A stretch of DNA of 64,000 bases from Elusimicrobiota bacterium (GTDB lineage: Bacteria; Elusimicrobiota; Elusimicrobia; UBA1565; UBA9628): NCBI GenBank assembly GCA_016234805.1, contig JACRNU010000017.1, positions 1 through 64,000 of the forward strand, in the 5' to 3' direction. The translations under genes were made by a program, and so were the position numbers. The notes under the pieces are model-generated. The model was given only the letters and a program-made list of their open reading frames with translations, did no database searches and was not told the DNA's origin. Of this stretch, positions 1 through 64,000 are shown in pieces (position 1 is the first letter of the stretch; each line of letters opens with the position of its first letter).

Positions 1-1
1 G

Positions 2-193
2 ATCTTCGGGTTCACCTTCGAGCTCGAGGGCGGATCGTTCTACCCTGGAGCCGCGGCCATCGGCCCGGCGGTCAAGAAGAACACGGCCGCGGCCCTCTAC
101 CTCATCGGCATCGCGGACGACCTCTACCAGGCCTCGCGGGAGGCCGCGGTCTCCGGGGCTCCTTCCGGCTCCGAGGCGGGATTGGTCCGTTAG
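2..193 (+). CDS. M14-family zinc carboxypeptidase, C-terminal end (partial)
   Basis: The reading frame is open from the window edge to a TAG stop and gives 63 residues. The stretch TFELEGGSFYPG followed by a helix with KKNTAAALYLI matches the end of the M14 (carboxypeptidase A-like) domain, where the Glu in a TFEL-type strand is the general base and the last helix closes the fold. The final ~17 residues are a short non-conserved tail. The zinc ligands lie upstream, outside the window, so the assignment rests on one motif. It ends 12 bases before the next gene on the same strand and could share its transcript. Confidence 0.55.
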   Translation: MFGFTFELEGGSFYPGAAAIGPAVKKNTAAALYLIGIADDLYQASREAAVSGAPSGSEAGLVR

Positions 194-205
194 GGTCGTA
201 TCGGC

Positions 206-2065
206 GTGACCCTGAGGCTGGTCGTTCCCTTCGCGGCAGCCTTCTTCCTCGCCTTGGGCCCCGCCGGCGCGGCGGACACGGTCGGGGGAGACTCGAAGGC
301 GCTCATCGCGGACATGCTCGTCAAAGCGGAGCGCGCCTACCAGGCCGGCGACTACGAGAAGGCCTTCGACCTGACCCGCGCGGCCGCCGAGGCGGGAGAC
401 GACCAGGCGCAATTCAACCTCGGGGTGCTCTATTCTAAGGGCCACGGCATCCCGGTGAACTACGGCCAGGCCGCCGAATGGTATCTGAAGGCCGCCAATC
501 AAGGGCATCGCGGGGCCATGCTCAACCTCAGCGTGATCATGTCGGAAGGATTGGCCGGCGAGCGGGACCTGCAGTTCGCGGCCGAACTGCGGCGCATGGC
601 CGGCCAGCCCGGAGAAGCGCGTCCCGCGCCGGGCCCGGCGGTTCCGCCGGCCGCGGCGCGTCCGGGTTCCCGGCCCCCATCGAACGCGCCCCGGAAGACG
701 CCGGACGCGGGTCCTGGCGCGGCCGTGGAACGCCCTGCCGCGCCCTCGGCGCGGGCCGGCCTTCCGCGGGCCCGTATCCTCGTTGGGGCGGCCCTGGCTG
801 CTGCTGCCGCGGCCGGAGGCTTCGTGCTGTTCCGCCGCCGCAGGGACGATCGCGGGCTCCACGGCCTGTCGCTTCCCCAGAGGCTCGGCATGGCCAAGGG
901 CCTGTCGGATGCCGGTCGGAACGATGAAGCCGTGCGGCTTCTCCTCGACGACGACGTCCTCGCCGGCCTGGCGCGCGCCGAGGACTTCACCCACGACACG
1001 GTCCGCCTGGTCGAGCGGGCAGGCCGGCTCCAGGACCTCGTCGGTCATTTGGCCAAGTCACCTCCGGAGGTCTCGGTCCCGTTCGGCAAGGCCCTGCTCT
1101 GGGTGGGCAAGACCCAGGCCTGCGTCCAGATGCTCAGGGCCAAGTCCTCCCTGACCCCGGCCGAGGAGCGTCTCCTGGCGACCGCGAGCGGTCCTGAAGC
1201 CGACGGGCCCTCCCCCGATCCGCGCGTTTCCGCCCCAGCCTCTCCCAGGGTCGGGACCGGCGGGGGATCGTCCCGGATGCTTGCCGGGAGGTATCAGATC
1301 CTGGCCTTGGTGGGAGAGGGCGGGATGGGCGAGGTCTACGAGGGTTTCGAGCCCCGGCTCGACCGCAGGGTCGCGATCAAAAAGGTCCGCCGCGAGATCC
1401 GCGCCGACCCCAGGGTGCGCCAGCACTTCATCGCGGAGGCCAAGCTCATCGCCAAGGCCAATCATCCATACATCGTTTCCATCCATGACGTCTTCGAATA
1501 CGAGGATGACCTGTTCCTGGTCCTGGACTATGTCGAGGGCCGGTGCCTTTCGGACATCCTCGTCGAGCGCGGCCGCCTGCCTCTGGCTGAATGCAAGGAC
1601 ATCCTGCGCTACGTCTGCGAGGCCGTGGAGTTCGCCCACGGCAAGAATATCCTGCACCGCGACCTCAAGCCCGGCAACGTCATGATCAACAAAGAGGGCT
1701 TCGCCCTGGTGATGGACTTCGGCCTGGCCCGCGAGGCCAAGGACACGGTGTCGCGGATGACGAGCAACCTCATCTCCGGGTCCCCTGCGTACATGGCCCC
1801 GGAGCAGCATCTGGGACAGTCCGTCTGCGCCTCCGACGTCTACTCCATCGGCGCCATGCTCTACGAGATGCTCACCGGGGACCTGCCTTTCCGCGGGCCG
1901 GATTTCCTTTCCCAGAAGGAGCGCCGCATCTTCGGCCCCCTCTCCGGGGTCGTCAAGGACCTCCCGCGGGGATGCGATGAGGTCCTGGCCCTGGCCCTCG
2001 ATCCCGACCCGAAGACCAGGATCTCCAGCCCCGCGGCGTTCTATGCCCGCCTGAAGGCGGTCTGA
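206..2065 (+). CDS. Exported Sel1/TPR domain - TM - Ser/Thr protein kinase
   Basis: 619 residues from a GTG start that gives a clean signal peptide (MTLRLVVPFAAAFFLALG, cleavage near AGA-AD). Residues ~35-125 hold Sel1-type TPR repeats (AGDYEKAFDL, AEAGDDQAQFNLGVLYSKG). A Pro/Ala-rich linker leads to one membrane segment at ~190-212 followed by RRRR. The C-terminal ~260 residues are a Hanks-type kinase: P-loop GEGGMGEV near 367, VAIKK, catalytic HRDLKPGN near 484 and DFG near 503. All key residues are present. The topology puts the repeats outside and the kinase inside, with the kinase at the C-terminus, the reverse of PASTA kinases. A paralogue of the same design lies at 29234-31378. The substrate is unknown. 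Confidence 0.88.
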   Translation: MTLRLVVPFAAAFFLALGPAGAADTVGGDSKALIADMLVKAERAYQAGDYEKAFDLTRAAAEAGDDQAQFNLGVLYSKGHGIPVNYGQAAEWYLKAANQGHRGAMLNLSVIMSEGLAGERDLQFAAELRRMAGQPGEARPAPGPAVPPAAARPGSRPPSNAPRKTPDAGPGAAVERPAAPSARAGLPRARILVGAALAAAAAAGGFVLFRRRRDDRGLHGLSLPQRLGMAKGLSDAGRNDEAVRLLLDDDVLAGLARAEDFTHDTVRLVERAGRLQDLVGHLAKSPPEVSVPFGKALLWVGKTQACVQMLRAKSSLTPAEERLLATASGPEADGPSPDPRVSAPASPRVGTGGGSSRMLAGRYQILALVGEGGMGEVYEGFEPRLDRRVAIKKVRREIRADPRVRQHFIAEAKLIAKANHPYIVSIHDVFEYEDDLFLVLDYVEGRCLSDILVERGRLPLAECKDILRYVCEAVEFAHGKNILHRDLKPGNVMINKEGFALVMDFGLAREAKDTVSRMTSNLISGSPAYMAPEQHLGQSVCASDVYSIGAMLYEMLTGDLPFRGPDFLSQKERRIFGPLSGVVKDLPRGCDEVLALALDPDPKTRISSPAAFYARLKAV

Positions 2066-2086
2066 GGGTCCCGGGGCCGCTCCGGT

Positions 2087-2491
2087 CTAGCGGTGCCGCA
2101 CGAACTTCAGGTATTTGAGGCAGGCCTTCAGGTGTTCCTTCTCATCGGCCATGATGCCCTTGATCAGGAGCCTCTGCCTGGGGTCCGCGAGCTTGGCGAG
2201 GAGGTCTTCGCAGGCGCGGATGGAGCGCAGCTCGCGCTCCACGTGGGTCCGCAGGGTGTCGCGCAGGGAATCCGAGAACGGCGGTTTCCGGGGGGCGGCC
2301 TGGCCGAGCTCGTCGATGGTCGCCATGCCGCGGAAGACCTCGTAATGGACCTTCTCCTCTCCGGCGAAGCGCTCGAACATCCGGCCGAGGCGGTCTCCGT
2401 CCACGATCTTCCTCCGGAACAGCCTGGCCTCGTGCTCGTAGAGCTGGGCGTCCGTGACTTCCTCGACAACGGTCATGGCGATGAGTCCCAT
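2087..2491 (-). CDS. Ferritin-like (rubrerythrin-type) diiron protein
   Basis: 134 residues, predicted all-helical. It carries two carboxylate/His motifs typical of ferritin-like four-helix bundles, EEKVHYE in the first half and DEKEHLK near the C-terminus, plus an early HEARLFRR helix. No rubredoxin CxxC module is present. Such proteins usually bind two irons and act in peroxide or iron handling. The start at 2491 is supported by a TATCAT box whose last base is 6 nt upstream, implying a leaderless mRNA; a later Met (MTVVEE) is also possible. The gene converges with the kinase to its left. Confidence 0.7.
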   Translation of the reverse strand: MGLIAMTVVEEVTDAQLYEHEARLFRRKIVDGDRLGRMFERFAGEEKVHYEVFRGMATIDELGQAAPRKPPFSDSLRDTLRTHVERELRSIRACEDLLAKLADPRQRLLIKGIMADEKEHLKACLKYLKFVRHR

Positions 2492-2497
2492 GGCCGG

Positions 2498-2503
2498 ATG
2501 ATA
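2498..2503 (-). promoter_or_regulatory. -10 box (TATCAT), leaderless context
   Basis: Reads TGATATCAT on the minus strand, an extended -10 (TGn) form, with 6 nt between the box and the ATG of the ferritin-like gene. The predicted transcription start falls on or next to the start codon. Confidence 0.5.
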
Positions 2504-2508
2504 TCAAA

Positions 2509-3291
2509 TCAACGGCCGAGCAGGGGACCGAGGCGGAGGATGTTCCCCGCGGCCTCGGGATTGCGGGTCATCCACTGGACGGTCGCGGGGTCGGAGACCA
2601 CGGATCGGACGAAGTCAGCGTCCTTCATCAGGGCGGAGGGCCCGGGCGCGTCCAGGACCGTCCTGGCCAAGCCGCTGTCGAAGAGCATCTTGGCGCTGCG
2701 GCGGTCCTGCATGGCCGGGCTGGCCAGGAAGGCCGGGACCACGCCCGGAGTCCTCATCAGGGTCTTGGTGAGGGCCGGGCTGGAGAGCACGGCCTTGATC
2801 AAGTGGTGCGTGAGATAGCGCTGGACCCTGGCCCGGTCCGACAGGAAGCCCTGAAGCTTCTTGGGGCTGGCCAGATTGGTCCTGCGGGCCATGAAGGCCG
2901 CGGGGCGCGACAGGAGGTCCTGGAACATGCCCTGCTTCTTCGCCCAGGCCTCGCCTGCCGAGGGCTTGGGAGCAGTCGGGGCAGCGGGGCCGAAGGAGGG
3001 CAGGAGTCCAGGGGGAGGGGGCACGAACCGGGTGCCCAGCATGAGGGGGCCGGATGCCACGGCATCCCTCATCATGGGCGGCCCGTCTGAAGCGGCCGGG
3101 GCGGCTGCGGGAGCGGCCGCGAGGATGCCCGGGATCTCGGTGCGCGAAGAAGGCTGCTGGATGTCGAGGTCGAAGCCGTCCGCCGCGATCTGCGAGGTTT
3201 CTCCGGGCTTGTTTCCCTGGTTCGCCAGGAACGCGAAGACCCCGGCGCAGGCCAGGCCCGCTGCTCCGATGAACGCCAGTTTGCGGGACAT
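2509..3291 (-). CDS. Membrane-anchored protein with short helical repeats, unknown function
   Basis: About 260 residues starting MSRKLAFIGAAGLACAG, a single N-terminal hydrophobic anchor or signal. A Pro/Ala-rich linker (to ~115) precedes a C-terminal half of short helical units of the form SPAxxxxLMRTPG, ASPAMQDRRSAKM, DPATVQWMTRNPEA. The hydrophobic-NP/SP-Met spacing resembles the STI1-type helical motif, but this is only a pattern likeness. A longer open frame exists upstream, but an ATG-ATG pair sits 3 and 6 nt after a CATAAT box and the second ATG fits a leaderless start. I do not recognise the family. It is divergent from the phosphoesterase at 3408. Confidence 0.6.
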   Translation of the reverse strand: MSRKLAFIGAAGLACAGVFAFLANQGNKPGETSQIAADGFDLDIQQPSSRTEIPGILAAAPAAAPAASDGPPMMRDAVASGPLMLGTRFVPPPPGLLPSFGPAAPTAPKPSAGEAWAKKQGMFQDLLSRPAAFMARRTNLASPKKLQGFLSDRARVQRYLTHHLIKAVLSSPALTKTLMRTPGVVPAFLASPAMQDRRSAKMLFDSGLARTVLDAPGPSALMKDADFVRSVVSDPATVQWMTRNPEAAGNILRLGPLLGR

Positions 3292-3297
3292 CATGAT

Positions 3298-3303
3298 ATT
3301 ATG
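3298..3303 (-). promoter_or_regulatory. -10-like box (CATAAT)
   Basis: CATAAT on the minus strand, 6 nt before the ATG at 3291. It lies in the 117-bp divergent gap shared with the gene at 3408. Confidence 0.35.
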
Positions 3304-3394
3304 GGCTGAAAACGGCTCCAGGAAAGGTGTCCGGGGGCCTAGGCCCGGGGGAGGCATGGGGCCCAGGCCAGGATGGCCCATAGGTCCCATGTGG

Positions 3395-3400
3395 TATAAT
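3395..3400 (+). promoter_or_regulatory. Extended -10 box TGTGGTATAAT, leaderless
   Basis: A perfect TATAAT with an upstream TGG (extended -10) ends 7 nt before the ATG at 3408. No Shine-Dalgarno can fit in the GTAAGCC spacer. Confidence 0.65.
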
Positions 3401-3407
3401 GTAAGCC

Positions 3408-4448
3408 ATGGGCCGCGCTGTATGGCTTGGCTGCATCCTGGCTTGTTCTCTGGCCGCGCCCGGCGCTTTCGCCTCTGACGCGGCCGCGCCTGTCCCCTTC
3501 GACGGCTCCGATGCCATGGGATCCGACATCACCGACCACTTGCCGCTGTCCGTGCTCGCCGGCATCAAGGGCAAGCCCGCCCCAGCCGCGCCCGTCATCG
3601 ACCTGACCGAAGCGGGAAAGATATGGGGCAACGAGGTCCAGCTCTCCAAGCTCCTGGCCGGCCACCCGGAGCCGAGGCAGTCCTTCCGGTTCGCGGTCAT
3701 CGGCGACGCCGAGCCGGGCCGCTTCCCCTGGCAGCGCATCTTCGCGCCCACGGACGCGTTCCGCAAGAACATCCGCCGCATCCAGGGGATGGACACGGAT
3801 TTCATGATCCAGCTCGGGGACATCGTGTCCAAGGGCGTGGAGGGCAACTACCGCAAGCTCGTGGAGTTCCTGAACGCCGAGGTGCGCGTCCCCCTGATGG
3901 TCGTGGTGGGCAACCACGACCGCTCCGAGCCCAACGGGGAGGCGGACAAGACCCTGTTCAGGACCGTGTTCGGCAAGACGGACCTCTCCTTCGACTACAA
4001 CGGTTGGCGCTTCGTCATCCTCGACAGCGCGGACCGGCGCCTGCTGCCCGAGCAGCTGGCCTGGCTCGAACGGACCCTTTCCGCGAAGGTGCCCGCCATC
4101 GTGTTCACCCATGTCCCTCCCAGCTACCTCTCCGGCCTGCTGAAGTCTCCCGAGCCCGATAAGTCCTCCATGGGCGGCTACTTCGACGACGGCAGCGCTG
4201 AGTTCCGCAAGCTCGTGTCCTCCGGGAACGTCAAGCGCGTCTACTTCGGCCACATCCACGCACTTGGCACGGCCGAGGTCGACGGCGTCCGCTACGTGCT
4301 GACCGCCGGGGGAGGCTCGCCCCATTACCCTCTGCCGCCCGGGTACCCCAAGCGCAAGGTCGCGCACTTCGTCGGGGTCGAGGCAGGGCCTTGGGGCCTG
4401 CGCGAGACCGTCTTCGAAGTCGACGGCAAGTCCTACCCGTTGTTCTGA
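3408..4448 (+). CDS. Secreted calcineurin-like metallophosphoesterase
   Basis: 346 residues with a signal peptide (MGRAVWLGCILACSLAAPGAFA). The metallophosphoesterase signature is complete: a GDAEPG strand near 98 in place of the common GDxH, QLGDIVSKG near 137, GNHDRSE near 167, FTHVPP near 230 and GHIHALG near 280. These bind a two-metal centre and hydrolyse phosphomono- or diesters; the signal peptide places it in the periplasm or outside. The first motif lacks His, seen in some subfamilies. The substrate cannot be told from sequence. It is monocistronic with its own leaderless promoter. Confidence 0.88.
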   Translation: MGRAVWLGCILACSLAAPGAFASDAAAPVPFDGSDAMGSDITDHLPLSVLAGIKGKPAPAAPVIDLTEAGKIWGNEVQLSKLLAGHPEPRQSFRFAVIGDAEPGRFPWQRIFAPTDAFRKNIRRIQGMDTDFMIQLGDIVSKGVEGNYRKLVEFLNAEVRVPLMVVVGNHDRSEPNGEADKTLFRTVFGKTDLSFDYNGWRFVILDSADRRLLPEQLAWLERTLSAKVPAIVFTHVPPSYLSGLLKSPEPDKSSMGGYFDDGSAEFRKLVSSGNVKRVYFGHIHALGTAEVDGVRYVLTAGGGSPHYPLPPGYPKRKVAHFVGVEAGPWGLRETVFEVDGKSYPLF

Positions 4449-4508
4449 CCGGGCTCACCGCCCCGAACCTCGCTGATGCCGAACACCCCTTTGGCACGGT
4501 TTATTGGA

Positions 4509-4613
4509 ATGGTGCTCAATGAGGTCTTCAACAGCCGAGGCCAGGTCGCGGTTCTGCGTGTCCTCTATTATCACGCCGGAAGGGGAGTCACCCGCTGGTG
4601 CGGGATGGGTTGA
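4509..4613 (+). pseudogene. Remnant of a winged-helix/nucleotidyltransferase-type gene N-terminus
   Basis: A 34-codon frame, MVLNEVFNSRGQVAVLRVLY..., stops at TGA and has no continuation. The opening looks like the N-terminal helix-turn-helix of small regulators or nucleotidyltransferase-domain proteins (pattern LNEVFxSRxxVAVLRxL). After about 25 residues the match is lost, as if by deletion. It occupies most of the 200-bp gap between two convergent genes and has no clear promoter. A chance ORF cannot be excluded. Confidence 0.35.
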
Positions 4614-4648
4614 TCCCCTTGTTCGAGGTGGAGGATCGGCTGACCTGA

Positions 4649-6661
4649 TCAATCGAGCTCGACGACCTTCCAGCCCAGGGGCTCGATGGTCCCGGACCAA
4701 TCCACGCCGAGGCGGGCGTCCCGGGCCTGGACCTGGACCGTGCGGTCCGTCGGATTGGAGAGTACCAGGGCTCCGGCCTTCTTCGAGCCCTCCGCGACCA
4801 GGGCATAGCCGGCCCAGCCGAGGTCGCCGCGGGGTTCCAGGGTCTTCATGGAGGCTGAAGGGAGACGCTCCCTCAGCCGCCCTGCCTTGCGGAAGACGTC
4901 GCGGTAGAACGCGGCCAGACCCTGGTCTCCTCCGCGCCAGTCCACCTGCACTGGCACGCCGAAGGGCAGGGACTTGGGCTCCGAGGGGATGGGCTTGTCG
5001 AACCCGATCTCCTGCGAGCCGTAGAAAAGCAGGCTTCCCGGCATGAGCATGGTCAAGGCCGCGGCCCCGCGCTCCCAGGCGCCGAAGGAGCGGCGGGGGG
5101 AGGCTTCGTCGTGGTTGCCGATGAAGTCCAGGCCTGCGGACCCGCCGGTCTGCCACTGCAGGAACTCGGCGCGCTTCAAGGCTTCGCGGATCCAGCCCGG
5201 GTCGCGGCTCTGGACCGCGTCGTACCACCCGTGGTGGCCCCCTGCCCGTCCCATGTTGTTCTTGCTGTAGATGAGGTCGAACCCGCACCAGGAGAGGGAG
5301 TCCCACCCGTCATAGGCCTCGGCCATGAAGCCCGTGCCTGGGTAGGCGGATTTGACGCTGGTGATGAGCTGCTCCATGAACTCCCTGCGGGGCATGGAGA
5401 CGCGCCAGGCCCTGGAGAAGTTTGCGTTCAAGTCGAGGTAGGCCATGTCCACGCGGAAACCGTCCACTCCGAAGCGGCGGACCCAGCCCAGGACCACGCT
5501 GGTCATCTCAGCGCGCAGTCCAACGCTTGCGTAGTTGACCTGCGCGGTGTCGATCCAGAAGTCGATGCTTCCGAAAGATTCGTAGCCGCCGTGGGCGATC
5601 CAGTACTTATCCCCGGTCGCGGAGTCCGTGTGGTCGAAGTAGCCGCGCGGCCGGCTCGTGCCCTCGGCGCGCTTGTGGATGAAGTAGTCCGGGTGGGCCG
5701 TGAGCATCTTCGAATCCATCGAAGTGTGGTTCGGCACGAAGTCGATGATGACCTTGAGGCCTTCCCCGTGGGCGCGGCGGATGAAGCCCCGGAAATCGTC
5801 CTCAGTGCCGAGGTCCGGGTGGATGCCCTCGTGGTCCTTGATGGAATAGGGCGAGCCGCCTCCGGTGCCGGACCGGTTGCGCTCTCCGATGGGGAAGATG
5901 CCCATGACCCACACCGTGTCAAAGCCCTGGGCCTTGATGTCCCTCAGGTCCGCGGCCCCGAAGTCCGCGAAGAAGGGCCCGCCCTGGCCGGGCGGCGATC
6001 CAGAGGCCGCCCTCTTGCCCGCGAGGTTGAAGGCGCGGGGGAAGATCTCGTAGACGCGGGCTTCCTTGATCCACCTGGCCTTGTCGAGCGAGGCGACCTG
6101 GCTTCTTAAGCCCTCCGTGTAGTCGCGGGTATAGGCCACGAGCCGGTCGTACTTCTGTTCGTCGCCGGCCTCCGAGGACATGATGTCCTTGATGTCCTGC
6201 CTGGCGTCGCCGGCCCATGAGACCGGGGAGAGCAGGGCTTCGAGGTAGCCGGCGTAGTCTTTAAGATGGTGGCGGAGGTTGGCTGAGCCGTGCTGGCTGG
6301 AGAGCTTCTCCTCAGCGTAGACAAAGCCTTCGAGCCCCGCGTTCTGGGCCGTGACTGCCCCGGCCCCGGAGACATTGAAGGTAAAAGGAAGGATGCCGCG
6401 GCCTCCCCCGATGCCCAGGACTTCCCTGAGTTCCCGCAGGCGGTCGTAGGAGGAGGACAATCCCTTGAACTGGAGTCCGCCGTCAAAGAGTCCCCGCAGG
6501 GCCGCGTCCGCCTCTTCGAGTCCCACGGTGCCGGAGAGGGAGTCCTTGGCAGAGGCCAGGCCCACTGGAGCCGCGGCATGTGCCCAGGGGGCGGCAAGGG
6601 CCAGGGCGGTGATGGTGAAGGCAGCGGTGCCGGCAACGGAGAGGAAGGGACGCGTTTTCAT
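4649..6661 (-). CDS. Secreted GH13 alpha-amylase family glycosidase
   Basis: 670 residues from MKTRPFLSVAGTAAFTITAL, a signal peptide cleaved near AHA-AA. An alternative ATG lies 30 nt upstream. After ~190 residues of helical N-terminal region comes the (beta/alpha)8 barrel: ARVYEIFPRAFN, DTVWVMGIFPIGE, DFVPNHTS, DGFRVDMAYLD (nucleophile Asp near 403), FMAEAYDG (acid/base Glu near 448) and FIGNHDEASP (third Asp near 516). All three catalytic acids are intact. The C-terminal beta domain ends in EPLGWKVVELD. It should cleave alpha-1,4-glucans outside the cytoplasm; hydrolase versus transglycosylase cannot be decided. Confidence 0.9.
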   Translation of the reverse strand: MKTRPFLSVAGTAAFTITALALAAPWAHAAAPVGLASAKDSLSGTVGLEEADAALRGLFDGGLQFKGLSSSYDRLRELREVLGIGGGRGILPFTFNVSGAGAVTAQNAGLEGFVYAEEKLSSQHGSANLRHHLKDYAGYLEALLSPVSWAGDARQDIKDIMSSEAGDEQKYDRLVAYTRDYTEGLRSQVASLDKARWIKEARVYEIFPRAFNLAGKRAASGSPPGQGGPFFADFGAADLRDIKAQGFDTVWVMGIFPIGERNRSGTGGGSPYSIKDHEGIHPDLGTEDDFRGFIRRAHGEGLKVIIDFVPNHTSMDSKMLTAHPDYFIHKRAEGTSRPRGYFDHTDSATGDKYWIAHGGYESFGSIDFWIDTAQVNYASVGLRAEMTSVVLGWVRRFGVDGFRVDMAYLDLNANFSRAWRVSMPRREFMEQLITSVKSAYPGTGFMAEAYDGWDSLSWCGFDLIYSKNNMGRAGGHHGWYDAVQSRDPGWIREALKRAEFLQWQTGGSAGLDFIGNHDEASPRRSFGAWERGAAALTMLMPGSLLFYGSQEIGFDKPIPSEPKSLPFGVPVQVDWRGGDQGLAAFYRDVFRKAGRLRERLPSASMKTLEPRGDLGWAGYALVAEGSKKAGALVLSNPTDRTVQVQARDARLGVDWSGTIEPLGWKVVELD

Positions 6662-6755
6662 GGCGGGGCGCACGGCAATGATAGCGGCCATGGGGCCTAC
6701 GCGGAAGGGCCGTTGGGCCCATGCCAAAACGGGACTGAGGACCCATATGTGGGGT

Positions 6756-6767
6756 ACGTCTGACACC
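6756..6767. repeat. REP-like half-site (ACGTCTGACACC)
   Basis: The 12-mer ACGTCTGACACC recurs at 49223-49234, and its GTCTGACACC core forms the arms of the palindromes at 46094-46145 and 49165-49213. Here it is a single arm, just upstream of the promoter for the gene at 6788. Confidence 0.5.
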
Positions 6768-6774
6768 ATTGTGG

Positions 6775-6780
6775 TATCAT
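6775..6780 (+). promoter_or_regulatory. Extended -10 box TGTGGTATCAT, leaderless
   Basis: Nearly identical to the box at 3395 (TGTGGTATAAT) and again exactly 7 nt from the ATG (6788). Confidence 0.6.
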
Positions 6781-6787
6781 TGACGCG

Positions 6788-8215
6788 ATGGAGAAGACGG
6801 CTGAGCCTGCGGTCGCCGGGAAGATCAAGCGGTTCTTCGACCGCCTGGAGATGCCCCATGTGCTGGCGGTCATCGCCGCGCTCCTGGTCCTGAGCGGCGC
6901 GGCGACCCACCTGGTGCCCCCAGGCGAGTTCGACACGGTCGAGCGGGACGGACGCAGGGTCGTGGTCGCGGGCACCTACCACCCGGTGGAGGCGCGCGCG
7001 GCCGGGTTCATGGACCTGCTCACCGCGCCCCTGCGCGGCCTCGAGAAAGGGGCGACCATCATCGCGTTCCTCATCATCGTGGGCGGCGTGTTCGGCGTGG
7101 TGCAGAAGAGCGGCACCATCGACGCCGGCATCTTCAAGGTGTTGAAGGCATTCCGCGGCAGGGAGATTTGGATCATCCCGATCTTCATGACCTTCTTCTC
7201 CCTGTGCGGCGCGGTCTTCGGCATGAGCGAGGAGACCCTCCCCTTCATCAGCATCTTCGTGCCCATCGCGCTCGCCTGCGGCTACGACTCGATCACGGGG
7301 TGCGCGATCCCCTTCGTGGCCTCCTCCATCGGGTTCTCGGCCGCCATGCTCAATCCGTTCACGGTCGGGGTGGCGCAGGGCATCGCGGGCGTGCCGCTCT
7401 TCTCGGGCATCGGCTACCGCACCCTGTGCTGGGTCGCGTTCACGGGCCTGGCGATCTGGTTCGTGATGCGTTACGCGGCCAGGGTCAAGAAGGATCCGCG
7501 CTCAAGCCCGGTCTACGAGCGCGACCACGAGACAAGGAAGCACATGGTGGAGGCTGCCCGGCACGAGAAGACCATGACAGCGGGGCATGTCGCCGGGCTG
7601 GTCATGCTGGTCGGGAGCCTCGCGGTCATCGTGCTCGGCGTGGTCAGGCTCAAATGGTACATGGCTGAGATCACCGGGGTCTTCATGGCCATGGGCGTCC
7701 TGACCGGCCTGGCCTGCAGGATGAAGGTCAATGACATGGCTGAGGCGTTCCAGGAGGGCGCGGCCAGCCTGGTGGGAGCGGCCATCGTGGTGGGGTTCTC
7801 CCAGGGCATGGTGGTCCTGGCCACCGAGGGGAGGATCATCGACACCTTGCTGAACTCCATGTCCGCGCCCCTGGCGGACCTCTCCAGGTACGCGAGCGTG
7901 GTGGTGATGCTCTGCGTCCAGCACGTCATCAACATCTTCGTCAGCTCAGGTTCGGGCCAGGCCGCGCTCACCGTGCCCATCATGGCCCCCTTGGGCGACC
8001 TCCTGGGCATCTCCCGGCAGACCACGGTGCTCATCTTCCAGTTCGGCAACGGGTTCACGGACCAGCTCATGCCCACCAACAACACCCTCATCGGGTGCCT
8101 GGCGCTCGCCAAGCTCGATTGGTGGACCTGGGTCAAGTGGGTGTTCTGGATGCAGGTGGTGTTCTTCGCCCTGAACGTGCTCTTCCTCTGGGGCGCGCTA
8201 GCGGTCGGGTTCTGA
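6788..8215 (+). CDS. YfcC/DcuC-family membrane carrier
   Basis: 475 residues with ~11-12 hydrophobic segments. The N-terminus (LEMPHVLAVIAALLVLSG, VPPGEFD, then FLIIVGGVFGVVQKSGTIDAG) and the C-terminal half (VNIFVSSGSGQAALTVPIM-like region, PTNNTLIG) follow the YfcC branch of the C4-dicarboxylate carrier superfamily. Members are predicted to move amino acids, peptides or dicarboxylates across the inner membrane; the substrate is not certain for the family. Its last 18 bases overlap the end of the convergent MFS gene. Transcription is predicted from the leaderless promoter at 6775. Confidence 0.85.
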   Translation: MEKTAEPAVAGKIKRFFDRLEMPHVLAVIAALLVLSGAATHLVPPGEFDTVERDGRRVVVAGTYHPVEARAAGFMDLLTAPLRGLEKGATIIAFLIIVGGVFGVVQKSGTIDAGIFKVLKAFRGREIWIIPIFMTFFSLCGAVFGMSEETLPFISIFVPIALACGYDSITGCAIPFVASSIGFSAAMLNPFTVGVAQGIAGVPLFSGIGYRTLCWVAFTGLAIWFVMRYAARVKKDPRSSPVYERDHETRKHMVEAARHEKTMTAGHVAGLVMLVGSLAVIVLGVVRLKWYMAEITGVFMAMGVLTGLACRMKVNDMAEAFQEGAASLVGAAIVVGFSQGMVVLATEGRIIDTLLNSMSAPLADLSRYASVVVMLCVQHVINIFVSSGSGQAALTVPIMAPLGDLLGISRQTTVLIFQFGNGFTDQLMPTNNTLIGCLALAKLDWWTWVKWVFWMQVVFFALNVLFLWGALAVGF

Positions 8216-9412
8216 ACCAGCTTCGTCCATGTACCTGGTCCCCCACAGGCAGAAGACTCCGGCAAGGAACATGGCCGCCAGGGCCATGAAGATCCCGGTC
8301 TTGAGGTTCGTCATGTCCGAGACCCAGCCGATGAGGGTCGGAGAAAGCGCGTCCCCCAAGGCGTGGATGAAGAAGATGTTCACCGCGAAAGCCATGGACC
8401 GGATGGCCACCGGGGTGCAGTCCACGAGCAGGGCGTTGAGCGGCCCGTTGTTCATGAAGATGAAAAACTCGGCGCAGAACAGGAAGGCCAGGGCTGTGCG
8501 GCAATCCGGGGCCAGAAGGGTGGCCGCTCCGAACGGGATGCTGGCAAGGAAGCCCATGCCGGTCACCAGGAAGTAGGACTTCTTCGTGTACCGGAGCACC
8601 CAGTCGCCGAGCCACCCGCCCACGAGGCTTCCGAGGGTGCCGGCCGCGACCGTCACGCCCCCGAACCAGAGACCGGCCTGGCCCACGGACACGCCCCAGT
8701 TCCTGACGAAGAAGGACGGCATCCACGCTGCCAGGCCTCCGACCGCGAAAGTCATGGCCGCCCCTGCCAGGGTGTTTGTCACGAAGATCCTGTTCTTGAA
8801 GAGGGTTGTGTAAGCGGCCAAAGGGGGAGGCTCGGCCCGGATCGCGGACGCGTCCGTGCGCGGGTCTTTGAGCATCCAGCACAGGAACGCGGCCAGCAGG
8901 CCGGGGATGCCGACCACGAAGAACGCGGTCCTCCAGCCGAAGCGCTCGCCCAGCTGTCCGCCCAGGACATAGCCCAGGGCGCTGCCCACCGGGATGGCCA
9001 TGGAGAAGAAGCCCAGCACCCGGGCGCGCGTCTCCAGGCGGAAGCGCTCGGCGATGAAGGAAGGCGAGATGCTGCCGTAGCAGGCTTCTCCGATGCCGAC
9101 CAGGGACCGCGCTCCGAGGAGCCCGGTGTAGGTCCGGGCCAAGCCTGAGAACACGGTGGCCAGGCTCCAGATGCCCACCCCGCCGGCCAGCCAGCGGTTG
9201 CGGCTCGACCGGTCGCCGTACCAGCCCGCGAAGGGCGCGGCGCACATGTACACGATCATGAAAGAGGAGGCCAGGGCTCCGAGCTGGGTGTCGGAGAGCA
9301 TCAGTTCCGGCTTGAGCAGGGGGAACACGGCGTAGAGGACCTGGCGGTCGATGTAGTTGAGCAGGTTGACCAGGAAGAGGACGACCAGGACGAAGTAGGG
9401 ATTGGCGTTCAT
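8198..9412 (-). CDS. MFS transporter, spinster-like
   Basis: 404 residues, 12 predicted membrane helices. The start (FLVNLLNYIDRQVLYAVFP) and the loop motif GWYGDRSSRNRWLAGG between TM2 and TM3 are those of the spinster-type major facilitator branch (lipid, sugar-phosphate or organic-anion transport). GIGEACYGSISPSFIAE in TM4-5 also fits. The ATG begins one base after the TGA of the upstream PQ-loop gene, so the two are probably translated from one mRNA. The 3' end overlaps the convergent YfcC gene by 18 bp. Confidence 0.87.
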   Translation of the reverse strand: MNANPYFVLVVLFLVNLLNYIDRQVLYAVFPLLKPELMLSDTQLGALASSFMIVYMCAAPFAGWYGDRSSRNRWLAGGVGIWSLATVFSGLARTYTGLLGARSLVGIGEACYGSISPSFIAERFRLETRARVLGFFSMAIPVGSALGYVLGGQLGERFGWRTAFFVVGIPGLLAAFLCWMLKDPRTDASAIRAEPPPLAAYTTLFKNRIFVTNTLAGAAMTFAVGGLAAWMPSFFVRNWGVSVGQAGLWFGGVTVAAGTLGSLVGGWLGDWVLRYTKKSYFLVTGMGFLASIPFGAATLLAPDCRTALAFLFCAEFFIFMNNGPLNALLVDCTPVAIRSMAFAVNIFFIHALGDALSPTLIGWVSDMTNLKTGIFMALAAMFLAGVFCLWGTRYMDEAGSEPDR

Positions 9413-9413
9413 G

Positions 9414-10967
9414 TCAGCCGGACCGGCTCTTCCGGGGCCGGCGGGTGATGAGCCAGCTAGCCAGGCTCACCACTGCGTAGGCGATGTTGAGCGCCAGGTA
9501 GATGAGGAACTGCTGGTGCTTGGGCGTGCCGCTGGGGGTCTCCAGGACCGTCTGGCCGGTCCAGAGGATGAAGCCCAGGGACGCGGCGAAGAAGCTCAGG
9601 CTTACGCCAGGGGTGAAGCCGTTGGGCGCTTTGCCGCGCAGGATGGAGAGGATGTCCGGCAGGAAGAGCAGGAAGTACATGCCCCCGGTCACGGCCTGGA
9701 TGCCGAGCACGAGCTTGGCCACGCCTGCCGCTCCCAGGAGGTGCGCCAGCATGGCCGGCACCGTTGCCAGGGCAGCGTAGTAGATGCCGAAGCTCAGGCC
9801 CGCGCCGACAGCCGCCACCGCGAGGGTGGCGAGCAGGGCGTGGTTCCCGGTGATGGCCTGGAACCTGCCTCTGCGTTCCTGGCTGGCTGCTGCAGCCGGA
9901 GGTGCCCGGGACCTGGCCTGCTTCGAGAGCATGGCGCCGATGGGGATGACCGTGAGGATGGTGACAGCCGCGAAGATGTTCTGCACGCCCCAGAGCCACT
10001 GGTTGGCCACCGTTGCGCTGACCACGCCCAGGGCCAGGTTGGCCGCGGCCAGGACTGCGGCCCGCCACATGGGGGTTCCCTTGCTGTTCCCGTCTTCGAA
10101 AGTCTTGTAGACCTGGGGAAGGGAGAAGATCGCGCCCAGGACATTGCCGACCGCGTACCCGGCCTGGCCGAGGAAGGGCAGGACGCCGGAATTCTTCGCA
10201 GCCTCAGCCGCGGCTTCGACGATCGGTCCAGGGCTGGGGTAGCCCGTTTCCGGGAACGTGAAGGTGCCGATGGCAGCTCCGGCCCCGAGGATCGTGACAG
10301 CCTTGCCGATGAGCTTGGCCCATGATCTGGATTTGCCGGAAGTCGGGGCCGCAAGGCCGGAAGGGGTCGGCTTGCCCTCAGATGATCCGCCTTCGACCGG
10401 GGACGCTGAGACCGCGAAGGAGTCGGTCTCTCCTTTTAGATAGCTGAAGGAATCCTGGGCCCATTCCTTGGAAGCTGAGGCGGAGCCTTCAACGGCCTTG
10501 GGCAGTTCGACCGCGTCCTGGGAGAGCTTTCCAAGGGATTCCACGGTCACGCCTGACCACTGGCCAGAAGCCTGGGCCGGGTTTTCGACAGAGGACTTGA
10601 GGCTGGAGATGGGCGCAATGGCGGCCGGGCCAGTAGGAACAACAGGAACAGCCGGAGTCCCGAGGAAGGGGGAGGCGGCAACGAGAACCTGGCCGGCTGA
10701 GGCTTGGACCTCGGGCGCGTTCAGTGAGGGGATGGTGCTGTTCAGGGAGACCGGAGTCCCGGCAATGCCTGAGAATGAGCCTGGTGAAGCAGGGAAGGAC
10801 GCGTTCGGAAGGGGTGTGACCTGGGGATTGCCGGGAAGGGACTTGGCCGCGCCGGTCTGGATGTTGGCTGCAAGGGCTTGGCACGCGCCTGGCCCAAAGG
10901 ACGCCATGGTCAGCCCTGCTGAGAGGGACAAGGCAACGATTGAGCGTCCAAGCTTGAGCATCTTCAT
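9414..10967 (-). CDS. PQ-loop (SemiSWEET-like) membrane protein with exported Ala/Pro/Ser-rich prefix
   Basis: 517 residues. Residues 1-34 are a signal peptide (MKMLKLGRSIVALSLSAGL). About 170 residues of Ser/Pro/Ala-rich low complexity follow, then ~300 residues of membrane helices. Two PQ-loop-like repeats are visible, SLPQVYKTFEDGNSKGTP and FLPDILSILRGKAPNGFTP, about 150 residues apart. PQ-loop proteins move sugars, amino acids or vitamins. A long exported N-terminal region on such a carrier is unusual; the PPK2 and Lon-like genes nearby carry similar prefixes. A TATAAT box ends 5 nt before the ATG. It is first in a two-gene operon with the MFS carrier. Confidence 0.7.
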   Translation of the reverse strand: MKMLKLGRSIVALSLSAGLTMASFGPGACQALAANIQTGAAKSLPGNPQVTPLPNASFPASPGSFSGIAGTPVSLNSTIPSLNAPEVQASAGQVLVAASPFLGTPAVPVVPTGPAAIAPISSLKSSVENPAQASGQWSGVTVESLGKLSQDAVELPKAVEGSASASKEWAQDSFSYLKGETDSFAVSASPVEGGSSEGKPTPSGLAAPTSGKSRSWAKLIGKAVTILGAGAAIGTFTFPETGYPSPGPIVEAAAEAAKNSGVLPFLGQAGYAVGNVLGAIFSLPQVYKTFEDGNSKGTPMWRAAVLAAANLALGVVSATVANQWLWGVQNIFAAVTILTVIPIGAMLSKQARSRAPPAAAASQERRGRFQAITGNHALLATLAVAAVGAGLSFGIYYAALATVPAMLAHLLGAAGVAKLVLGIQAVTGGMYFLLFLPDILSILRGKAPNGFTPGVSLSFFAASLGFILWTGQTVLETPSGTPKHQQFLIYLALNIAYAVVSLASWLITRRPRKSRSG

Positions 10968-10972
10968 GGGAC

Positions 10973-10980
10973 ATTATAAT
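10973..10980. promoter_or_regulatory. Palindromic -10 box ATTATAAT
   Basis: The 8-mer is its own reverse complement, so it offers TATAAT on both strands. Leftward it is 5 nt from the ATG at 10967. Rightward it could start a longer leader for the PPK2 gene at 11109. Confidence 0.5.
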
Positions 10981-11091
10981 GGTAAGGGGATTCCTGGGGT
11001 GAGGCCATGGCCGAAGGGCCCAGCAGGAACCGGTATTAGGCCTGCCCTGAGATTGCTCCTCATGGCCCAGGCGCGTTTCCAAGGCAGGCGA

Positions 11092-11097
11092 TATAAT
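11092..11097 (+). promoter_or_regulatory. -10 box TATAAT for the PPK2 gene
   Basis: TATAAT ends 11 nt upstream of the TTG start at 11109. The leader would be about 5 nt, with no room for a ribosome binding site. Confidence 0.5.
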
Positions 11098-11108
11098 GTC
11101 ACTAAGGT

Positions 11109-12389
11109 TTGAAGACGATCCTTTGTGCTTTGGCAGCCTTCTTGGCTGCTTTCCCGATCGCGCCTGCTGACGCGGCCCTGACCCGCGTAACAGTGCCGGT
11201 CGCGGTGCGGCCCCAGTTCCAACTGGGGACCGCTGGTTCCCTGCTTGCCTCGCCTGGGGGGTTCATCCTGCCAGGAGCATCACTTTCCAATCTGCCGAGC
11301 CTGTCACCTGGAATCGCGCTTCCGGGTGTGCCGACCCTGCCTGGGATCGCTCCGGGATTGCTGGCCGCGCCGGAGGTTTCGGCGCCTGTTCCGGAGGGTT
11401 CCCCTGACGCGTCCATGCCGGGTTTGAAGGACCTGGCTGAGAAGGTCCAGGTCCAGGATAAAGGCCAGGACGCTTCAGCGCTCAAGAAATTCTATGACCG
11501 CGACCGCTCGGATGGCGATCCGGTCGACGCGGCCGCGGCTGAAGAGGACCGGGTCTCCTTCGCGAAAGAGGACCTTGGAGAGAAGTTCCGGGTGGAATAC
11601 AATCCCAAGGGTGTGGTGGACCTCTCCAAGCTCGACCCGGGCCGCACTCCGGGCATGAAGCATGATAAGGAGAAGGCGGGAGAGAAGCTCAGCGTGGACC
11701 AGGAAAGACTCGACGAACTCCAGCAGAAGCTTTACGCCGAAGGCAAGCGCTCGGTGCTCATCGTGCTCCAGGCCATGGACACGGGAGGCAAGGACGGCGC
11801 CATCCGCTGGGTGCTCGGTCCCTTGAACCCGCAGGGCTTCAAGGTCGCGAGCTTCAAGAAGCCCACTGCCCAGGAGGCCAGGCACCACTTCCTCTGGCGC
11901 ATCAGGAAGGCCTTGCCGGGCAAGGGCATCTTCGGGGTGTTCAACCGCTCCCACTACGAGGACATCCTCGTGCCCACGGTGTACAAGACGATGCGCGTGA
12001 GCGAGGTCGCGGGCCGCTACGAGGAGATCAACGCTTTCGAGAAGAAGCTCGCGGACCAGGGCGTCACCATCCTGAAGTTCTTCCTGCACATCTCCAAGGA
12101 GGAGCAGAAGGAGCGCTTGCAGGAGCGCTTGGACGACCCTGAGAAGCGCTGGAAGTTCTCTCCCGCGGACCTCGAGTCCCGCAAGCATTGGGACGAGTTC
12201 CAAAAAGCATACGGGAAGATCCTCAGCCGGACCAGCACGCCGTGGGCGCCCTGGTACGTCATCCCGGCGGACAAGAAGTGGTACCGGAACTTCGCCGTGG
12301 GCCGCATCATCCGGCAGGCGCTCGAGCGCATGGACCCCCGGGCGCCCCAGCCGGGCTTCGACCCTTCCAAGATCAAGATCCCGGACTGA
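11109..12389 (+). CDS. Polyphosphate kinase 2 family protein with signal peptide
   Basis: 426 residues from a TTG start (MKTILCALAAFLAAFPIAPADA, a convincing signal peptide). Residues 25-110 are a Pro/Leu/Gly-rich spacer (ALPGVPTLPGIAPGLLAAPE). From ~160 on it is a PPK2 domain: Walker A MDTGGKDG near 221, the lid region FKKPTAQEARHHFLWR, Walker B FNRSHYEDIL, and RLDDPEKRWKF. PPK2 enzymes transfer phosphate between polyphosphate and nucleotides, normally in the cytosol. All catalytic motifs seem intact, so export would place the enzyme where nucleotides are scarce. An internal start that skips the signal cannot be excluded, but none has a good ribosome site. Confidence 0.85.
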   Translation: MKTILCALAAFLAAFPIAPADAALTRVTVPVAVRPQFQLGTAGSLLASPGGFILPGASLSNLPSLSPGIALPGVPTLPGIAPGLLAAPEVSAPVPEGSPDASMPGLKDLAEKVQVQDKGQDASALKKFYDRDRSDGDPVDAAAAEEDRVSFAKEDLGEKFRVEYNPKGVVDLSKLDPGRTPGMKHDKEKAGEKLSVDQERLDELQQKLYAEGKRSVLIVLQAMDTGGKDGAIRWVLGPLNPQGFKVASFKKPTAQEARHHFLWRIRKALPGKGIFGVFNRSHYEDILVPTVYKTMRVSEVAGRYEEINAFEKKLADQGVTILKFFLHISKEEQKERLQERLDDPEKRWKFSPADLESRKHWDEFQKAYGKILSRTSTPWAPWYVIPADKKWYRNFAVGRIIRQALERMDPRAPQPGFDPSKIKIPD

Positions 12390-12476
12390 GCCGTTTCCCA
12401 GAGCCCTGAGCCGCCTTCACCGCTTCATGGGCATCCAGGAAGACCGTCCCTCCCGCGATCCTGCGGACAATCCTCA

Positions 12477-13181
12477 TCAGTCCCCGTCTCCCCGGTCCAG
12501 GGGCTGGAAAGTGCCGGGCGTGGGGGACCGGAACGACGGGGCCTCCACGGGCTTGAGCTTCTCCCGCTGGGCCGGCTGAGACCCCCGGGGTGTTTTGATC
12601 ATCTTGAGAGAATCCCTTCTGGATTCCTTGGGCTGGGCCGGGAACCTGCTCCTCACCCTGGGGTCGGGCGCCGTGCCTGAGTTCCTCGTGTCCGGCTGTG
12701 TGGGGGTCAGGAAGTCGGGCCAGCTCCAATGGAGTTCAGGCAGGAGCGCATCCGTCGCGTAGGTCTCCAGGGAGCCGAGCCTGCGGCTCGCTGTCATGGC
12801 CGCGTCATGGGCGTGCTTGGCGAGCGGATCCACGAAGGCCGCGCCGATGAAGTCGATCGTCCTGCCGGCCAGCGGGTTGCCCGGTCTTTCGGGAAGCCAG
12901 AGATCCGGCATCCCCGAGGCATGGGGGTCGCCGAGGTGCCTGGCCGCGGACATCATGCCCTTGCCTGCCTGGTCCGCGGCCGGGGTCACCCACTGCCGGC
13001 TGATGTCCGCCGCAGCCTGCCTGGAGCCCGGGTCTCCAAGGGCACGGGCCGCGTCGTCTACGGCACGCAAGGAAGGCTCCAGGACATCCTGCTCCACGCG
13101 CCGGGTGACGGTCTCGTCTCCTGCTGCGGACCCGGCCGCGCACAAGACGAGGATCCAGGCCGGCCTGAGGGCGAAAGTCAT
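12477..13181 (-). CDS. Exported protein of unknown function
   Basis: 234 residues. The N-terminus MTFALRPAWILVLCAAGSAAG is a signal peptide. Residues 22-140 are mainly helical (RAVDDAARALGDPGSRQAA, TPAADQAGKGMMSAARHLGD); the last 80 are Pro/Arg/Ser-rich and probably disordered. No known domain is recognised. The gene is isolated between convergent PPK2 and divergent MarC. A 7-bp perfect hairpin lies in its 5' leader (13190-13207). Confidence 0.55.
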   Translation of the reverse strand: MTFALRPAWILVLCAAGSAAGDETVTRRVEQDVLEPSLRAVDDAARALGDPGSRQAAADISRQWVTPAADQAGKGMMSAARHLGDPHASGMPDLWLPERPGNPLAGRTIDFIGAAFVDPLAKHAHDAAMTASRRLGSLETYATDALLPELHWSWPDFLTPTQPDTRNSGTAPDPRVRSRFPAQPKESRRDSLKMIKTPRGSQPAQREKLKPVEAPSFRSPTPGTFQPLDRGDGD

Positions 13182-13189
13182 AGCGAGGA

Positions 13190-13207
13190 AGGGCGGAGAG
13201 CCGCCCT
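13190..13207. other. Hairpin in the leader of the 13181 gene
   Basis: AGGGCGG-AGAG-CCGCCCT, perfect 7-bp arms with a 4-nt loop, starting 8 bases beyond the ATG at 13181. There is no T-run on either side, so it is not an intrinsic terminator. It could affect translation of the minus-strand gene. Confidence 0.4.
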
Positions 13208-13257
13208 AAGGATAGTCTAGCCCTGGCTCCCTCCTCCGTCAAGGCTTCCCATTTCGG

Positions 13258-13263
13258 TATAAT
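13258..13263 (+). promoter_or_regulatory. -10 box TATAAT, near-leaderless
   Basis: GGTATAAT ends 8 nt before the ATG of the MarC-family gene (13272). The spacer ATCACCCC has no Shine-Dalgarno. Confidence 0.6.
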
Positions 13264-13271
13264 ATCACCCC

Positions 13272-13883
13272 ATGATGGAATACGCTTTCATGACCTTCGG
13301 CGCGCTCTTCGCCATGGTCGACCCCCTGGGCGCCATCCCGGCGTTCCTGGCCATGACCCCGCAGAACACCGCGGCCGAGCGCCAGCGCATGGCCCTGACC
13401 GCGACCCTGGTGGCGGGCGGGGTCATGGCCGCCTTCGCGTGCCTGGGCAACGTCATCTTCAAGGTCTTCGGCATCACCCTGGCCGCGCTCCAGATCGCGG
13501 GAGGGCTCATCCTGCTCCTGGCCGCCCTGGACATGCTGCGCGCCCAGCGCAGCCCCTTGAAGGAGACGGCCGAGGAGAAGCAGGAGGGCGTCATCAAGGA
13601 CGACATCGCGGTCACGCCCCTGGGCATCCCCATGCTCTCCGGTCCGGGCGCCATCACCACGGCCATGGTCCTCTTCCACAAGGCCGGCACTCCCGGCCGC
13701 GTGGTCGTGTTCTTCGCGTGCCTCGTCGTGGTCATGGTCCTGAGCTACGGCATCCTGTATGTCTCCGCCGCGGGCGCGCGGCGCCTCTCGCCCACCTTCA
13801 TGAACATCATGGAGCGGCTCATGGGCATCCTGCTCGCCGCTCTCGGCGTGCAGTTCATCCTGGTGGGCTTGAAGCTCGGCTGA
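13272..13883 (+). CDS. MarC family (UPF0056) membrane protein
   Basis: 203 residues, six hydrophobic segments. The conserved opening FGALFAMVDPLGAIPAFLAMT and the second-half motif TPLGIPMLSGPGAITTAMV are diagnostic of the MarC/YhgN family of inner-membrane proteins. Their molecular function is not settled; the old link to multiple antibiotic resistance is not supported. It ends with the usual MNIMERLMGILLAALGVQFI helix. Two adjacent ATGs exist; the first is used here. Confidence 0.9.
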   Translation: MMEYAFMTFGALFAMVDPLGAIPAFLAMTPQNTAAERQRMALTATLVAGGVMAAFACLGNVIFKVFGITLAALQIAGGLILLLAALDMLRAQRSPLKETAEEKQEGVIKDDIAVTPLGIPMLSGPGAITTAMVLFHKAGTPGRVVVFFACLVVVMVLSYGILYVSAAGARRLSPTFMNIMERLMGILLAALGVQFILVGLKLG

Positions 13884-13899
13884 GCTCTCCGAGCGCGGC

Positions 13900-13929
13900 T
13901 TGACGGGGGTAGGTTCCGATGGCTATACT
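13900..13929 (+). promoter_or_regulatory. Sigma70-type promoter TTGACG-18-TATACT
   Basis: -35 TTGACG (13900-13905), 18-nt spacer, -10 TATACT (13924-13929). The response regulator ATG at 13946 follows with a GAGAGG ribosome site, so this transcript has a normal leader. Confidence 0.65.
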
Positions 13930-13945
13930 TCGATGAGAGGCCTCC

Positions 13946-14344
13946 ATGAACAGCTCCAAAAGCGACAAGATCAAGGTCCTGGTCATCGACGACGACAAGA
14001 ATCAGAGAAACATGCTGGCCTTCGCCCTGAGCGACCGGGGCTACCTGATCGTCGCGGTCGAATCCGGCGAGCGGGCCATCCAGGAGGCCGAGTCCGGCCG
14101 GTTCGACCTGGCCATCTGCGACATCATGATGCCCGGCCTGGGCGGCGTCGAGACCTTGAAGCGCCTGCGGGAGCTCCAGCCCGCGATGGGCGTGGTCATG
14201 GCCACCGGCTACGCCACCGCCGAGACCGCCCTCAAATCCATGAAGCTGGGCGCTGTCAACTACCTGGCCAAGCCCTACGAGCTCAAGGACCTCCTGGCCG
14301 TCCTCGAGCAGGCGCTCGGGCATGGGCCCGCCAAGCCCTCTTGA
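13946..14344 (+). CDS. Single-domain response regulator (CheY-like receiver)
   Basis: 132 residues, only a receiver domain. The acidic pocket VLVIDDDKN, phospho-acceptor Asp in LAICDIMMPGLGG, switch Thr in MATGYA and Lys in LAKPYE are all present. With no DNA-binding or enzymatic output it must act through protein contacts or as a phosphate shuttle. The histidine kinase 22 nt downstream is the natural partner; together they form a two-component operon from the promoter at 13900. Confidence 0.92.
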   Translation: MNSSKSDKIKVLVIDDDKNQRNMLAFALSDRGYLIVAVESGERAIQEAESGRFDLAICDIMMPGLGGVETLKRLRELQPAMGVVMATGYATAETALKSMKLGAVNYLAKPYELKDLLAVLEQALGHGPAKPS

Positions 14345-14366
14345 GCGTCCTCGTCGCTCCACGGGC

Positions 14367-15683
14367 ATGAGGCTCGGGCACAAGATCTTCCTGCTGTTCC
14401 TCGGCGTGGTCCTTCCCTTGGGAGGGCTCATGGGGCGCCGTTTGCGCTCGGACGTGCACGAGGCCATGATCCGGAACATCTTGGCGCCCGGCCGGGCCTC
14501 CGCTGCCGAGGCTTCCCGGTCGACAGCCATCGGCCTGAAGACCCGCGACCGCAAGCCCTTGAAAGAATACCTTAAAGGCTGTTTGCCGGGCTTCGCGGCC
14601 GACTATGCCGCGGCGGTCGATGCCGAGGGGCGGGTGGTCGCCAAGGCGCCCGAAACCGCTCCGCTCGGGCCTGAGGGGGAGCGTCTTGCCGGTCTGGGGG
14701 GGCGTTCGACCCAGCCTTTCTCGCGCGAGGTCTCGGCGAGAGGCCGGAACCATCTGGAGCTCGTGATCCCCGCGGCGGTCGGGCCCGGGACAGTGCAACC
14801 GCCTGGCCTGTTGATCCTCGGTTTTTCCCTGGATGAAGTCGAGGCCACCGAAGCCAGGATACTCAAGAGTTTCCTCGCCTTCGCCGCGATCGCCGTCGGT
14901 TCCGCCCTGGTCGTCTACTGGGTCCTCATGACGATGATCATCAGGCGAGAGGAAGAGCTGGGCAAGAAGGACCGCATGCTCCTCCAGTCGGAGAAGCTCT
15001 CCGCGCTGGGGAGGCTCGCGGCCGGGATCGCCCATGAGGTCAACAATCCCCTGGGAAGCATCCTCGTCTTCGCCCAGGCCGCCGGCGAGAAGGTCCAGGA
15101 GACCGATCCCCTGTCCGGGCCGTTGAAGGCCATCGCGGAGGAGGCCCTTCGCGCCAAGAGGCTGGTCTCGGATCTCCTGGCGTTCTCGCGGCGCAGCGAG
15201 TGGGTCTCCGAGTCCTTCCGCCTGGACGACGCCTTGAAGGCGGCTCTGGTCATGGCTGAGGCCCAAGCCCGATTGAAGAAGGTGGATATGAGGCTCGAGC
15301 TGGAGTTCGGAGGGGAACTGCGCGGGCATCGGGGGCAGGTGCAGCAGGCGACCCTCAATCTCTGCAATAACTCCGTCGATGCCATGCCTCATGGGGGCAG
15401 CCTCACGGTGCGCACGCGGCCGTCCGCGGACGCCCGCAGCGCGATCATCGAGGTGGAGGATACCGGCTCCGGCATCCCGCATGATCTGCAAAAGTGGGTC
15501 TTCGAGCCGTTCTTCACCACGAAGGAGGTCGGCCAAGGGACCGGTCTGGGGCTGGCCTTGGTGCACGAGATCGCGGTCCGTCACGGCGGCGCGGTCGAAT
15601 TCGAGAGCGCCCCCGGGCGGGGCACGGTCTTCAGGATGACCTTGCCGATCCGTCCCCCGGACGCCGGAGCGTCCCGGCCATGA
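14367..15683 (+). CDS. Sensor histidine kinase
   Basis: 438 residues from MRLGHKIFLLFLGVVLPLGG; the frame opens 45 nt earlier inside the previous gene, but this ATG begins the first membrane helix. A ~140-residue extracytoplasmic sensor lies between it and a second TM helix near 180 (AIAVGSALVVYWVLM). The dimerisation helix has the phospho-acceptor His in GIAHEVNNPLGS near 225. The ATPase domain shows NLCNNSVDAMPHGG (N box), EDTGSGIP (G1) and GTGLGLAL (G2). No HAMP or PAS is evident. It is cotranscribed with the receiver at 13946. The signal is unknown. Confidence 0.92.
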   Translation: MRLGHKIFLLFLGVVLPLGGLMGRRLRSDVHEAMIRNILAPGRASAAEASRSTAIGLKTRDRKPLKEYLKGCLPGFAADYAAAVDAEGRVVAKAPETAPLGPEGERLAGLGGRSTQPFSREVSARGRNHLELVIPAAVGPGTVQPPGLLILGFSLDEVEATEARILKSFLAFAAIAVGSALVVYWVLMTMIIRREEELGKKDRMLLQSEKLSALGRLAAGIAHEVNNPLGSILVFAQAAGEKVQETDPLSGPLKAIAEEALRAKRLVSDLLAFSRRSEWVSESFRLDDALKAALVMAEAQARLKKVDMRLELEFGGELRGHRGQVQQATLNLCNNSVDAMPHGGSLTVRTRPSADARSAIIEVEDTGSGIPHDLQKWVFEPFFTTKEVGQGTGLGLALVHEIAVRHGGAVEFESAPGRGTVFRMTLPIRPPDAGASRP

Positions 15684-15695
15684 GGCGGTCCTAGG

Positions 15696-16676
15696 ATGCG
15701 GCCGAGGATCACCGAGGACAGCTGGCTCGACGACGACGATCCCGCCCGCCGCAAGCCCGGCAAGAAGCCCATCCGCAAGAACGCCCGCACCCTCGGCCAG
15801 GATGAGGGCAACGCGACCGTGACGGAGATCTTCCCCAATCAGGCCGCGGCGCTCCTGGACGGCGCGGCCAAGCCCTGCCTCTGCGGCTACAAGATGTCCA
15901 CGCTCGCTTTCGGGGCCGCGGTGCGGGAGCGCTCCCCGGTGTGCGTCAATGACCGTGTCCGCGTGGAGGCCGGGGTCATCACTCGCCGCTGCGAGAGGCG
16001 CAACAGGCTCATCCGGCCGGCTCCGAACGCGCGCGACCCGGTGTTCCATGTCCTGGCCGCGAACATGGACTGCATGGTGGTGGTCTCCTCCGCGGCTGCC
16101 CCGGGTTTCTCGCCCGGCCTGGTGGACCGCTTTCTCGTGGCGGCCTCGGCGCAGAATATCGAGCGCATCCTCTGCGTCAACAAGGTCGATCTTGCCGGCC
16201 CTTCCGGGACGCGGCCGTGGTCCCATTATCAATCCTCGGGAGCCTTGGTCGTGGAGACCAGCGCCCTCAAAGGGCTAGGCACGGAACGCCTTCTGGCCTT
16301 GGTCCGGGGCAGGACCGCGGTCTTCTGCGGGCAATCAGGCGCGGGCAAGACCTCGCTCCTGCGCCGGCTCCTCGATGACTCGGAGTATGGCCGCATCGGC
16401 GCGGTCAATGAGAGGAGCGGCTGGGGCCGCCACACCACTTCAGGAGCGGTCCTGCTTCCAGGGCCTGAGGGCTCGACTTTCATCGACACTCCAGGGGTCA
16501 TGAACTTCGGCCTCGTGGGCGTGAAGAGGGGCGGGCTCCTGGAGCATTTCCCTGAGCTCCGCGCCGCGGCCTTGAGATGCGGCCGGGACTGCCTCCACGA
16601 CGGGGAGCCTGCCTGCGGCCTGACCGGCCTTCCGCGCTACGCCAGCTATCGCTCCATCCGGAGCGGATTGGCGTAG
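15696..16676 (+). CDS. rsgA: Ribosome small subunit biogenesis GTPase RsgA
   Basis: 326 residues. Circularly permuted GTPase order: G4 NKVDL near 162, G1 P-loop GQSGAGKTS near 212, G2 region GWGRHTT, G3 DTPG near 264. An OB-like N-terminal domain precedes it and a zinc-binding tail follows (CGRDCLHDGEPACG, the C-x-H-x-C pattern of the family). RsgA tests late 30S subunits during assembly. The start follows the kinase stop by 12 nt, so it may be read from the same mRNA. Confidence 0.93.
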   Translation: MRPRITEDSWLDDDDPARRKPGKKPIRKNARTLGQDEGNATVTEIFPNQAAALLDGAAKPCLCGYKMSTLAFGAAVRERSPVCVNDRVRVEAGVITRRCERRNRLIRPAPNARDPVFHVLAANMDCMVVVSSAAAPGFSPGLVDRFLVAASAQNIERILCVNKVDLAGPSGTRPWSHYQSSGALVVETSALKGLGTERLLALVRGRTAVFCGQSGAGKTSLLRRLLDDSEYGRIGAVNERSGWGRHTTSGAVLLPGPEGSTFIDTPGVMNFGLVGVKRGGLLEHFPELRAAALRCGRDCLHDGEPACGLTGLPRYASYRSIRSGLA

Positions 16677-16756
16677 CCGCGACCTTCCTCCGCTTGGGCT
16701 TGAGACGGAATCGTCCGGACTTGTTCCGCGTCTAAGTATTAAGAGAATCTCATATA

Positions 16757-17869
16757 ATGGCGAAGGGCATGTATTTCGAGCGATTCGATCCGACGAAAGG
16801 CGAGAGCCTCCAGATCCTCGATCCCGAGGGGCGTCTCAACGAAGACTTGCGGCCGGATCTTCCGGGCCAGCGCATCCTCGAGCTCTATGAGCGCATGTCC
16901 GTGATGCGCTTGGCGGACCAGACCGCCTTGAACCTGCAGCGCGAGGGGAGGATGGGCACCTACGCCCCGTTCTACGGCCAGGAGGCTTCCCAGGCCTCGG
17001 CCGCGTTCCTGGGGCCCTCGGATTGGCTGGTCCCCACCTACCGCGAGACAGGCGCCCTCTTCCTGCGGGGCGTTCCCTTGCAAAGCCTTTTGCGCTACTG
17101 GATGGGCGACGAGCGGGGCATGCGGGTCCCGGAAGGTATGCGGGTCCTGCCCATCCAGATCGTCATCGGCAGCCAGACCCTGCATGCCGTGGGCCTGGCC
17201 TGGGCCATGATGCTCCAGGGCGAGAAGAGCGCGGCCGTGGCCTACTTCGGCGACGGGGCGAGCTCGCAGGGGGACGTGCACGAGGCCATGAACTTCGCGG
17301 GAGTGCTCAAGACGCCCGTGGTCTTCGTGTGCCAGAACAACCAGTTCGCCATCAGCATGCCGCGCAGCGGCCAGACCGCGGCCGCGACCATCGCCCAGCG
17401 CGCGTCGAGCTACGGGTTCCCGGGACTGCTCATCGACGGCAACGACCTGCTGGCCGTGGCAGGCGCCATGAACGAGGCCCTGGCCGCGGCGCGCTCCGGA
17501 GGGGGACCGCGGCTCATCGAGATGCTGACCTACCGGATCGGACCGCACACGACCTCGGACGACCCGAGCAAGTACCGGACCGCGGCCGAGGTCGATGTGC
17601 AGAAGCCCTTTGACCCGCTCTTGCGCTTGAGGCGCTACCTCGGCGCCAAGGGCCTCTGGAACGATGGTGCCGAGGCCGCCATCCTCGCCAAAGCCAGGGC
17701 CGAAATCTCGGCCGCGGTCGCGGCAGCCGAAGCCATGCCTCCGGCTCCGGTCTCGGACATGTTCGACTACACCTACCGCGTCCTGCCTCCCTATCTGGAA
17801 CGGCAGAAGAGCGAGTACGCCTCGTTCCTCAAGGACGAGGCTTCCCGGGGCGGGCGCCATGGCTTCTAA
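16757..17869 (+). CDS. pdhA: 2-oxoacid dehydrogenase E1 component, alpha subunit (pyruvate type)
   Basis: 370 residues. The thiamine-diphosphate motif begins GDGASSQGDVHEAMNFAG near 165 and ends in NN about 28 residues later. MGTYAPFYGQEASQASAAF and TYRIGPHTTSDDPSKYR are typical of E1alpha of pyruvate or branched-chain dehydrogenases. Substrate choice (pyruvate versus branched-chain oxoacids) is not certain. The ATG at 16757 overlaps a TATAAT box (16753-16758); if that box is the promoter, the true start is the ATG at 16769 (MYFERFDP). The last 11 bases overlap the E1beta start. Confidence 0.88.
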   Translation: MAKGMYFERFDPTKGESLQILDPEGRLNEDLRPDLPGQRILELYERMSVMRLADQTALNLQREGRMGTYAPFYGQEASQASAAFLGPSDWLVPTYRETGALFLRGVPLQSLLRYWMGDERGMRVPEGMRVLPIQIVIGSQTLHAVGLAWAMMLQGEKSAAVAYFGDGASSQGDVHEAMNFAGVLKTPVVFVCQNNQFAISMPRSGQTAAATIAQRASSYGFPGLLIDGNDLLAVAGAMNEALAAARSGGGPRLIEMLTYRIGPHTTSDDPSKYRTAAEVDVQKPFDPLLRLRRYLGAKGLWNDGAEAAILAKARAEISAAVAAAEAMPPAPVSDMFDYTYRVLPPYLERQKSEYASFLKDEASRGGRHGF

Positions 17870-18839
17870 GCTCAACATGGTCTCAGCCATCAACTCCGCG
17901 CTCGGCTCCGAGATGGAGCGCGACCGCCGCATCGTGATCCTCGGGGAGGACGTGGGCAGGGAGGGGGGAGTGTTCCGCGTGACGGACGGGCTTCAGGCCC
18001 GGTTTGGAGCGGTGCGGGTGGTGGACACTCCGTTGGCCGAGTCCGCCATCATGGGCGTGTCCCTTGGCCTGGCCGCGGCAGGGATGATCCCGGTCCCTGA
18101 GATCCAGTTCGAGGGCTTCCTCCACTTGGCTCTGGACCAGATATCGAATCAGATCGGGCGCTTGCGCACCCGCAGCAGGGGGCGCTGGGGCCTGAGCATG
18201 GTCCTGCGCGTGCCGTGGGGCGGAGGCATCCATGCCCCGGAACTGCACTCCGAGTCGCCCGAAACGCTCCTTGTGCACGCTCCCGGGCTCATCGTGGTGA
18301 CGCCTTCCAACCCGTACGACGCCAAGGGCCTGCTCATCAGCGCCCTCAGGCTGGGAGAGCCCGTGGTGTTCTGCGAGCCCAAGCGCATCTATCGCGCGGT
18401 CAAGGCCGAGGTGCCGGAGGGCGACTACACGGTGCCCATCGGACGCGCCGCGGTCGCGGCCGAAGGCAAGGACCTCACCATCGTGGCCTGGGGCGCCATG
18501 GTGCGGGAAGCGCTCAAGGCTGCCGAGGAACTGGAGACCGAGGGCTTCAGCGTCGAGGTGGTGGATTTGCGCACCCTCTCGCCCATGGACAGCGCCACCG
18601 TGGTGGAGTCCGTGCGCAAGACCGGAAGGCTGGTCGTGGCGCATGAGGCTCCGCGTACCCTGGGCCTCGGGGCCGAGCTCGCGGCCCGCGTGGCCGAGGA
18701 GGCCCTGACCAGCCTCTTGGCCCCCATCGAGAGGGTCACGGGGTTTGACACGGTCATGCCCCTTGCCCAGCTCGAGGAGCATTACCTCCCCGGCCACCGC
18801 CGCATCATGGCCGGGGCGAGGAAGGCGTTGGCGGCTTGA
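17859..18839 (+). CDS. pdhB: 2-oxoacid dehydrogenase E1 component, beta subunit
   Basis: 326 residues from MASKLNMVSAINSALGSEM. Family landmarks: VILGEDVGREGGVFRVTDGL, DTPLAESAIMGVSLGLAAAG, EIQFEGFLHLALDQI, and the C-terminal transketolase domain with VVAHEAPRTLGLGAE. It binds the thiamine diphosphate with E1alpha in a 2:2 tetramer. The frame is open further upstream inside E1alpha, but this ATG matches the conserved length. Overlap of 11 bp with E1alpha implies coupled translation. Confidence 0.92.
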   Translation: MASKLNMVSAINSALGSEMERDRRIVILGEDVGREGGVFRVTDGLQARFGAVRVVDTPLAESAIMGVSLGLAAAGMIPVPEIQFEGFLHLALDQISNQIGRLRTRSRGRWGLSMVLRVPWGGGIHAPELHSESPETLLVHAPGLIVVTPSNPYDAKGLLISALRLGEPVVFCEPKRIYRAVKAEVPEGDYTVPIGRAAVAAEGKDLTIVAWGAMVREALKAAEELETEGFSVEVVDLRTLSPMDSATVVESVRKTGRLVVAHEAPRTLGLGAELAARVAEEALTSLLAPIERVTGFDTVMPLAQLEEHYLPGHRRIMAGARKALAA

Positions 18840-18860
18840 GTCTGATCTAGAGGAGGGGGG

Positions 18861-20195
18861 ATGGTTTTCGAGTTCAAGTTTCCGGACATCGGAGAAGGGC
18901 TGACGGAAGGCGAGATCGTGGAGTGGAAGGTCAAGGTCGGCGACCGGGTGGCGGACCATCAGGTCCTCGCTGAGATCGAGACGGACAAGGCCGTGGTCGA
19001 GGTCCCATCTCCGGTCGCGGGCTTCGTCCTGAGGCTCAAAGGAGGGCCGGGGGACATCGTGGCAGTGGGCGAGGTCATCGCGGTCATCGGAGACGAGGCC
19101 GAGCTCAAGGCTGTCCTGGCCAAGGCGCCCCCGCCGCCCCAGGCTGCCAAGCCGGCGCCAGCCCCGCCTCCTCCTCCGCCTCCACTCCCGCCCGAACCGT
19201 TCACAGTGCAGGGCCCTTCGGTCGGCGTGGTGGGCCGGCTCGAGGAGGCGCCTGAGGACGAGCCCGCGGCGCCTTCCTCAAAGGAAGCTCTTCCTCCGGT
19301 GACGCGTCCCAGGGTCACGGCCCTGCCCAAGGACCGAGACCTGGCCCGCCGCCTTGGAGTGGACATTGAGATCATCCACGGAACCGGACTCAAGGGCACG
19401 GTCACGGAGGACGACATCCGCCGCGCCGCCGCGCTCGGAGCCCCTGAGAAGGGCTCGCGGCCGCCGGGCGGGTCCGCGGGCTCGGACGCCTGGGGCCCGG
19501 TGGAGCGCGTCCCGGTGCGCGGGGTGCGCAGGCGCGTGGCCCTTGCCATGAGCGAATCCCTGGCCAGGACCGCGCAGGTGACGACCATGGACGAGGCGGA
19601 AGTGGACGCGCTCTGGCGCATCAGGGAGCGCATGAAGGCCGAGGCGGGCCGGCAGGGCGTGCACCTGACCCTGATGCCTTTCCTTATTAAGGCCGTGGTC
19701 GGGGCGCTCAAGCGCGTCCCGGAGATGAACATGTCCTTCGACGAGGAGAAGGGCGAGCTCGTGTTCAAGGCCTACTACAACATCGGCATCGCGGTGGACA
19801 CCCAGGACGGGCTCATCGTGCCCAATGTCAAGGCCGCAGACGGCAAGTCCGTCCTTCAGATCGCCCGCGAGATCGAAGACCTCTCCCAGCGCGCCCGCAA
19901 GCGCACCCTCGACGTCAAGGAGCTCAAGGGCGGGACCTTCACCATCACCAACTACGGTTCCATCGGCGGGCTCTTCGGCACGCCCATCCTCAACCATCCG
20001 GAGACCGGCATCCTCGGCGTGGGCCGGCTGACCGAGAAGCCCGTGGCCCGCGACGGCGCCATCCGCGTGGGCAGGGTCCTGCCCCTCTCGCTGACCTTCG
20101 ACCACCGCAACCTCGACGGCGCCCACGCCCAGCACTTCCTCAACGACGTCAAGCGCCACCTCGAGGACCCGGACCTCATCCTGGTCGGGATGTAG
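18861..20195 (+). CDS. pdhC: Dihydrolipoamide acyltransferase (E2)
   Basis: 444 residues with a strong AGGAGG site. One lipoyl domain (residues 1-78) has the modified Lys in EIETDKAVVEV (K43). An Ala/Pro linker (~90-140) leads to the E1/E3-binding domain (PKDRDLARRLGVDIEIIHGTG). The catalytic domain ends with the active site DHRNLDGAHAQHF near 414. The enzyme passes acyl groups from E1 to CoA. No E3 (lipoamide dehydrogenase) gene follows, so E3 must be encoded elsewhere. Confidence 0.93.
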   Translation: MVFEFKFPDIGEGLTEGEIVEWKVKVGDRVADHQVLAEIETDKAVVEVPSPVAGFVLRLKGGPGDIVAVGEVIAVIGDEAELKAVLAKAPPPPQAAKPAPAPPPPPPPLPPEPFTVQGPSVGVVGRLEEAPEDEPAAPSSKEALPPVTRPRVTALPKDRDLARRLGVDIEIIHGTGLKGTVTEDDIRRAAALGAPEKGSRPPGGSAGSDAWGPVERVPVRGVRRRVALAMSESLARTAQVTTMDEAEVDALWRIRERMKAEAGRQGVHLTLMPFLIKAVVGALKRVPEMNMSFDEEKGELVFKAYYNIGIAVDTQDGLIVPNVKAADGKSVLQIAREIEDLSQRARKRTLDVKELKGGTFTITNYGSIGGLFGTPILNHPETGILGVGRLTEKPVARDGAIRVGRVLPLSLTFDHRNLDGAHAQHFLNDVKRHLEDPDLILVGM

Positions 20196-20196
20196 C

Positions 20197-23100
20197 ATGA
20201 AACCTCTATTCCTTCTGATCGCCGTGGTCTTGGGCGTCATCACGGTCCTGCCGGCCTGGGCCGCTTCCGGACGCGGCGCGGCCCGTCCCCGAGGGGCAGG
20301 CGCCCTGGCCGGGCTCAAGAAGGGCCAGAAGGTCGGAGACTTCACAGCCGTGAGCCTTTATGTCAACCATCTCGGCAAGGCCATGGGCGCCCGGTTCCTG
20401 CACCGGCCCACGGGCCTCGAGACCGACCTTCTCTTCTTCGCCTCGGTCCCGCAAGTGTCGCTCACCTTCAAGACGCTCACGGCCGACGACAAGGGCATCC
20501 CTCACGCGCTCGAGCACCTGGTGCTGGGCAAGGGCGCCAAGGGCAAGCGGTTCAACATGCTCGTGGCTATGAGCATCGGCGAGTACACGGCCGGCACTTA
20601 CGCGGACCTCACGGGCTACATGTTCAACACTGCGGCCGGGATGGAGGATTTCTACCGACTCTTCGAAGCCTGCCTCGACACCCTGGTCCACCCGGATTTC
20701 ACGGATTCTGAGATCCGGCGGGAGATCTACAACCCGGAGGTGGTTTCGAACGCGTCCATGGGCGCGCTTGCCATCGAGGAGAAGGGGACGGTCTACAACG
20801 AGATGGTCTCGGGCATGGAGAAGACGGACCTGGCGGGCTGGTTCGAGCTCAGCCGCCTTGCGTTCGGTCCCAAGCATCCCCTGGCGCTCAACTTCGCGGG
20901 CGCGCCGGACTCGATGCGGACCGTGACCGTGCCCGAGGTCCGCGCGTTCCATGCGGAGCACTACCGGATCGGGCCGGGCATGGCCGTGGCAGCGGCCCTT
21001 CCCGCCAACGAGGACCCGTTCGCGTTCCTGGAGCGCTTCAGCGCCATCCTGGCCCGGGTGGGCAAGGGGGCCGGGCCCGCGCCGGCAGCCATCACCGTGC
21101 CGCCGTTCGAGCCCGCGGCCGAGGGGAGCATCGGCATCGGCTCCTATCCCTCGGCGGACGCGGACGCTCCGCAGGACGTCTACCTGGCCTTCAAGCCTAT
21201 CTGGTCCCTCTCGGCTTCGGACGCCCTGGCCCTCGGCGTGCTCTTGGACCTCTTGGCGGGAGGGGAGACCTCCTACCTCCACAAGGACATGGTCGACCGC
21301 CAGACCAGGAAATCGGATTTCGGGATCACTTCGGTGGGCGCCTACCTAGACGACCCGCCTTCGAACTTGCCGTGCGTGAGCTTCTCCGGCCTAGCCGCGG
21401 ACCGGGTGAGCAAAGGATCGTTGGAGTCGCTGCGCGGCGCGGTGGTGGACCGCGTGGCCTGGCTCGCGGGCTTGAAGCCCGGGAGCCAGGAGCTCCGCGA
21501 GGTCGGGGCCAAGGCCCGCTCTCTGGTCAGCGCCCGGCGCAGGGGCCTGCTCAAGTTCATGGACAACCCCCCGCGCTTCGGCATGCGCTCGGGCGGCGTG
21601 GCGTGGCACAAATACCTCGAACGGCTCAACGCCTCGTCCGCGGGCTTCCGGAAATCGGTGCCGCAGACCGAGGCCTTCGTCCGTCTCCTGGCGCGCATCG
21701 ACGCGGGAGAGAACGTGTGGGCCGCGGCCGCGGCCAAAGGGGGCTTGAGGTCCAAGCCCTTCGTGACGAGCCTCAGGCCCGACGCGGACCTCCTCGTGCG
21801 ACAGACCGCGGAGAAGCGCGCCCGGATCGCGTCCCTCGAGTCCGAGGCTCTGGCGTCCCATGGCGGGAAGGACCTCCAGGCGGCCTTGAAGAAGCGCAAG
21901 GCAGCCAGCGACCTCGCGGCCCTCGAGCTCGAGGAGCGCGACAAGAAGGTCGAGAAAGCCTCCTTCGTCCAATCCCCGCCGCTCTCTCTCGATGAGGAGC
22001 TCTCGGTCCGGCAGAAGGAGGTGGACAAGATCGGGACCGCGACCTTGAGCGGGGTCGGGGACTCGCCGTTCACGGAGATGGGGCTCTTCTTCGACCTCTC
22101 CCGGGTGCCCGCGGAGTACCATGTCTACCTGCCCCTGCTCGCGGATACGCTCACGGGCGTGGGCGTGACCACGGCCGCGGGTGAGGCGCTCGACTACAGC
22201 GCCATGATCGAGAAGTACCGCCAGGAGATCTACGAGCTCTCGAGCGACGTGGCGGCCAACCCGCGTACGAGGAGACTCGAGCTCTCCCTGACCGCCGGGG
22301 CGTCGAGCCGGGATGAGGTCGCCCGCGCCGCCGAGTGGGTCGAGTCCTGCCTGCGCCGCAATCTCCTCGGGCCTGCGTCCCGGGGCCGGCTCATCGACAT
22401 GGCGCGCGAGCGCATCCAGAGCCTGCGCACCATGACCCAGCAGCGCGAGGAGTACTGGGTGCGCGAGCCCGCGTCCGCGTGGCTCTACCAGGACCAGCCC
22501 GCGTGGATGAGCATTCGCAGCCCTTTCACGAAGCTCCACCACCTCGACCGCCTGCGCTGGATGCTCGAAGACCCGTCCAAAGCCGAGCTCGCGGACCAGC
22601 GCGCGGGTCTGGCCGGGGTCTCGGCATCCGCGGCCAAGGGGACGAGGAAGGACGCCCTGGCCGCGATCGCGAAGCTTCCCGCGGAGATGGCCGAGGGGCT
22701 CAGGTGGGAGCTCGGCGGCTTGCCGGATGAGACCTGGCGACAGGATCTGGCGGAACTCAGCCGTGGTATTTCTGCCGATCTTGGGGTGGGCTCAGCCGCG
22801 GTGGTGGCCAAGCTCAAGGAACTCCAGTCCATGATCTTGAGGAGGGGCCGCGTCCGGTTGAGCCTCACGGGCAACGACGCTTCCATGGACGAGGCCCTGC
22901 GGAGGCTCTCTGCCGTGCTCTCCGCCCTGCCCGAGGCAGGTCCTCGCGGCCCAGAGCCGCGTTCCCGGGCCATGATCCTCGAAAGGCTGGCCGGCCGCGA
23001 GCCCTCGGTCCGGGAAGGCGGCCGGCCCGTGCACGTGGCCCTGGTCAACAACGGCACCAAGTCCGGGGTGCTCGTGCTGTCGGCCAAGGCGCCTTCGTAC

Positions 23101-23706
23101 CAAGAGCACGAGGCTGGGGACCTCGTGGATTATCTCGCGGCCAATGTCCTTGGAGGCTCGGCCGGCCACAGCCTTTTCATGAGGACCTGGGCCGAGGGCC
23201 TCGCGTACGGCAACGGGGTGGGTTCGAGCCTCCTCAACGGCAGGATCGGCTACTACGCGGAGCGCTGCCCAAGCCTGGCGGCCACCATGGGCTTCGCGGC
23301 GAGCGTGGCCTCGAACACCGCGATCGACTCTCCGTTCTTCGTGGAGTACGCCCTGGCCAATTCCTTCGGAGATTACCGCGGCGCCGAGGACTTCGCCACC
23401 CGCGGCTATGCCATGGCCGCCAACCTTGCCGACGGCGTCACCCCTGAGGTCGTCCGGGCCTTCAAGTCGCGGCTCGTGGCCAAGGCCCGCGAGCCCGGGG
23501 CGCTCAAGGCGGTCCAATCAAGGGTCGCGCCCGTGCTCGGCCGCGTGCTCGTGGGCCTGGGCCCGAAGGCCGCGGAGGCTCCGGAGGCCTCGGGGTTCGT
23601 CATCGGCCCGGCGCCCCTGCTCGACGACTACGAGGCCTACCTCAAGGCACACGGAGAGGCGGAGCGCCTCATCCGTCTCTACCCTCGGGACTTCTGGCTG
23701 CCCTAG
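20197..23706 (+). CDS. Exported M16-family (PreP/M16C-like) metallopeptidase
   Basis: 1169 residues with a signal peptide (MKPLFLLIAVVLGVITVLPAWA). The inverted zinc motif HALEH is at 103-107 with a downstream NEMVSGME glutamate region near 205, as in the M16C presequence-protease branch. The length of ~1000+ residues agrees with four homologous domains forming a chamber that digests short peptides. Residues 545-610 include a charged coiled-coil hinge. It starts one base after the E2 stop. Functional linkage to the dehydrogenase is not obvious; the proximity may only be transcriptional. The 3' end overlaps the convergent DUF72 gene by 4 bp. Confidence 0.82.
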   Translation: MKPLFLLIAVVLGVITVLPAWAASGRGAARPRGAGALAGLKKGQKVGDFTAVSLYVNHLGKAMGARFLHRPTGLETDLLFFASVPQVSLTFKTLTADDKGIPHALEHLVLGKGAKGKRFNMLVAMSIGEYTAGTYADLTGYMFNTAAGMEDFYRLFEACLDTLVHPDFTDSEIRREIYNPEVVSNASMGALAIEEKGTVYNEMVSGMEKTDLAGWFELSRLAFGPKHPLALNFAGAPDSMRTVTVPEVRAFHAEHYRIGPGMAVAAALPANEDPFAFLERFSAILARVGKGAGPAPAAITVPPFEPAAEGSIGIGSYPSADADAPQDVYLAFKPIWSLSASDALALGVLLDLLAGGETSYLHKDMVDRQTRKSDFGITSVGAYLDDPPSNLPCVSFSGLAADRVSKGSLESLRGAVVDRVAWLAGLKPGSQELREVGAKARSLVSARRRGLLKFMDNPPRFGMRSGGVAWHKYLERLNASSAGFRKSVPQTEAFVRLLARIDAGENVWAAAAAKGGLRSKPFVTSLRPDADLLVRQTAEKRARIASLESEALASHGGKDLQAALKKRKAASDLAALELEERDKKVEKASFVQSPPLSLDEELSVRQKEVDKIGTATLSGVGDSPFTEMGLFFDLSRVPAEYHVYLPLLADTLTGVGVTTAAGEALDYSAMIEKYRQEIYELSSDVAANPRTRRLELSLTAGASSRDEVARAAEWVESCLRRNLLGPASRGRLIDMARERIQSLRTMTQQREEYWVREPASAWLYQDQPAWMSIRSPFTKLHHLDRLRWMLEDPSKAELADQRAGLAGVSASAAKGTRKDALAAIAKLPAEMAEGLRWELGGLPDETWRQDLAELSRGISADLGVGSAAVVAKLKELQSMILRRGRVRLSLTGNDASMDEALRRLSAVLSALPEAGPRGPEPRSRAMILERLAGREPSVREGGRPVHVALVNNGTKSGVLVLSAKAPSYQEHEAGDLVDYLAANVLGGSAGHSLFMRTWAEGLAYGNGVGSSLLNGRIGYYAERCPSLAATMGFAASVASNTAIDSPFFVEYALANSFGDYRGAEDFATRGYAMAANLADGVTPEVVRAFKSRLVAKAREPGALKAVQSRVAPVLGRVLVGLGPKAAEAPEASGFVIGPAPLLDDYEAYLKAHGEAERLIRLYPRDFWLP

Positions 23707-24428
23707 AGCAACCGAAGGAAACGGCGGGCGTCCTGATACATGTCCGAGTTGTTGAAGAAGACGAAGGTGGGCTGGAACCGGGCTAGGCGCTCGAGCTTCC
23801 CGAGCTCTTCGTCCGTGTAGCGGTGGCGGTAGACAGGACGCCCGTCCCGATAGGTCCCGTGGAGGCGGAAGTAGCCGATGCGTCCCAGGGGCTCCGAGGC
23901 CAATGGGTCCACGGCGTGGACGAGATTGAGGTCGGATAGGACGCGGGTGACCAGCTTCCTGGTCCAACCTTCTCCGCGAGGTTCCCATGCTAGAAGGAGC
24001 CCTCCGCGCTCGACCCGCTCGAAGAAAGCGTAGAGGTCTCTGAGCCTGTCCGCGTCAGGCCGGAAGGTCGGAGGAGTCTGGAAGAGGACCATCTGGGCCT
24101 GGAGACTGCGGGCGAGTCCCAGGGTCCGCTCCCAGGCCGCCTTGACCTCGGGGCTGGACCGGAAGTGGCCGCAGCGGTCGAGCCGGGCCGGGTGGTCCGT
24201 CCCGAGCTTGCGGTAGGTCGGGCTGGTCGGAGGATGGGTGATGAGCTGCCAGGCTTTCACCATGAACTGGAAGCCCTTGGGCGCCTCGGCCCTCCAGCGC
24301 TCGGCCGTGGACGGCTTGGGCGGCTGATAGAAGCCGGACTCGACTTCGACCACGCCGAAGGACTCGAAGTACCGCGGCCGGGACACGGGGAAGCCGCAGC
24401 AGCCCACGCGGACAGAGGCCGCCGGCAT
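23703..24428 (-). CDS. DUF72 (YecE-like) protein
   Basis: 241 residues, starting MPAASVRVGCCGFPVSRPRYF. The TIM-barrel DUF72 pattern is present: early VGCCGFP strand, FYQPPKPSTAERWRAEAP (E-x-x-x-FY...P region), FQFMVKAWQLITHP, VLFQTPPTF, LLAWEPRGEGW and YFRLHG. The family has no firm biochemical role. The ATG shares one base with the stop of the upstream gene (TGATG), so the two are translationally coupled. Confidence 0.85.
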   Translation of the reverse strand: MPAASVRVGCCGFPVSRPRYFESFGVVEVESGFYQPPKPSTAERWRAEAPKGFQFMVKAWQLITHPPTSPTYRKLGTDHPARLDRCGHFRSSPEVKAAWERTLGLARSLQAQMVLFQTPPTFRPDADRLRDLYAFFERVERGGLLLAWEPRGEGWTRKLVTRVLSDLNLVHAVDPLASEPLGRIGYFRLHGTYRDGRPVYRHRYTDEELGKLERLARFQPTFVFFNNSDMYQDARRFLRLL

Positions 24429-25402
24429 CAATCCTGCGAAGCCATGAGGGCCTTCGCCTTGGCCGCGGCCTCCGAAGCCTCTGCCTTGCTCGCGAGGTTC
24501 GATAGGAGGGGCACGCAGGAGCCGTTGTTCTTGTGCACGTTGAGCTGCCAGAGGCTCTCCGTGGCCTTCACGTTCCCCATGGGCCCGCCCGTGCGCACGG
24601 TCTTCTGGTAGCGGTATTCCCCGATGCTGAAGTCCGTGATGCAGTTCGCGTTGCCGAGCCAGGACACCGTCTTGTCCGAGTCGCGCTTGGCCCAGACGGC
24701 GTTGGACTTCCAGTCGAAGCCCAGCCGGAGCTCGGTCCTTCCGCTGCGGGCGAACACTCCCCGGAGCCAGAAGCAGAGGCCGGCCACAGCCGCGACCACG
24801 ATGCCCGGCCCCGGGTTGCCCGTCCCGATGACGGTCAGGGCCAGCAGGCCGATGAAGATGCCCGTGACGAGCATGCCCACGGGGAGCCCCTTGGCGTTGA
24901 CGGATTTCCAGACGGTCATGGAGAACTGGGGGGCCCGGGCGCCGGTGTCGATGGCGGCGGACTCGGTCTCCTGGCGGTCCGTGGGGGGGAGGTCCTTCTT
25001 GCGGACCGGGGTGAGGCCTTTGACGTCCGGGTTGTCGCTCCCCCATTCCATGGGAGCGGTCTCATTGTCTTTCTCGGCGCGGACCTCGGAGCGGCCGCGC
25101 TGCTTCGTCACCAGAGCCACGGCGTCGAAGATGCCGAGCTTCGCCCCTGAACCGGAGTCCATGAGCTGTCCGTTCTCCACGCTGAAGGAATAGGTCTGCC
25201 CGGCGTGGTCCACGACCAGGCTCGGCGCGCAGATGTCCGCGTCCGGGCCCCCTTGAGGGGCCTGGAGCTTGACGGCTTTCTGAAGGACGCCCATCAGCCC
25301 GTCCGGAGTCATCTCTCCGAGCTCGACCGGGTCGTAGGCGCCGGTGGCTTTCGAGAGGTCTTCGCTGATCCCCTGCAGTGTGACGTTCACTTTTTCGTTC
25401 AT
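24428..25402 (-). CDS. Two-TM cytoplasmic-facing protein, unknown
   Basis: 324 residues, no signal peptide. Residues 1-170 are soluble and acidic. Two close membrane segments lie at ~180-220 (VGMLVTGIFIGLLALTVIG, GIVVAAVAGLCFWLRGVFA). A C-terminal ~100-residue soluble domain (FDWKSNAVWAKRDSDKTVSW) follows. I recognise no family. It has a proper leader: -10 at 25430 region and a GGAGGA site 5 nt before ATG. It shares a palindromic -10 with the divergent gene at 25445. Confidence 0.55.
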   Translation of the reverse strand: MNEKVNVTLQGISEDLSKATGAYDPVELGEMTPDGLMGVLQKAVKLQAPQGGPDADICAPSLVVDHAGQTYSFSVENGQLMDSGSGAKLGIFDAVALVTKQRGRSEVRAEKDNETAPMEWGSDNPDVKGLTPVRKKDLPPTDRQETESAAIDTGARAPQFSMTVWKSVNAKGLPVGMLVTGIFIGLLALTVIGTGNPGPGIVVAAVAGLCFWLRGVFARSGRTELRLGFDWKSNAVWAKRDSDKTVSWLGNANCITDFSIGEYRYQKTVRTGGPMGNVKATESLWQLNVHKNNGSCVPLLSNLASKAEASEAAAKAKALMASQD

Positions 25403-25427
25403 GGTCGTCCTCCGATGTCCATACTAT

Positions 25428-25435
25428 ATTATAAT
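25428..25435. promoter_or_regulatory. Bidirectional -10 element ATTATAAT
   Basis: A self-complementary -10 between divergent genes. Rightward, TATAAT ends 9 nt before the ATG at 25445 (leaderless-like). Leftward it gives ATTATAATATAGT and a leader of ~20 nt carrying GGAGGA for the gene starting at 25402. One melted site could serve both directions. Confidence 0.6.
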
Positions 25436-25444
25436 CAGTGTCCA

Positions 25445-26293
25445 ATGAAGTGCCCCAAGTGCAAGGACGCCGTCCTCACGGAGGTCCAGGCCGGGCCCGG
25501 CATGGCCGTGGACCTGTGCCGGTCCTGCTCCGGGGCCTGGCTCGACAAGTCCGAGATCTACCGGTTCGTCCAGCAGCCCCAGCGGCTCTACGATGAGCTC
25601 GCCAAGGCCTTCCAATCGGTCTACCCCTCGGATTTCTCCTGCCCGCGCTGCGGCAGGATGATGCTCCACGCCCGGCTCGAATCCGCGGACATCGTGCTCG
25701 AGGCGTGTCCCGGGTGCGGGGGGACCTGGTTCGACGCGGGCGAGGTGCAGAAGCTCCAGGCCGCGATCGCCGAAGCTGGGCCGAAGGCCGCGCCGGCACC
25801 GGGCGAGCGGAGGACGCCCGCCCCCGGCGCCTCCGGACGACTCCTCACCGACATGGAGGTCGCGACCGTCTTCGGCGGGGATCTCACAGCGTCTCTCGCG
25901 GTCGTGTTCGCGGCCGCGGGCGTGTTGGCTTCGGTCGCCGGCATCCTGCTCGGGGCGATGAAGAAGCTGCCTATCCGGGTCGAAGACGCCGGGCTCCTCC
26001 TCGCGCTCATCCTGCCCGTGTCGGGACTGCTATCCTTCCTCGCCCGGGCGCGCGGCCGCAGCCGCAGGCAGGCCAGGCTCTTCTCCGGGACCGTGATCGG
26101 CGTCAAGAACCTCGCTTCCGGGCCCTGGGGGGAGGTGGAGCTCAAGGTGCGGTTCCTCCATGAAGGGACTGCCCATGAGATCACGCGCCGGGTGGGGTAC
26201 AGGCTCTTCAGCGACGTCGCCGTGGGCTCGTCCGTCGGGATCGTGGTTCCCCCGGGTGGACCCGAGGGCGCCAGGGTTGCTAGAATCCACTAG
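25445..26293 (+). CDS. Double zf-TFIIB zinc-ribbon membrane protein
   Basis: 282 residues from MKCPKCKDAVLTEV; the frame is open upstream but this Met sits 9 nt after a TATAAT box. Two TFIIB-type zinc ribbons are seen: CPKC...LCRSCSGAWLDKSE (residues 3-40) and CPRCGRMM...ACPGCGGTWFDAGE (62-100). Two membrane helices follow (~145-200), then an RARGRSRRQ stretch and a C-terminal beta domain resembling DUF3592 (GTVIGVKN...VGSSVGIVVPPG). The pairing of ribbons with membrane helices suggests a sensor or scaffold, but the role is unknown. Confidence 0.75.
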   Translation: MKCPKCKDAVLTEVQAGPGMAVDLCRSCSGAWLDKSEIYRFVQQPQRLYDELAKAFQSVYPSDFSCPRCGRMMLHARLESADIVLEACPGCGGTWFDAGEVQKLQAAIAEAGPKAAPAPGERRTPAPGASGRLLTDMEVATVFGGDLTASLAVVFAAAGVLASVAGILLGAMKKLPIRVEDAGLLLALILPVSGLLSFLARARGRSRRQARLFSGTVIGVKNLASGPWGEVELKVRFLHEGTAHEITRRVGYRLFSDVAVGSSVGIVVPPGGPEGARVARIH

Positions 26294-26314
26294 GCCGGAC
26301 CCCAGGAGAACGAC

Positions 26315-27307
26315 ATGCCCGAGTTGAGACAGAACCTCGCCACCAAAGAGTGGGTCATCATCGCGACGGAGCGGGCCATGCGGCCGGAGGATTTCCGGTC
26401 CCAGCGCAAGCCCCGCCCCGCAGGAACCGAACACAGCAAGACTTGCCCGTTCTGCCCCGGCAACGAGGCCATGTCCGAATCCGCCTACACCCTCGGCGAA
26501 CCCCAGCGCTGGAAGGTGCGGGCCGTCAAGAACAAGTTCCCGGCTCTCGTCGAGGACGCGGCCCACCCCAAGGCCCAAGGGGGCGTCTACCACCTCCTGC
26601 CGGGCGAGGGCCTCCACGAGGTCATCATCGATTCCCCGTCCCACTGCAAGCATTCGGCTCTCCTCTCCCTTCAGGAGATGGGTGACCTCCTGACGGTCTA
26701 TCGGGAGCGGTTCCAAGCGTCCGTCAAGCGGGAGAAGGTGTCCCTCACCCTCATCTTCAAGAACCGCGGCGAGGCCGCCGGGACCTCCCTGGAGCATCCC
26801 CACACGCAGGTCGTGGGCTCGAGCATCGTCCCCTCCGGCATCCGGCACCGCATGGACGAGGCCGAGAAGTACTTCGAGCGCAACGCCCGGTGCGTGTTCT
26901 GCCGGATGATCGAGGAGGAGCGCAAGCAGGGGACCCGGATCCTGTTCGACACCGAACACTTCACCGCGTTCGTCCTGTTCGCGGCCCTCTCTCCGTTCCA
27001 CATCTGGATCCTGCCCAAGAGGCACACCGCGAGCTTCGGCGACATCATGGACCGCGAGATCGCCGATCTGGCCTCCGTCCTGCAGGGCGTCCTCAAGAAG
27101 CTCGACGCGGGCCTGGTGAACCCCGACTACAATTACGTCATCCAGTCAGCCCCCCTGGACCGCGGCACGACCGAGGCCTTCCACTGGTACCTGAGCCTCG
27201 TGGTGCGGCTCAATAAGACCGCGGGCTTCGAGCTGGGGTCGGGGATGTTCATCAACACCTCGCTGCCGGAGGAGAGCGCACGGTTCCTGAACTCGGTCAA
27301 GGCCTGA
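26315..27307 (+). CDS. galT: Galactose-1-phosphate uridylyltransferase
   Basis: 330 residues with an AGGAG site 8 nt from ATG. Catalytic HPHTQ motif near 161 (covalent UMP-His), zinc-site cysteines CPFC near 44 and CVFC near 194, and KNKFPAL typical of GalT. It exchanges UMP between UDP-glucose and galactose-1-phosphate (Leloir pathway). Some bacterial relatives act on other sugar phosphates; the His triad and length favour GalT. No galK or galE is adjacent. The stop overlaps the next gene's presumed start. Confidence 0.88.
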   Translation: MPELRQNLATKEWVIIATERAMRPEDFRSQRKPRPAGTEHSKTCPFCPGNEAMSESAYTLGEPQRWKVRAVKNKFPALVEDAAHPKAQGGVYHLLPGEGLHEVIIDSPSHCKHSALLSLQEMGDLLTVYRERFQASVKREKVSLTLIFKNRGEAAGTSLEHPHTQVVGSSIVPSGIRHRMDEAEKYFERNARCVFCRMIEEERKQGTRILFDTEHFTAFVLFAALSPFHIWILPKRHTASFGDIMDREIADLASVLQGVLKKLDAGLVNPDYNYVIQSAPLDRGTTEAFHWYLSLVVRLNKTAGFELGSGMFINTSLPEESARFLNSVKA

Positions 27308-27975
27308 CGGTCCTTTACGAGGACGACGGCGTCCTCGCCGTGGCCAAGCCGTCCGGCGTCCCGGTCATCCCCGGCCGTTCCGCGCCCACTGCCTCGACCG
27401 CGGACTCAGGCCCCTGCCTTCGCGCCGCGCTTGAGGCCGTCCGCGGACCGGTCTTCGTGGTCCACCGGATCGACCAGGACGCCAGCGGCGTCGTGCTCTT
27501 CGCCAAGGACCGGAAGACGCACCGCGACCTGTGCCTGCAGTTCGAGCGGCGCCGGACGAGGAAGACCTACCTCGCGGCCGTCCAGGGCGTCGTGGCCGGA
27601 GACGGCTCGGTGGACCGGCCCATCAGGGAGTTCGGGTCCGGCCGCATGGGCATCGCCCAAGGCGGATACAGTCTTCCAGGCGGCAAGTCGGCCCTCACTC
27701 GCTACCGGGTGCTGGAACGGTTCGCGGCCGCGACCCTGCTCGAGGTCGAGCCGGTGACGGGCCGGCGCCACCAGATCAGGGTGCACCTCTACGCCGCGGG
27801 GCACCCCATCCTGGGGGACGCGCTCTACGGCAAGGACCGGCCCGTGGGCGGAGCGCCGAGGCTCATGCTCCACGGCCTGGAGATCGGATTTTTCGGCGCG
27901 GACGGGGAGGCGAAAAAGGTCAAATGCGAGCCGCCCGAGGACTTCGCCCGCGTGCTGCTGCTCTTATCAACTTAA
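27304..27975 (+). CDS. RluA-family pseudouridine synthase
   Basis: 223 residues if started at CTG 27304, which overlaps the galT stop (CTGA). The first ordinary start, GTG 27340, would remove the family's first strand (TVLYEDDGVLAVAKPSG), so a CTG start or an upstream start inside galT is more likely. The catalytic Asp is in VHRIDQDASGVVLFAKD near residue 56. RTRKTYLA, GRRHQIRVHL and LMLHGLEI are the usual RluA landmarks. There is no S4 domain, so the target (23S rRNA or tRNA) is open. It is translationally coupled to galT. Confidence 0.85.
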   Translation: MTVLYEDDGVLAVAKPSGVPVIPGRSAPTASTADSGPCLRAALEAVRGPVFVVHRIDQDASGVVLFAKDRKTHRDLCLQFERRRTRKTYLAAVQGVVAGDGSVDRPIREFGSGRMGIAQGGYSLPGGKSALTRYRVLERFAAATLLEVEPVTGRRHQIRVHLYAAGHPILGDALYGKDRPVGGAPRLMLHGLEIGFFGADGEAKKVKCEPPEDFARVLLLLST

Positions 27976-27987
27976 TGAGTAAACTCG

Positions 27988-28011
27988 AAAAAACTTGCCT
28001 GGTTCTCCGGC
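27988..28011 (-). terminator. Weak intrinsic terminator for the toxin-antitoxin operon
   Basis: On the minus strand a short GC hairpin (GCCGG...CCAGGC with one bulge) is followed by AAG and six T. It lies just past the stop of the gene ending at 28024. A second inverted repeat (CCGTCA/TGACGG) sits between it and the gene. Confidence 0.45.
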
Positions 28012-28023
28012 CGTCAACCGCTG

Positions 28024-28404
28024 TCATGACGGCAGTTCTTCCGGGGCAGCTTCGCGTACGGCCATGAGCCAGACGTATCTCTTGGCGTCGTCGATCGCGT
28101 AGATGACAGTGACGTCTTCCACGGTGACGCGGTGCCTGGCGCGGAGGTAGTCGAGGTAGGCGCTGGGCTGGCCCTTCTCGACCGGGATTCCAGGAAGCAG
28201 GCGCAGAAAGACCTTGAGGGCTTCGGGCTGAACCTCGCAGTAGTTGAGGGCCGCGTTGTCGCGGGGGCGCGGGCTGTCCTCCAGGCGGAGGATGGCGTTC
28301 ATGACCGTCTTGCGCCTGGAGGGGCCCAGGCCCGAGAGGAACTCTACAAACAACGCTTCCGTGGCGGCGTCAGGGTAGAGGAGGACGAAGCCCTGGGACC
28401 CCAT
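28024..28404 (-). CDS. RelE-like toxin candidate
   Basis: 126 residues. The last third (VEDVTVIYAIDDAKRYVWLMAVRE) has the beta-hairpin pattern of RelE/ParE toxins (V-x-Y-x-I-D-D...V). The N-terminal LSGLGPSRRKTVMNAILRLEDSPRP helix pair also fits, though the protein is longer than most members. It follows a Phd/YefM antitoxin by 3 nt. If functional it should act as an mRNA interferase at the ribosome. The assignment leans on context. Confidence 0.6.
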   Translation of the reverse strand: MGSQGFVLLYPDAATEALFVEFLSGLGPSRRKTVMNAILRLEDSPRPRDNAALNYCEVQPEALKVFLRLLPGIPVEKGQPSAYLDYLRARHRVTVEDVTVIYAIDDAKRYVWLMAVREAAPEELPS

Positions 28405-28407
28405 TCT

Positions 28408-28686
28408 TCAGCGCAGCTTGTCGAGCGTCCTTCTGGCGGGGATTCCCTTCGCGCCGGACTCGATGGCCTTGCGGCCCCGCGTGAGCGCGGCGGCCGTCTT
28501 GGGCGCGAGCAGGTCCCTGAGCATCTCCAGGATTGAGACCATGTCCTCGTAGGAGACCAGGACCCTGAGCGGCTTGCCGTGGTCGGTCGCGATGACGGGT
28601 TTCTTGCTGTGGGCGTAGCCGGACATGTTTGCCTTGAGCTCGCGAAGGCCCACATGCTCCGCCCTGAGCAGGTCGATGGCGTGCAT
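28408..28686 (-). CDS. Phd/YefM-type antitoxin
   Basis: About 92 residues. VGLRELKANMSGYAHSKKPVIATDHGKPLRVLVSYEDM is the Phd/YefM fold signature (RELK-N near the N-terminus, then the T-x-H/N-G-K-P strand). The C-terminal half would bind and neutralise the downstream protein. A GGGAGGA site precedes the ATG at 28686; a GTG one codon earlier is possible. The promoter contains a palindrome overlapping the -10, as expected for autoregulation. Confidence 0.85.
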   Translation of the reverse strand: MHAIDLLRAEHVGLRELKANMSGYAHSKKPVIATDHGKPLRVLVSYEDMVSILEMLRDLLAPKTAAALTRGRKAIESGAKGIPARRTLDKLR

Positions 28687-28706
28687 CACATTCCTCCCTG
28701 GGTCTT

Positions 28707-28730
28707 AATTGAGACCTCAATTGAGTATAC
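28707..28730 (-). promoter_or_regulatory. Toxin-antitoxin promoter with operator palindrome
   Basis: Perfect palindrome CTCAATTGAG (28716-28725), with AATTGAG repeated 12 bp away (28707-28713 and 28719-28725). The minus-strand -10 TATACT (28724-28729) overlaps the palindrome. This layout suits repression by the Phd-like protein. Confidence 0.55.
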
Positions 28731-28766
28731 ATCAGGCGGGCGGGAATTGCAAGGGTCCGTCGGCGA

Positions 28767-29117
28767 TCAGGGGGTCTTTTCCGTCAGGCTCGACGCGGCC
28801 CGGACGACCCTGACCAGGGCTTGTTTCTCCTCGGGGCTCCGGTCCCGCAGGATGCTGGCAATCTGTTCGATGTAAGCTCTGTCCCTGTCGGTCTGCGGGG
28901 GCTCCGGGTCCTCGATGAGGGAGGAAACCGGCAGTTTCAGGGCGCAGGCGAGCTTGCTGACCGTCTCCAGGGTGGGCCTCTTCCTGGCTGCTTCGATGTG
29001 CGCCACGAACGCGCCCGTGATCCCGGCCTTTTCGCCGAGCCCCTCAAGGGTCAGGCCCGCGAGCTTGCGCTCTTCGCGGAGCCTTCTCCCAAGGATTCCG
29101 TAGATATTGTCGGCCAT
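28767..29117 (-). CDS. XRE-family helix-turn-helix regulator
   Basis: 116 residues from MADNIYGILGRRLREERKLAG, preceded by GGGGAGG. HTH: LTLEGLGEKAGITGAFVAHIEAARKRPTLETVSKLACAL, the Cro/CI-type pattern. The C-terminal 45 residues (RDRAYIEQIASILRDRSPEEKQAL) form helices, likely for dimerisation. It is 78 bp upstream of the antitoxin on the same strand and may be an independent regulator or part of the same locus. Paired direct repeats in its promoter are candidate operators. Confidence 0.85.
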   Translation of the reverse strand: MADNIYGILGRRLREERKLAGLTLEGLGEKAGITGAFVAHIEAARKRPTLETVSKLACALKLPVSSLIEDPEPPQTDRDRAYIEQIASILRDRSPEEKQALVRVVRAASSLTEKTP

Positions 29118-29156
29118 TTTCAGCCTCCCCGATTGTAGGCTTTCTCCCCGCGGCGA

Positions 29157-29210
29157 GCCAGACACCAATAGACATGATATATTGACTGCCAGACAGCACT
29201 CTGCTAGGCT
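29157..29210. promoter_or_regulatory. Divergent promoter region with direct-repeat operators
   Basis: GCCAGACA occurs at 29157-29164 and 29188-29195, 31 bp apart (about three helical turns). Rightward promoter: TTGACT (29182-29187), 17-nt spacer, TAGGCT (29205-29210) for the kinase at 29234. The second repeat lies inside that spacer. Leftward, TATCAT within the gap may drive the XRE gene. Confidence 0.45.
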
Positions 29211-29233
29211 ATTCATGCCGAACCACGCGCATT

Positions 29234-31378
29234 ATGGAGAGTCCTGGGCATTCCGAGGAGTTCCCGTCCGGCGGCGCGGCCGCCTACGGACCCGGCTGGC
29301 TGTCGCTGGCAGCCGGCATCGGGCTCATGCTGGCATGCGGCGGGCCAGCTTTGGCAGCCGGCACTCCTGATCCCAACTACGACGCTGACATCCAAATGTT
29401 AATAGACGCTGGTAAATCTCCCTGTTCCCATGATCCAGCATGTACAGCGGCGGCCGGCCGCATAAGCGGAGCCAGACCGGAACAATGGAAGATCCACCAA
29501 GGATGCGTAGGCCGCCTGGGGGACGATGAATCGCAGGAATCGTGCCTCCGGGAAGCGGGCCTGCTTGAATCTGTATCGAAGAAAGGCGCTCGCGACAAGT
29601 TCAAGGCGGGCGACAAGGAGGGGGCGTGCTCCGACGCGAAAGCCGCTGTGGCGGAGGATGCCGGCGACGACGCGTCCTTCGCTATCGCCCAACTGAGCTG
29701 CTCGAACTTCGATCTCAAAGAGCCGCCGAAGACTCCAGCCAAGAACCCGTTCGGCGAGACTCCGCGGGACGATCTGGAAAAAGGGCCGCGGGCCAAGGGC
29801 GTGTCCCTGGAGACCGCAGGCGCCGTGGCGCCGCTCCGCGCCTTCGGCATGCCCGACAAGCGCGTTCCCATGGACCCGCAGATGAAGGCCTCGGACCTGG
29901 CCGCGGCCGACGCGAGAACGTTTCTGGAGGCGGGCAATATCGATGAAGCCATCAGGCGGGCGCTTGCGGCGCTCAAGGCCAACCCGAAGAACCGGCGGGC
30001 CCGCTTGATGTTGGCCTACGCTGACAAGGCCAAGAAGGACTGGCCTGCGGTCATCAAGGACGCCAAGGAGGGCCTTGCCCTCAAGCCGGACGACCCGCAG
30101 TTCCTCAAGCTCGAGGCTGACGCCGAGAACCATCTGAAGCTCTGCAAGGAGGCCTTCCAGACTTCGGGCAGGGCCGTGGCCGCGGACCCCACGGACGCGA
30201 CAGCTTACGCGATCAAGGCCTGGTCCCTGGGGTGCCTGGGAGACAGGGAAGGGATGCTGGCCCTGCTCAAGAAGGCGGTGGCCCTGGACCCCAAGTTCCA
30301 GATGAGCCTGGAATCCGCGGCGGACCTCGAGGGGGACTCGGACCTCTTCTTCCTCATGCCCGGGGAGCAGATGCCGGCGGGCAAGAAACAGCCGGCCGGC
30401 CCGACTCGGACGCAGGCTCTGGGCATCGCCGGGGGATTGGCGCTCGTCGCCCTCGTCGGCATCGTCGGCGGGATGCTGCGTCTCATGCGGCCGCGAGGCC
30501 CGGCGCAGGGAACTCCCGGTCCGGCAGAGCCCATTGCCGCCGTGAAAGCCGCCCCTCCCCAGGCCGCGAGCCCCGAGGCCGGCGCGGCCTCCGTGCCGGA
30601 CAGGTACGACATTCGCCAGAAGATCGGCGAAGGCGGCATGGGGGTTGTCTTCGGGGGCTTCGACCGGGAGCTCATGCGGGCGGTGGCGATCAAGAAGATG
30701 CGGCCCGAGCTCAAAGAGAACAAGGAGAACCTGAAAAGGTTCCTGGCCGAGGCCAGGAGCGTGGCGGAGCTCAGCCATCCCTTCATCGTGAGCATCCACG
30801 ACATCGTCCAGAAGGACGGCGACGTGTTCCTGGTGTTCGAATACGTGGACGGCAAGCCTCTTTCCTCCATCCTGAATTCCTGCAAGCGCATGACCTTCAC
30901 CCAATGCCGCGATATCTTCAGCTATATCTGCCAGGCCATGGACTGCGCGCACAAGGCGAAGGTCCTGCACCTGGACCTCAAGCCCGGCAACATCATGGTG
31001 GACCACCAGGGCTTCGTGAAGGTCATGGATTTCGGCCTGGCCAGGCATGCCAAGGATTCGTTATCGCGCATGACGCGCCAGGACATGGCCGGGACCCTGG
31101 CCTACATGGCCCCGGAACAACATCGGGGAGCCTTCTGCCCAGCCTCCGATGTCTACGCCATGGGCGTCTGCCTTTACGAGATGCTGACCGGGACGCTCCC
31201 TTTCAGCGGCCCGGACTTCCTCGCGGCAAAGGAATCCTTGAGCCACAAACCACCGCTGACCCTGGCGCCTGACATCCCCAAGGGGCTGGAAACGGTCTTC
31301 GCAGACGTCTTCACGCCTGATCCCAAGTCACGGCTCGCAGACAGCATGGAGTTCCTCCGGCGTCTGAAGGAACTCTGA
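29234..31378 (+). CDS. Exported TPR domain - TM - Ser/Thr protein kinase
   Basis: 714 residues. A 23-residue N-tail precedes a hydrophobic signal (GWLSLAAGIGLMLACGGPALA). Residues ~45-105 contain Cys pairs (SPCSHDPAC, SQESCLREA). TPR repeats occupy ~220-365 (ARTFLEAGNIDEAIRRALAA, KPDDPQFLKLEADAENH). One TM lies near 395-415 (LGIAGGLALVALVGIVGG). The kinase spans ~455-714: GEGGMGVV near 463, AIKK, HLDLKPGN near 577 and DFG near 598. The usual HRD Arg is Leu, as in RD-minus kinases that do not need activation-loop phosphorylation. It is a paralogue of the gene at 206. Confidence 0.88.
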   Translation: MESPGHSEEFPSGGAAAYGPGWLSLAAGIGLMLACGGPALAAGTPDPNYDADIQMLIDAGKSPCSHDPACTAAAGRISGARPEQWKIHQGCVGRLGDDESQESCLREAGLLESVSKKGARDKFKAGDKEGACSDAKAAVAEDAGDDASFAIAQLSCSNFDLKEPPKTPAKNPFGETPRDDLEKGPRAKGVSLETAGAVAPLRAFGMPDKRVPMDPQMKASDLAAADARTFLEAGNIDEAIRRALAALKANPKNRRARLMLAYADKAKKDWPAVIKDAKEGLALKPDDPQFLKLEADAENHLKLCKEAFQTSGRAVAADPTDATAYAIKAWSLGCLGDREGMLALLKKAVALDPKFQMSLESAADLEGDSDLFFLMPGEQMPAGKKQPAGPTRTQALGIAGGLALVALVGIVGGMLRLMRPRGPAQGTPGPAEPIAAVKAAPPQAASPEAGAASVPDRYDIRQKIGEGGMGVVFGGFDRELMRAVAIKKMRPELKENKENLKRFLAEARSVAELSHPFIVSIHDIVQKDGDVFLVFEYVDGKPLSSILNSCKRMTFTQCRDIFSYICQAMDCAHKAKVLHLDLKPGNIMVDHQGFVKVMDFGLARHAKDSLSRMTRQDMAGTLAYMAPEQHRGAFCPASDVYAMGVCLYEMLTGTLPFSGPDFLAAKESLSHKPPLTLAPDIPKGLETVFADVFTPDPKSRLADSMEFLRRLKEL

Positions 31379-31412
31379 CCGCCGCAGGACCCGGCTGGGC
31401 GGGCCAGGACTC

Positions 31413-31432
31413 CCAGCGCAGCGCAGCGCTGG
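31413..31432 (+). other. GC hairpin after the kinase gene
   Basis: CCAGCGC-AGCGCA-GCGCTGG, 7-bp perfect arms, 34 nt past the kinase stop. No T-run follows. It could be a Rho-assisted terminator or an mRNA 3' stabiliser. Confidence 0.35.
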
Positions 31433-31467
31433 AAGACCTATGGAGGAAATGCTAGTCTAGAATTACC

Positions 31468-32532
31468 ATGGCCATCATCGATAGAGTGAAATACGACGGT
31501 CCCGGGACGGTCCTCGTCTGGCGGCACCCGCCGGACGACCTCACGTGGGGCACCCAGGTCATCGTCAACCAGTCCCAGGAGGCGCTCTTCTTCAAGGGCG
31601 GCCAGCTCCTCGACGTCCTCGGGCCGGGCACGCACACGCTAGAGACCTCCAACATCCCGCTGCTCAGGGCTCTCATTAAGCTGCCTTTCGGCAACAAGAC
31701 CCCGTTCGCGGCGGAGATCTACTTCGTGAACAAGGCGACCAACCTCGACGTCAAGTGGGGCACGACCACCCCGATCCAGCTCCAAGACCCCAAGTTCAAC
31801 GTGATGCTCCCGGTCCGGGCCTTCGGCCAGTTCGGCGTGCGCGTCGCGGACTCGCGCAAGCTCGTGGTCCAGCTCTCGGGCACCATGAACGAGTTCACCG
31901 TGGACTCGCTCAGCAACCAGTTCCGCGGGATGCTGCTGACCCGCATCAAGGACTACCTGGCCGAGACGGTCATCAAGCAGAAGGTGACCATCCTGGAGAT
32001 CAACGCCTACCTCGAGGAGATCTCCGAGGCCCTGCAGAAGAAGGTGGAGAACGAATTCGCCCGTTTCGGTGTCCAAGTGGTGAACTTCTTCGTCAACTCC
32101 ATCGACGCCCCTGAGACGGACGAGAGCGTCGTGCGGCTCAAGAAGGCCATGGCGGACAAGGCCGAGATGGACATCCTGGGAGAGGGCTACAAGACCAAGC
32201 GCACCTTCGACACCATGGAGAAGGCGGCCGGGACCGAGGGCAGCGCCATGGGCGCGGGCATGGGATTGGGGATGGGCGTGGGAGCCGGCGCGGGCATGGG
32301 ACAGGTCATGGGCGGGCTCATGGGACAGGCCGCCGCAGGCTCGGTCGGGGCGAAGGCGTCGTGCCCGTCCTGCAGGGCCGAGGCTCCGGCCGGAGCCAGG
32401 TTCTGCCCGTCCTGCGGCAAAGGCATGGGCCCGGCGGCCTGCCCGCACTGCAAGGCCGAGACCGCGCCGGGAGCCAAGTTCTGTCCGTCCTGCGGCGAGT
32501 CACTTTCCTCCCCCCGCGGGGGAGGAAAGTAG
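31468..32532 (+). CDS. SPFH-domain protein with C-terminal zinc ribbons
   Basis: 354 residues. No signal peptide or TM. Residues ~20-250 form an SPFH/band-7 domain of the YdjI-like type (SQEALFFKGGQLLDVLGPGTHTL at its start, then PVRAFGQFGVRVADS, LEINAYLEEISEALQ). A Gly/Met-rich flexible segment (~255-290, GAGMGLGMGVGAGAGMG) connects to two zinc ribbons with paired CPSC/CPSCG and CPHC/CPSCG motifs (295-345). Such proteins form large membrane-linked assemblies. A 12-bp hairpin covers the last codons and stop. Confidence 0.85.
   Translation: MAIIDRVKYDGPGTVLVWRHPPDDLTWGTQVIVNQSQEALFFKGGQLLDVLGPGTHTLETSNIPLLRALIKLPFGNKTPFAAEIYFVNKATNLDVKWGTTTPIQLQDPKFNVMLPVRAFGQFGVRVADSRKLVVQLSGTMNEFTVDSLSNQFRGMLLTRIKDYLAETVIKQKVTILEINAYLEEISEALQKKVENEFARFGVQVVNFFVNSIDAPETDESVVRLKKAMADKAEMDILGEGYKTKRTFDTMEKAAGTEGSAMGAGMGLGMGVGAGAGMGQVMGGLMGQAAAGSVGAKASCPSCRAEAPAGARFCPSCGKGMGPAACPHCKAETAPGAKFCPSCGESLSSPRGGGK
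32503..32529 (+). other. 12-bp hairpin overlapping the SPFH stop codon
   Basis: Arms CTTTCCTCCCCC and GGGGGAGGAAAG with loop CGC, encoding the last residues and the region of the stop. The core CCTCCCC-CGC-GGGGAGG occurs again at 40355-40373 before ahcY. Calculated strength is high but no T-run follows. Confidence 0.5.
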
Positions 32533-32575
32533 CTGAGGGGGGCGTGAGGAACAAGCCGTTCTTGAGGAGGGTGTC

Positions 32576-33187
32576 ATGTACTTGATCGCGATGCTGGCGG
32601 CGGCGCTCAGCGTTTCCCCCGCGTGGGCGGGGAAGGTCACGATGTGCGTGGATGACGCGTGCACACAGAAGGTCAAGAGGGGGATGCTCGACTGCCGGAT
32701 CCACGACACCAAGAAGCGCTCCCTTTCCCTGGGGTTCAAGATGGACGTGGCCCTGGTGGCCAAGGTCGGCCCGGAGATCACCTGGGGCCGGCAGACCGGG
32801 ATCCAGTGGAACGGCATGAGCCAGCAGCTCATCAGCCGGTACAAGATCCTCTGCGACCAGCACAACAAGGGGCACCTCTCCGTGGCCGAGTTCGACCGGA
32901 GGAACGAGAAGCTCGAGGGCCTATACGAGAAGGCGGTCGAGCTCAAGGCTGAGATCGAGCAGAACATCTATCAGAGGGCTGACAAGGCCTTCGACGACCT
33001 CGACCGCGAGGCCGCCAAATACAGCGGCGGCGACGCCCTCAAGGAAGAGCTCAAGGGCAAGATCAGCAAGTACTCTTCCGACATCTCTTCCCTGGCCGAA
33101 GAGGTCAAGTCCGAGGATTCGGGTGAGCAGGCAGGGGAGGAGACCCCTGCTCCTGCCAGGAAGAAGAAACCCTCGCGGGACGAGTAG
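32576..33187 (+). CDS. Exported coiled-coil protein, unknown
   Basis: 203 residues with a GAGGAGG site. Signal peptide MYLIAMLAAALSVSPAWA. Three Cys are within residues 20-40 (MCVDDACTQ, MLDC) and one near 83. The middle is a long charged helix or coiled coil (EKLEGLYEKAVELKAEIEQ) and the tail is Glu/Pro/Lys-rich. I recognise no family. It is followed by a strong intrinsic terminator, and may be cotranscribed with the SPFH gene 43 nt upstream. Confidence 0.6.
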   Translation: MYLIAMLAAALSVSPAWAGKVTMCVDDACTQKVKRGMLDCRIHDTKKRSLSLGFKMDVALVAKVGPEITWGRQTGIQWNGMSQQLISRYKILCDQHNKGHLSVAEFDRRNEKLEGLYEKAVELKAEIEQNIYQRADKAFDDLDREAAKYSGGDALKEELKGKISKYSSDISSLAEEVKSEDSGEQAGEETPAPARKKKPSRDE

Positions 33188-33197
33188 GCCGCGTCCC

Positions 33198-34490
33198 ATG
33201 GAGCGCCCGGGCCTGACGAGCCGGGCGCTCTTCTTTTTCCCACGGGGGGCTGCTCTGGCGGCCCTTCTCCTGCTGACGGCCTCTGTTGCCCTGGCCGACC
33301 TGTCCCTCGTTCAGATCGTCCAGTCCCAGACCAGCGCCGGGGAGAACGGCCTCTTCGGCAAGACCTGGGTCCAGGTGTCGGGACGCAAGATGCGCCTGGT
33401 CTCCGGCCATGCCCGCAAATTCAAATCCGGCCGGAAGGGGAAGCAGGGTCCGGTCCGACTCATCCAGATCATCGACCTGGACAAGGGCTCGGCCCTGCTC
33501 CTTGACCCGACGGCCAAGACCTTCGAGTCCGGGCCCCTGACGGATGTCCGCTACGCGGGCTCGGTGGGCCGCTCCTCGGAGCCGGCCTCCGCCCATCTCC
33601 GGTCGAGCCAGATCGAGGTGGAGCGCGGCAGGCTCGACCGCGACGTGGGGGACCTCAGGTGGTGGCACTACCGCGTCGGGGTCAAGGTCCGTCTTGACGA
33701 GGGCGAAGGGGTCGAGCGCCTGGCGCGCATGGAGCAGGACCTTTGGATCGCCCCGCTCACGGGCGACCTCCAAGAGGGGCTGCTTGACCTGGCTGCCTTC
33801 GAGACCGACTACCGCAAGGCCACGGGAAGCCGGTTCTCGCCTTTGGACTACTGGACGTACCAGATGCGGGAGGTCGCTTCCTACCTGCGGGTCCCCGAGG
33901 AGGAGGTCCAGGACCTGCTGACCCAGGTCCGGGACGCCTTCCCCGCCGTGCCCGGCTACCCGCTGGCGAGCTCCATCTCGTGGTGGAAGGACACGGAGCC
34001 GCTGCCCCCGGAGACCGCTCCCGAAGCGCCGGTCGCCAAGCTGGGCGACGGCAAGCATCCCCCGTGGCCCAGCCAGCCGCCTCCCCATCCGAGCCGGCTC
34101 AGGCCCATCCCGAGCTTCTACCCTGTCCGGTCCCGCTTCAGGCCCATCGACTTCAGCGGCTCCTGGAGGGTCATCGACCGCATGACCGGCTCCGAAGGGG
34201 GGGAGCGGAAGAAGCGCTATCCGGAATACGCCGTTTTCCAGGAAGAGATGCGCAAGAAGGTGGCGGGCGCCATGGTGGGGACGGCTGCCAAGACCGCTGA
34301 GGCTGCTCGCGGCAGGGCTCGGGCGCCGGCCAAGCCGTCTCCTTCCCGGACCGGCCTTCCGGAGATCCCCGTGCCCTTCTATCAGATCAACACGGAGCTC
34401 GACGCATTCAGCTCCGTAGACGAAATCCCCGCCGAGGATTTCGTCCCGCCTCCGGACTACAAGCTCGCGCCCGCCACCAAGGGTCGTTGA
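33198..34490 (+). CDS. Exported protein with DUF4412-like N-terminal region, unknown
   Basis: 430 residues if started at ATG 33198; the frame is open earlier. A hydrophobic signal (AALAALLLLTASVALA) ends near 34. Residues ~40-160 look like a secreted beta domain of the DUF4412/LolA-like kind (GRKMRLVSGHARK, IIDLDKGSALLLDPTAKTFE). The last 150 residues are Pro/Arg-rich with repeated PIPSFYP, RPIDFSG and FVPPPDY. The terminator hairpin of the previous gene coincides with codons 2-11, so either the real start is downstream of it or translation and termination compete here. Confidence 0.6.
   Translation: MERPGLTSRALFFFPRGAALAALLLLTASVALADLSLVQIVQSQTSAGENGLFGKTWVQVSGRKMRLVSGHARKFKSGRKGKQGPVRLIQIIDLDKGSALLLDPTAKTFESGPLTDVRYAGSVGRSSEPASAHLRSSQIEVERGRLDRDVGDLRWWHYRVGVKVRLDEGEGVERLARMEQDLWIAPLTGDLQEGLLDLAAFETDYRKATGSRFSPLDYWTYQMREVASYLRVPEEEVQDLLTQVRDAFPAVPGYPLASSISWWKDTEPLPPETAPEAPVAKLGDGKHPPWPSQPPPHPSRLRPIPSFYPVRSRFRPIDFSGSWRVIDRMTGSEGGERKKRYPEYAVFQEEMRKKVAGAMVGTAAKTAEAARGRARAPAKPSPSRTGLPEIPVPFYQINTELDAFSSVDEIPAEDFVPPPDYKLAPATKGR
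33201..33238 (+). terminator. Intrinsic terminator
   Basis: Perfect 10-bp arms GAGCGCCCGG (33201-33210) and CCGGGCGCTC (33221-33230) followed by TTCTTTTT. It is the strongest terminator in the window, 13 nt after the stop of the gene ending at 33187, and it overlaps the first codons of the next ORF. Confidence 0.8.
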
Positions 34491-34564
34491 TCGCCCGCCG
34501 CCTCCCGGTTTTTCCGTAACATCGTTGAAAACACTTTTCCCGCGGCGGGGGGTATGCTATGAGC

Positions 34565-35164
34565 ATGGAAGCGCCGAGCTCCAAGGTGCCAGGCACCATT
34601 GTCCTAGGCACCATTGTCCTGTTCGTCCTGTTGGCGTTCTCGTCTTCCGCGGCCGCGGCCGCGTCGTTCATGGTCGAAGACGAGGGCGGCTTCTTCCCGA
34701 CCGGCAGGCCCGTGGAGTTCCACGACCGCTACGGTTGGCGGAGCTACCGCGCGCGCTTCGAGTTCGGCCTGGACAGCAGCGGCCGGGCTTTGACCAAGGA
34801 CTCCAAGCTCAGCCTGCAGGTCTTCAAGAAGGACGGCGAGGTCTGGGAGTATTCGTGCCGCGCCAAGGGCCGCGACGCCCTCACGGCCAACGTCAACGTC
34901 ATCCCGGACAAGGCCGTTTCCGTGGTCGTGGAGTGCCGCATCCCGGAGCGCGAGTTCGCCAAGGCCGTGGACCTCGATCCCCTGGATGTGGGGATCCCCA
35001 ACCTCGTTTTCCACGCCATCGTGCAGGACGGGATCGCGCGCCTCGGGGCGCAGAGGGGGCTCTACATCACCCCCACCCCGGACTCCGAGACCGGCGACCT
35101 CGGAGTCTACGCCTCCGCGGAGCACTCTCCCTCCAACCCGCTGGTGATCTTCCACAGCAACTAG
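34565..35164 (+). CDS. Exported protein, unknown, with duplicated signal-peptide segment
   Basis: About 199 residues from MEAPSSKVPGTIVLGTIVLF. A TATGCT box ends 6 nt before this ATG (an ATG two codons earlier abuts the box). The signal contains a direct repeat GTIVL-GTIVL made by a 15-bp tandem duplication. The mature part is beta-rich (RYGWRSYRARFEFGLDSSG, LQVFKKDGEVWEYSCRAKG, VIPDKAVSVVVECRIPE). I recognise no family. Confidence 0.55.
   Translation: MEAPSSKVPGTIVLGTIVLFVLLAFSSSAAAAASFMVEDEGGFFPTGRPVEFHDRYGWRSYRARFEFGLDSSGRALTKDSKLSLQVFKKDGEVWEYSCRAKGRDALTANVNVIPDKAVSVVVECRIPEREFAKAVDLDPLDVGIPNLVFHAIVQDGIARLGAQRGLYITPTPDSETGDLGVYASAEHSPSNPLVIFHSN
34585..34620 (+). repeat. REP-like palindrome plus 15-bp tandem repeat inside a CDS
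   Basis: GGTGCCAGGCACC (34585-34597) is a perfect inverted repeat around one A. AGGCACCATTGTCCT is then repeated head to tail at 34591-34605 and 34606-34620. It keeps the reading frame. Confidence 0.6.
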
Positions 35165-35173
35165 TCCCTTTTT

Positions 35174-35190
35174 GGGGCCCAATGGGCCCC
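35174..35190. other. Perfect GC hairpin between genes
   Basis: GGGGCCC-AAT-GGGCCCC, 10 nt after the stop at 35164. It is preceded, not followed, by T5, so it is at best a weak terminator for rightward transcription. Confidence 0.35.
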
Positions 35191-35258
35191 CAGAGAGTAG
35201 GCCATTTTTCAACGCCCTCCCACCCCCTTCGGCCCATAAAAAAAACCCGGAGCCTTCC

Positions 35259-35264
35259 TATAAT
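35259..35264 (+). promoter_or_regulatory. -10 box TATAAT for the Lon-like gene
   Basis: The TATAAT is 44 nt from the chosen ATG (35309), which has a GGGAG site. The upstream in-frame ATG at 35267 lies only 2 nt after the box and cannot be on the transcript as a start. Confidence 0.55.
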
Positions 35265-35308
35265 CTATGCATTGGGGACGCATCAAGCTAATGCATAGGG
35301 AGTTGGGT

Positions 35309-38300
35309 ATGTCCAATAGAAAGGCCATCAGCACTGCCTCAAGAATCCTTTCCGCTGCCGTGGCGCTCGTGCTCGCTTTCAGCGGGCCGCTGAGCGCTGC
35401 CGGCAATGTGGCGGCTGTCCGCATCGCCCCCATGCCCGTGACCGGGGCGAGCGCCCTGGCGGGCGCTCGTCTCTACCATGTCGAACTCCCCAACCTCTCC
35501 CTTCAGGGCGGGTCGCTCAACGTCCCCTCCGCGTCCCTGACCCCCTCGGTCAACCCGACCGTGGCCTCCGTTGCCGCGCCTGAGGCGGCTCTGCCGGCCG
35601 CGATCCCGACGCTCCAGGCCCACCCCGTGTTCGACGTGCTCAACAAGCTCGAGGCCGCTGGGGTCAACCTCCAGGGCGGCGGGACCCAGGCGGACGCGGC
35701 CAAGCTCATCGCAGCGGCCGAGACCCTTCCTGCGGGCAGGACCAGGGACGACCTTGTGACCTTCGCCAAGGCTCTCTCGGCCCCCAAGGGCGAGGTCGGC
35801 GCGGGCCTCGACAAGGCTTACGACAACTCTGCCGCCTCGAACGGGTCCGCCGCGGTCGCGGTCGAATCCGGCAGCATCTGGAACACCCTTTCCAAGGTCA
35901 GGCTGCTCCCCCGGTCCCTGCGCAAGAGCTTCGCGCAGCGCGCCGAGAAGGGCCGGCTCAAGGCCCAGCCCCAGGATCCCGCCAAGTTCGAGGTCCCGGT
36001 GGACCAACTCCGGTGGGTCCCTGCCGCTGACCTGCTCCCTGAGAGCACCAAGGACATCCCCGCGGGGCCTGCGTCCATCGTGGGCCAGGACCGGGCGCTC
36101 AAGGCCCTCTCCTTCGGCCTGAGGATGCCCGGCGAGCGGTACAACATCTTCGTTTCGGGCCATGAGGGCTCGGGCCGCGAGACAGCGGTCCGGTCCGCGC
36201 TCGCGAAGCTCGCGCCCGCCATGCCCACCCCGAGGGACATGGTGGCTGTGACCAACTTCGCGAACCCGGGCGCGCCCGCCCTTCTCAAGCTCACTGCCGG
36301 CGCTGCGCCGGTCTTCCAGGCCGCGGTCGCGGAGTTCATCGAGCGCTACAAGCAGACGCTGCCCCAACTGGCCCAGTCCGAGCAGCTCGGCCAGGCCAAG
36401 AAGATGATCGAGGCCAAGCTCAAGGCCGCCATGGCCGAGCGCCAGAAGGCCCTCGATGAGGAGATCTCCAAGGTCACGCTCGGCAAGTTCGGGCTTTCCC
36501 TCTCCATCAAAGAGACGGAACAGGGCTACTCCCTGATGGTGGCGCCCACGCTCAACGGCAAAGCCCTGACCCCGGAGCAGGTCCAGGCTGAGATCGCCGC
36601 GGGCCGGTTCACGCAGGCGGAGTGGGACGAAGTCATGTCCAAGATGGACGACGCGGCTGCTCCTTTCGTCGAGAAGTTCCAGGCCATGATGAACGAGAAC
36701 AGCGCGGACGCGGCCCGGGCCGAGGCTATGCTCGGCAAGCTCCTCCAGCAGATGGCGGGTCAGCTGGCGAACCAGCTGGGTGACTCTGTCCGGCAGGCTG
36801 TGGTGGGCGGCGGCAATGTGGACGAGGGTGCGGTCGCCGAGGCCAAGGCCCGCTTCGAGGCGGCCCTGGCCGAGCTCCAGAAAGAGATCGCCGGGGTCAA
36901 GGTCGGCAAGTTCGGCGTCATCCTGCAGGCCATCCCCACCGAGGGCGGGGTCAAGCTCGGGATCGGCCTCACCCTTGATGGCGAGCCGGTCACTCCTGAA
37001 CTGCTCGAGGCCAAGGGCGTGAGCATGGATGAGGTCAAGGCCGCGCAGGCCGAGCTCAAGAAGACCGTCATGCCCTACGTCGCGAAGATGAAGGCCCTTT
37101 ACGAGAAGCTCAACCAGGAACTCGAAGCCGCCTCGTCCAACACCCCGGCTCCGGCCGGGCCCGAGGACATCGGGGCCCTCAACTATGTCGAGAACCTGAT
37201 CGGCCACGCTGCCGCGCGCTACGAGGACTTCCTCCCGAAGCAGCAGTCCGGCAACGGCCTCATGGCCATGCTCGGCGGAGGGGCTCAGGAGACTGCGGAT
37301 CCGGCCGAGAACTACAAGGTCAACGTCATCGCTGCCAATCGGCCGGACAGCGGGGCTCCGGTGATCTTCGAGAAGGCCCCTTCCTTTGAGAACCTCTTCG
37401 GCGAGGTGGAGACCGAGAGCATGGTGGTTCCGGGCGTCGGGGTGGTCAAGAAGAAGAGCCCCGGCGGTCCGACGCTCCGGTCCGGCTCGTTCCAGCGGGC
37501 CAACGGCGGGTTCCTCGTGCTCAACGCCCTCGACGTCCTGCGCTCCCCCGGAGCGTGGCAGGGCCTGATGTCAGCAGTGAGCAGCGGCAGGGCCGTCATC
37601 ATGGAGGGCGGCATGACCCGCATGATGGGCATGGGCGGCGAGGCGTATGCGATGCCCACCAAGGTGAAGGTCGTGCTCATGGGCTCGCCCATGATACGGA
37701 TGCTGCTCGAGGCCAATGACGAGAGTTACGCCGGCAACTTCAACTCCAAGGTCGAGTTCCAGTCCACGCTCGACATCACGAAAGAGACGATCAACGGCGT
37801 CCTCGGCTTCCTCAAGAAGATGGTGGTTTCCAGCGCGGGCCAGGTGCTCGACATGACCAAGGACGCCATCAGCGCGGTCATGGAGTACTCCGCTCGGCTC
37901 GCGGAGTCCAACGAGAGGCTCTCGGCGCAGTTCGGGGCGCTGCTGGGCATCATGCGCGAGGCGTCGTTCTGGGCCAAGGAAGCCGGGCGCGAGACGGTCA
38001 CCCGCGAGGACGTCCGGGTCGCGGTGGCCGCCAAGCTCGACCGGGAAGGCGGCTCCCGCGAGCGGATCCAGGAGATCTTCAAGAAGGGCGTGTTCCGGGT
38101 GGACGTCCAGGGCGCGGCCGTGGGCCAGATCAACGGCCTGGCCGTCATGGGCGACTTCGGCGTGCCCGCGAGGATCACGGTGGTCAGCTCCCCCGGACAG
38201 GCCGGACTCGTGTCCGTGGATCGAGATTCGGGCCAGACCGGACCGAGCTTCAACAAGGCCCTTGGCGTGGTCCAGGGGTTCCTTGAGCACACCTTCGGTC

Positions 38301-38785
38301 GGAAGAAGCCCGTGTCCGCGCACCTGCGGATCTCCTTCGAGCAGAACTACGGCGGCATCGACGGCGACTCCGCGACCTCGACCGAGATCTACGCGATACT
38401 GTCAAGCCTCTCGGGCGTGCCGATCCAGCAGCGGTTCGCGGTGACCGGTTCAGCCGACCAGTTCGGCAACGTCCAGGCCATCGGCGGGGCCAACCACAAG
38501 ATCGAAGGCTTCTATAAGGTGGCCAGCGGCATGGTCAATAAGGCCTATCAGGACGGCCTTAACGCGGTGCTCGTCCCAGCGACCAACGTCAAGGACCTTC
38601 AGCTCGACGAAGAGGTGGTGAAGGCCGTGAAAGAGGGCCGGTTCAAGATCTACTCGGTCAAGCACGTCAGCGAGGGCATCGAGATACTGACGGGCGAGGC
38701 CTATTCGGAGATCCTGAGGAAGGCGCAGGCTCGGCTCGACGAGTTCGCCGAGGCCGCGACTCCCTCCGTGTACGTGAAGCGCTAG
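35309..38785 (+). CDS. Lon-like ATP-dependent protease (AAA_32/LonB-type) with signal peptide
   Basis: 1158 residues. Residues 1-35 are a signal peptide (ISTASRILSAAVALVLAFSG), followed by ~190 residues of Ala/Pro/Ser-rich spacer. The AAA part begins near 235: IVGQDRALKALSFGL, P-loop-like GHEGSGRETA near 284, an inserted helical region with two related segments (VTLGKFGLSLSIKETEQGY and VKVGKFGVILQAIPTEGG), then NGGFLVLNALDVL near 727. The C-terminal Lon domain has the Ser-Lys dyad: DGDSATS (S1021) and GGANHKIEG (K1064). The family is cytosolic, so an export signal is surprising. ATP supply outside is the obvious problem. Confidence 0.82.
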   Translation: MSNRKAISTASRILSAAVALVLAFSGPLSAAGNVAAVRIAPMPVTGASALAGARLYHVELPNLSLQGGSLNVPSASLTPSVNPTVASVAAPEAALPAAIPTLQAHPVFDVLNKLEAAGVNLQGGGTQADAAKLIAAAETLPAGRTRDDLVTFAKALSAPKGEVGAGLDKAYDNSAASNGSAAVAVESGSIWNTLSKVRLLPRSLRKSFAQRAEKGRLKAQPQDPAKFEVPVDQLRWVPAADLLPESTKDIPAGPASIVGQDRALKALSFGLRMPGERYNIFVSGHEGSGRETAVRSALAKLAPAMPTPRDMVAVTNFANPGAPALLKLTAGAAPVFQAAVAEFIERYKQTLPQLAQSEQLGQAKKMIEAKLKAAMAERQKALDEEISKVTLGKFGLSLSIKETEQGYSLMVAPTLNGKALTPEQVQAEIAAGRFTQAEWDEVMSKMDDAAAPFVEKFQAMMNENSADAARAEAMLGKLLQQMAGQLANQLGDSVRQAVVGGGNVDEGAVAEAKARFEAALAELQKEIAGVKVGKFGVILQAIPTEGGVKLGIGLTLDGEPVTPELLEAKGVSMDEVKAAQAELKKTVMPYVAKMKALYEKLNQELEAASSNTPAPAGPEDIGALNYVENLIGHAAARYEDFLPKQQSGNGLMAMLGGGAQETADPAENYKVNVIAANRPDSGAPVIFEKAPSFENLFGEVETESMVVPGVGVVKKKSPGGPTLRSGSFQRANGGFLVLNALDVLRSPGAWQGLMSAVSSGRAVIMEGGMTRMMGMGGEAYAMPTKVKVVLMGSPMIRMLLEANDESYAGNFNSKVEFQSTLDITKETINGVLGFLKKMVVSSAGQVLDMTKDAISAVMEYSARLAESNERLSAQFGALLGIMREASFWAKEAGRETVTREDVRVAVAAKLDREGGSRERIQEIFKKGVFRVDVQGAAVGQINGLAVMGDFGVPARITVVSSPGQAGLVSVDRDSGQTGPSFNKALGVVQGFLEHTFGRKKPVSAHLRISFEQNYGGIDGDSATSTEIYAILSSLSGVPIQQRFAVTGSADQFGNVQAIGGANHKIEGFYKVASGMVNKAYQDGLNAVLVPATNVKDLQLDEEVVKAVKEGRFKIYSVKHVSEGIEILTGEAYSEILRKAQARLDEFAEAATPSVYVKR

Positions 38786-39012
38786 GGTAGGGCAGGACGT
38801 CCCAGGGAACGGTGGAGGCGCGTCTTGGCGCTCGTCACTCCGGCCAGCACGTCGCCCTTGAGGTCGGGCTTGGATATCCGGTCATAGAAGGCCAGGGCCT
38901 TCCGCGGCCGGCCTTGGGACGCGGCCATGGCGCCGAGGCTCAGGAGCGCGGAGGGGTTCCTGGCGTCCAGGGCCAGGGACTTGGCGGAGGCAGCCGTCCC
39001 AGCGATTCGTAA
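38782..39012 (-). pseudogene. C-terminal remnant of a TPR protein
   Basis: Directly after the ahcY stop, and in the same frame, 76 codons remain open: LRIAGTAASAKSLALDARNP, then SALLSLGAMAASQGRPRKAL and AFYDRISKPDLKGDV, ending in a stop that overlaps the Lon stop on the other strand. The pattern ALDARNPSALLSLGAMAASQG is a TPR helix pair. There is no start codon, promoter or ribosome site. It looks like the tail of a lost gene. Confidence 0.45.
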
Positions 39013-40347
39013 TCAGTACCGGTAGCTGTCCATCTTGTACGGCCCCTCCACCGGGATGCCGAGGTAGTCGGCCTGGTCCTTGGTCAGGGTCGTGAGCTTG
39101 GCCCCGAGCTTGGGCAGGTGCAGGCGCGCCACGCGCTCGTCGAGGAGCTTCGGAAGGGTGTAGACCTTCTTCCCGTACTTCTTGGCGTCGCGGTTGGTCC
39201 ACAGTTCGAGCTGGGCGAGCGTCTGGTTCGTGAACGAGATGCTCATGACGAAGCTCGGGTGGCCCGTGGCGCAGCCGAGGTTCACGAGCCGGCCCTCGGC
39301 CAGCAGGGTGATGGTCTTGCCGTTGGGCCAGGTGAACTGGTCCACGAGGGGCTTGACCGTGGTCCTCTTGATCTTTTTGTCGTTCATGACGGAGGCGACG
39401 TCGATCTCGAGGTCGAAGTGGCCGATGTTGCAGAGGATGGCCATGTCCTTCATGGCGTCCATGTGCTTGCGGGTGACGATGTCCTTGCAGCCCGTGGCCG
39501 TGACGAAGATGTCGCCCATGGCGGCCGCGTCGTCCATCGTGACCACCTGGTAGCCCTCCATGGTGGCCTGGAGCGCGATGATGGGGTCGATCTCGGTGAT
39601 GAGGACCCGGGCGCCCTGGCCGCGAAGGGACTGCGCGCAGCCCTTGCCCACGTCGCCGTAGCCGGCTACCACCGCGACCTTGCCCGCGATCATGACGCCG
39701 GTCGCGCGCTTGATCCCGTCGAGGAGGGACTCGCGGCAGCCGTAGAGGTTGTCGAACTTGGACTTGGTGCAGGAGTCGTTGACGTTGATGGCCGGCATGC
39801 CCAGCGTGCCCTTCTCCTGGCGCTGGTAGAGCCGGTGCACGCCGGTGGTGGTCTCCTCGCTTAAGCCCGCGATCCCCTTGATGAGCTCGGGATACTTGTC
39901 ATGGACGATGTTGGTGAGGTCCCCGCCGTCGTCGAGGATGAGGTTGAGGGGCTTGCCGTCCGGCCAGCGCAGGGTCTGTTCGATGCACCAGTCGTACTCC
40001 TCGAGGGTCTCGCCCTTCCAGGCGAAGACCGGGACGCCGGAGGCCGCGATCGCGGCCGCGGCCTCGTTCTGGGTCGAGTAGATGTTGCAGGAGGACCACC
40101 GCACCGAGGCGCCGAGCTCGGTCAAGGTCTCGATGAGGACCGCGGTCTCGGTCGTCATGTGCAGGCACCCTGCGATGCGCGCGCCGGCCAGGGGCTTCTT
40201 GCCCTTGTACTCCTTGCGCAGGGCCATGAGACCCGGCATCTCCTTCTCCGCGATCTCGATCTCCTTGCGACCCCATTCGGCAAGGCTCAGGTCCTTGACC
40301 TTGTAGTCCTTCTTCGTCGTGGTCTTTTCCATGGCAGTCGTGGTCAT
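39013..40347 (-). CDS. ahcY: S-adenosylhomocysteine hydrolase
   Basis: 444 residues. [24 protein letters not shown] opens the domain; [18 protein letters not shown] and [16 protein letters not shown] bind substrate; NAD-binding [13 protein letters not shown] is near 220; the C-terminus is the family-typical [10 protein letters not shown]. It splits S-adenosylhomocysteine to adenosine and homocysteine in the methyl cycle. The 5' leader can form two mutually exclusive hairpins around the ribosome site (see the separate entry). It is divergent from the sensor kinase at 40416. Confidence 0.96.
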
Positions 40348-40400
40348 GCTGCGAGCCTCCCCCGCGGGGAGGCGTCGCCTCCCGATATGATGACAAAGCC
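40348..40400 (-). promoter_or_regulatory. ahcY leader with alternative hairpins over the ribosome site
   Basis: On the RNA strand the order is GGGAGGC (40383-40377), GAC, GCCTCCCC (40373-40366), GCG, GGGGAGGC (40362-40355), then 7 nt, then ATG. The middle segment can pair either with the upstream arm (freeing the GGAGG site) or with the downstream arm (hiding it). It does not match the SAH riboswitch consensus I know. Confidence 0.55.
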
Positions 40401-40408
40401 ATTATACT
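40401..40408. promoter_or_regulatory. Bidirectional -10 element ATTATACT
   Basis: Leftward it reads AGTATAAT and drives ahcY with a ~50-nt leader. Rightward TATACT (40403-40408) ends exactly 7 nt before the ATG at 40416, a leaderless layout. It is the second divergent pair in this window sharing one -10. Confidence 0.6.
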
Positions 40409-40415
40409 AATCTTC

Positions 40416-43056
40416 ATGCCGCTTTCGCTCCTCCTCAATAGGGGTGTCGGAACCCCGGAATCCTTTCCGCCGGCCCGTCATCTAACCGGGAGAGGAGGAC
40501 GGCTCCCGGAGCGCGTGGGAGCTATTCCCATGGACCGATCCGATCCGCGCGCAGAAGTCGCCGAGCCGGCACCCGGGCCTTCCTCGGAGCCCGGGGCTTG
40601 GAGGGCGGTGGCTCCCCTGCTCGGCCTCATCGTCCTGGCAGAGACCGGCATCATGCTCTTCCTCGACCCCCTCATGGCGCCGGGGTTCTGGAAGAGCCTG
40701 CTCGACGCCGGGCTCGTGGCCGGCGTGTGCGCGCCTTTCCTCGTCGCGCAGTCGTCGACGACCAGGGCCGCATCCTGGCCCAGAGCCCTTCCCTCAAGGA
40801 GGTCCTGGGCTACGAGCCGGGAGAACTCGTCGGCTCCTCGGCCTTCGACCTGGTCCACCCGGAGGACCTCGCCGCGGCCAGGGAGGTCCTCAGCCGGATC
40901 CTCGCCGAGCCCGGGCGCACGCACTCCACGACCCTGCGGGTGCGCCACAAGTCGGGGCAGTGGAGGCTCGTGAAATCGTCCTCCCTTGCCCTGCCCGACG
41001 AGGCCGGGCAGGGCGCGGTCGTGACGCATACGCACGACCTGACAGAGCGCGCGCGCTCCCTTGCCGAGACGCGGCTCCAGGAGTCCATCGCCCGGGTCGT
41101 GCTCGAGGCGGATGACCGTGAGGCCGCGATGGAGAAGATACTGGCCTTGGCCTGCGAGGCGACGGGCTGGGTCCTGGGCGAGGTCTGGGCCCCGGCCGCG
41201 GGAGGCGCGGCCCTGGAACTGCGGGCGGCCTGGTCCCGGGAGCGCGGCCCTCTCGACGAGTTCGTCTCCCGGAGCCGGAGCTTCTCCTTCTCCCCGGGGG
41301 TCGGCCTTCCCGGCAAGGTGTGGCGCGACAGCCGTCCGGTCTGGATCCCGGACGTGACCAAGGACGCGAACTTTCCCCGCGCCTCCATCGCACGGGAGGC
41401 CGGGCTTCAGGCCGCGGTCGGGGTTCCGGTGCCGGGGGAGGGCCGGGACGCGATGGTTCTGTGCTTTTACATCAGGGAGCCCCGAGCCGAGGAGGACGAG
41501 CGGCTCGTGACCGTCATCTCCGCGGCCGCCGCACAACTCGGCGAGTTCCTGCGCCGGAGGACGAGATGCGCAAGCTCGCCGCGGCCATCGAGGGCGCCTC
41601 GGAGATGGTCGTGGTGACGGACCCCGAGGGGGCCATCGAGTACGCCAACCCGGCCTTCTGCTCGGTCACCGGCTATTCCCGCGAGGAGATCGTCGGGGAG
41701 ATCGTCGGGAGGAACCCCCGCGTCCTCAAGAGCGGCCGGCACGACCGGGCCTTCTACGAGCGCATGTGGAGCGAGGTGCTCGCCGGCCGCCCGTGGAAGG
41801 GACGGGTCACCAACCGCAGGAAAGACGGCACCCTCTACGACTGCGACCTGAGGGTCTTCCCGGTCAAGGAGCCTTCGGGCGGGGTGCGCAGCCTCATGGC
41901 GCTGGCGCGGGACGTGACAGCGGAGAGCCGGCTGGAGAATCAGCTCAGGCAGGCGCAGAAGATGGAGTCTTTGGGCATGCTGGCCGGAGGGGTCGCCCAC
42001 GACTTCAACAACCTGCTCACGATCATCATGGGCAACAACGCCCTGCTCCTCGACGGCTTGAAGGACCTGCCCGACTTGCAGGGCTTCGCCCGGATGATCA
42101 GGAAGACGGTGGACCGGGGAGCCGGGGTCTCCCGCCAGCTCCTGGCCTTCAGCAGAAAGCAGTTCGTCTTCCTCAAGCCCCTCGACCTCAACGCCGCGGC
42201 GTCGGACGCGGCGCAGTTCCTCCAGAGGCTCCTGGGCGACAACATCGCCGTGTCCCTGGACCTCGCGCCGGACCTCTGGCCCGTGCGGGCCGACGCCGGC
42301 CAGCTTTCCCAGGTGTTCATCAATCTCGCGGTAAACGCCAAAGACGCCATGCCGGGGGGAGGGACTCTGACGATCGCTACGCGCAACGCGGAGGCCGCCG
42401 CCGGCGACGGCAACCCCCTGCCCCCGGGCGACTACGCGTGCCTGACCGTGTCGGACACTGGCGTCGGCATGGATGAGGCCGTGCAGGCCCGCATCTTCGA
42501 GCCGTTCTTCACCACCAAAGGGCCGGGCAAGGGCACGGGCCTGGGGCTCTCGATCATCTACGGCATCATCTCCCAGAGCGGAGGCCATGTCGCGGTCGAG
42601 AGCGGTCCCGGCAAGGGCACGACCTTCCGGCTCTTCCTGCCGCGCTCGGCGCTCGCGCCCAAGCAGGACGCGGCCGAGCCCGCGGCCCTGGCCGGGCCGG
42701 GCTTGGACGGAGGCGCGGTACTGGTGGTCGAGGACAACGCCGACCTCAGGCTCCTCGTCGAGACCTCCCTGGAGGCCAAGGGCTGCCGGGTTCTCGTGGC
42801 CGGCAGCGGTTCCGAGGCCCAGGACATCTGCTTTGCCAACGAGGCCGAGGTGCGCTATCTCTTGACGGACCTCATGCTCCCGGACACGAGCGGGATCAAG
42901 CTGGCGGCATCACTCCTTAGGGGCAAACCGGGCCTCAAGGTGGTCTTCATGTCCGGCTACGCTGATATCGGGGATGAGTCCCTTCCGCCCGGGGCGAGCC
43001 TGCTTTCCAAACCCTTCTCCCCGGACGAACTTCTGGAGAGCCTGCGCCGCGCCTAA
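40416..43056 (+). pseudogene. Hybrid sensor histidine kinase broken by two frameshifts
   Basis: Three overlapping frames together encode one protein. Segment 1 (from 40416) has two TM helices (LLGLIVLAETGIMLFLDP, LLDAGLVAGVCAPFLVA). Around 40735-40765 the frame moves by -1 to a PAS domain (VVDDQGRILAQSPSLKEVLG) and GAF domain. Around 41545-41570 it moves by -1 again to PAS ([17 protein letters not shown]), HisKA ([13 protein letters not shown]), ATPase ([22 protein letters not shown]) and a receiver (VVEDNADLR). Neither junction has an obvious slippery heptamer. Either the gene is decayed or the assembly has two one-base errors. Promoter: leaderless -10 at 40403. Confidence 0.75.
41566..43056 (+). 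CDS. PAS - histidine kinase - receiver module (3' part of the broken gene)
   Basis: 496 residues if translated alone from ATG 41566 ([17 protein letters not shown]). It is a complete soluble hybrid kinase: PAS (~8-125), HisKA with phospho-acceptor His in [10 protein letters not shown] near 146, HATPase with N, G1 and G2 boxes to ~365, then a receiver (~385-490) with Asp in [12 protein letters not shown] and Lys in LLSKPFSP. So even if the upstream frameshifts are real, this part could still signal, although it would lose the membrane and GAF inputs. No clear ribosome site precedes this ATG. Confidence 0.6.
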
Positions 43057-44678
43057 TAAGGGTAGACGTCGCCGTAGAAGAAGTCGGGCGAGCATTTAGA
43101 CAGCGAGCGGCGGGTGTAGCGCCGCGACACGCCTTTGACCGCGGCCCGACGCAGGACCTGCCAGAGCCCGGGTGTCCTGGCGAGGTCCTCGTAGACTTGG
43201 ACGGCCTCGTCTCTGCGGCCAAGGATGTCCAGGGTTCGGGCCTGCCAGAGCTTTTGGGCTGCGACGCGCTGTGGGATGTCCGGCATGGATGCCCCGGACT
43301 CGAAATTCTTGAGCGCGGTCTCGAGGTGGCCGGCATTCAGGGCGAAGAAACCCAGGAGATATCGGTACACGGGCTCGTGAGGGTCGCCTTCCACGGCCTC
43401 GTGGAGGCTCTCCACCATCTCGTGGGGATTGCGGCGTTCCGTCCAATCGAGGCACGCCCTCACATAGACCGCGAGCGATTCCTTGCGGTCCTCAGGCAGG
43501 CCTGGAACGACCCCTCCGAGGGTCTCCCCAAGGGGGCTCTCATCCCAAAGGGCGAGGCGGCGGTAGGGGCCCTGGTGGGCCGGGGCGCGGCCTTCCGAGA
43601 CCCAGAGGATGCCCCGATCCGGCTCGAAGACCACGCTGGTCATGTTGTGGACCTGGCCGATGGCCTGGGCGAAGGACCGCAGGACCCCGCGCTCCGGGTC
43701 GAACCGGTCCGAGAGGAGCGAGGCCATGAACGCGGGACCGATGTTGCCCTTGTGGGATTCGAGCAGGTCTTCGACCCGGGAAAGCCTCAGGCGGCTTGAT
43801 TCGCGCCAGGGGCGGTAGTCGATCTCGCGGAGGTGCAGGCGGGGGGTCGCGAAATCATTGGCCCGCCCCATCTTCCCGGAGTCGGACCAGACCGGCACGC
43901 AAGCGCCGGGCGTCCGTTCGACCGCGCAGGCCTTGCGCTCCTTGCAGCTGGTGAGGAACACGGTCCACGCGCTCGTGGTCCGCCAGCGGGATATGGCGTC
44001 CACGGCCTCCTCGAGGGTCCGGCAGGTCTCCAGGATCTGGCGGCCGAGGTCGAGGATGGGGCGTCCTCCGGTGAGGATGGACGCGTCCCGGGAGATGTGC
44101 TGGTGCAGGGCGAGAGTGACGCCTTCGGCGTTGATGCCCGTGATGCCGTCCACTACGAGCCCGGCCGTGCCGACCGAGACGTAGGGGATCCCGTGGTCCG
44201 GCTTGTGCCGGCAGACCACGGGATAGCGGTCGAAGTAGCCCATGCCGGGGAAATCCAGGTTGCGGGCCACGAGGAAGGAGCCGCCCTGGGTGTAGTCGCC
44301 CCAGGCCGCGGCCGAGGTGCAGCCCAGGGTGGGCAGCCCCGAGAGCCGGCCTGAGAATCCCACGAGGTAGTTGAGGACGTCGGGCATGGCAAAGCCGCGG
44401 CCGACCCTTCCGGGGTCGAGGCCCGAGGTCTCGCAGAAGCCCTGGATGAGCTGCTTGGCTCCGGGGGAGAATCGGAGCGCCACGAGGGAAAGCAGGAGCC
44501 GCGTGCCCACCCCGGCGAAAAGGGGCTGGCGGGGGAGATGGCGGCCGCAGTAGTCATGATAGAAGTCCACGATGCCGCTGGCGCGGACCCGCGCCCCGAA
44601 GAGCTCGCCCATCTGCCGGCCGCGCTCGCGGGGAGAGCCCCAGAGGTTGGCGACATCGAGCCTGGGCGCCTCGGACAT
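43053..44678 (-). CDS. C45-type Ntn-hydrolase (acyl-CoA:6-APA acyltransferase-like)
   Basis: 541 residues from MSEAPRLDVANLWGSPRERG with a GGAGG site; an ATG 18 nt upstream overlaps the previous stop (ATGA) and is an alternative. The Ntn nucleophile Cys is in LGCTSAAAWG near 119, followed by FLVARNLDFPGMGYFD, the hallmark of the C45/AAT family (usually self-cleaved before Cys). Residues ~405-541 add a helical TPR-like tail (YRYLLGFFALNAGHLETALKNFES). There is no signal peptide. Family members cleave or transfer amide-linked acyl groups. It is paired with an ATP-grasp-like gene, hinting at making and trimming an amide product. Confidence 0.8.
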   Translation of the reverse strand: MSEAPRLDVANLWGSPRERGRQMGELFGARVRASGIVDFYHDYCGRHLPRQPLFAGVGTRLLLSLVALRFSPGAKQLIQGFCETSGLDPGRVGRGFAMPDVLNYLVGFSGRLSGLPTLGCTSAAAWGDYTQGGSFLVARNLDFPGMGYFDRYPVVCRHKPDHGIPYVSVGTAGLVVDGITGINAEGVTLALHQHISRDASILTGGRPILDLGRQILETCRTLEEAVDAISRWRTTSAWTVFLTSCKERKACAVERTPGACVPVWSDSGKMGRANDFATPRLHLREIDYRPWRESSRLRLSRVEDLLESHKGNIGPAFMASLLSDRFDPERGVLRSFAQAIGQVHNMTSVVFEPDRGILWVSEGRAPAHQGPYRRLALWDESPLGETLGGVVPGLPEDRKESLAVYVRACLDWTERRNPHEMVESLHEAVEGDPHEPVYRYLLGFFALNAGHLETALKNFESGASMPDIPQRVAAQKLWQARTLDILGRRDEAVQVYEDLARTPGLWQVLRRAAVKGVSRRYTRRSLSKCSPDFFYGDVYPY

Positions 44679-44692
44679 GGGGCCTCCGGGAA

Positions 44693-46072
44693 TCATCGCG
44701 CGAGATACAGGGGCGCCAGGGCCCCTCCTTGCGCGACATTGACGATGTGGCCGGGACTCACCCTGAGGTGGAACCCGAACCGCGACCCGTCGAAGAAGGC
44801 CCCCAGGGTGTGGCGGCAGTCCTTGAAGTGGACCTTGCCGTCCCTGAGGAACGAGCACTCCGTGGCTGGATTCTCCACATAGGACTGCACCGCGAAGGCC
44901 CCTGGGTCCTTGAGGGCGAGGTCCACCGTCCTGCGCCATTTTCCGGCCGTGGCGAAGCGGCCGATGAGGATTCCCTCGCCCCCGGCGCTCCAGGAAGGCT
45001 TGAGGACCAGGTCGGCTTGGCGCCGCAGGACATGGGACGGCAGGTCCACCCGCCGGCCTTCCGGGGAGATGGTCTTGCGCTCCGTCAGCACCCGCGTCCA
45101 CGGCACGTGCAGGGAGAGCCTCCGCGCCTCGGCCCGGGTGAAGAGGGGGGAGAACTCCTCGGAGGTGAAGCACTCGAGGATGCCCTTCTGGTCGAAGTCC
45201 GCGGGAAAGCCCGGGGCCACGAGCCCGAGATTCCAGAGCGCGGCAAAACCCTCCATGCTCGGGCTCGAAGGGCCGCTGACGTCCTCGAACGAGAAATCGC
45301 GGTAGGCATAGGCCACGGGCATGCCGTGGAGGAAGACCCGACCCCCGCGGACCCGGAGTTCCTTGGGGTCTCCATGCTCCACGCGGCACCCTGCCCGGCG
45401 CAGGCCGGACGCGATCATGGGCAGTTCGCTGAACCCTCCCCCGGGAGGGAGGCTCTCCAACAGGGCGAGTCCCCCTCGGCCGCGTCCGTGCCGGGTCCGG
45501 CAAGCCTTGATCCAACGGGTGAAATACCCGATGAGATCCTCCGTGGGAACGAGCCCCAGCCGGGACGGCGTCGCCCCGATGGCGGGCAGGACTTCCTGAT
45601 GCATGATGCTGCGCGCCACGGACTGGATGTATAGCCCCCCGAGCATGAGGGAATTGAGCTCGAAGAGAGCGGGCCGCAGGGCGCCGTTCCTCATACGCAG
45701 GGTGAAATCCGGCCGGATGAGCAGGGGCCAGGGCTTCGGCACTGTCCCGGCCGTGGCCGTGAACCATCGTCCCGTGCCTTTCTCGAGCCTGATGAGTCCC
45801 GCGAACCCCCGGTAATCCCGCTGGCGCAGGGCCGGCGCTTTCATCTGGAACCGGTACAGGATCCGGGTGAGGGACATGATGGTCGAGACCAGGCCCTTGG
45901 CCGACGTCATGGGCGCCATGCCCATGGGGTGGGCGCTGCGGCCTTTGTAGCGGAAGGACCGGGCCGCGGCCTCACCCTCGATCCTGCTGATGAGGCTGGC
46001 GGTCCTGTCCGGGGTCATGACCTGTAATCGGTGGAAAGAGGTGCGTTCGCAGGCGATGGGGGAGTCCTTCAT
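44693..46072 (-). CDS. ATP-grasp-like ligase, circularly permuted type candidate
   Basis: 459 residues from MKDSPIACERTSFHRLQVM; the frame is open 42 nt earlier. The segment QADLVLKPSWSAGGEGILIG near 355-375 has the ATP-grasp pattern (V-L-K-P...G-G-x-G-x-x-x-G), and FELNSLMLGGLYIQS and VQSYVENPATEC fit the glutathionylspermidine-synthase/peptide-ligase-like group. The match is partial and the substrate unknown. It overlaps the start of the C45 gene by an ATGA junction, so both are made together. A TATAAT box lies 12 nt upstream (46085-46090). Confidence 0.6.
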   Translation of the reverse strand: MKDSPIACERTSFHRLQVMTPDRTASLISRIEGEAAARSFRYKGRSAHPMGMAPMTSAKGLVSTIMSLTRILYRFQMKAPALRQRDYRGFAGLIRLEKGTGRWFTATAGTVPKPWPLLIRPDFTLRMRNGALRPALFELNSLMLGGLYIQSVARSIMHQEVLPAIGATPSRLGLVPTEDLIGYFTRWIKACRTRHGRGRGGLALLESLPPGGGFSELPMIASGLRRAGCRVEHGDPKELRVRGGRVFLHGMPVAYAYRDFSFEDVSGPSSPSMEGFAALWNLGLVAPGFPADFDQKGILECFTSEEFSPLFTRAEARRLSLHVPWTRVLTERKTISPEGRRVDLPSHVLRRQADLVLKPSWSAGGEGILIGRFATAGKWRRTVDLALKDPGAFAVQSYVENPATECSFLRDGKVHFKDCRHTLGAFFDGSRFGFHLRVSPGHIVNVAQGGALAPLYLAR

Positions 46073-46084
46073 GATGGAGCAGGT

Positions 46085-46090
46085 ATTATA
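46085..46090 (-). promoter_or_regulatory. -10 box TATAAT for the ATP-grasp/C45 operon
   Basis: TGTATAAT on the minus strand, 12 nt before the ATG at 46072, directly abutting the REP-like palindrome at 46094-46145. Confidence 0.5.
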
Positions 46091-46093
46091 CAC

Positions 46094-46145
46094 TGGTGTC
46101 AGACGATAAGCCACAACGGCATTCGTTTCTTATCGTCTGACACCA
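46094..46145. repeat. REP-like palindrome, 17-bp perfect arms
   Basis: TGGTGTCAGACGATAAG (46094-46110) and its exact reverse complement (46129-46145) flank an 18-nt loop. It lies between divergent promoters, touching the -10 of the left operon and ending 4 nt before the -35 of the right one. Confidence 0.7.
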
Positions 46146-46149
46146 CCAC

Positions 46150-46178
46150 TTGACAATACTGGGTTCCGGGTCTACACT
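46150..46178 (+). promoter_or_regulatory. Consensus sigma70 promoter TTGACA-17-TACACT
   Basis: Perfect -35 TTGACA (46150-46155), 17-nt spacer, -10 TACACT (46173-46178), giving a ~17-nt leader before the ATG at 46202. It is the best -35 in the window. Confidence 0.75.
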
Positions 46179-46201
46179 TCAGGTGAATCCAGGCTGCTCC
46201 C

Positions 46202-47545
46202 ATGGGCAAGACTCTCTTCCCCATACTCCTCGGGGCCGCGGCGCTGTCTTTGACCGTGCCGCTCCCTGTTGTCGCCGGTCCGGAAAAGGGTCGGGCGGAG
46301 TCTATTGTCAGCCTCCCGGGCGATGCGATCGCTTGGGACGCTCCCGAGTACCGCGATTACTTCGAGTTCCAGCGTTGGATGGCGGGGCTAAGCAAGGAGA
46401 GCCGTTTCGGACAAGATGCGGCCCCTGCTTTCGAAACAGAGGCCAGTTGGTCGAAGCTTTCGGCCGCTGAGCGCGCAGAGCGCGTCCGCAAAGGACTGGC
46501 CCAGGCAAAGGCTCTGCAGGAGAGCGGGCTCGGAGTGTCCGGGGCTGGCGCGGCCGGGTCGGGTGGCGCGGACCGGAATGTCATCGTGAAGTTGTTGGGC
46601 GCCCGCGTGGACCTCGACTCCAGGATATCCGCGGTCCAGAAGGTCGAACAGAAGGTCCGGGCCCCGGATGAGTTCAAGCGCTTCGTGGAGGGCTCTCAGT
46701 TCCTTCCCACGGACCTGGCCTTCCAGCCCAACCCCGACGCGGCCGGTCCGTCCGCGGCTTCGGCCGGCACTGCTTCTTCGGCACTGAAGCTTTCCCGCCC
46801 TGGGCTTCGCCCAGGACGGATCGCCGAGGAAGAGCCTGTACGATCCAGCCCCGGTGATCTCCATCCGGGGCAGGCTGGAACTCCTGTCATGCCCTACCGG
46901 CGGCCTGAAGGCCCGGTGGTCGGCGGCGGAGGCCCGGATGTCGGGTTCTTCGCCCTGGCATTCGCCGCGACCGGATTCATCGCGGCCTTGGGCTTCGGCT
47001 TGGCCGGCCGGAGGTTCTCGTGGGGGTCTCCGTTGCCTGCCGGCGGCGCTTCCGAAGCGGTCGGGTCCGGCCCCGGGGCGCGGCAGGTCGTGGTGGCCCG
47101 TCCCGCGGCCCAGGGAGGAGCGCCATCGCGGGCTCCATCGCTGTTCCGGGCAACGCCGCAGTCCGGAACAGGGACCCAGGCCGGGATATCCCCTCTGCGG
47201 CCGCCCCAGAGACAGGGCGGGTCGTCTTTTCCTCTGGCCTCGTCCCCGGGCTCCGAGCCTGTCGGGCCGGGTTCTCCTGTCCCATCCGGACGCGACGATG
47301 AGCATGCTCCGGCGGATTGGAATCCTCCGCCCATCCCGCCTCCGGCCGCCTGGCCGACAGAGGGCTTGCGGCCCGCGGCTTGGTGGGCGATCAGCAAGGA
47401 GGAGCAGTCCCTCCTCTATCGATGGGCTGACAGCCCGGAGAGGGCGGACATGTCCTTCGAGGAGTGGCTGGACCGGCATCCCGAACTGGCCTGCGGCGTG
47501 GACATCGGCCGGCTCAAGGACAAGCTGCGACGGGAGCCCAGCTAG
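46202..47545 (+). CDS. Exported/membrane protein with Pro-rich cytoplasmic tail, partner of the cyclase
   Basis: 447 residues. Signal peptide MGKTLFPILLGAAALSLTVPLPVVAG. The exported part (~28-235) is helical then Pro/Ser-rich. A TM helix lies near 240-262 (FFALAFAATGFIAALGFGL). The inner part is Gly/Pro/Ser-rich and ends in a small folded region (AAWWAISKEEQSLLYRWADS, MSFEEWLDRHPELA). The layout matches the N-terminal half of the TPR kinases but without a kinase. It stops 8 nt before the FHA-cyclase gene, so it may be its membrane anchor or sensor. The family is not recognised. Confidence 0.6.
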   Translation: MGKTLFPILLGAAALSLTVPLPVVAGPEKGRAESIVSLPGDAIAWDAPEYRDYFEFQRWMAGLSKESRFGQDAAPAFETEASWSKLSAAERAERVRKGLAQAKALQESGLGVSGAGAAGSGGADRNVIVKLLGARVDLDSRISAVQKVEQKVRAPDEFKRFVEGSQFLPTDLAFQPNPDAAGPSAASAGTASSALKLSRPGLRPGRIAEEEPVRSSPGDLHPGQAGTPVMPYRRPEGPVVGGGGPDVGFFALAFAATGFIAALGFGLAGRRFSWGSPLPAGGASEAVGSGPGARQVVVARPAAQGGAPSRAPSLFRATPQSGTGTQAGISPLRPPQRQGGSSFPLASSPGSEPVGPGSPVPSGRDDEHAPADWNPPPIPPPAAWPTEGLRPAAWWAISKEEQSLLYRWADSPERADMSFEEWLDRHPELACGVDIGRLKDKLRREPS

Positions 47546-47552
47546 AGCTCCG

Positions 47553-49163
47553 GTGAAGAAGATCCAACTGGCGGCGGATGGTGATTTTTCCTTTTGCCGG
47601 CATGCCGCTGGATTCCAATGGATTCTTCGCCAGGGCAAGGGCGGCGCCCTGGTCGTGCCCGTGCTCAAGGCCCCGTTCCTCGTCGGCCGCTCGCCGGAAT
47701 GCCAGGTCGTCCTGCCCAACGACCCCGAGCTTCTCAAGACCACGAGCCGCTGGCACTGCCATCTGCGGGAACGGGATGGCGATTGGGTCCTGGCTGACGG
47801 CAACACTCCCGAGTCCGCGAGCGGGGGAATACCCAAGCCGAGCGTCTCCGGCACCTGGCTCAACGGCAAACGCCTGGCCTCGGCGGAGAAGGTCCGTCCC
47901 GGAGACCGGATCACCATCGGTCCCTGGCGGTTCAAGCTGGAGGAATGCCGGCAGAACACCGTGGACATCGACGCGTTGCTCACCCGCATCGGCTCGGCCC
48001 AGCCGAGGGACTTGAGCGCCAATGTCGCCAAGGTGAAGGGGGGGTTCGCCCAGTTCCACGAGCTCATCCTCAAGCTCAACGAGGCCCAGGGCGCCGAGGC
48101 CTCCCTCTCCGCGCTGCTCGAATTCGCCATGAGCAAGATCCACGGGGCCGAGGTCGCGGCCGTGCTCGTGGACGTGCCGGGGGGGGAACCCAAGGTCCGC
48201 ATGTCCCTGTCCCGCGCGGGCGGCATCATCAATGATTTTCACTTCAGTTCCGGCCTGGTCAGCGGGCTGCCCCGGGACAAGGCCTTCCTCCTGGCAGGCA
48301 ACATCGCTGATGCCACCAAGAGCCAGCTCGCGGCGGACATCAGTTCCGGCCTTCTCGTGCCCCTGACCGCGCGGCAGGAAAGGCTGGGCATCCTCTATAT
48401 GGACAACCGCAGCCGAGGCACCGTGTTCACGGACGAGGACCTCTTCCTGGCGACCGCGCTGGCGAGCCTCGTCTCGTTCCAGATCATCCAGGAGCGGCAG
48501 GCCTTCATCTCGCGGGTCGAGCAGAACATGAGCCACTACTTCGGGCCGGATGTGGTGCGCCTCATCCTGGAGGAGACCCGGGCGGGCCGTCCTGTCATCC
48601 CCGGCGTGCGCGACCGGACCGCCACCATCATGTTCGTGGACATCCAGGGCTTCTCCATCTTCTGCCGCGACAAGCCCCCCCGGCTGGTCGCGGACGTCCT
48701 CAACGCCTACTTCGAGCTTTCCGCCGAGTGCATCCAGAGGCACGGCGGCCACCTGGACAAGTTCATCGGGGACGGGGTCATGGGCGTCTTCGGCGCCCAG
48801 CCCTTCGACCCGCCGGCGGGCGCTGAGAGCAACCACGCGGCCCAGGCCGTGCGCGCCGGCCAGGACCTGGTCGCTGCCTGGCCCAAGCGCGTCAAGGACC
48901 TTTGGACGGGCGCCTTGCCCCTGCGCGTGGGCGTGAGCACCGGCCGCGTGCTCGTGGGCAACATCGGCTATGCCGCGCGCATGGAGTACTCGGTCATCGG
49001 CGACGCGGTCAACCTCGCCTCCCGCATGGAGAAGCTGGCCCTGCCTAACGGGCTCGCGGTCACGGACGAGACCTGGCGTCAGGTCGGCAACGAGATCCTC
49101 TTCAAGGAAGGCGGCATGGAAGAGGTCAAGGGCTTCGGCACCGTCCGCATCTGGAGACTGTGA
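47553..49163 (+). CDS. FHA - GAF - class III nucleotidyl cyclase
   Basis: 536 residues from GTG (MKKIQLAADG). FHA domain at ~45-130 (LVGRSPECQVVLPND, SRWHCHL, GTWLNGKRL) recognises phosphothreonine. GAF at ~165-325 (LLVPLTARQERLGILYMDNRS). Cyclase catalytic domain at ~350-530: metal Asp in MFVDIQGFS near 362 and GDGVMGVFG near 407, and VIGDAVNLASRMEKL. It should make cAMP or cGMP; base-selecting residues are not clear to me. An FHA module points to control by Ser/Thr kinases such as the two TPR kinases in this window. Confidence 0.9.
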   Translation: MKKIQLAADGDFSFCRHAAGFQWILRQGKGGALVVPVLKAPFLVGRSPECQVVLPNDPELLKTTSRWHCHLRERDGDWVLADGNTPESASGGIPKPSVSGTWLNGKRLASAEKVRPGDRITIGPWRFKLEECRQNTVDIDALLTRIGSAQPRDLSANVAKVKGGFAQFHELILKLNEAQGAEASLSALLEFAMSKIHGAEVAAVLVDVPGGEPKVRMSLSRAGGIINDFHFSSGLVSGLPRDKAFLLAGNIADATKSQLAADISSGLLVPLTARQERLGILYMDNRSRGTVFTDEDLFLATALASLVSFQIIQERQAFISRVEQNMSHYFGPDVVRLILEETRAGRPVIPGVRDRTATIMFVDIQGFSIFCRDKPPRLVADVLNAYFELSAECIQRHGGHLDKFIGDGVMGVFGAQPFDPPAGAESNHAAQAVRAGQDLVAAWPKRVKDLWTGALPLRVGVSTGRVLVGNIGYAARMEYSVIGDAVNLASRMEKLALPNGLAVTDETWRQVGNEILFKEGGMEEVKGFGTVRIWRL

Positions 49164-49164
49164 T

Positions 49165-49213
49165 GGTGTCAGACGTTAAGAAACAAAGACTTCACACCTT
49201 AACGTCTGACACC
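49165..49213. repeat. REP-like palindrome, 16-bp perfect arms
   Basis: GGTGTCAGACGTTAAG (49165-49180) and its reverse complement (49198-49213) with a 17-nt loop, starting 2 bases after the cyclase stop. The first 11 bases of the arm are identical to those of the palindrome at 46094. Confidence 0.7.
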
Positions 49214-49222
49214 GCCAAGGGC

Positions 49223-49234
49223 ACGTCTGACACC
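49223..49234. repeat. REP-like half-site (ACGTCTGACACC)
   Basis: A third copy next to the palindrome at 49165. Here 17 bases (CGTCTGACACCAGTGTA) match the minus strand at 46089-46105. Confidence 0.55.
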
Positions 49235-49248
49235 AGTGTAGGGCACCA

Positions 49249-50484
49249 TCAATAGACGCGGCACCAGATGGCTTTCAGGTATTCGCCTTCGGGGAAGTCG
49301 GCCGCGAACGGGTGGTCCGCGCCCGCTCCGGTCTTGCGGAAGATCTGGAGCCTGCGGCCCGCGGAACCCGCGGCCGAGCGGATGATCCTCTGGAAATCGG
49401 GCCACTGCAGAAGCCCGCTGCAGGAGGCTGTCATGAAGAAGCCCCCTTCCTCCACCACGCTCAGGGCCAGCCGGTTGAAGTCCGCGTACTTGCGCGCCCC
49501 GAAGTCGAACCCCTCGCGGGTGGCGATGAGCTTGTAGGGGTCGAGCACGACCATGCCGAAGGTCTTGCGGTTGGCAGCCATCTGGCGCAGGTAGGGGAAG
49601 GCGTCCGCGCACACGAGGTCCAGGCGCACGTTGTTGAGGTTGGCGTTGCGCCGGGCCTGGGCCGAGGCTTCTGGGTCGAGCTCAACGCAGGAGACCTCCG
49701 CCGCGCCGCCGAGCTTCATGGCATAGACCCCGAAGCCGCCGGTGTAGCTGCAGATATCGAGCATCGTGCGGCTCCGGGCGAGCCCCGCTGCCGCGAGCCT
49801 GTTGTCGCGCTGGTCGCAGAAGAACCCGGTCTTGTAGCCGCCCTCGAGGTCCACTTCGAAGGCGACCCCGTTCTCCGTGACCCGGACCTTGGAGTCCCCT
49901 GCCGCCTCGCCCCGGCGCGGCTTGATGGTGAAGCCCTCCATCTTCTGCACAGGAGCGCTCGCGCGCAGGACGGTTCGGGCTCCGGGGAAGTGCTCGAGCA
50001 GGGCGGCCTGGATACGCTCGGCCTGCCGGAACATGGCCAAGGAGTAGAGCTCGAGCACGAGGTTGTCCCCGTAGCGGTCCACCACGAGCCCGGGAAGGCC
50101 GTCGCCGTGGGCATGGATGACCCGGTAGGCGTTCGTCGTGGCATCGAGGCCCAGGATGTCCTTGCGCAGGCTCACGGCCCGGCCGACCATCTGCTTGATG
50201 AAGGCCTCGGGGTGGAAGTTCGCCATGTCCCGGGTGAGGAACCGCAGGGTGACGAGGCTCTTGGGGTTGTAGAGGGCCGCGCCGTAGGGCGCGTCGTTCT
50301 TGTCGTAGACCGCCACGATGTCGCCGGGCCTGGCCTTGGGGTCGGCGTCCGCGATCATGCGCTTGAACGCCTGGGGTCCGGCAGGCGCGGACTTCAGGCG
50401 CACCCAGGGCATGTCGAGGGTGTGGGCCTTGGGCGGGCTGCCGACAGGCTTGGGCGCGCCGCCGATCCGTCTCGGGGTCTCCAT
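49249..50484 (-). CDS. RlmI-like class I rRNA (cytosine-C5) methyltransferase
   Basis: 411 residues. A PUA-like N-terminal domain (VRLKSAPAGPQAFKRMIAD, GDIVAVYDKNDAPYGAALYN) is followed by the RlmI/YccW landmarks: EVDLEGGYKTGFFCDQRDNR, SAM site DICSYTGGFGVYAMKLG near 247, and MTASCSGLL with the catalytic Cys. The motif IV sequence, usually DPPK, reads LDPYKL, a deviation near the active site. It likely methylates a cytosine of 23S rRNA; RlmI/RlmO distinction is not possible. Confidence 0.85.
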   Translation of the reverse strand: METPRRIGGAPKPVGSPPKAHTLDMPWVRLKSAPAGPQAFKRMIADADPKARPGDIVAVYDKNDAPYGAALYNPKSLVTLRFLTRDMANFHPEAFIKQMVGRAVSLRKDILGLDATTNAYRVIHAHGDGLPGLVVDRYGDNLVLELYSLAMFRQAERIQAALLEHFPGARTVLRASAPVQKMEGFTIKPRRGEAAGDSKVRVTENGVAFEVDLEGGYKTGFFCDQRDNRLAAAGLARSRTMLDICSYTGGFGVYAMKLGGAAEVSCVELDPEASAQARRNANLNNVRLDLVCADAFPYLRQMAANRKTFGMVVLDPYKLIATREGFDFGARKYADFNRLALSVVEEGGFFMTASCSGLLQWPDFQRIIRSAAGSAGRRLQIFRKTGAGADHPFAADFPEGEYLKAIWCRVY

Positions 50485-50630
50485 GGTCGCCCTATTCTAC
50501 ATGAATTATCCGCCGTGCGGACATTGACGCAATCCGTGGCGAGTGTTTTGCTCCAGCAGGCTTGGAAGCGGTTGGGGTCGGAGGTCGTCCCATTCCAATC
50601 AATCATCGGAAGGCGCAGTCGGCCGGATGT

Positions 50631-50710
50631 CCTGCGTCCACGGACGCAGGGCCAACGCCAGGTCATGACCAAAGCTCCCGGACCAGCGCCTTGCGGCATT
50701 ATGCCGCAGG
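50631..50710. other. Two strong hairpins in the gene-free region
   Basis: CCTGCGTCC-AC-GGACGCAGG at 50631-50650 and TGCGGCA-TTA-TGCCGCA at 50692-50708. Neither is followed by a T-run. Confidence 0.5.
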
Positions 50711-50869
50711 ACGAAGAGCCAAGACGCGCCGCGCCGGCTGGTAGGTCCCCGACAGGGGGCTCGAACGTCGGCGCGGCGCCGATACCTCGGCCGACCGGGC
50801 CGGACGAAGTCGTTCCGTGGCGACTCATCTTGGTGCCCGCCCGACGCGGGGATCCCGGTCGGCACCCCA

Positions 50870-50978
50870 GAAACCCCTCGTTTTTGAAAAAATAGTATCG
50901 TAATTTACAGCACAATTCTCGCGAGATGCGAATTGCATCGATATTTTCACTGTTATTTTTTCAAAAACGAAGGGTTTC
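50870..50978. repeat. AT-rich element bounded by a 25-bp inverted repeat
   Basis: Arms 50870-50894 and 50954-50978 are complementary with one mismatch (24 of 25). The 59-nt interior is AT-rich with a TCTCGCGAGA palindrome. Composition differs strongly from the surrounding GC-rich DNA. Confidence 0.7.
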
Positions 50979-51096
50979 CCCTGCGCCGATGGAACCAAAC
51001 AGGCCGCTCATGCGTAGAAGAAAGGAACCGCTCATCGTGACCTGAGGAAGACCATCGGTCCCCCATTCACCGCGCGGGCGCTCCGAGGATGTTTGA

Positions 51097-51102
51097 TATA
51101 CT
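51097..51102 (+). promoter_or_regulatory. Extended -10 TTGATATACT, leaderless
   Basis: TATACT with an upstream TGA (extended -10) ends exactly 7 nt before ATG 51110. This argues against the upstream in-frame ATG at 51089, which lies before the box. Confidence 0.6.
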
Positions 51103-51109
51103 GCCGTCC

Positions 51110-52324
51110 ATGGCGAACAGGAGCTTCCCTTGGGAGCGCGGCGTCGCTGCGCTGACGCTGCTGGCCCTACTGGGCATGCCCGCCTCAGCGGGCGGGCCGG
51201 TCCGGGGAGTATCCCCTTCCGCGGACCCGGTCAACAAGGAGCTCGCGGAGGTCATCGAACTCTTCTATGACATCCAGCCTGAAGGGGCCTTGGCCGCGGC
51301 CCAGGCGGTGGAAAGAAGGCACCCCGGTCATCCGGCTGGGCCATTCTACCAGGCAGTGGTGCACTATGAGCGCTCCCTCTTCGAGGACCCGGTCCGGCCC
51401 GCGACGCTCGCGGCCTTCGACCGTGAGGCGGGACGGTGCATTTCTGCCGCCGAGGCCGTCAGGTCGTCCTCGCCGGCCCTGGGGTACTACTATTTGGGTG
51501 CGGGCCACGGGGTCCGGGCCAGGGTCCGGGCGCATCAGGGCCGCATGGCCGACGCCCTCTCCGACGGCAAGAAGGCCATGCGTCACCTCAGGGCCGCGGC
51601 CGAGGCCGACCCGGGCCTCGAGGACGCCTACCTGGGGCTGGGGATGTACAACTACTTCGCCTCGCGCCTGCCGGCCGCGGTCAAGCCGTTCGCGTTCCTG
51701 CTCACAGGGCTCTGGCCCGACAGGAAGAAGGGCATCGAGCAGATCCAACGGGCCGCGGAGAATGGCACCCTGGCCCGCGTGGAGTCCCGGACCGTGCTGG
51801 CCTCGATCTATTCGTCTGAGAGGGAGAAGCGCTGGGATGAGGCGGAGGGGCTTCTGGCGCCTCTCATGGAGCGTTATCCGCGCAACCCGTACTTCCGCCT
51901 TCGGCGCGTCTACACAGCGGAGAAGGACGGGCGTTGGGACGATGCCGTGCGGTGGGCCGACCCGGATGGCCGCTGGCTTGACGCCCTGGCCCGGGAGGTC
52001 CGGGACAAGACCGCGGCCTCGGTCCGTTATCGGGCAGCGGAGGCATTGATCCTCTCGGGCCGGCAGGAAGACGCCCGCCCGCAGTTGGAGAAGCTCAAAG
52101 ATGTCTCCAGGCCGGCGCGGCTCCTGGCCTGGATCGAGCTGCGCCGGGCCAATCTCCTGCAGGCGGACGGAAGGAAGGACGAGGCAGGGGACCTGTATCG
52201 TCATGTCATGGCGGTCGATGAGACCGCGAGGAAGACCGCGGAGAGGTTCATCAAGGAGCCCTATCCCAAGGGCCCCAAGACCGTGGCTCCCCTGCGCTGG
52301 CCGCTGAGCGAAGTCCCGCGCTGA
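51110..52324 (+). CDS. Exported TPR-repeat protein
   Basis: 404 residues from MANRSFPWERGVAALTLLALLG, a signal peptide ending at ASA-GG. TPR-like helix pairs run throughout: GALAAAQAVERRHPGHPAG, LRAAAEADPGLEDAYLGLGM, LLAPLMERYPRNPYFRLRRVY, QADGRKDEAGDLYRHVMAV. The segment AVKPFAFLLTGLWPDRKKGI is a conserved-looking hydrophobic stretch between repeats. It is probably periplasmic, a scaffold for other proteins; partner unknown. No operon partner. Confidence 0.72.
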   Translation: MANRSFPWERGVAALTLLALLGMPASAGGPVRGVSPSADPVNKELAEVIELFYDIQPEGALAAAQAVERRHPGHPAGPFYQAVVHYERSLFEDPVRPATLAAFDREAGRCISAAEAVRSSSPALGYYYLGAGHGVRARVRAHQGRMADALSDGKKAMRHLRAAAEADPGLEDAYLGLGMYNYFASRLPAAVKPFAFLLTGLWPDRKKGIEQIQRAAENGTLARVESRTVLASIYSSEREKRWDEAEGLLAPLMERYPRNPYFRLRRVYTAEKDGRWDDAVRWADPDGRWLDALAREVRDKTAASVRYRAAEALILSGRQEDARPQLEKLKDVSRPARLLAWIELRRANLLQADGRKDEAGDLYRHVMAVDETARKTAERFIKEPYPKGPKTVAPLRWPLSEVPR

Positions 52325-52337
52325 AGCTTCCGGCGCC

Positions 52338-53789
<1,452 letters not shown>

Positions 53790-54413
53790 TCAACTGCGCT
53801 GGTTGTCCTCGAAATAGTCGAAGTCGAGCGCGAGCGCCGCCCCCAGGATGGCGGCCTTGGCGTCGTCCGTGCGCGGGGCGGTCTGGCCGTCGAGGACCAC
53901 GAGGAAGCGGTCGGCGTCGGTGAAGACCTCCTTGAGGAGGCCTCCCCACTTCTTGGTGATGGTGCCCATCTTGGCGCCGGAGGCGTCCACGAGGTCGAAG
54001 GTCCAGATGCGCCAGAACCCCGCGTCCACGCCGGCCGCGACCTGGCCCGAGGCGTCCAGGACGTCGAAGCGGCGGCTGAGCCAGCGGAACTTCCGGTGGA
54101 TCGAGCCCACGGGCCGGCCGCCTCCGTCCTCCACGAAGGTCGAGGACCAGATCCAGAACCACGGCCGCCGCACGCGCAGGGCGGGCTTGCCTTCCTTGTC
54201 GAAGATGGTGATGACGAAGGGCCGGTGTCTGCGCAGGAGCATGCGCTTGAGGAACTGCAGGAAGCCGGTGCCTTCCTCGGCCACGAAGCCCAGGGGCTCC
54301 CCGTTTTCCGAGAGGACCTCGTACTTGTTGCGGGTCTCCAAGTTCACGAGGATCTCGCCCCATTCCTTCTTCTGCTGGATGACCCAGGTGCCGCGTTCGA
54401 GTAGAGCGCTCAT
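53790..54413 (-). CDS. Phospholipid scramblase-related (LURP-one-like) protein
   Basis: 207 residues, no signal. The scramblase/LOR beta-barrel pattern is clear: KYEVLSENGEPLGFVAEE, RRHRPFVITIFDKEGKPAL, VRRPWFW, VGSIHRKFRWLSRRFDVLD, and TITKKWGGLLKEVFTDADRF close to the C-terminus. The family is common in eukaryotes and scattered in bacteria, where lipid scrambling is unproven. Its ATG overlaps the stop of the histidine kinase (ATGA), so it is coupled to a sensor gene. Confidence 0.8.
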   Translation of the reverse strand: MSALLERGTWVIQQKKEWGEILVNLETRNKYEVLSENGEPLGFVAEEGTGFLQFLKRMLLRRHRPFVITIFDKEGKPALRVRRPWFWIWSSTFVEDGGGRPVGSIHRKFRWLSRRFDVLDASGQVAAGVDAGFWRIWTFDLVDASGAKMGTITKKWGGLLKEVFTDADRFLVVLDGQTAPRTDDAKAAILGAALALDFDYFEDNQRS

Positions 54414-55996
54414 GGACTGATGACCTCTTTCGCCGGCACCGTGGCCGGCAGGGTGAAGCGGAAGGTGCTGCCTTTGCCCGGCCGGGATTCGACCCAGATG
54501 CGGCCTCCCTGGCGGGAGACGAGGGACTTGCAGATGTAGAGCCCCAGTCCCAGGCCCTTGCGCCGGAGCTCGAAGTTGGAGGACGCCTGGAAGAGGTGCT
54601 CGAAGAGTTTCGGGACGTCCTTCTCCGGGATGCCCAGGCCGGTGTCCGCGACCGAGGTCTCCAGGGAATCGTCCTCGGCCCTGGACACCGCGACCTTGAT
54701 CTCACCGCCCTCGGGCGTGAATTTGAGCGCGTTGTCGATGAGGTTGCCGAGGATCTGCCGGTACCGGATGGGGTCCATGAGGGCCGGGGGCAGGCCCGCG
54801 GGGATCCGGCTCTTGAGGGTGAGCCGCTTGGAGGCGGCCGACGACTGGAAGTCGGAGACGATCTGGGACGCCAGGGCGGCGATGTCCACGGCCCTGGGGG
54901 ACATCGCAAGCTTGCCCGTCTCCGACCGGGTGAGCTCCAGGAGGTCTTCGATCATCCGCTGGAGGTGGCTCGTGTTCCTCTCGATCATGTCCAGCCACTT
55001 GAGCTGTTCCGGGGGGATGTCGGCCCTCTGGTCCGCGAGGATGCGCAGGCCGCCGACGATCAGGGTGAGAGGGTTGCGCAGCTCGTGGTTGACCTGGTGG
55101 AAGAACTCCGAGCGGAAGCGCTCGACCTGCTTGCGCGCCGTGATGTCGCGCAGGATCATGCGGGTCGCGAGGGGCTTGCCGTCCTTCATCTGGAAGTTGA
55201 CGGAGCCGGAGACCGGGATCTCCCGGCCGTCCGCGGCCAGCAGCACGGTCTCGAAATCGCTCACGGTCTCTCCAGCGAGCACGCGGGAGAACTGCTCCCT
55301 GCAGCGGGGCTGCTCTGATGGCGGAAGCAGGTCCTCGAGGCCCATGGTCTTGAGCTCCGCGTCCGTGCGGCCCAGGGCCTCCCGGAAGGCGCGGTTGGCG
55401 TAGAGGATGCGGTTCTCGGGGTCGGAGCGGAGGATCAGGTCTCCCGCGTTCTCGAAGAAGTCCGCGAGCGCGGCCTCCTGTTCGGCCAGGGCGGCGTAGG
55501 CCTGGTTGAGCCGCGCGTCGCCGAGCTCGTCCTCGGCGATCATCGCGAGGTCTTGCAGCGCGGCCAGTTCGTCGTCCGCGAGCCGTCGCGGGCGGCGGTC
55601 CATGACGCAGAACATGCCGATGCGGCTGCCGTCCGGGGCCTTGAGAGGCCAGCCCGCGTAGAAGCGGATGCCGGTCTCGCCCGTGACGAGCGGGCTGTCC
55701 GCGAACCTGGGATCCAGGGTCGCGTCGGGCACCACCAGGGGGCGGTCCGAAAGGATGCCGTGGCTGCAGAACGAGATGCCCCGCGGGGTCTCGCAGACCT
55801 CCAGTCCCTGCCGGGACTTGAACCACTGGCGTTCACTGTCGATGAGGGAGATGGTGGCGAAAGGGGTATCGAAGATCTTGACCGCCAGCCGGGTCATGCG
55901 GTCGAACCGCTCCTCGGGAGCCGTGTCCAGGATGCCCAGGTTCTTGAGCGCTTCGAGCCGCTTGGCTTCGTCCGGCGGGGTGGGTGCCGCTGGCAT
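54410..55996 (-). CDS. Soluble GAF-PAS sensor histidine kinase
   Basis: 528 residues without TM segments. N-terminal GAF (~25-160) of the type that opens with RLEALKNLGILDTAPEERFD and contains SFCSHGILSD. PAS (~175-295, DLILRSDPENRILYANRAF). HisKA with His in HQVNHELRNPLTLI near 312. HATPase: NLIDNALKFTPEGGE, ADTGLGIP, and GLGLYICKSL. It senses a cytosolic signal. No receiver gene is adjacent. A TATAAT box ends 6 nt before the ATG, overlapping the ctaB stop, giving a promoter internal to the oxidase operon. Confidence 0.92.
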   Translation of the reverse strand: MPAAPTPPDEAKRLEALKNLGILDTAPEERFDRMTRLAVKIFDTPFATISLIDSERQWFKSRQGLEVCETPRGISFCSHGILSDRPLVVPDATLDPRFADSPLVTGETGIRFYAGWPLKAPDGSRIGMFCVMDRRPRRLADDELAALQDLAMIAEDELGDARLNQAYAALAEQEAALADFFENAGDLILRSDPENRILYANRAFREALGRTDAELKTMGLEDLLPPSEQPRCREQFSRVLAGETVSDFETVLLAADGREIPVSGSVNFQMKDGKPLATRMILRDITARKQVERFRSEFFHQVNHELRNPLTLIVGGLRILADQRADIPPEQLKWLDMIERNTSHLQRMIEDLLELTRSETGKLAMSPRAVDIAALASQIVSDFQSSAASKRLTLKSRIPAGLPPALMDPIRYRQILGNLIDNALKFTPEGGEIKVAVSRAEDDSLETSVADTGLGIPEKDVPKLFEHLFQASSNFELRRKGLGLGLYICKSLVSRQGGRIWVESRPGKGSTFRFTLPATVPAKEVISP

Positions 55997-56002
55997 GGCT
56001 TG

Positions 56003-56008
56003 ATTATA
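56003..56008 (-). promoter_or_regulatory. -10 box TATAAT, leaderless
   Basis: TATAAT on the minus strand, 6 nt before ATG 55996 of the GAF-PAS kinase; the box includes the TAA stop of ctaB. Confidence 0.55.
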
Positions 56009-56858
56009 TTAAGAACTGGTCCGCGGATACGAGTCCCATCACCAGCAGGGCGTAGGCATTGACCTCGAGGAAGGCGCGGCGCAGGAGCGCGGGCTCGGGC
56101 CCTGTGGACAACAGCCGGCCGGCCCTCCAGGTGAGGAGGCAGGCTGCCGCGGCCAGTGGCACGAAGACCGCGGTCGAGCGGATGGTCCCGAACAGGGGGA
56201 AGAGGACCGTGGAGGCCGCGGCCGCGGCCATCCAGACCGATGCCAGCCGTCCGACCCGTGCGTGTCCCAGGGCCGCGGCCGCGGCCGGCCGGCCGGCCAG
56301 CCTGAGGTCCGCTTCGTGCTCCGGGGCGAGCAGCCAGAAGTGCGGGACTTGCCAAAGGTAGAAGAAAAGGCAGATGCTCAGAATCCTGGGGTCGCTGAGC
56401 GTCCCTCCCCCTGCCAGCCAGCCCAAGGCAGGAGGAACAGCCCCGACCAGGGCCCCGGGCACGACCGCGAAGGCAGTCACCCGCTTGAGCGGGGTGTAGA
56501 CTCCGTTGTACCACGCCGCGGCTGCCAGGCCCAGGAGCAGGGCTCTACCTCCAGCTGCAGCGAATAGGGCAAGGCCGCCCGCGGCCAGCAGGCCCACGGC
56601 GAGCAGTACCGCTGACGACGGCGCCATGGCGCCGGAGGGGATGGGCCGGCCTCGGGTGCGCAGCATGAGGAGGTCGGTCCCGCGCTCCTGCCACTCGTTG
56701 AGCCCGCAGGCCCCGCACGCGAGGAGGAAGACTCCCAGGGCCAGGGGCGCGGCAACGTTGAATCCGCCGGAGGAGGCGGCCAGGGCTGAGAGCGCGGAAA
56801 GGGTCGCGGCAGCGGACACGCGGAACTTGACGAACGAGAGGATGCGGGAAACAATCAT
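56004..56858 (-). CDS. ctaB: Protoheme IX farnesyltransferase (heme O synthase)
   Basis: 284 residues, about eight TM helices, UbiA-superfamily. The first Asp-type motif region NEWQERGTDLLMLRTRGRPIPSG is CtaB/CyoE-like (Mg-prenyl-PP binding), although the first Asp of the usual ND pair is Glu. Second loop near YTPLKRVTAF. It makes heme O for the oxidase encoded upstream. It overlaps coxB by an ATGA junction. Confidence 0.85.
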   Translation of the reverse strand: MIVSRILSFVKFRVSAAATLSALSALAASSGGFNVAAPLALGVFLLACGACGLNEWQERGTDLLMLRTRGRPIPSGAMAPSSAVLLAVGLLAAGGLALFAAAGGRALLLGLAAAAWYNGVYTPLKRVTAFAVVPGALVGAVPPALGWLAGGGTLSDPRILSICLFFYLWQVPHFWLLAPEHEADLRLAGRPAAAAALGHARVGRLASVWMAAAAASTVLFPLFGTIRSTAVFVPLAAAACLLTWRAGRLLSTGPEPALLRRAFLEVNAYALLVMGLVSADQFLI

Positions 56859-57748
56859 CGGAGGGTCTTGAGGTGGTCGACCATGGCGTCCGCCTCCTCG
56901 CCTGAGACCTCGGAGGGCGGCATCACCGCGGGATAGCCGTCTGCGATGAACGCCGAAGGCTCGAGGATCTCCCGCTTCAGGAAGGCCGCGTCGGACTTAT
57001 AAAGTCCCTTGAAGGTCGGTCCCACCATGGTGCTGCCGTCGAGCGAATGGCAGGCGAGGCAGCCCTTGTCCTGGAGCAGGACCCCGCCCCGGTCCTCTTT
57101 CCGTTCCCCGGCTTTCTTGGCGCGCGGCGGGGCAGCCTCGTCCGAGAAGTACCAGCGCTTGAACTCGTCCTCGGGCAGGACGCGGACCTTGGAGAGCATG
57201 GCCGAATGGTCCGTGCCGCAGATGACCGAGCACAGGATGTCGAAATCGCCGAGAAGGCGCGGCAGGAACCAGGCCTCGGCGGTCCGTCCCGGGACCACGT
57301 CGATCTTGATTCTGAAAGCCGGGATGTAGAAGCCGTGGATCACGTCCATGCTGCGGAGCTCGAGCCTCATGGGCCTGCCCAGTGCGGCGTAGAGGTCTCC
57401 GGTCCGCTTGCCGTTGGGGTATTCGAAGGACCAGGACCATTGCCGGGCCGTGACCTGCACGGTCAGGGCGTCGGGAGGCGGATTGCGCAGTGTCCGGAAA
57501 TCCGTCCAGCCGTAGTAGAACATGACTAGGAAGAGGGCCGTCGGGACCACGGTCCAGACGACCTCCAGCGCGGCGTTTCCCTCGATGTCCTCAGGGTGGG
57601 GGTTGCGGGTCCTGCTGTACCGGATCGATAAGTACACGATGAAGAAGGTCACGAGCAGGAGGAAGGCCAGGCACAGGGCGAGCGAGCCCAGGAAGAACCG
57701 GTCGATGCTGAGGCTCACGCTCGAGGCTTGGGGGAGGATGTAGGACAT
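56855..57748 (-). CDS. coxB: Cytochrome c oxidase subunit II with fused cytochrome c (caa3-type)
   Basis: 297 residues. Two N-terminal TM helices (~15-95). The cupredoxin domain carries the CuA site CSVICGTDHSAM near 172-183 and the electron-entry aromatics QWSWSFEYP. A C-terminal class I cytochrome c domain (from ~215) has CLACH near 230 and a Met ligand in VMPPSE. The fusion makes this a caa3 enzyme. It ends in DAMVDHLKTLR. Placed after subunits I, III and IV in the operon, a non-standard order. Confidence 0.95.
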   Translation of the reverse strand: MSYILPQASSVSLSIDRFFLGSLALCLAFLLLVTFFIVYLSIRYSRTRNPHPEDIEGNAALEVVWTVVPTALFLVMFYYGWTDFRTLRNPPPDALTVQVTARQWSWSFEYPNGKRTGDLYAALGRPMRLELRSMDVIHGFYIPAFRIKIDVVPGRTAEAWFLPRLLGDFDILCSVICGTDHSAMLSKVRVLPEDEFKRWYFSDEAAPPRAKKAGERKEDRGGVLLQDKGCLACHSLDGSTMVGPTFKGLYKSDAAFLKREILEPSAFIADGYPAVMPPSEVSGEEADAMVDHLKTLR

Positions 57749-57749
57749 G

Positions 57750-58040
57750 TCAGCGGAAAGCCAGGTCCAGGAACATCATGCCGATGAAGATCACGAGGAC
57801 CGAGAGCGCGATGAGGACCATGCCCCTGAGGAGCGGCCCCTCGTACTTGATGTGCATGAAATAATAGAGGACCAGCCAGGCCTTGATCGGGGTCAGGGTC
57901 AGCATGGCCGCGACCGCGAGGGTGGGCGAGACCAGGCTTGCCCCAACGAGCAGGCCGGTCAAAGCCAGGAGAGCTCCCCAGACCTTGAGGAGGATCGCGG
58001 CCTCGACGATATGTCCCTGCCCGTGCTCCATGTCGTTCAT
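57750..58040 (-). CDS. Cytochrome c oxidase subunit IV-type protein
   Basis: 96 residues with three TM helices (KVWGALLALTGLLVGA, LAVAAMLTLTPIKAWLVLYYFMHIKY, GMVLIALSVLVIFIGMMFLD). The central KAWLVLYYFMHIKYE is typical of the caa3/COX IV prokaryotic family. It stabilises the complex. The ATG overlaps the coxC stop (ATGA). Confidence 0.85.
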   Translation of the reverse strand: MNDMEHGQGHIVEAAILLKVWGALLALTGLLVGASLVSPTLAVAAMLTLTPIKAWLVLYYFMHIKYEGPLLRGMVLIALSVLVIFIGMMFLDLAFR

Positions 58041-58639
58041 GCGGCGAGGTAGAAGAGCGGCAGGAGGAATATCCAGATGACGTCCACCAGGTGCCAGTAG
58101 AGGCCCGAGTTCTCCAGCAGGACGCAGTCTCCCTGGCGCACCCGTCCGCGCTTGACCAGGAGCGCCACCACGGCCAGCAGGATGACGCCGATGAGGACAT
58201 GGAGCGCGTGCAGGCCGGTCATGGTGAAATAGAGGCCGAAGAAGAGGCCCTCGCCCGGGGGCATGGCCTTGACGAGGCTGCTGCCCGGGTAGATGCCGTG
58301 GTGGAACTTCGCCGCCCACTCGAAGCCTTTGTTCACCAGGAAGAGGCCGCCCAGGCCGGCGCACAAGGCCGCCCACCTACCCCCAGCCTCGTGGCGGCCC
58401 TGCTGGACCGCGGTCAGGGCCATGGCGATGAAGAGGCTGCTCGTGAGCAGGACCAAGGTGTTGGCCACTCCGATGACCGCGTTCAACTCCTGGCTCGCGT
58501 GGTGGAATTCCTCGGGGTGGAGCATCCGATAGGCCGAGTAGAGCAGGAAGAGCCCGCCGAAGAGCATGAGCTCGGTGAAGAGGAAGAGCCACATCCCGAT
58601 CTTGGCGCCCTGGTAGTCGGAGTGGACCGCTTCGCTCAT
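58037..58639 (-). CDS. coxC: Cytochrome c oxidase subunit III
   Basis: 200 residues, five TM helices, the short form. AKIGMWLFLFTELMLFGGLFLLYSAYR opens with the conserved Glu, and GLHALHVLIGV and GLYWHLVDVIWIFLLPLFYLA are standard subunit III landmarks. The start at MSEAVHSDYQ overlaps the coxA stop (ATGA); the longer open frame upstream is a coxA shadow. Confidence 0.93.
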   Translation of the reverse strand: MSEAVHSDYQGAKIGMWLFLFTELMLFGGLFLLYSAYRMLHPEEFHHASQELNAVIGVANTLVLLTSSLFIAMALTAVQQGRHEAGGRWAALCAGLGGLFLVNKGFEWAAKFHHGIYPGSSLVKAMPPGEGLFFGLYFTMTGLHALHVLIGVILLAVVALLVKRGRVRQGDCVLLENSGLYWHLVDVIWIFLLPLFYLAA

Positions 58640-60228
58640 GCCCGAGCCTTGGGGTTGTAGGAGTAGGGCGCCTCGGTCACTACCGGTGGGGTGTGGAAAT
58701 TCTCGGCTGCGGGCGGGGAGGGCAGGGTCCACTCCAGGGTCTTGCCGCCCCACGGGTTGGACTCAGCCGGCGCTCCGCGCTTCAGGGCGATGAGGAAGTT
58801 GCCGAACAGGACGGCGAGTCCTGACACGAGCGCCCACGAGCCTATGGTGGCCGCCAGGTGCAGGGAGTGGAACTGGGGCAGGTGCGCGAAGTAGCGGCGG
58901 GGCATGCCCATGTAGCCCAGGACCATGAAGCTGCCGTAGAGCATGTTGAACCCGAGGAACATCAGGACCCAGGCAGCGTAGGCGGGCTTGGGGTCGTACT
59001 GCCTGCCGAACATCTTGGGGAACCAGTAGAGGAGCGCGGCGAAGAAGGCGAAGCCCGTGCCCCCGAACATCACATAGTGGAAGTGTCCCACGATCCAATA
59101 GGTGTCGTGCAGATGGACATTGAGGCCCAGGGCTCCCTGCATGACCCCGGTCAGGCCTCCGATGGCGAAGAGGAACACGAAGGTGAGCGCATAGAGCATG
59201 GCGGGCTGCATGTCCGTCGAGCCCTTGTAGAGGGTCGCGGTCCAGTTGAAGACCTTGATGGCGCTGGGCACGGCCACGAGGAAGGTCAGCAGGGAGAAGA
59301 TGATGTTGGCCAGGTCCGCCATGCCGCTCGTGAACATGTGGTGCGCCCAGACCAGCGAGCCCAGGCCCGCGATGGCCAGAGACGAGTAGGCGATGGCCTT
59401 GTAGCCGAAGATGCACCTGCGCGCGAAGGTCGGGATGATCTCCGTGATCGCGCCCATGGCGGGCACGATCATGATGTAGACCGCGGGGTGCGAGTAGATC
59501 CAGAAGAGGTGCTGGTAGAGCACCGGGTCCCCGCCGCGGGCCGGGTCGAAGACCCCGATGCCGAAGGCGCGCTCGAGGATGACGAGCAGGAGCGTGATGC
59601 CGATGATGGGCGTGGCCAGGACCTGGATCCACCCCGTGGAGTAGATCGCCCAGACGAACAGGGGCATCCGGTGCCAGGTCATGCCTTCGCAGCGCATGCG
59701 GTGCACCGTGGTGATGAAGTTGATGCCGGTCAGGATGGAGGAGAACCCCAGCACGAAGGCCGCGAACACCGCCAAGGACACGTTCGTGCCCGTGCGCAGG
59801 CTGAACGGGACGTAGAAGGTCCACCCCGTGTCCGGCGCGCCCGGACCCGTGAAGAGCGACAAGAGGGCCAGGCACGCGCCTGTGAGGAAGAGCCACCAGG
59901 ACAGGAGGTTGAGCCTAGGGAAAGATACGTCCTTGGCTCCGATGAGGACGGGCAGGAAGAAGTTCCCGAAGACCGCGGGCAGGCCCGGGATCACAAACAG
60001 GAAGACCATGATCACGCCGTGCACGGTGAAGAGCGCGTTGTAGGTCCTGGCCGAGATCAGGAAGTCGCTTCCGCTCAGGTGCTTCAAGCGCATCGCGATC
60101 CCGATCCCCACCGCGACCCAGAAGAAGACCGTCATGAGCGTCAGATAAAGCAAGGAGACGCGCTTGTGATCCGTGGAGAAGATCCAGGAAGACAGGCCGC
60201 CTTGGCCCTGCCGGTCGAGATAGCTCAA
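58636..60228 (-). CDS. coxA: Cytochrome c oxidase subunit I (A2-type)
   Basis: 530 residues from a TTG start (AGGAGG 5 nt upstream), overlapping the Sco stop as TTGA. It contains 12 TM helices, the heme and CuB histidines (TVHGVIMVF, IYSHPAVY, WAHHMFTSG, VGHFHYVMFGG) and the Tyr cross-link motif. The segment is YSHPAVY instead of GHPEVY, the Tyr-Ser signature of A2-type heme-copper oxidases, which replaces the D-channel Glu. It reduces oxygen and pumps protons. Confidence 0.95.
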   Translation of the reverse strand: MSYLDRQGQGGLSSWIFSTDHKRVSLLYLTLMTVFFWVAVGIGIAMRLKHLSGSDFLISARTYNALFTVHGVIMVFLFVIPGLPAVFGNFFLPVLIGAKDVSFPRLNLLSWWLFLTGACLALLSLFTGPGAPDTGWTFYVPFSLRTGTNVSLAVFAAFVLGFSSILTGINFITTVHRMRCEGMTWHRMPLFVWAIYSTGWIQVLATPIIGITLLLVILERAFGIGVFDPARGGDPVLYQHLFWIYSHPAVYIMIVPAMGAITEIIPTFARRCIFGYKAIAYSSLAIAGLGSLVWAHHMFTSGMADLANIIFSLLTFLVAVPSAIKVFNWTATLYKGSTDMQPAMLYALTFVFLFAIGGLTGVMQGALGLNVHLHDTYWIVGHFHYVMFGGTGFAFFAALLYWFPKMFGRQYDPKPAYAAWVLMFLGFNMLYGSFMVLGYMGMPRRYFAHLPQFHSLHLAATIGSWALVSGLAVLFGNFLIALKRGAPAESNPWGGKTLEWTLPSPPAAENFHTPPVVTEAPYSYNPKARA

Positions 60229-61022
60229 GTCTTCCTCCTGCCGCCCAGGACCAGCCAGGCCGCGAACCCCAGCGCGGCCAGCATGGTCGCCGTGCCCACG
60301 ATGCTCACCGCCTTCACGACGTATCTCCGGCCTCGCGGATCGTTCGAGAAGCAGAACGCCAGGGCCTTGACCACGCTCGGCCGGACCAAGCCCTTGGCGG
60401 CTTCGTCTATGGCCATGTCCAGGTCCGCAGGCAGGAAGTTGACCCCGTACATGTAGCGCGTCACCACGCCCTTCGGGGAGAGCACGACCAGCACGCCCGG
60501 GTGGATGAACTCCTTGCCCCAGGCCTTGAACTCGAAGCCCACAGAGTCCGTGAGCTTCCTGATGGACGGGTCCTTGCCTGTGAGGAAGCGCCAGGCCTCG
60601 GGCGGGAAGGGCCGCTTCATCTCCTTGAGATAGTTGATCCGCTTCATCTTGGCTATGGCGGGCGCGTCCCGCTCGTCGAAGCTCACCGTGACCACCCTGA
60701 AGTCCCGGCCCGGTTGCCGGGCCGTGGTGTTCAACACCTCGGTCAGGCCGTGCAGGAGCGGGGTGCAGATGCCCGCGCACGCGAAATAGTTCAGGGTCAG
60801 GACCGTGGGCTTGTCCACCAGGGTCTTGAGCGCGATCGGTTTCCCATCCTCATCTTTGAACACCGTATCCAGCGGCACCTGGCTGCCCAGGCGCTCCGAA
60901 AGACCCACCTCGCCCGGATCGGTCCCATCCGGCGCCCCTGCTCCCGGCTCTCCGGAAGGGGAACAGGCAAGGAGCAAGATGAGCAGGCAGCCAAAGATGG
61001 CCGGCCGGATGGGGAGTCCCAT
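60225..61022 (-). CDS. Sco1/SenC copper chaperone lipoprotein
   Basis: 265 residues from MGLPIRPAIFGCLLILLLAC, with a lipobox (LLAC). The thioredoxin-like domain has the copper motif CAGIC near 86 and the family's loop VVTVSFDERD; the conserved His is replaced in the expected region by YGVNFLPADL, which I could not match to His. A C-terminal TM (VGTATMLAALGFAAWLVL) is unusual for Sco1 and may anchor it twice. It delivers copper to CuA of the oxidase below and heads the operon. Confidence 0.88.
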   Translation of the reverse strand: MGLPIRPAIFGCLLILLLACSPSGEPGAGAPDGTDPGEVGLSERLGSQVPLDTVFKDEDGKPIALKTLVDKPTVLTLNYFACAGICTPLLHGLTEVLNTTARQPGRDFRVVTVSFDERDAPAIAKMKRINYLKEMKRPFPPEAWRFLTGKDPSIRKLTDSVGFEFKAWGKEFIHPGVLVVLSPKGVVTRYMYGVNFLPADLDMAIDEAAKGLVRPSVVKALAFCFSNDPRGRRYVVKAVSIVGTATMLAALGFAAWLVLGGRRKT

Positions 61023-61059
61023 TCTCACACGGAAATTGTAGTCTTTTTGGCGAAGATGC

Positions 61060-61986
61060 TCATGGCTCAAAAAGGGCCAAGACCTTCTCTCGCTTGGTCC
61101 TGGTGGTCTCCGCGGTCGAGATCTTCTTGACCACCAGGGGGACCTCGGGTCGCCGCACCAGCAGCATGATGAACGGATACCGGGAGAAGGATCGGCAGTC
61201 CTCCGAATGGAAGATGTTGAATGTGAAGGCCGCTGATGACCGGAATTCCTCATATGAGCGGCGGCCGAATCCGGACGAACACCTGTCTGTCCCTTGAAAG
61301 TACGCGAGGACCGCGTGCTGCGAGAAATCGACTGCCGGGACGTCGGATCGCCAGGCGTGCTCCCTCCAGATATCTTCCCAATCCTGCGGGTCGCGCGCCA
61401 GGCGGACCGTTTCCTTGTCGATCCTCGACATGGTCCCGGTCCAGCCGTTGATCTGCTCGGCTGCCTCTTCAGGCGCGAAGAGGACCGTGCTGCTGGGGGG
61501 CGCGATGCCTGAGATCCGCTGAACAGCCTCGCCCACGCCGTCTTGGATGATCGGCAATCTGCCGATCATCGGAAGGATGGATTTCGACGGCGTTCCCATC
61601 CGGCCCAAAGCCCAGAGGACTTCATAGTGCTTCTTGTTGGGGTTGGATGTCTTCGAATCAGGGTTCTTGTTCAGGAAAGAGAACAGGGTGTCGAGGGTCT
61701 TGGGTTTGGGATGGTAGAGTTTCCCAAGGATTTCCAGGGCGATCGTTTCCTTGACGGGATCGCGCTTTGTTTCCGCCCGAAGGAATGGTTTTAGAAGCAG
61801 GTCTTGATTCGCTTCAGCAAGGTCCGGGTCGTCGCGAAGCTCTCGGAGCTTGCGGAGTTCCTTGTCTTCGGACTTGGTCGCCTGGCCCTGGGCAAAGGAG
61901 AGGGGGCACAGCATGGCGAGAGCGATGGGCAACGCCGCATCCCGCCAATTCCCCCGACCCATCAGGCGTCCATGATGATAAGTCAC
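61060..61986 (-). CDS. Exported protein, unknown
   Basis: 308 residues from GTG 61986, which overlaps the stop of the small gene upstream (GTGA); an ATG eight codons later (MGRGNWRDAALPIALAM) is an alternative. Signal peptide ends near FAQG. The first half is Lys-rich helical with HEAT-like character (ETIALEILGKLYHPKPKTLDTL, YEVLWALGRMGTP). The second half has a WEDIWREHAWRSDVPAVDF motif and two Cys. I recognise no family. Confidence 0.55.
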   Translation of the reverse strand: MTYHHGRLMGRGNWRDAALPIALAMLCPLSFAQGQATKSEDKELRKLRELRDDPDLAEANQDLLLKPFLRAETKRDPVKETIALEILGKLYHPKPKTLDTLFSFLNKNPDSKTSNPNKKHYEVLWALGRMGTPSKSILPMIGRLPIIQDGVGEAVQRISGIAPPSSTVLFAPEEAAEQINGWTGTMSRIDKETVRLARDPQDWEDIWREHAWRSDVPAVDFSQHAVLAYFQGTDRCSSGFGRRSYEEFRSSAAFTFNIFHSEDCRSFSRYPFIMLLVRRPEVPLVVKKISTAETTRTKREKVLALFEP

Positions 61987-62150
61987 TCGGAACGCCAGGA
62001 TGAGCCGACGCTGCCGCGAAGGGCCGACCGCATGTGCGGGTCGCCTTGTGGACTCTTCAGTTCCTTCTCCTTCCAGGCATACGGCCTGTGTGCTAAGGCC
62101 GGTCTTGCGGCCAGCAAGAACAGGATCAGCAGAATCGGTTGTAGTTTCAT
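61983..62150 (-). CDS. Small exported peptide (55 aa)
   Basis: MKLQPILLILFLLAARPALA is a classic signal peptide; the mature part is only ~35 residues (HRPYAWKEKELKSPQGDPHM...). It is translationally coupled to the gene at 61986 through a GTGA overlap. Function unknown. The frame and the coupling both support it as a real gene. Confidence 0.55.
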   Translation of the reverse strand: MKLQPILLILFLLAARPALAHRPYAWKEKELKSPQGDPHMRSALRGSVGSSWRSE

Positions 62151-62207
62151 GTCAACGCCTGGCTGAGCGGCGGGCGCTCTAGCGTTTGTTATGGCTCGGC
62201 CCCGATG

Positions 62208-62504
62208 TTATTTGAGTTTGCCCGGATCCAATAGCCGGGCACCATGATAGACAGTCAACAACTCGACACATTTGGCTTTGAGCCGATACACGAGGCGATA
62301 GTTGCCCAGAATGAGTTCCCGAACGGCGGGATCGCCGAGTTCGGGGACCATTCGGCCTGATTTTGGGAACTCGGCTATGCGCTCAACTGCCTGGAAGATA
62401 TTGACGACGAAGAGGCGGGCGTACTGGGAAGAGTCTTTCTCGATGAATTCAACGATGGCCTGCAAATCCTGACAGGCCTGGTGTGTCCACCTTACTTCAA
62501 CCAT
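62208..62504 (-). CDS. RelE/ParE-family toxin
   Basis: 98 residues. VEVRWTHQACQDLQAIVEFIEKDS is the ParE/RelE N-terminal helix pair; GRMVPELGDPAVRELILGNYRLVYRLKAKCVELLTVYHGARLL gives the core strands with conserved Arg-Glu, Tyr-Arg-Leu and a C-terminal His-x-x-R. It overlaps the upstream antitoxin by 13 bp. ParE-type (gyrase) versus RelE-type (mRNA) action is open. Confidence 0.88.
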   Translation of the reverse strand: MVEVRWTHQACQDLQAIVEFIEKDSSQYARLFVVNIFQAVERIAEFPKSGRMVPELGDPAVRELILGNYRLVYRLKAKCVELLTVYHGARLLDPGKLK

Positions 62505-62674
62505 CTCTTCATCTTCTGTCTGACAATTTCGTGCGAGACGGTTTGGCCGGCATCTGCCTGATCGAGACCCTTCTCAACCTTGGCCAGGAACAAGAGCCGC
62601 TCCATGGCGTCCTCATATGTGGCATTTGCGGGCAGGCTGCGCACCGCATTCATGACCTTCTGCTTAGTCGTCAT
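62492..62674 (-). CDS. Antitoxin partner of the RelE/ParE toxin
   Basis: 60 residues: MTTKQKVMNAVRSLPANATY followed by EDAMERLLFLAKVEKGLDQA and DAGQTVSHEIVRQKMKRWLK. Short helical proteins with the pattern E-D-A-M-E-R-L...G-x-x-Q-A-D-A-G commonly precede RelE/ParE toxins. Its promoter is TTGAAT-17-TATCCT with the -10 ending 6 nt before the ATG, so it is leaderless. Confidence 0.82.
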   Translation of the reverse strand: MTTKQKVMNAVRSLPANATYEDAMERLLFLAKVEKGLDQADAGQTVSHEIVRQKMKRWLK

Positions 62675-62680
62675 GGTTAA

Positions 62681-62709
62681 AGGATAGCAGGACTTCGGAC
62701 CGAATTCAA
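62681..62709 (-). promoter_or_regulatory. Sigma70 promoter TTGAAT-17-TATCCT, leaderless
   Basis: -35 at 62704-62709, 17-nt spacer, -10 at 62681-62686, then 6 nt to the ATG (62674). This is the clearest case where a full -35/-10 promoter places the transcript start at the start codon. Confidence 0.7.
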
Positions 62710-62717
62710 TGCCGCCT

Positions 62718-62750
62718 CATTGTAGCCATAACGCCAGGTTAGGCACAATG
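62718..62750. other. Imperfect hairpin between toxin-antitoxin loci
   Basis: CATTGT-A-GCC-A-TAAC...GTTA-GGC-ACAATG: 13 paired bases with two bulged A on one side. The bulges and the GTTAGGC arm recall integron attC sites, but the element is too short. Confidence 0.4.
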
Positions 62751-62754
62751 CCGG

Positions 62755-62946
62755 TCATAGCGTAATCCGATGAGAGGGGTCGAGCCTTTCTCTTATCCAC
62801 ATCTTGATGATGGCTTGACGAGACACGTTCATCTTGACCGCCTCCTGGTCCAGCATTTCAACCATCCAGGAAGGGAAGTCGACATTGACCCGTTGGACCA
62901 CGGTGGCATTCTTGAGGTCAAGAAATGTGGAGAACATGGCTTTCAT
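62755..62946 (-). CDS. CopG/BrnA-type ribbon-helix-helix antitoxin
   Basis: 63 residues from MKAMFSTFLDLKNATVVQRV. VNVDFPSWMVEMLDQEAVKMNVSRQAIIKMWIRERLD is a ribbon-helix-helix DNA-binding domain of the kind paired with BrnT toxins. The frame is open further upstream and joins a fragment that looks like BrnT. With the toxin broken it may be an orphan antitoxin. Confidence 0.75.
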   Translation of the reverse strand: MKAMFSTFLDLKNATVVQRVNVDFPSWMVEMLDQEAVKMNVSRQAIIKMWIRERLDPSHRITL

Positions 62947-63051
62947 AGGCTTTCTCCAATCGTCGATCAGCTCGGCCACATGCTTGGCAGAAATGATGAC
63001 ATGTGTTTCTTCCCATAGGTCTTGGGCCCAAGCGAGGTCAATCCCATGGCG
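62947..63051 (-). pseudogene. BrnT-like toxin remnant fused in frame to the CopG gene
   Basis: 35 codons after a TAA: RHGIDLAWAQDLWEETHVII, then SAKHVAELIDDWRKP. The KHGIxLxxAxxL pattern of BrnT is followed almost at once by an IIS-x-K/R-type segment normally near the BrnT C-terminus, as if the middle had been deleted. No start codon remains. Confidence 0.4.
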
Positions 63052-63229
63052 TTACAGTTATACCAGTGTAGCGCCAGGGTCCGATGGGCCTCGTCGCGCT
63101 GATTGCCGCTCATATGGAAAATGGCGAGGAAATCAGGACTTTGCTGAGGGCGGGATGAGGCTGTTGTCGGGATAGGCCGACGGGAGCGGTCGGCATAATT
63201 CTGGGAGGGTGAAGCTGGTCGGGCAGCGG

Positions 63230-64000
63230 TCAGCGGCTGGTCTGGGATCGGAGCAGTTCCGCGTGAAGGGCTGCCCAAGCTGAAGGGCTCAGGGTCGCGG
63301 CAGATGGGGGGAAGCCGTTTCCAGGGGCGTTCGCGGTCGCGGCTGAGGCAAGGGCTGAAGGGCTCTTTCTCCAATCCGTGGAACCTGAGAGCCAGCGGCC
63401 GGCTCTTTGGGGGTCGAGGATGATCTTGCGGCTGGAGTCGGAGAGCTTGAGGGGAGCGGGTTCCTTGTATTCCTTTTCGAGGAACTCCAGACCGCGGCTG
63501 ACCGGGATCTTGTTGGGCACCTTGCCGCCTGAAGCGGCGAAGAGCTTGGCGAGGCTTTGGAGGGAGGTGGGGTCGTCCTTGGGCAGGGGGAAGGACGCGA
63601 AGGAGCGCACGAGGTGGACGAGGGCCATGCGGTCCTTGGCAGGGAGATGGTCGAAGGAGGCCATGGCGCTTCCCGCAAGGCCTGTTGCGAGGGTCTTGAA
63701 GATGCCGGACAGGGTGGGGCCGTTCTTCCAGTTTTCGGAAGAGGTGAGATTCCGCGGCAAGGGATTCAGGGAGCCGGCTGCAGGGCCGTCGCCTTTTCCG
63801 GCTGCGCCGTGGCAGGACGCGCATTGGCGCTCGAAGAGGGCTCGGCCCTGGTCTCGGAGCTCGGGCGTGGGGGTGAGAACGGTCTTGGGGTCGACTGGAG
63901 CGGCCTGATAGCCTTGGCTGGCCGGGTATTCGAGCGGGTCGAGCCAGCCGGTCGCGCCCTGGGTTGGGATGTCGGGTCCTGCGGCCGGCTTGTTGGCGCT
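63230..64000 (-). CDS. c-type cytochrome (partial at the window edge)
   Basis: 257 codons open to the window end. A class I heme site CASCHGAAGKGDGPAAG lies near residue 71 of the visible part, followed by NPLPRNLTSSENWKNGPT and GSAMASFDHLPAKDR with a likely Met ligand. This resembles the ActE-type cytochrome of Alternative Complex III, which often feeds caa3 oxidases, but other cytochromes c fit too. A second half (to the stop) has a helical tail without further heme sites. The 250 bp downstream (62980-63229) hold no gene except the BrnT remnant. Confidence 0.8.
   Translation of the reverse strand, partial: SANKPAAGPDIPTQGATGWLDPLEYPASQGYQAAPVDPKTVLTPTPELRDQGRALFERQCASCHGAAGKGDGPAAGSLNPLPRNLTSSENWKNGPTLSGIFKTLATGLAGSAMASFDHLPAKDRMALVHLVRSFASFPLPKDDPTSLQSLAKLFAASGGKVPNKIPVSRGLEFLEKEYKEPAPLKLSDSSRKIILDPQRAGRWLSGSTDWRKSPSALASAATANAPGNGFPPSAATLSPSAWAALHAELLRSQTSR

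Follow-up and report, generated by a model that had tools for sequence, protein, structure and literature searches.

A probable exported LonC-type protease with an AAA-like module lacking an ATP motor in an order of Elusimicrobiota

To our knowledge, published descriptions place Lon proteases with an AAA module in the cytosol or facing it. A Lon-like gene in the window (the whole 64,000-nucleotide stretch of an Elusimicrobiota contig analysed here) nevertheless appears to open with a signal peptide, which raises the question of how an ATP-dependent protease could function once exported. We consider it likely, with a probability of roughly 0.7, that the product of positions 35309-38785 is an exported LonC-type protease whose AAA-like part has no ATP motor.

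Start site and N-terminal region

35259 to 35264, + strand: TATAAT, likely -10 element of the Lon gene's own promoter
35309 to 38785, + strand: Lon-like gene, open frame of 1158 aa
35309 to 35401, + strand: predicted Sec-type signal peptide of about 30 residues, cleavage near LSA/A or SAA/G (sequence, hydropathy, homologues)
35402 to 35602, + strand: Ala/Pro/Val/Ser-rich leader, probably flexible, translated; 26% mean identity in the clade
35603 to 35782, + strand: conserved N-domain (HPV..LNKLQ..GV.LPET..DAAKL..AA..LP.G) in the alignment; 45% mean clade identity

The protein is laid out as a Sec-type signal peptide, an A/P/V-rich leader, a 60-residue N-domain, an AAA-like module and a Lon Ser-Lys protease domain. 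A longer open frame (35267-38785) starts at an in-frame upstream ATG, from which the protein numbering used here (P0001) is counted. This ATG lies 3 nt 3' of TATAAT, so that the transcript is likely to begin there or only after it, which would exclude it as the translation start; the real start is likely to be ATG 35309, which has the Shine-Dalgarno GGGAG six bases 5' of it. The TATAAT region (TATAATCTATGC) is identical, with nearly the same spacing, in a same-genus relative (L003, 'Elusimicrobia bacterium', a groundwater MAG) whose protein is 77% identical. No good -35 match for the TATAAT was found upstream of the Lon gene.

The N-terminus, MSNRKAISTASRILSAAVALVLAFSGPLSAAG, has R4, K5 and R12, a hydrophobic core of about 15 residues and an Ala-rich cleavage site, and is uncharged over residues 13 to 37. 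Hydropathy in the signal region peaks at 2.79, compared with -0.2 to 0.8 in ten cytosolic relatives, and almost every homologue that retains its N-terminus shows, after a Shine-Dalgarno, a peak of 2.2-2.8. The signal of L015 was missed by automatic start choice and is visible in its reading frame; automatic start choice found none in L011, where the upstream frame is garbled, and the N-termini of L013 and L019 are lost to contig ends. Substitution relative to L003 at codon positions 1/2/3 is 0.14/0.11/0.40 in the leader and 0.17/0.12/0.33 in the core, and the signal peptide, with only 31 codons, shows a weaker position-3 excess (0.26/0.19/0.39). Because the leader shares the position-3 excess of the core, the N-terminal region is very probably translated, as judged from this substitution pattern. 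An earlier, sequence-only reading had held that the protein starts with a signal peptide, and this is borne out by the similar signals that open nearly every homologue. A start after the signal region, which that reading had named as evidence against itself, is opposed by the Shine-Dalgarno, the conserved signal and the codon-like leader substitution.

About 195 residues separate the signal peptide from the AAA-like core, in agreement with the '190-residue spacer' described earlier, but they are not all spacer and include the conserved N-domain (P0001 113-172). In the bacterium's own genome, a clear N-domain match is confined to the Lon-like gene, which rules out a general sorting signal. For the leader as a shared export tag there is one weak match (L043, E 0.005). 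It lies in a 381-aa exported-looking protein of the same genome (L043 634-1779, - strand) that matches no Pfam family and has a leader (VRVAPI...) with a weak resemblance to the Lon-like one.

Family assignment and nucleotide motifs

35993 to 36286, + strand: front half of the AAA-like module (LonC/AAA_32 alignment; 51% mean clade identity)
36158 to 36184, + strand: Walker A in degenerate form, GHEGSGRET, with Arg in place of Lys (alignment)
37352 to 37762, + strand: AAA_32 domain (Pfam PF13654, E 2.7e-23)
37505 to 37528, + strand: degenerate Walker B, FLVLNALD, without Asp-Glu
37853 to 38044, + strand: AAA lid domain (PF20436, E 2.2e-20)
38066 to 38686, + strand: Lon protease domain (PF05362, E 1e-8)
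38369 to 38371, + strand: catalytic Ser codon, in DGDSA (alignment)
38498 to 38500, + strand: catalytic Lys codon (alignment)

The Pfam search matched AAA_32, the LonB lid and Lon_C, with LonC_helical below its cut-off; the NCBIfam LonB and Lon models match far below theirs (LonB 121.9 against a cut-off of 516.6). The best solved relative is MtaLonC of Meiothermus taiwanensis (E 2e-62 over 489 residues). Resemblance to LonC (MEROPS S16.007) extends to the split AAA module of AAA_32 type and its helical insert, the degenerate nucleotide motifs, the B-type GDSA site, here DGDSA of the [E/D]GDSA form together with the catalytic Lys, and both LonC-specific protease insertions, one after the Lys helix and one near the last helix. 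These insertions were found in P0001, in the cytosolic relative L033 and in MtaLonC, and are absent from the LonA of the same genome. P0001 also agrees with LonC in lacking canonical AAA+ motifs. It differs in having a signal peptide, a leader and an N-domain, to which most members add a second insert module, for a length of 1158 aa compared with about 720-820. LonC has been described as soluble and cytoplasmic (PMC9569914), from which the clade-wide signal peptide and cysteine depletion depart, the location here being a predicted one. That description concerns known LonC members and is not diagnostic of the family; hence we use the label 'LonC-type, exported variant'.

Three other identities were ruled out. 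LonA is defined by a LON N-terminal domain, intact Walker A and B motifs and a PKDGPSA site, none of which applies here; an ordinary LonA with GPPGVGK and FLLDE is encoded elsewhere in the same genome. Archaeal LonB shares the B-type protease site, and the lid found here belongs to the LonB lid family, but the sub-cut-off score and the degenerate nucleotide motifs exclude it; archaeal LonB has ATPase activity and keeps its body in the cytosol, held by a membrane insert that lies inside the AAA module (PMC3391209). The YlbL-type PDZ-Lon of Bacillus subtilis likewise has a Lon Ser-Lys domain that is likely to lie outside the cytoplasm and to work without ATP (PMC6051672), but it lacks an AAA module and carries a PDZ domain, whereas Pfam places AAA_32 and the lid in our protein, which keeps its AAA-like module, and finds no PDZ domain. 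The designation 'Lon-like ATP-dependent protease' given previously therefore stands for the Lon family but not for a standard ATP-dependent Lon, as the protein groups with LonC/AAA_32.

Conservation within the clade is highest in the protease domain, and Ser1035 and Lys1078 (P0001) are invariant in all members reaching them. Both ATPase and Ser-Lys motifs had been reported; the Ser-Lys pair is present, but the ATPase motifs are not intact, with Arg in Walker A, a Walker B without Asp-Glu, and no sensor-1 Asn. Arg replaces the Walker A Lys in 34/34 exported-clade members. The AAA_32 'Lon protease family' (E. coli YcbZ, plasmid relatives of about 800 aa, L033 and L034) has the same domain order and mostly Arg, but differs in having a signal peptide in 0/10 full-length proteins sampled, 1-8 Cys and one insert module. 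As 6/10 of the sampled cytosolic AAA_32 relatives, plasmid-borne ones included, carry Arg at the Walker Lys position, this substitution, which had looked specific to exported forms within the order, is ruled out as an export adaptation and ATP independence appears to have preceded export. Loss of ATP use probably came first and then made export possible, to judge from this distribution. The motifs suggest that ATPase activity has been lost in the exported clade, although some AAA_32 proteins retain the Walker Lys and P-loops with Arg can bind nucleotide. Constraint within the clade is similar in the front half of the AAA-like module (51% identity) and in the protease (57%). With its front nearly as constrained as the protease and its Arg invariant, the AAA-like module seems to be not decaying but in use, presumably as a scaffold or gate.

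MtaLonC has nucleotide motifs that are degenerate in the same way, has no ATPase activity, forms its hexamer without Mg2+ or nucleotide, and as a hexamer degrades unfolded substrates independently of ATP; TTC1975, the LonC of Thermus thermophilus, also has no ATPase activity (PMC3391209). Given the degenerate motifs and the behaviour of MtaLonC, the puzzle posed by the sequence-only reading, that Lon is cytosolic and needs ATP, largely disappears for a LonC-type protein, while the export signal on which it turned appears genuine.

Distribution in the phylum and the duplicated insert

The survey covered exported forms within the phylum Elusimicrobiota, and the clade sample includes draft genomes. 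About 34 homologues in one order form one clade, and nearly all recovered N-termini carry a signal peptide. Matches at E 1e-20 were found for 37/97 relatives, a few of the 37 being cytosolic or fused forms, and PF13654 occurs in 31/295 genomes of the phylum, mostly as the exported form and in one order. One contig scan for relatives outside the phylum returned only L003. In the maximum-likelihood tree, a branch with support 100/99 has 31 exported sequences all to one side, and the ten cytosolic sequences likewise lie together to one side (support 100/100). Both forms occur in genome G049, which encodes a cytosolic LonC with no signal and an intact GPPGVGK (L033) as well as an exported one (L007). 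The core of the exported forms holds 11 Cys per 29,788 residues versus 50 per 7,811 in the cytosolic forms, a 17-fold depletion (Mann-Whitney p 3e-7, with ancestry ignored).

A fusion, L035, sits on the exported side of the tree, on a long branch that leaves its placement unsure. A single open frame, cut by a contig end (G056:C117:400-4526, - strand), codes for at least 1375 aa. Its M48-Lon-MFS product combines a part resembling M48 metalloproteases, a LonC-like core that has no Cys and carries Arg in Walker A, and a membrane part resembling MFS, with a match just below the cut-off.

36473 to 36730, + strand: insert module copy 1, helix / beta-hairpin / helix (VTLGKFG...), 97.7 bits
36896 to 37156, + strand: insert module copy 2 (VKVGKFG...), 75.2 bits, 141 residues past copy 1

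A duplication-like insertion with two VGKFG segments about 140 residues apart had been noticed earlier and is real: local alignment of one copy against the other scores 117, compared with 36 +/- 6 (maximum 59) in 500 shuffles, and other members of the clade have the duplication too. The KFG segments lie at P0001 403 and 544, 141 apart, the duplicated module is about 86 residues long, and in almost every full-length exported member a model of it finds two copies spaced by about 141 residues. L036 has three copies (one partial), L037 and L035 have one, and the module is single in the cytosolic relatives L033 and L034. Structure prediction, which had been suggested as a check, gave a poor core model (pTM 0.25, built from a four-row alignment) and a moderately confident insert arm, predicted as helix, beta-hairpin, helix, twice (local pLDDT about 70-83).

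Proposed role, competing explanations and neighbouring genes

For the Lon-like protein we infer export itself, the hexamer, the lack of ATPase activity and the kind of substrate alike. Directed by its signal peptide, the chain would pass through Sec unfolded. Once in the periplasm or on the cell surface, its AAA-like and protease domains may assemble without nucleotide, as in MtaLonC, into a hexameric chamber with its Ser-Lys sites facing inward, in which the AAA-like module would be a scaffold and entry gate and not an ATP motor. Unfolded or loosely folded envelope proteins could enter passively and be degraded, and the N-domain and doubled insert arm would probably help to select or hold them. 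Activity without ATP in the periplasm is suggested by what is known of the family together with the motifs. On sequence grounds, the exported clade appears to depart from the published cytoplasmic description of LonC; a literature search without most subscription papers found no paper linking LonC with Elusimicrobiota. A whole exported lineage would show an AAA-like chamber that outlived its motor and moved to an ATP-free compartment, and would offer a natural test of the role of an AAA scaffold without ATP.

34559 to 35164, + strand: exported protein of 201 aa in which two Cys are invariant, directly upstream of the Lon gene, candidate partner or substrate

The protein may instead be a dedicated maturation protease that cuts one or a few envelope proteins, such as this two-cysteine neighbour, and not a general clearance enzyme; we regard this as possible, at about one chance in four. 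The neighbour has a signal peptide (with a lipobox-like LAGC in the L097 version), no Pfam family was found for it, and its predicted structure (pLDDT 54) had no PDB match at E<=0.001. In favour of maturation, it adjoins the Lon gene in about 15/35 Lon-bearing genomes, being elsewhere or absent in the others, and it occurs only in the same order as the exported Lon. Among 56 genomes of the order, 24 have both genes and 15 neither (Fisher p 0.006, blind to shared ancestry and genome size); against maturation, 11 have the Lon without the neighbour and 6 the reverse, and the conserved TATAAT suggests that the Lon gene has its own promoter. A strict operon is not supported, the two genes often being apart in families f2 and f3. 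The association is best treated as a lead, not proof.

The signal could also be an uncleaved anchor that holds the protease at the inner membrane, the body of the enzyme lying outside the cytoplasm. The positive n-region and single hydrophobic stretch would fit, and YlbL is a membrane-anchored Lon-domain protease outside the cytoplasm (PMC6051672), but in most members the hydrophobic core is short and gives way to helix breakers and to cleavage sites made of small residues (PLSAA, AWSQ, ALAQ), making an anchor rather unlikely. Equally doubtful is a scheme in which the exported Lon has retained its P-loop, with the invariant Arg, as a non-hydrolytic switch for a periplasmic ligand or polyanion and forms, with the two-cysteine protein as its dedicated partner, a new envelope quality-control system in this order. 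Loss of protease activity, leaving the protein a chaperone or scaffold, might be imagined from the degenerate motifs elsewhere in the chain and from the inactivity in vitro of YlbL minus its membrane segment (PMC6051672); the invariance of Ser and Lys wherever covered, in the best conserved domain, makes this very improbable. The least probable reading is a cytosolic ATP-dependent Lon whose apparent signal is untranslated 5' sequence. Standard Lons are cytosolic, and there are an in-frame ATG upstream and further Met codons downstream, but the signal is kept behind a good Shine-Dalgarno in nearly all homologues, and the codon-like leader substitution, cysteine depletion and degenerate ATPase motifs all speak against it.

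Other genes of the window, all on the + strand, may be noted. A 455-aa exported-looking protein with no Pfam match (33123-34490) lies beside the Lon locus in the same-genus relative too. It is preceded by an SPFH/Band-7 protein whose C-terminus bears a double zinc ribbon (31468-32532), and L080 preserves the gene order between the SPFH/Band-7 gene and the Lon gene. Further upstream are a 714-aa protein (29234-31378) in which TPR repeats, a Ser/Thr kinase domain and a transmembrane segment occur together with what is likely to be a signal or membrane segment, and a 1169-aa protein with weak M16 peptidase domain matches of 18-21 bits, one just above the cut-off (20197-23706).
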